Origin: Neocallimastix lanati (nom. inval.)
Taxonomy: Eukaryota > Neocallimastigomycota > Neocallimastigomycetes > Neocallimastigales > Neocallimastigaceae
Assembly (NCBI GenBank): GCA_016946835.1
Contig: JACVTC010000158.1
Location: 320,001 to 345,000, forward strand
Length of the DNA stretch: 25,000 bases
Direction: 5' to 3'
The position numbers and the translations under genes are program-made. Shown here in pieces: positions 1 to 25,000 of this stretch. Numbering within the stretch: the first letter of the stretch is position 1; every line of letters begins with the position of its first letter. The notes below the pieces were generated by a model. The model saw only the letters and a program-made list of their open reading frames with translations, was not told where the DNA came from and did not search any database.

Positions 1-1280
<1,280 letters not shown>

Positions 1281-1581
1281 TTAATATTACTATTTAATAT
1301 TATTATTTAATACTATTTTTAATATTTTTTTTTTTATTTTTTTAAAAAAAATTAATACTATTATAAAATACAAAATATGTTAAAATATAAAATTTGATTG
1401 GTCTATTTTTCTTTATTTTTTAAATTTTAAATTTTAAAATTGATCAATAATTTAATATATATTGTTTATTAAATAAAAGTAAAAATAATTTCAATATAAA
1501 TAAAAATATTACTGAAAATTATATTTTAATTTTTATATCTTTTAAATATTATTATCATTTTTTTAAAAAAAAAAAATTGAA

Positions 1582-1613
<32 letters not shown>

Positions 1614-1778
1614 AAAATAAATTTTAAGTTGGTAATTATTATAATAATAATTAAAAGTCTATAAAATAAATTTTATTTTTTTAATATTTTATACATACAT
1701 AATTTCATTTATAGTTTTTTATATTTATTACAAAATTAATATTTATAAATAATACCTTCTTTTGTTTAATAGACACAA

Positions 1779-1819
<41 letters not shown>

Positions 1820-3966
1820 TTATAATTAATTATTAAATGATATTTTTAATCAATTTTTTTAAATTTTCTTTTTTCTATTACTAGATTATATGGATTATGA
1901 ATTTTAAAAATATACATTTTCATATAATGAAATCAAACACACTATTACAATAAATTTATATTTAAAATTATATTTAATAAAATAATGATGCAGATTTTTA
2001 TAGAATTTAGTAATTGATAATAAGTACTATATTTTTAATTTTTAATATTTTTAATCAATTAATTAACAATTTATTTCTCTCTCAAATATTCGAATATATT
2101 AAGAGTACAACCAACTTTTAATATCATTATTTAAAATTATTATAAAATATTTAAATTTAATGGTGTATTGTTGAATAATAATTATTTCTTGTAAATTTAT
2201 TAATATTTTTAATTCATTTATTTAAAAAATGTCGAAAATTTTTTGTGTTTTATTAATAATAAAATAATATAATTGAAAAAATAATTTTCTAAAGTTAAAG
2301 ACAGTAACTTCATTTTTTATTCTTCTTTTGGAATATTTTTATTTAATTTATTTATTAATTAAATCATTAAATAATATAAAAAAATACTAATTATATTTAT
2401 AATTTATTAAATATAATGTTATAATCTACATTAAATATATTAAAACTTACAAATATTATTATCTAGAATATACAAATATATTTATTGTTGTATGTTTTGT
2501 GATTTTTTGATTCGACAATTATATGTCAATTTTATTACTGTTGTATATTCTAGATAAGTAAAATCATATTATCTTCAAATTAAATTTAAAAATAAATTAT
2601 ATTGATAAAAAATGAGTTCATAATAATTTGAATATACATAATAAAATATTGTAAAAGTTAATAGCATAAGTATTTAATAAATTCTAAATCATTCCAAAAT
2701 TTTTTTTATTCTTTCAGTAAATATTATAATTTATTATACACATAATTTTCATATTAATTTAATATTTAAAAAAAAAAAAAGGTAAATTTTAATAAATTTT
2801 TTTATTCAATTTAATCATGGTTCGTTATTTTAATGTTTTACTAAAAAATTTTTTTTTATTATAATTTATTATATTAAATTGTTAAAAATAATAATAATAA
2901 TAATAAGGAAAAAAGGAAAATAAAAAAAACTTTATTTAATATCATTTAAAAAATAATTAAATTAAAAATTAGAACTTTAAATCTATTTATTTAATTTTTT
3001 TTTTAAAAAAAAATATATAATACTAATTTATTTTTTTAATTTTATTAAATAAAATTTTAAAATTAATTAAATAAAATTTTTATATATGAAAATGTTTAAA
3101 GTCTAATATTAATTATAGCTATTAATAATATATTTTATATATAAGTACTAGATTAAATATATGTATAATTTATGTATTGTATTTTGTGTATTTAATGTTT
3201 TATAGCTATGATTGATTGTTAATGTGATACAGATATGGTTCAATCGTTTATTAGTATATGTAAAAGTATATATAAAAAGTATACATCATTAATATTTTAA
3301 TAATAAAATGTTCTAAAATAAAGTAAAATAAATAGAAAATAACTTTTTTCCTCAAAAATATTTATATTAATTTATATTAATATTCAAAATTCATTTAATT
3401 ATCAATTTATAAAATATATAATCTAATTTTTCTTTATAATTTTTTTAATATATATTATTAATATCTTTAATTTTGAAATATTTTATTAGTATTAACTACA
3501 TTTATAATTATTTCAAATTTATGGTTACCATTTTTATTATTTAATTTATTTTTATAATTTAAACTTAACAATTTTTAATTTATAAAATATATTAATAATT
3601 ATATATATGAAAAAATAATTTCTTTTTATTTTTTAAAATTATTTTATTGTATTAATATTATATAAAAAAATGTTGACTTAAGTAATTTACATGAAAACGC
3701 TTTTAAATAATTAATTAATTAAAAATAATATTACGGGTAAATAATAAATAAAAATACATATTTATAATAAAACTAATAAATTTTGATAGTATTTTTTCTA
3801 ATAAAAAATAATTTAGTTTTAATATTTTACATAAAATTAATATAATTGATACACTTTATATATCAATTATTATATTGTTATATTATTATTGTATTAATTA
3901 TATGACTTAATATATTTAGAATAATATTAATAAATAATAATAATATTATTATTATTCAATATGGAT

Positions 3967-4001
<35 letters not shown>
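1281..4001. other. Intergenic AT desert between CLASP 3' end and UTP14 5' end
   Basis: No reading frame of credible composition, no tRNA-like fold and no splice-joined coding pattern were found on either strand. It holds a (TA)n tract near 1787-1812, many short A/T runs, a 10-bp hairpin at 3842-3870 (ATAATTGATA and its complement) and the 17-bp inverted repeat at 2459-2557, listed separately. The part next to 1280 must contain the UTP14 promoter. The part next to 4002 must contain the CLASP 3' untranslated region, but no clear signal can be named. Confidence 0.7.
2459..2557. repeat. 17-bp perfect inverted repeat with 65-nt spacer
   Basis: Left arm 2459-2475 reads TTATCTAGAATATACAA and right arm 2541-2557 is its exact reverse complement. 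The arms contain the TCTAGA palindrome and are not simple AT repeat, so chance pairing is less likely than for the many short hairpins nearby. The spacer has a mixed composition (for example GATTCGACAATTATATG) and shows no reading frame. It could be a solo MITE-like element or a hairpin RNA; nothing identifies a family. Confidence 0.7.

Positions 4002-4003
<2 letters not shown>
3969..4003. repeat. T35 homopolymer abutting the CLASP stop codon
   Basis: An uninterrupted run of 35 T on the plus strand. On the coding (minus) strand the TAA stop of CLASP occupies 4004-4002, so its last two A residues are the first bases of a 35-nt genomic A tract. Confidence 0.95.
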
Positions 4004-4008
<5 letters not shown>

Positions 4009-7000
4009 TTTTTCTGAAATTGATCAATGAACATTTTTATTAAAATTTGATTAACTATAGTAAATTTGTTCAAAAATGTTGTCCAAATTTCATTATTTAA
4101 TATTTTATTTATACAAAAACAACAATCTATAACAGTTCTACGAATATCTGTTAAAGTACAAGAGAGACCCTATATATGTAAAATATTTTTTAAAAAAAAA
4201 AAAAAAAAAATATTTGAATATATAATTACAATAATAAAAAATGATTAATAATAATATTAACAAAATAATAAAAAATACATATTTAGTAAATTGATTAATA
4301 TATTTGTATTTACTTTTGATAAAACCTGCTGAATATCATCTATATATTCTTGTAATTCATTTTGACTGAATCTAGAAATAATTTGACTTAAAATTTCAAA
4401 TGCAAAACTTTCTGAAGTAGATCGATAAGAAAACTTTAAATTTTGTTCATAAATTGAATTTGAGTCTATATTAAAATTAAATTGCCTATTCAAATAAGAC
4501 AATATAGTTTTTAAACAAGATATCTTATCTAAATTTTGGGCATAAATTTTAAGTGTATTTTCTGTTGTAATATATAACTTTTTTTAAAAAAATATATATA
4601 TAAATATATTAATATTGGTAATATTATATTAGGTATTTGATTAAATTTAAATAAATGAACTTACTTCTTCCGATTTTTTATTCATATATTGATTAATTAA
4701 ACAAAATAACCCATTTTCTTTTCCTTTAAAATATAAAGTTTGATTCTTCATTAAATTTTGTAATAACAACAAAATATATTCCTGTTCATCATTCTAAAAC
4801 AAATATATAAAAAAATTAATATTAATATATAATATTATTTTTAATTATTTTAATCAATTTTTGATTTAAAAATATCTTTATATGTTTATTTATTTACATT
4901 ATTATTAAAGGTTTGCAATTTTTGAATTAAAATTAAATAAATTCTTTCAAACCATGAATTCCATAATTCATTAACTTTCATTAATTTTTCATTTGTTATA
5001 TTTTTATCATTTTCAATATTTGATAGACGTATTAAATTTCTAAATACACTTTCATTTGGTTTTGATGATTTTAAATTTTCATATAAATTTGAAAACAAAA
5101 TATCTTGATCTATATTTGCAGAAAAATACTTTGCATTTGGTGTTTCTTTTATGAATACTAAAAAATAATAATAAAAATTAATAAATTAAATTTATTATTG
5201 TTATTATTGTTATTATTATTAGTATTGTTTTTATTATTATTATTATATAATATAAAAAAAAAATATTTATTAAAATACATACGTCTTTCAATACCTAAAG
5301 GTTTTTTATATTTACAATAATTATCATTTATAAAATCTAAATTAATATAATGATTCTTTGATGCTTTTAGTGTGATATTACTTGTTCGTCTTTCAATTTT
5401 ATTGATATTATCAGCTAATAATAATTTATTTTCATCTGATTATGAAATTAAATTATATTATAGATTATAAAATTTTAAATTTAACATTAATTAAGCAAGA
5501 AATAATAACGTTAATAAAGTTAATATAAATTTTTTTACCTAAATCTGGATTATTCATTGATAATTCATTTTCATGTTGACTGATTTCCATAGTCATTGTA
5601 TTATCCTTATCTTTATCTGTATCAGTATTAGTATCAGTATCATTATTACTATTATGATTATCCTTATTAAATTTATTTTGAGTAATATTTTCATTTAAAT
5701 TTGTTTCAAAATTATTCTTTGGAGTTGACTGATCTGTATCATCATCAATCTGTATAACTTCAGTATCAATATTCAGTTTATTTAAATTTTTAACATTCGA
5801 TTTATTTTTTTCTTCTATACCGTTATCTTTATTATTTATATTTAAAATTTCATTTTTACTATAACTACTATCAATAACAATAATATCATTTTCCTTTATT
5901 GCTTTGTTTTGCTTTAAATTAGGTTGAGGATCATCCAATATTATAATACTTTCATATTTTTTAGGCTTAGATTCTAATTTCCGTCTTGCATTCTCTTTTT
6001 CAAATAACATTTCACTATTTTCAATAAGGATAACACTTCTATCACTACTTAATTTTTCCTTTTTAATAGTTCCATTTTCTGTATTATAAAGTATATCTTT
6101 GGGTTCTTCTTTAACCTTATTCATTAATGACGGTTCAATTTTTATTTTTTTTACATTTAATGTGCTATTATTCATTTCCGTTTTCGAATCAGCTCTATTT
6201 AATTTAAGATTTAAATATTCTTTTTTCATTCTTTTATCTTGATGACTAGTGTTTAACCTTAATATATTCGGTTTCTTAGATAATTTATTTTCACTTAATT
6301 CATCATTTTCTTTAATATATATAATTTCTTGCTGTTGTTTCTGTCTTTGTTTCTGTTGTTTCCTCTGTTGCTTTTCCTGTTGTAATATTTGTTGTAATTC
6401 TTGTTGCTGTTGTTGTTTCTGTACCTTTTTAATATTATCAGTTTTTTGCATGTCAATATTAGTATTATTATTATTATTACCATTATTATCATTATCATTA
6501 TCATTTTCATCAATTTTATCTATTTTTCTTTTTTTTGAAGATGACAAATCATCATGTGAAAATGATGGCAACGAGTTATCTGACTCGATAATATCACTTA
6601 ATTTAACATTTCTATGAGTAACAAATGATTTTTCATTTATTAAATATTTATTACTTGATTGTAAATTTGAAATAGATGTTTCTTCAGGAAGCATAGAATA
6701 TTGTTCATCAATTTCCATTAAATTTTTTATTAATGTATTCCCTGATTTTTCATTTATTTTCTTTACTTTATTTAAAGGTATATTATCTTTCTTATTTATA
6801 TTGCCTTCATTATTATTACTGTTTATAATCTTTTCCTCATTTTTAGTAATATTTTTATCATTTAAATTAGTTATTGCTGTTTTAATCGCTTTAGTTTCAA
6901 CAACCGTTGTTTTTATTGTTTTGGAAGAGTCATCAATAATAACATCACTATCATGAATTTTTATTTCTTCATCATTAAAGTTTTTATTTTTAAGGGATAT

Positions 7001-9932
7001 TTGATTATTATTATTATTATTATCATTATTATTATTGTTGTTGCTATTATTGCTATTGCTAATATTGTTGTTGTTATTATTAATAGTAGTATTAATTTTA
7101 AATAATTTACCATCATTTTTATCCTTATTATCATTTTTATCTCTTTTTCCATTTTCAATTTTAGTTTTATTTTGATCTTTCACATCTTTATAATTTTTTA
7201 CTACCTTATTGTTCTCTTCAATAACAACATTATTATTACTTATACTAATTTCTAAATTCTTTGATAAATTTTCCTTTGACGATTTAATTACTTCATTATC
7301 AATTGTATTTCCTTGGTTTTGATGATTTTCTTTATCTTCATTTTCTATTTCTTCCTCATAATTATCATATAATATTGTTTCCTTGGATTTTTCAAATTCA
7401 TTATCTAAAATTTCAATACCTTTAATTAATTGATTATAAATTTCTTCAGAAAAATATTCTCTTATATATTTTAATGTTTTATTATTTAGTTTTTTTATAC
7501 ACCATAAAAATGATATCAAAGAACGGCCATTTATTTCATTTCCAAATGTTGTAGATATCCAATTTCCTAATAAAAGAATCATTGACTTCAAATGTAAAAA
7601 ATAAAAAAAAAATAAAAAAAAAAAAAAAAAAAGTTAAGAATATACAAAATTTAATATTATTTCATAGATAAATACATATATATATACTATAAAAATATAT
7701 ATATAAAAAGGATATTATTTTCATTTTTAAAATAAATGCATGGGTTTCGTTTTCCAATTTTATAATCAATTTCAACCTCTTTATTTGATTTAGCATTCAT
7801 ATAAAATATATTTTCTGACATATCATTTATTAATAATTCAATGATCCATTCTAATAAACATTCTAAGATTTCATTCACATTATTATATTTCTTTCTTGAT
7901 TTTCCATTTTTTGCAATTAATTCAATTATAATATTTTTCATTATAGGAACAGTAAACTTTTCCTGTTTAATCCAGTTAACAATATTGTTAACTTTATTTA
8001 TTGAGAACTCTGAATATATATTTTCTTTATTAGATAATTTTATATTTTCATCATTTTGTTTTTTAATTTTTAATTCTATTTCTATAATCTTTGGTATTAA
8101 TTGTTCAATAGATATAACTCTTGTTTTTAAAAGAATATCCAGTGTTTCTTCATTCAATATCTCTTTCAATATATCATCAGAAGTATCATTTAAAAATGAC
8201 ATAATGCTTTCGTTAATTTGTAACGAGGTTCCAAGTTTATTAACTTTAGAGGCTTTAAAATAATCAATTAATTCTTTTAAAGCTTCAATTCTTATTTTTG
8301 GATTATCTACTTCTTTAAATTTTTTTATTAAACTTTGTTTAAATAAATAAGGCGTTGACAACGAAGGAGAATTAGGTGTAATACCGTTATGTTTTTTCTT
8401 TTTTGAACTAGACTTTGGAACAATTATTTTTGAATTTTCATTCTTAACCTCAATTAAATAATTAGTACTACTTTCAATTTTTTTCAGTTTATTATTTTTT
8501 GTTGGCGTTGTTTCTTGAACTTGGCTAGAATCAATTATATCTTTTCTATTTTTACTATCTGAACTAATAATTTTAGGTTTTTTAATTTTCTTTGGTGTTG
8601 TGAATTTATTTTTAACTTTATCATCATTATATAATTTATTTAAATCATTATTAAAAGCACTACTAATATCATCTTCATTTTTATTTATCATATTACTATT
8701 AGATAAATCTATTATCTTCTTTTTTGATGGAGATTCAGAAATATTGTTATCATCTTGATTCAAATGATTTTCTTGATTTATATTTTCAAATAATTTCAAT
8801 TTTTTGGCTGATTTTGAAGGAGTATTTTCTGGATCATAATCATAATTATTATTTTCATGTTTTTGTTGAATCATTTCCTCTTTGAAGAGACTCCTTTTTC
8901 GTTCACTACTCGCCTTTGGTCGGGGTGATTTTGATGGTGTATTGATTATTATATTATTTTCATTATCTATTTCTTTTTTATCGGACATAGAGCTATAAGA
9001 TCTTTTAAGACCAATAATTGGTTTTTCCTTTTTAGTTTTTGATGGAGTAGTTTTACTATGTTTTTGTTGTTCTAATGTTAAATTATTAAAATTAAAATCA
9101 ATGACCTGACTATCTGAACTTAAATTTTTATTGTTTTGTTTATTATTCCATGATTTAATATTATCTCTTTCTAAAATTTTTCTCTTTTTTAATATGCTGA
9201 TAGATTTGTTTTTCTTTTTCAAAGCTTGTATTTTATTTGAACTGGATGGTATTCCCGGATTTTTCTCTAAATACTTTATAAGATTTTTTTTAGTTACCGA
9301 ATCAAGTGAATCCATAAATCTATTTTATTATTAATTAAATTCAGAAAAATAAAATTTTAGATATTATTTATTTACATATAATTTTAATAAAATGTCTACT
9401 TAAATATATCATGTATATATAAAAAAATATTCAAACTTAATACATTTAATATACATACTTATTAGCTCTTGGTTTCCAATGAATATTTATTAAACTAAAT
9501 ATTTTTCTACTTGTTTCACGAATAAATTGACCTGCATCTTGTATACTTTTTTTTAGACAAGAAATAACTAAATCTAATCCACCAAATTTTTCAAACTTTG
9601 CTTTTTGAATGTCATTTTGAACTGCTATTTCAATTGATATACCTATTAATAATATTGAAATTTGTCTTGTATTTGTATTTTTATGCTTTTCAGCTATAGG
9701 TGTACTAAGTATTTGTAAATTTCTTAAATTATATGATACATTTTTAATGATACAAGCAATCGTATGCGAACTAATTGTTGATATAACTTTATTAGTCTGA
9801 TTAATTAAAGGCATTAATTTTGATATTATTATATCTGAATATACATCAAGTTGTGCTTTAAAAACATTTGCTAAATCTATAATTGATAAGCATGACGTTA
9901 TACAAAGTGCTGTTCTTAATGATTGAACCTTA

Positions 9933-9963
<31 letters not shown>

Positions 9964-11840
9964 TGTAATAATAATAACAATAATAATATATTTAAAAAAT
10001 TAAAATTTATTAATATAAATATAATAAAAAATTACATATATATGTTTTGTTTTATTTTAATAATAAATTATATTTAATTACTGATATTAATATATTATCA
10101 ATGGCTGGTTTTAATAATTTTATATTATTGTTTAAAATTTTATTATCCTTATAAAGTATTCCTCTAAATCTTTGAATTGATTTATTTCTCATATCCCAAT
10201 TTTCTTCAGTTTCTTTTCCAATAAATGATTTACAAAAAGTACTAATTTCATTATCAATATCTGAAATTGAAAAGAGCTTTTCAATAAATAAAAATTAATG
10301 ATAATATGAATATCAATTCATTATTATAATATATAATTAATTAATATATTTATATTTAATTTAATGATTACTTCTATTTTCTTTGGTGTTGGATAGGAAG
10401 GTATTGTTCCAGGAATAGCAAAAATAGAAGATAACGGAATAATATTTTTACTATTAATCATTGATTTATTAGTATTATCCTATGAATATGATTTATAAGC
10501 ATCAATATAATTATTTAGATACTAATATTTATTATTATAATATTAAATTAATAATAAAATTTTACATATACTCGAGGTGAATTCATTTTTTCAAAAATTT
10601 CTTCATATATATTTGATTTAATTTTTAATTTTTCGCATTCTTCTTTTACTTTTTTTTTATAGTTGTCTTTTTCATCTTCATCTTTTTTTAAACTTTTTTT
10701 TTTTATAAAAAAAATTATAAATAGATTGAAAAAAAATAAAAAATCATCATTATCAAATTTAATAATTATTAAATTAATATATATATATATATGTCTATAT
10801 AATATTTGTTTATATTTAATAAATTACATATAATTTGTAATAAGAAAGTTTTTGGCTGTTTCCTGTAAAGATTTAATAGATGCATTTAAGCAAGCTACCA
10901 CTGGTAATATAAAAAAATCAATTGGAAAATTTTCAAATGAAGTGCTGCATCGAACTAACCAATTTATTAACTTTCAATAGCATTGTTTATTTCAGCATTA
11001 AAATATTTTAATAATTAAAATAAAATAAAAAAAGAAAATAGAAAAAAGAAAAAAATTAATATATATCAAATACATATATATATAATTGATAAAATAAAAT
11101 ATAAAAAAAAAAAAAAAAAAAAAATACCTTTTCCTTTTCATTATTTGAATCAATTACAAATCCTTTTAATATGTCATTTTTAAATTGAGTCATTAAATCT
11201 TTATTTTCTTGTAAATGAAATTTCAAAATTAAACTATACATATCTATTAATGAATCGTTGGATAAAATCCCTGTTTGCCCGCTTTCTTTTAATTGTTTAA
11301 TTAAAGGATACAAAAGTTTATTTATATGAACTTTTATTACATTTTCAAATTCAGATTCATTTATATTTTTAAGATGCAAAAGATGTTTTTGATAAGTATT
11401 TAAAAATAGTAAGCCTTGAGAGTTTAATTCTTTATTATTAGATAAAAATAATTTTAAAATTAAATTTGTAATTTTTTCTGCTGCATCTTTCTTTAATAAA
11501 TAAAATTTTAAAATATAAAATATATATTAAGAGAATAAATAAATTTAAGATATTTATAAAAATTAAGTATTTCAGAAGATTTCATATAATAATTTATGCT
11601 TTAAATATATATAATTACTGATATTGATTTCAAATTTCTTAATTTATCTTCCAATTTTTCAAGATTATCTAACAATGAATTTACATCTAAATTAATGTGA
11701 CATCAAAAAAATTATAGATATTAAATTAATATAAAAAATATATCTATATACATGTTTATAAATAAATGAAAATAAAATAATATAATACCATTATCATTGA
11801 TATTTGATTGAATATCTTTTAATATAAGATTAAATTCCAT
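4002..11840 (-). CDS. CLASP/Stu1-family microtubule-stabilising protein with TOG-like arrays, 15 exons
   Basis: Exons in transcript order: 11789-11840, 11619-11686, 11128-11490, 10828-10970, 10572-10692, 10372-10479, 10082-10276, 9459-9928, 7716-9319, 5539-7593, 5283-5435, 4898-5157, 4665-4793, 4314-4577, 4002-4169. Total 6153 nt, an exact 2051 codons including TAA. Residues 1-250 look like a first helical TOG-type array (DSxx..TAKNFL-like repeats). Residues about 286-508 match the CLASP N-terminal TOG domain, with EENWDMRNKSIQRFRGIL, then SLRTALCITSCLSIIDLA and FIRETSRKIFSLINIHWKPR. A basic, Ser/Pro-rich linker follows, then a middle helical region, a very long Asn/Gln/Lys disordered stretch, and a C-terminal helical array (LLQNLMKNQTLYFKGKENGL; last exon TLTDIRRTVIDCCFCINKIL). 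CLASPs bind tubulin through TOG domains at plus ends, spindles and kinetochores. At 2050 residues it is longer than usual (about 1500) because of low-complexity inserts. Exon borders were chosen by phase and splice signal; the family call is firm, individual borders less so. Confidence 0.87.
7594..7715 (-). other. Putative U12-type AT-AC intron in the CLASP gene
   Basis: On the minus strand the intron begins ATATCCTTTTT (7715 downward), an exact match to the U12 AT-AC donor, and ends TTTTTTAC at 7594. Joining 7716 to 7593 is phase 1 and keeps the frame (KNENN then LKSMILLLGNW). A branch-site-like TTCTTAAC lies at 7640-7633. No good in-phase GT..AG pair exists: the obvious GTATAT donor downstream forces a stop codon in the next exon. 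The branch A to acceptor distance, about 40 nt, is longer than the usual 10-20 and is filled by T runs. Confidence 0.6.
9933..9957. repeat. T25 homopolymer, read as A25 just before a CLASP acceptor
   Basis: Within the CLASP intron 9929-10081. On the coding strand it is A25 followed by TAAG and then the exon beginning GTTCAATC, so a purine tract sits where a polypyrimidine tract is normally expected. Confidence 0.9.
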
Positions 11841-11923
11841 TTTATATGCATAATAAATTCTTTTTAGTATATAAACATATATAGATTAATTATATTTCTA
11901 GAAATTTATTTTTAAATTTATTG

Positions 11924-11954
<31 letters not shown>

Positions 11955-12749
11955 TCAATCTATAAGTGATTTTTAAATTGATTAAAATGATATCATATAT
12001 TATTCCAAAAACATAAAGTTATTTTGACAATAAGATTTTAGAACTTTTACAATTTAATAAAAAAAATTTTCTAGTTCATAATATAAAGAATTATATACAT
12101 TTATTGGATTTTCAAATTAAAAATATTAATTAAAAAAAAATTGGCCCATGCGGTACCAACATATTAATAAAATAATATATTTATAATAAAATTTAAAAAA
12201 AATTTTCATTAATTATATTTAAACTATATATAATAGATCCATAGATATTCAAAGTATTTTAAAATGAATTAAAACCTATATTGTTTTATTTATATTGAAC
12301 TTTCTTTCAATATAATCATATAGTTCATTCATTAAATATATCAAATATTGTAATATATATCAATATATATTAAGTTCATAACAATAATAAAATCTATATT
12401 TTCTTAACTATAATAAAAGTAACATATATATTTTATAATTTCATAAAAATTTTATATTTAATAAAAAAAAAATTATATTGTTTCTATTTTATATATTTAT
12501 ATATATAATAATTATTATTACAGTCATCATTATTATTACTATCATTATTATTATTATTACTGTTACAAATATTTTCATCATTTATATTACTATTATTATA
12601 TTATAATTATTGCTATTATTATATAAGTTAATTAACTATCTTAATTTTTAAGAATATTAATTAATTTATAATCAATTATTTATATCAAAAAGATTTGTAA
12701 TTAGTATTACCAATTTACAACTTCATCATATCCTATAAATTATTAGAAA
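11841..12749. promoter_or_regulatory. Divergent intergenic region shared by CLASP (-) and SPC25 (+)
   Basis: The two start codons, at 11840 and 12750, face away from each other with 909 bp between, so both promoters must lie here. The region is AT-rich with (ATT)n near 11921-11950 and mixed TTA/TCA repeats near 12520-12600. One stretch stands out, TTGGCCCATGCGGTACCAAC at 12141-12160, far richer in G and C than anything around it. No TATA or other core element can be singled out in such AT-rich DNA. Confidence 0.6.
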
Positions 12750-13925
12750 ATGTCACTAAATATTTATTCAGAAAATAATAACATTGATTCTACCAATACT
12801 GATACTCTTAATATACCAAAACCAAAATTTCCATATGAAGCATATACTGAAGCCAAAAATATTTTTTTTACTAATTTCGAAAATTGGATTGAAAAAAAGA
12901 AAGTTGGTATAGAAGAAGGAAAGCAATTACATTTAAAAGCTGCTTTAGAAGATAGAGGTATTTATATTTTTTTTTATTAAAATTTAATTTCAAAATTATT
13001 TTTCTTTTTTATTGTTTTTGTTTTTTGTTCTTTTTTTTTTTTTTTTTTTTTTAACATATTACTATTATTATTATTATTATTATTATTATTTTAATGCTTA
13101 AAAGCCCAAAAAACTCAAATATTAAAACAAATGGAAATATACGAAAAAAAGGAAATGGAATATTCAAAAAGTATATTATTTAATCTATTTTCAATTGTTG
13201 ATATTATTCATTTTTTATATATTCAATTTGATAAATAACATATATTATTGTTATAATTATTACTATTATTATTTTATTATTTTAGATATAGAAATAGAGA
13301 GAAATGAAGCAGAAAATTTAGCAAATCAATTATCGGAAAAAAAAAAATTGAAAATTAATTTATTATCAAAACGAGATGAATTAATATTAATGAAAAAAGA
13401 ACTGGAAAAGAAATTAAGCAAAAAAAAAGAAGGTATTCATAATAAAATAATTAATTAGTTTTTTTTTTTTTTTTTTTTTTTTTTGACAAAGTTTAGTAAT
13501 TATATATTTTATTAACAATTATTTTGCTTATATATATATATTTTTTTTATATATAAATGTAATTTCTTTTATTATTTATTTTCAATTATATTATTTAAAA
13601 TATTAAAGAACTATCTTATAAAAGAATGGAAAAGGAGGAACAAATAAAAAAAAATATTCCAGAATTAAATTTTTATGAAAATACTTTAGCTATGAAAATA
13701 ACCGTATTGAAAGGTAAATCTTTACTCTATTTTAAAAAAATAGTTTTCTTTTAACAAACATCATAAATATTTTGTTAAGTCATATTCATTCAATATTTCA
13801 TTCTTACTTAATTAAAATAAAAGAAAATATTTTGGAATTTGGTTTTACAAATATAAATAAAGAAATTGTTTCAAAAAAGTATTCTTTTGTTATTGATGTA
13901 TCAAATAAAAATTATAAAGGTAATA

Positions 13926-13972
<47 letters not shown>

Positions 13973-13977
13973 TCTGG

Positions 13978-14028
<51 letters not shown>

Positions 14029-14197
14029 TTCATTCATTCATTCATTCATTCATTTATATATAACTATAGTATTAGAATGCAAACCAAGGGTTCCAGAATT
14101 AAATATGTTATTAAATAATTTAAATACTAATCGTAATTTTTATGATTTTTTAAAATATATGAGAGTTGCTTTTGTTAATTATTCTGATAATAATTGA
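12750..14197 (+). CDS. SPC25: Spc25, subunit of the Ndc80 kinetochore complex
   Basis: Six exons: 12750-12957, 13105-13170, 13286-13432, 13609-13713, 13824-13919, 14070-14197; 750 nt, 249 residues plus TGA, close to the usual Spc25 length. Residues about 22-70 carry the N-terminal motif (PKFPYEAYTEAKNIFFTNFE). Residues about 70-160 are a Lys/Glu-rich coiled coil. The C-terminal globular RWD-like domain is complete: NIPELNFYENTLAMKITVLK, ILEFGFTNIN, YSFVIDVSNKNYKVLECKP and LNTNRNFYDFLKYMRVAF. Fungal Spc25 shows the same PEL.F...L pattern before the globular domain and ends with LN.......F.K.MR..F. Spc25 pairs with Spc24 to anchor the Ndc80 complex to the inner kinetochore. All five introns are phase 1. 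The ORFs visible without splicing here run into introns and are not the true product. The neighbour CLASP is divergent and functionally related. Confidence 0.93.
13928..14053. repeat. Compound microsatellite (TA)n-(TTTA)n-(TTCA)n in SPC25 intron 5
   Basis: About 40 bases of TA (13928-13967), then roughly 50 bases of TTTA units, then about 24 bases of TTCA units, ending 16 bases before the exon at 14070. The three motifs follow one another by single-base changes in the unit. Confidence 0.9.
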
Positions 14198-14265
14198 TAT
14201 AGATGAAAATAATTATTAATATTTATCAAAAGTATCTTCAATTGAATAAGAAAATTATTTTATTC

Positions 14266-14321
<56 letters not shown>

Positions 14322-14778
14322 AAATTAAAATATATTTTAGTATACCCTCACATTATTATTATTATTTTATTATTTTATCTTTTTTTTTTTTTTCCTAATT
14401 ACTTATTTGCTTATTTATTCAGTTATAAGTTTTATTAATTTAAAAATAATAATAAAAATTTTGCAAGAAAATAAAATTATTTATTATTAAATAAGAAAAT
14501 ATACAATATATATGGAAGTAAAAATATAATCTTTTAAATATATTATCTATATAAATCTTATTAAAAAAAAAATAAATAAATAAATAATAATAATAATAAT
14601 AATAATAATTTTAGTATTTATTTATAAAAACAATTTATTAACTAAAAATGTAATAAGATATTATATTTATGATTAAAGGAAAAATTATCATCTAATTAAA
14701 TAAATTTTATATTGACAAAATATAAAAATATAAAGTTATTATGTTTATATTTATATTGTATTAATTTTTTGTTTGTTT

Positions 14779-14820
<42 letters not shown>

Positions 14821-15181
14821 GATGTGTTTTTATATATAATTAACCATTTAATTATTTTATGTAAGGTCTGATTTTGATATTTATTAAATAAAAAAAAAAA
14901 GTTTATCAAATTGTATCTCTTAACCATTATTATTTCCTACTTATCAATAAAATAAATAAATTAATAAAAGTACAAATAAACAAACAAACAAACAAACAAA
15001 AACAAAAAAAAAAAAAAAAAAAAAAAAATAAAACAAAACAAAAAAAAAAAAAAAAAAAAATTAATTGAAAAGCTTTTAATAAATTATTATTCAATTATAT
15101 TAAATCTTTTTTATTTATAAAAAAATATATTATAATGTAAATTAAAACTTTTATTTAAAGTATGAATAAAATATTTTTTTT
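14198..15181. other. Intergenic AT desert downstream of SPC25
   Basis: No coding pattern on either strand. Contents: (AAT)n at 14268-14314, a second (AAT)n near 14584-14608, a T39 run at 14781-14819, (CAAA)n near 14978-15000, and A runs broken by C or T at 15001-15060. The SPC25 3' untranslated region and terminator must start here but carry no recognisable motif. Confidence 0.7.
14781..14819. repeat. T39 homopolymer
   Basis: Uninterrupted T run ending at G14820. It is roughly complementary to the A-rich block at 15001-15060, including the flanking GTTTGTTTTA / TAAAACAAAAC words, so the pair could form a long imperfect stem. Confidence 0.9.
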
Positions 15182-15517
15182 TTTTTTAGACTGAGATTAA
15201 CAAGAGGGGAGGACAATAGGGCGTCTAATTTCTCCCTTAAATGTATCAAATTCTTATTGGATTCTTTAACATATTGTTTCGACGTCGACGAGGACCTCCT
15301 CTCTCTAAACAAGGCTAATACAAAAGACATTCCCTATGCGCCGCTTTATACGACGGGCTTCTTTTCAGTGATCTCTAAAACTAACATCAAGGCAGAAACA
15401 ACTACGCCAATCCTCTCAAAACTGGAACACTTACCATGGAGAGCTAACGCCAACTTCATTAATAAAGAAAAATACCCTAAGAAAATGAAAATTACCCAAT
15501 ATAAATTCAAAAGGTAG
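15182..15517 (+). pseudogene. GC-richer orphan coding fragment, likely transposable-element or foreign-gene relic
   Basis: A stop-free frame runs from the poly-T (about 15182) to TAG at 15515-15517, over 100 codons without a start ATG. It includes KCIKFLLDSLTYCFDVDEDL, YAPLYTTGFFSVISKTNIKA and LEHLPWRANANFINKEKYPK. Third positions are often C or G (GAC GTC GAC GAG GAC CTC), unlike the neighbouring genes, which use A or T almost throughout. The GC-richer composition continues past the stop to about 15584 and then ends abruptly at a hairpin. I do not recognise the protein family. Codon use, missing start and sharp borders point to a truncated mobile element or transferred fragment. A real 3' exon spliced after the poly-T/AG at 15189 is possible, but no upstream exon of matching composition is present. 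Confidence 0.5.
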
Positions 15518-15584
15518 TCGCGGGGAAGATTCAGAAACTTTATCTGCGTTAGCCTATAGTACTAACAAACAAGTGGAATGACCG

Positions 15585-15627
15585 ATATGAATAAAAATAT
15601 ATTTATTGAATATATTTTTATTCATAT
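15585..15627. repeat. Perfect 19-bp hairpin at the right border of the GC-richer island
   Basis: Arm 15585-15603 (ATATGAATAAAAATATATT) is complementary to 15609-15627, with a 5-nt loop TATTG. A related word, TATGAATAAAATATTT, occurs at 15161-15176 just left of the island, so the island is bracketed by near-identical sequence. It may be a terminator-like stem or a trace of the target-site duplication of an insertion. Confidence 0.75.
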
Positions 15628-15880
15628 GTTAAATTTATTTATTTATTTTTTATTCATTCATTCATTTATTTGTTTATTTATTCATTTATTTATTACTTCT
15701 TATTTTTTAATTATTATTTATTATTTATTAATTTATTAACTTATTTATTATTATGAAAATTTATTTCTTATCTGCTCATAAAATTATTATTATTTTATTT
15801 ATATATTATTATCATTATTATTATTTATTTTTACTTTTTTTTCATTTATTCTTTTTTAAATATAAATAATTATAATTTAA
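15628..15880. other. Short AT-rich spacer with TTTA/TTCA and ATT repeats
   Basis: About 250 bases of TTTATT/CATTCATT and ATTATT repeats before the stop codon of the minus-strand channel gene. It must contain that gene's 3' untranslated region. No gene is seen. Confidence 0.7.
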
Positions 15881-16861
15881 CTACATAGTTTGAAGTGCCA
15901 TGATACCCTTCTCAAATCCACTTTTTAATGAATTTAATGTTTTTTCACGTTTTTTAACATATTCTATTTCATCTAAACAAGTTTGATAATGCTGTTTTAG
16001 CATGTTAACAATATAATTTTTATTATTAGCATTCTTTTTATAGGCATTATAATCAAAAATTGTTGATTCATTTTCAGTTTCACTATTACTACCACTACCT
16101 GCAGAAACTGGTAATGGTTTTAATGTACCCTTTGATTGCGTTTTAGCGTTTGCAACTAAATTTGGATTAGATGTAGATGCGGATGGGGATATTGGAGGAT
16201 AGGAACTATTCTTTTCATTATAAATAAGACCTGATTCTGGATTTTCAAAAATTGATGTTAATGGTTTACCAACAGAAGAAGGATTATCTTTATAAATTTT
16301 CTTAATAGTCATAGAAGAAGTTAAATTACCAGAAGTAAGAATTTCATTCTTCTGATTAATTACATTCTGCATTTCTGATGATTTTTCTTCTTGTTTTGAT
16401 TCATTTACATAGTCTTCTTCATCTTTTAATTTTGGACTTTCATATAATTTTTGACTGTCCGATATTATATTTAGATTTTCTTGGTCATCATTACTTGAAT
16501 TAGTATTAATATTTTTACCATTTTTAGGACTATTACTATTACTATTACTATTACTACTTGAACTATAATCTTTACTATCCTTAGTATCAAATGATCCATT
16601 ACCAATATTAATAAGCGGTAAAACAGATGAAGTAATAGAAGAATCTTCTCTTTTATTTAAAGGAACTGTTAATAAAGTTTTTTTCTTTTTTTTAATATTA
16701 TTTGTAGTAGAGCTCTCATCATGTAATGGAATTAAATATTTACCTTTAATACTATCTTTATTATTATTATTGATACTATTACTTTTATTTTTGTTTTTAT
16801 TATTGTTATTAGTGCTATTACTATTATAATTATTATTATTATTGATGCTATTACTTTTATA

Positions 16862-16918
<57 letters not shown>

Positions 16919-19067
16919 TGTGTTATTATTGCTTTTATTATCATTATTATCACTATCATCACTATTTTTATTATCTTTTCTTTTATTCTTTATATTTTTT
17001 CCAAATATATTTTTATTATCTTGATGATTATCGCTATTATTGGAGCCTAAATTTTTATTTTTTTTATTTAATCTAGAAAATTTATTAACACCAGCACCTG
17101 ATAAGAATAATCCCATATTAAAGAATCTTTTTTTATGTTTTTTTGCAACATCTTTAGTTGCAGCACTTCTGGTGTCATGAATAATTAATGTAATCATTTT
17201 AGTAGTAATAACAATTGATGGAAGAGAATATAAAATTGGTGTTGCCTATTATTTTATTTAAAAATTAAAATATACTTAATATATTTACATATATTATTTT
17301 TATTTACTGCTTTAATGTCTGTTAATTATACTTACACCAAATGCAACAGTTGCCATGATTTTTGCGAAATACTGTTTTTTATTTATTATATAAATAAAAT
17401 TTTAATATAAATATACATATAATAATATACCTAAAAAAATAATACAATTTTACTAACAGTATTAGGACTTTGGTCACCAAAACCTAATGTGGTCATTGTC
17501 ATAAATGTATACCAAAAAGCATCAAGATTGGATTGTCTAATTTATTTTCAATGCATAATAAATTTTATAAATATTACATTTTATTATAAAAAAAAAAAAA
17601 AAAAAAAAAAAGATCTATAAAATAATAATAAATTAACATACAATTCACAGGATAAACTATTTTCATTAATTGTTCCATTTTTATATTGACGTTTCCAATT
17701 CTATTGTTTTAAAAAAAATTTTTTTTTTAAATAACAAATGCAATTTAATAATAATATATATATTATAATTATTAAAATTAATATTTACATAATTATATAT
17801 AATTATTTTAAACAAATAAAAACAAATAAAATTAATATAATTTTTTATAATTATATATATATATATATATATATATTAATTTTCATACTTGTGAAGCTTC
17901 ATCCAATGTACATTTTGATAAATCTGCATAAAAAATAACTCTTGAACAAAATATCATGACAATAAAATAAAGAATAATAACAGATATAATTTCATAAATT
18001 GAATCCTTAGTAGCTCTAATAATAATATGAAAGAATTTAGAAATACGATTTCTTAAATAATAAAAAATACTTAAACAAGTATAAAGACGACAACACATTA
18101 AGAGAAACGATATCAATCCATAATGATTTATATTAATTAGACGACATTGTGGGAAAAATTCCTCAATAATAAAAGGAAGGCATCCCAAGAATTCCATTAT
18201 ATGAGGAATATTAATAAAGCCTTTGTAAAGCTTAAATAAATTTTTAGTTACTTTAACATCTTTGTAATTAACAATTACATTTTTACCATCTTTCTGATTA
18301 CCTCTTATAGTTGCTTCCAACATTGCCAAATGACGTCTTTTACGTATAGGGTATAAAATAACATCTGCAAGAAAATAAAGAGATAACTGTATGAAGAATA
18401 CTAATGAAACTATACGCCATGCCTTTCTTTCTGATTCTGTATCTTGTGTCTTAAGTTGTGTTGAATAGCATTCCAAAAAAAATGAAAGATATAAAATAAT
18501 AGCATGATATATATTAAAAACAGTAGCCAACCAAGATTCACGTGGACTATATATTGCATCAGTAAAAGCATGATTAAACATTTTTGATATATGATATTGA
18601 AGATTGGTAGGCTCATCCATATCTCTCGCTAAGGTTGGTTGACTCTTGCTCATACCACCACTTTTTAATGGTGTATGGTCATCTGATTTTAATGGAATTG
18701 TTTTATGTTGTAAATGACTTGTTTTAGTATCAATAGATAAATAATCAAAACTTTTTGTAAAATTATTACTTTTATCTGGTAATCTTAATACCGAATTCTT
18801 CCTACTTTTAAAATTATTTGATTGTTCTATAGCTTTTGTTTTTGCTTCTAATTTTGGGTCAATAAATAAATTTTTTAATTTTGTAATATCACTTTCTTCT
18901 TTTGATTCCTTATGACTTTCTTCAGTTAACTTGTTTAATGTATAATTATCAAATGAAGTAGTTGTAAGTTCAATTTTTGGTATATTAAATTTTTTACTAA
19001 ATTCTTCCTGTGCCTTTAAGGCATCAGTATCTTCTTCCATTTTACCTTTTATATTTGAATCTGACAT
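15881..19067 (-). CDS. Six-TM potassium channel with TLGFGD filter and weak S4
   Basis: Exons in transcript order: 17889-19067, 17642-17700, 17458-17536, 17336-17371, 15881-17245; 905 residues plus TAG, phases 0, 2, 0, 0. The first 170 residues are cytosolic and Ser/Lys-rich. S1 is about WLATVFNIYHAIILYLSFFL, S2 about VSLVFFIQLSLYFLADVILY, S3 in the NIPHIMEFLGCLPFII region, S4 in ISFLLMCCRLYTCLSIFYYL, S5 about ISVIILYFIVMIFCSRVIFY. The pore helix and filter are DAFWYTFMTMTTLGFGDQSP, where most K channels have TVGYGD. S6 is MATVAFGATPILYSLPSIVI. The roughly 440-residue cytosolic tail has about 20 consecutive Asn and several Ser/Asn runs, ending in a helical stretch (HYQTCLDEIEYVKKREKTLN). S4 lacks the Arg-every-third-residue ladder, so voltage gating is doubtful. 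Exons 3 and 4 have exactly the lengths of those in the paralogue at 22129. It should act in a cell membrane; which one cannot be told. Confidence 0.85.
16863..16918 (-). repeat. (AAT)n coding a poly-Asn tract in the TLGFGD channel
   Basis: About 20 consecutive AAT codons on the coding strand in the cytosolic tail, with further AAT/AGT-rich stretches on both sides. Pure codon repetition suggests recent microsatellite growth rather than selection for the sequence. Confidence 0.9.
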
Positions 19068-22000
19068 TTTTTCTATTTTCTTTTTATTAATTATTATTAA
19101 TTATTTTTATTAAATTTGCTCAAAGTTAATAACTTTTTTTTTCATAATTATATATATATATTATATATATATATATATAATTACTATAATATTGTATATC
19201 CGCTGAAAATATTTTTTAATTATATATATAAATATATATAGTTTTATTATATTATACTATAATTAAGTTTTCTAGATTTTATAAAATTTTAAAAAAATTT
19301 ATAGTATTTCTATTTTTCACCTATATTTCCAAGTTATATTGTTATATACAAAGGATAAATATATTATTAATTTTGTCAATAATTATCTTTTTTTTTAAAA
19401 AAAAAATAAAAAATAAATATATTTTATTCTGTTTCTTAATATTTTGTTTACCTTTTATAAATATATAAACTTATAAAATATAATATATCAATTATTATTT
19501 ATCAGATATATATTATATATTTTTATATTCTATCATAAATGTGTATCCATAAATTTATTATATATATGATAATTTATAAAGGTTTCTTTAATGTATAATT
19601 TTATTTTTTTTTACGTTATATCTTTTAAATTATCTTTTCATTCAAAAAAAAAAAAGTTTTTAATACATATTTATATATAAAATAATAATAAGTGAATTTC
19701 TAAATATAAACTTCAATCCTGATTAAAATTAAATTTCAATTAAATACTTCAACTGATAAATTTTAATATATAAAATACATAAAATATTAAATATAAATAT
19801 TTCTAAATGTAATTATATATAAAGTTTTTTTTTTATTTATTTATTTATTACTGTTATTATTATTATTATTATTTATCAAAAAAATAATATTTTATATATT
19901 ATTTTTCAAAATTAATAATTTTTTTTAAATAAAAAAAAATATAAAAATAATAATAAAAAAAATTAAAATAAAATAAAATAAAAATATGAAAATTTACTTT
20001 AACAATATTTATTATATAATATTCATATATTGGGATTTTATATAATTTTGTATTATAATAAGTTTTATTGACAAAAAAAAATTTTTTTTTATTATTTAAT
20101 AATTTTTTTTATTATTATAATATTTATTTTTTTTTTTTTTTTTATTTTTTGTAATTAATTTTATATTTATATTTGATGTATTCAATATATAAATAAATTT
20201 ACTATTATAATAAAATATCAATTAAAAAATAATAATTAATAAATAATTATAAATATAAAAAAAAAATAATTATTAAAAAAAAAATTAGATTTTATAAATA
20301 ATGGGAAAAAGAAAATATAAAATATTATATATATAAAAAAAAAAAAAAAAAAAAAAAAGATAAATTATTTAATATTCATCTAATTTCTGTATAAATTTTT
20401 AAATTTATGATATGGTCAATTAGCATTTTATATTAAAAACTTTACTTTATTATTATTAAGGTTTATGTTATAATATTATAATATATTAATGTGAATTTAC
20501 ATATATAGGATAAAAATTTTTATTTTTATTTAAAAAAACTATTATGAAAAAGAATTTGAATATTTTGTTTTTGTTTTTTTGTTTTTTTATTTTTTTTGTT
20601 TTTTATTTTGTTTTTTAATTTAATTATATAGTATTCAATAAAAGTTAATGGATTATAATTAAAATAAATATTAACTATAAAATTATAATTATTATAAAAT
20701 AAAAAACTTTAAATTCTGGTTTTATCATTAACAGATAATTAATGATTTTATCTGAATTATTTTTTTATAAAAATATATTAAAGTAACCAACAAGTTTAAA
20801 TTAATCTATAATTATTTAATTAAAAAATATATTTTATAATTATATTATTAATATAACTCAATATATATTTATGTATATGTATTATTAATTGATTATATGC
20901 ATAATTTATTTAATATATAGTTTTTTTTTTTCAAATGAATAAATTTTATAAAATCTTTTAAGTTCATCATTTTTGTAAAACATTTAAATTTGATGAATAA
21001 AGCCACAAAACCAAATATTTAAAAAATTAATATAAATTTTTTATAAAAAGATATATATAATAATATATTATAAATATTATATATACTTATAATAATATAA
21101 TAATAGTATAAAAGAACAAAAGTCATTTCATTTTTCTTTTTACTAATAAAGTATATCTTTAAAAAAAAAATATTATCGAAATTAAAAAGTATAAAAAATA
21201 TATACTATACAATAGATGGATAAATATGTATGCACATATTTTTATGTTATTTAATAATTAGTTAAAAATAAAAAAAATTAGATAATAGCACAAATTGATA
21301 AAATATTTAAAAATTATACTTTTAAAAAATATAACGTAATTTAATAATATATATATTATTTTGTTTCTTTTCGAAATACAAATTAATAAAATAAATAAAA
21401 AAAAAAAAAAAGGAAGTAAAGAAAAAAGAAAAAGAAAAATAAAGAATTAGAAAAAAAATAAAAATAAGAAAATAATAAAATTAAAATACAATAAAATAAT
21501 AATAAATATTATTAATTAATTAATTAAAATAAATTATAGAAATATATGTAAAATAAAAAAAAAATAAAAGAAATCTAATTCTAAAAATATAAATGATATT
21601 TTGAATAAATTTTATATACCGAAATTTTTATATACCAAATAAAAAAAAAAGTAAATATAATATTAATAAACAATTTTATATTTATATATTTATATATCTT
21701 TATATATATATATAACATATAAAGATTAATGATAAACTTTTATTGTTTATCATTAATATATATGTTTGTTTTTTTATTGTAATTTAAATAATGTTAAAAA
21801 TATAAATTTCAAATATATTTATATTAATTAAAATACTAATATATTATTATATGTTTGTTAATATAAATTACCATAAAGCAGTATATATTATTTAAACATT
21901 TTTATTAACAATAAACGAGATAAACCATTAAAATAAAAAATAAAATAAAATAAAAAAAAAAGTATAATTATGTTATTTATTTTTTAATTTGTAACCGAAA

Positions 22001-22128
22001 TTATATCTTATAAATACAATAAAACAAAACACATAATAAAAAAAAAAAAAAAAAAAAAAGTAGTTAAAAATAAATAATTTAACAATTAATTATTTAATAC
22101 ATAAACTATTAATTTATTATAAGACAAA
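19068..22128. promoter_or_regulatory. 3-kb divergent intergenic region between the two potassium-channel genes
   Basis: It separates start codons at 19067 (minus) and 22129 (plus), so both promoters lie within it. The sequence is almost entirely A/T with short TATA tracts and homopolymers, an A20 run near 20338-20358, and a poly-A tract at 22039-22059 about 70 bases before the start codon at 22129. No ORF, RNA gene or long GC-containing motif was found, apart from the small hairpin at 21725-21757. Confidence 0.65.
21725..21757. repeat. 13-bp hairpin upstream of the TIGYGD channel
   Basis: ATTAATGATAAAC (21725-21737) and its exact complement (21745-21757) with loop TTTTATT. It lies about 370 bp before the start at 22129. 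Because of the AT composition it may be fortuitous. Confidence 0.6.
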
Positions 22129-23566
22129 ATGTATTCACAAGCATATCAAGAGAAATATGTTAATGCAGCGAAAATGCTTGCACTTCAACATAATAATAGT
22201 CAACAAGGAATAAAAACAAAGCCAATTCGTAGTAGAAGTGGATATGGATTTGACGGCAGAATTAGAAATAAAAAATATGATAATCTTTTTGATAGTAAAT
22301 TTGCAAAATATGTAAAGCATTACATGGAAACAGTTGTTATGCTATCAGTTTTGGCATTTAACTTTCAAACTTTACCAATATTACGTAGAACAAAGATCGC
22401 ACGTGACATATGGCAATGGTTAGAAATATTTTTCACCATAAATTATATTATAGATTGGATTATACAACTTTATTTCTATCCATATTATACAGATGATTCA
22501 AAATTAAAGAAAAAGAAAAAGGTACCACCAACCAAAAAGCAATGGGCTTACAAAGGTTATTTTGAAAGAATTAGTACATATATTAATTTACTTTGTTGTA
22601 TTCCATTATTTTTAGAATTTATTTTTCCAAGCATAAAATTTGACAATTTTGAAAAGGCATATTCAAATTCATGGATTATTTTAGTATTTCGTTCATTCCG
22701 TGCTATCAGATTCTTCCAAAATTTATATACTTCTCGTACTACTTCAGGAAAGATGATGAATTATGTAATTTTATCATTAAAAATGGCATATCCTGGTATT
22801 ATTTCATTTATTATGATTGTTGCAGTTGTTTTTCTTTGCTTTGCTGGAATTTATTATTATATTGAAATTACATATTGTGAACTTAACGAAAATAATGTAA
22901 TATATTTAGTATTCATAATAATTATTATATAGAAGTTAAATGATTTTTATTTAATCAATCAATATTGCTAATAATGATAATAATAATAATAAATAGGAAT
23001 GGATCTTTAAAGAGGATGGATTTGATTTAAAAGTTTATAAAGGTGATGCTTGTTCAGTGTAAGTATTATTTAATTACTATTATAAAAAAAAAAAAAAAAA
23101 TAGTAAAAAATAAATAAAAATAAAATAAAATAAAATAAAAAAAGAAAAAATCAACACAATATATATATATATTATCAATTAAATTATAAATAATATTACT
23201 ATTAATAATGCTATAATATAAAGTCAAAGTATTATAGATTCTTTATGGTATACTCTCATTGCACTTTCTACTATCGGATATGGTGATTATATTCCATTTT
23301 CGGTAAGTCATTAATATTTATAAATTTTATATGAAATATATAATATTTATTTTATAACGTCAATAAATATTTATATTTGAATATTCGAATACATAGGCTC
23401 TGGGCAGAGTAGCAACATCAATTGCTGTTATGGTAAATATACATATTATAATACATTTTAAAAATATTGTGAATTTTATTTTTGCAATAATAATAATAAT
23501 AATATAAAATACCTTATATTTATATATATATATATTATAATTATTTAAAATATAATATATAAATAT

Positions 23567-23608
<42 letters not shown>

Positions 23609-23911
23609 TATGTCTATTTATTTTTGCATTACCAACTATTTCTATAAGTACATTTTTATCAAAACTTTTAATTGAAATTTATAATACTACCTCAATCTCA
23701 AAGGTTACAGAAAAATTGAATGAATTAACAATAAGTCATAGAAAGCAAGATATGACAATTTTAAATAATTTATATACCATTAAATCGGGAATTAAAACAA
23801 ATAATCCAGTAACATTATTTGAAATTTTTAATAATGATGCCACTGATAATACTAAACCAAAATTAGAAAAACGTCGTTCATTAAATCAGTATATTAAAGA
23901 AACAATGAAAA

Positions 23912-23970
<59 letters not shown>

Positions 23971-24756
23971 CCAACATCTTCAACAAATGGTAATAAAAAT
24001 GCTATAATGAATGAAAATACAATTAATAGTAATAAAATATTACAAGTAGAACTACCTAATAATGTAGCCAAATTCCCAAATTTAGAAAGTATTATTGTAG
24101 GTAATTACGATGAAAATATCTATACCATACAATCTGTTGGAGAAGATAGTACTACACATACCCCAAATGTTAATTTATCAACAATGTTTAATGCCACAAC
24201 AAATTTAAAATCAAATAATCCAGATATTTCTGTATCTAGTCCAAATTCAACAAATAATACACATACAATTTTTGATCCAAAAACGCTTAAATTGGATGAA
24301 ATGGACTTTGATGATAATGAAGATGATGAAGATGATGATGAATCCCTTTCAGAATCAGATGATGATGATTCTGAAAGTGATGATGATATTTCCATTCAAG
24401 GTAATGTCAAACAATTAAGTCAAAAACATCAAGTTTCTACAAATGCGAATAATCTTCCAAAATCATTTGAAATTAATGCTAAATCAAATGAAAAATACTA
24501 TCAACAAAATGATAATATTGTTAAGCCAACAATGAATGACATAAATGAAGAAAGTGAAGAAGCCATGAATTCGGACGATATGTATTTCTCTGTAGATATG
24601 TTTGAAAAAATTATGATTAATTATAAAAATATATGTCGTGATGAAATTGAACAATTAGCAAATCGTTATAAAAATGTTCCAAAAGTTAAAGAAAAGTATG
24701 AAGAAGCTGCTATTTTTCAAGAATTATTTGATAAGGATATTTTAAAAAATAAATAG
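22129..24756 (+). CDS. Six-TM voltage-gated-like potassium channel with TIGYGD filter
   Basis: Exons 22129-22896, 22997-23058, 23224-23302, 23397-23432, 23608-24756; 697 residues plus TAG, phases 0, 2, 0, 0. The N-terminus is short and basic. S1 about YVKHYMETVVMLSVLAFNFQ, S2 about WLEIFFTINYIIDWIIQLYF, S3 about ISTYINLLCCIPLFLEFIFP, S4 WIILVFRSFRAIRFFQNLYT with three Arg spaced by three, S5 about YPGIISFIMIVAVVFLCFAG. The pore is DSLWYTLIALSTIGYGDYIP, a standard K+ filter, and S6 spans GRVATSIAVMICLFIFALPT. The cytosolic tail (about 350 residues) has 19 consecutive Asn (AAT), a strongly acidic Asp/Glu/Ser block and an ending helix (VDMFEKIMINYKNICRDEIE). It should conduct K+ across a cell membrane. 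The last exon follows an A39 tract directly. The frame seen from the ATG at 23716 alone is only the tail of this gene. Confidence 0.88.
23568..23606 (+). repeat. A39 homopolymer forming the 3' end of an intron
   Basis: Thirty-nine A residues run directly into the G at 23607 that completes the AG acceptor of the last channel exon (23608). There is no pyrimidine tract between the run and the splice site. Confidence 0.9.
23914..23970 (+). repeat. (AAT)19 coding a poly-Asn tract in the TIGYGD channel
   Basis: Nineteen uninterrupted AAT codons in the cytosolic tail, between TMKS and PTSSTNGN. The paralogue carries a similar tract in its own tail, at a different position relative to the pore. Confidence 0.95.
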
Positions 24757-24881
24757 AATAGATAAATTAAACATAAATAATAAAAAATATAAATATAAAC
24801 AATATAAACAATATAAAAAATATAAAAAATAAATAAAAAATAAAAAAATAAAATAAAATAAAATTTAATAATTAAATCAAT

Positions 24882-24925
<44 letters not shown>

Positions 24926-25000
24926 TATAATTAAATAAATTTTAGTTATTTTTTTTTTTTTTTTTTTTTTTTTTCTTTGTCTATTTATTTATTTGAACCC
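24757..25000. other. Downstream AT-rich spacer to the window edge
   Basis: Holds ATAAA/ATAAAC repeats, an A run of about 38 (near 24886-24923) and a T run of about 25 (near 24950-24974). No coding signal is seen; the next gene, if any, lies beyond the window. Confidence 0.7.

Follow-up and report, generated by a model that had tools for sequence, protein, structure and literature searches.

This locus raises the question of whether the CLASP gene in the window (the whole 25,000-nucleotide stretch that was analysed) contains an intron of the minor, U12-type class, and whether the genome around it retains the genes that would be expected to remove such an intron. The preliminary description had placed a U12-type AT-AC intron at 7594..7715 on the minus strand, and its donor, branch and terminal AC could all be located. 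The intron is 122 nt long, lies in phase 1 and has a GC content of 0.08. Its 5' splice site, ATATCCTTTTT (7705..7715, minus strand), reads RTATCCTTT from position 7715, its branch site, TTCTTAAC (7633..7640, minus strand), is UCCUUAAC-like and one base off TTCCTTAAC, with the branch A probably at 7634, and its 3' splice site AC (7594..7595, minus strand) is the first A[CG] to follow the branch. Between the latter two lies a T-rich spacer (7596..7632, minus strand) that holds no AC or AG and has a longest T run of 19. Read on the minus strand, the exon ending in AATGAAAATA is followed by the intron, ATATCCTTTTTATAT...TATTCTTAACTTTT...TTTTTTAC, and then by the next exon, which begins with ATTTGAAGTC (ATTTGAAGTCAATG in a longer reading). 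The branch site is predicted to form a duplex of -9.4 with the U12 of the same genome (U12 box GAGUAAGGAUAAU). In its donor ATATCCTTT, its branch TTCTTAAC/TTCCTTAAC, its AT-AC ends and its phase 1, the intron is like the U12-type AT-AC introns of animals, plants and early-diverging fungi.

The reading frame agrees with this anatomy. As had been claimed, the phase-1 join restores the frame by connecting the ORF at 9324..7687, whose frame stops at 7687, with the ORF at 7633..5465. The upstream exon spans 7716..9319 (minus strand, 5' edge as set by a home-made model) and the downstream exon 5539..7593 (minus strand, 3' edge by eye). Neither exon matched any Pfam family at E 1, and the name CLASP, which had also been proposed beforehand, rests on a separate stretch of the same gene, 9446..9955 (minus strand), that matches CLASP_N (PF12348, 4.3e-25). 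When a paralog or a second haplotype of CLASP was sought, the gene itself and one 26% match elsewhere were obtained, and no second gene spans the junction. In the home-made model (11788 to 9320), the gene's other introns all have GT-AG ends and GTA donors (8 of 8) and a GC content of 0.05-0.11, so that the earlier statement on the neighbouring introns also stands.

Pairs of RTATCCTT and YYCTTAAC occurred at a mean of 0.005 per 25 kb in 400 order-2 Markov copies of the window, which itself holds one such pair. No such pair was counted when 124,746 non-N bases from the neighbouring contig were scanned. Fifteen stretches, as far as the contig end, were covered, and parts of them read N. Near the window, long stretches reading as N are found in L012, L017, L019 and L020. 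Reverse-transcriptase genes lie in L014, L015 and L019, and about 100 kb from the window, on the same contig, there is a ketoacyl-synthase gene of the polyketide-synthase type in L010 (5-3652, plus strand). Within the window, two ORFs (17883-19100, minus strand, and 22123-22932, plus strand) resemble ion-channel transmembrane proteins by eye; taken as single exons, they have no Pfam match at 0.01. A minor GT-type donor motif, GTATCCTTTAATTA, stands at 11311 (minus strand) within an open CLASP coding exon, and is probably due to chance because no RTATCCTT and YYCTTAAC pair was counted there.

On these features, the stretch 7715-7594 of the CLASP gene is very probably a genuine minor AT-AC intron. 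The kind is known already. The preliminary description had minor-spliceosome introns in a few early-diverging fungi such as Rhizopus, and U12-type introns are indeed reported for Rhizopus and Phycomyces (PMC2846911); what needs correcting is that this phylum has been published too, since Larue and Roy (2023) describe minor introns in Neocallimastigomycetes and Rhizophagus (PMC10639083). The CLASP intron therefore belongs to a known kind and is a further case of it. Further literature consulted comprises PMC6865273 and PMC2426677.

Minor-spliceosome genes and further AT-AC introns

The genome searched comprises 199 Mb in 762 contigs. It holds at least 150 CBM_10/dockerin matches, and 14 control genomes hold none. 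CBM_10-type dockerins are typical of Neocallimastigomycota, and because of these matches and the very high A+T we take the host to be an anaerobic gut fungus of that phylum, in agreement with the fungal origin suggested earlier. Rfam searches, in which a first look produced thousands of candidates per family and 39 to 48 of these were scored (46 of 4700 for U6atac), gave a match to U12 at 56.8 bits (cut-off 53), two U6atac genes at 57.4 and 56.4 bits (RF00619, cut-off 33) and a U11 at 40.5 bits (RF00548, cut-off 39, a margin of 1.5 bits), while U4atac reached 47.2 bits, under its cut-off of 53. No match above cut-off to U11, U12, U4atac or U6atac was obtained in the 14 control genomes; matches below cut-off, at E up to 1, were present in 8 of the 14 for U6atac and in one each for U4atac and U11. 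The zinc finger of U11-48K (PF05253) was matched at 33.9 bits (cut-off 21.1) in an open frame read as CPFNKNHFVTRKNYEKHYKRC, and PF05253 also exceeded its cut-off in one of the 14 control genomes. Of the components for which the preliminary description had suggested searching, U11, U12, U4atac (below cut-off), U6atac and U11-48K are matched here, and in having minor snRNA and U11-48K matches the genome is like the hosts of known U12-type AT-AC introns. Read by eye, the second exon of the U11-48K gene (L006, about 1408-1495, plus strand) seems to be joined from a donor that begins GTTG or GTTT, a departure from the usual GTA.

Further AT-AC introns were sought by searching the genome for the branch motif by itself, which covered few branch forms. 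The form TTTCCTTAACTT occurs at 105 places, 100 of which were examined; these form 77 clusters, many of them in GC-richer, coding-like or repeated DNA, and nine of the 100 stretches were read out in full. RTATCCTT was present within 220 nt upstream of TTTCCTTAACTT in two of the 100, versus none of 100 when the other strand of these stretches was read. Shorter donors were not enriched upstream of the same 100 places (5 vs 3 for RTATCCT, 5 vs 6 for RTATCC). Both places with RTATCCTT (L101 and L114) are phase-1 AT-AC introns when their frames are read by hand. A second form, TTCCTTAACTTTTTT, occurs at 19 places, 16 of them new and three already in the first set, and yielded one further AT-AC intron (L143); seven of the 16 newly examined places are copies of one repeat. 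A third, TTTCCTTAACTA, occurs at 57 places. The reversed patterns outnumber the motifs throughout (587 vs 105 for TTTCCTTAACTT, 22 vs 19 for TTCCTTAACTTTTTT and 182 vs 57 for TTTCCTTAACTA), which means that the branch motif shows no enrichment by itself and that the evidence lies in the upstream donor.

Among the further genes with AT-AC introns of the same make, eIF2A (L101) is the clearest. Its joined protein matches PF08662 at 1.4e-24, and the sequence across the junction (...YSPHSR-IICIAGFGNL...) aligns without gaps to the solved eIF2As 8dys and 3wj9, which we take to be those of human and fission yeast. L114 is Cdc24-like, with the join falling between CDC24_OB1 (PF17246, 4.2e-4) and CDC24_OB2 (PF17245, 2.5e-3), both under the cut-off, and for L143 weak matches (0.025 and 0.077) point to an RPC82-like gene. 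The donor ATATCCTTTT is common to all four AT-AC introns, that of CLASP included, and these sister genes support the reading as a minor intron.

Distance from branch to acceptor

It had been proposed that the branch of the CLASP intron lies about 40 nt from the acceptor, stretched by the growth of T runs. The distance stands: the last intron base lies 40 nt beyond the branch A, and the spacer is 88% T. The explanation holds only in part. The corresponding distances are 35 nt in eIF2A, 42 nt in the Cdc24-like gene and 74 nt in the RPC82-like gene, hence long in all four introns, while the longest T runs are 19 (CLASP), 9 (eIF2A), 6 (Cdc24-like) and 39 (RPC82-like). Because two of the introns (9 and 6) are without a long T run, T-run growth can account for the distance only partly. 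The long spacer of L143 was partly selected for, since its search motif contains a T run, but the two TTTCCTTAACTT finds are free of this bias. The first A[CG] past the branch is the acceptor in 4 of 4 AT-AC introns. According to PMC3584512, the defining features of U12-type introns are the 5' splice site and the branch, the optimum distance from branch to acceptor is 11-13 nt, and a distinct polypyrimidine tract is lacking. Unlike such introns, all four found here have distances of 35-74 nt and T-rich spacers; the CLASP intron accordingly lacks two traits that are typical of the class without defining it, a spacing of 11-13 nt between branch and 3' splice site and the absence of a pyrimidine tract. 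Going by the four introns, a long distance from branch to acceptor is likely a property of this lineage.

A putative U6atac variant and how it might be read

The two U6atac genes (L002, 1501-1649, minus strand; L003, 1501-1646, plus strand) carry the same changes, the Rfam consensus GUGUUGUAUGAAAGGAGAGAAGGUUAGCAC being replaced by GUGUUGUAUGAGCCGAGAGACAGUUGGCAC in both. The 5' splice-site box AAAGGA has become AGCCGA (AAG to GCC at 12-14), and the AGC triad has become GGC. The AAG-to-GCC change lies within the donor-pairing box of U6atac. For the CLASP donor, the predicted pairing is -2.8, versus -7.1 for the Rfam consensus. Both copies are like RF00619 in matching the whole model above its cut-off, in keeping GAGAGA and in their predicted pairing with U4atac (stems I and II) and U12 (helix I), and unlike it in reading AGCCG for AAAGG and UUGGC for UUAGC. 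The altered triad has its counterparts: UGCC in U12 matches the GGC of U6atac (helix I predicted at -6.1, versus -3.4 for the consensus), and a GCC in U4atac stands opposite the same GGC. Stem II of U4atac/U6atac is wholly complementary (predicted -17.1), while stem I (-7.6) is predicted to be weaker than in the consensus (-13.6). By whole-model score and predicted partners, the two genes are classed here as a putative U6atac variant that departs from the family at the 5' splice-site box. Their first 54 nt are identical, with upstream flanks that are 54% and 79% identical and 300 nt downstream that are 97% identical; this identity alone proves little because the flanks themselves reach 54-97%.

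The U11 gene resembles RF00548 in its core, CGGAAUCGAUAUCAAGAGAUUUCG, and Sm-like site, AAUUUUUG, and differs from it in two shortened stem regions and, if the RNA starts there, in a 5' end of AAAAAGAAUAGGC in place of AAAAAGGGC. An RNA starting at AAAAAGAAUAGGC is predicted to make 9 of 10 pairs with donor positions +2 to +11 (-5.7); the Rfam start gives only -3.0. Incorvaia and Padgett (1998) reportedly found that minor splicing requires U6atac to pair with the 5' splice site. One tentative reading, to which we give somewhat less than an even chance, is that the minor spliceosome has been rewired in this fungus. The AAGG box of U6atac would have stopped reading the intron start, and the G-for-A change in its triad would now pair with U12. 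U11, with the 5' end AAAAAGAAUA, may read the donor instead. It would then be U11 and proteins, and not U6atac, that hold ATATCC, and the acceptor would be located by a scan of up to 74 nt that ends at the first AC or AG. Odd minor snRNAs, including a U6atac with a divergent second half, have been described in Mucorales, and the donor box is not mentioned in the portion of that source cited here (PMC4133162). A search of open-licence literature turned up no account of an altered U6atac donor box or of long branch spacers.

The oddity might instead concern U6atac only, a normal gene having been missed by the assembly or being too diverged, and the two copies found not being the working ones. 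We consider this rather unlikely. Some assembly stretches do read N, and only 46 of 4700 U6atac candidates were scored, but neither of two patterns for the canonical box found such a gene: over the genome, GTTGTATGANNNGAGAGA hit only the two known genes and one further place, and GGAGAGANNGTTNGCA hit nothing. Moreover, pairing is predicted between the copies in hand and this genome's own U4atac and U12. The additional GTTGTATGANNNGAGAGA place was rejected as a U6atac: by eye it looks like part of a retrotransposon frame, and at E 1 it matches no RNA family. The U6atac pattern had no hits in viral_contigs or genome_contigs.

Still less probable, and in our judgement very unlikely, is a state of decay in which the minor spliceosome is failing or gone and has left the minor introns behind as relics, which either stay in the transcript or are removed by the major spliceosome. 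Such decay would fit the loss of the usual donor-pairing bases from both U6atac genes, the U4atac score below cut-off and the finding of only four AT-AC introns in a search that covered few branch forms. It fits poorly with the fully paired stem II and the GCC of U4atac opposite the GGC of U6atac, and with two U6atac genes that are identical over their first 54 nt but not in their upstream flanks, a point tempered by their similar downstream regions. The sister introns, in addition, hold exact donors and branches, and the frames of their genes need their removal.

Competing junctions and the proposed mechanism

Junctions at the CLASP locus were listed for donors from 7900 to 7687, acceptors from 7640 to 7541 and introns of at least 40 nt. 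In this range 92 are frame-compatible, comprising 60 AT-AC, 25 AT-AG, four GT-AC, two GT-AG and one GC-AG. From the donor at 7715 there are two in-frame AT-AC joins, ending at 7594 or 7633, and the latter ends within the branch motif and would encode a phenylalanine run. A GT at 7687 (GTATAT) was rejected as a donor, being out of frame when read by hand. The in-frame GT-AG candidates are 7878/7586 and 7776/7586; neither they nor the GC-AG junction have a GTA donor, and all three lose coding-frame DNA upstream of 7716. A GT-AG reading of the gap is thus possible in frame and was judged unlikely.

The case for an ordinary intron at 7776-7586, cut by the major spliceosome and with accidental AT-AC signals, comes chiefly from the home-made gene model, which consists of plain coding composition with hand-set penalties and, contrary to the AT-AC reading, prefers GT7776/AG7586 whether AT-AC is barred or allowed at an extra penalty of 6 nats. 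We weighted the U12 signals above this choice because the model has no knowledge of them. The donor at 7776, GTTGAAATT, is poor but not impossible. Only two of the 44 introns that survived a composition filter score lower, and GTTGAA starts five of the 259 unfiltered introns of the noisy first pass, the window's own probably among them, while the U11-48K gene seems to use a similar donor. GTTG donors are nevertheless absent (0 of 44) from the low-GC set, which is itself composition-filtered. The AT-AC join retains 69 nt (VEIDYKIGKRNPCIYFKNENNLK) with a GC content of 0.22 and a coding score of +4.5 nats, all of which 7776-7586 would lose to an intron, against the GC of 0.05-0.11 in the other eight introns of the gene. 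The donor-branch pair would furthermore have to be a 0.005-per-window coincidence. We regard the GT-AG junction as highly improbable.

Under the preferred AT-AC reading, the U11 and U12 snRNPs would recognise ATATCCTTTT and TTCTTAAC, as the predicted pairing with the snRNA genes of this genome suggests. U4atac/U6atac would then build the catalytic core. As 3' splice site, the first AC or AG past the branch would be taken, across a spacer that spans 35-74 nt in the four introns. The anatomy of the intron, the reading frame, the snRNA-like and U11-48K-like genes and the sister introns are observed here; splicing of CLASP transcripts at the AT-AC junction by the minor spliceosome is what we infer. 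If general in the lineage, the long spacers would show that a short distance between branch and acceptor is no universal rule. A genome that retains ATATCC introns alongside two U6atac copies with a changed box, the only copies found, would offer a natural experiment in how the donor is really held.
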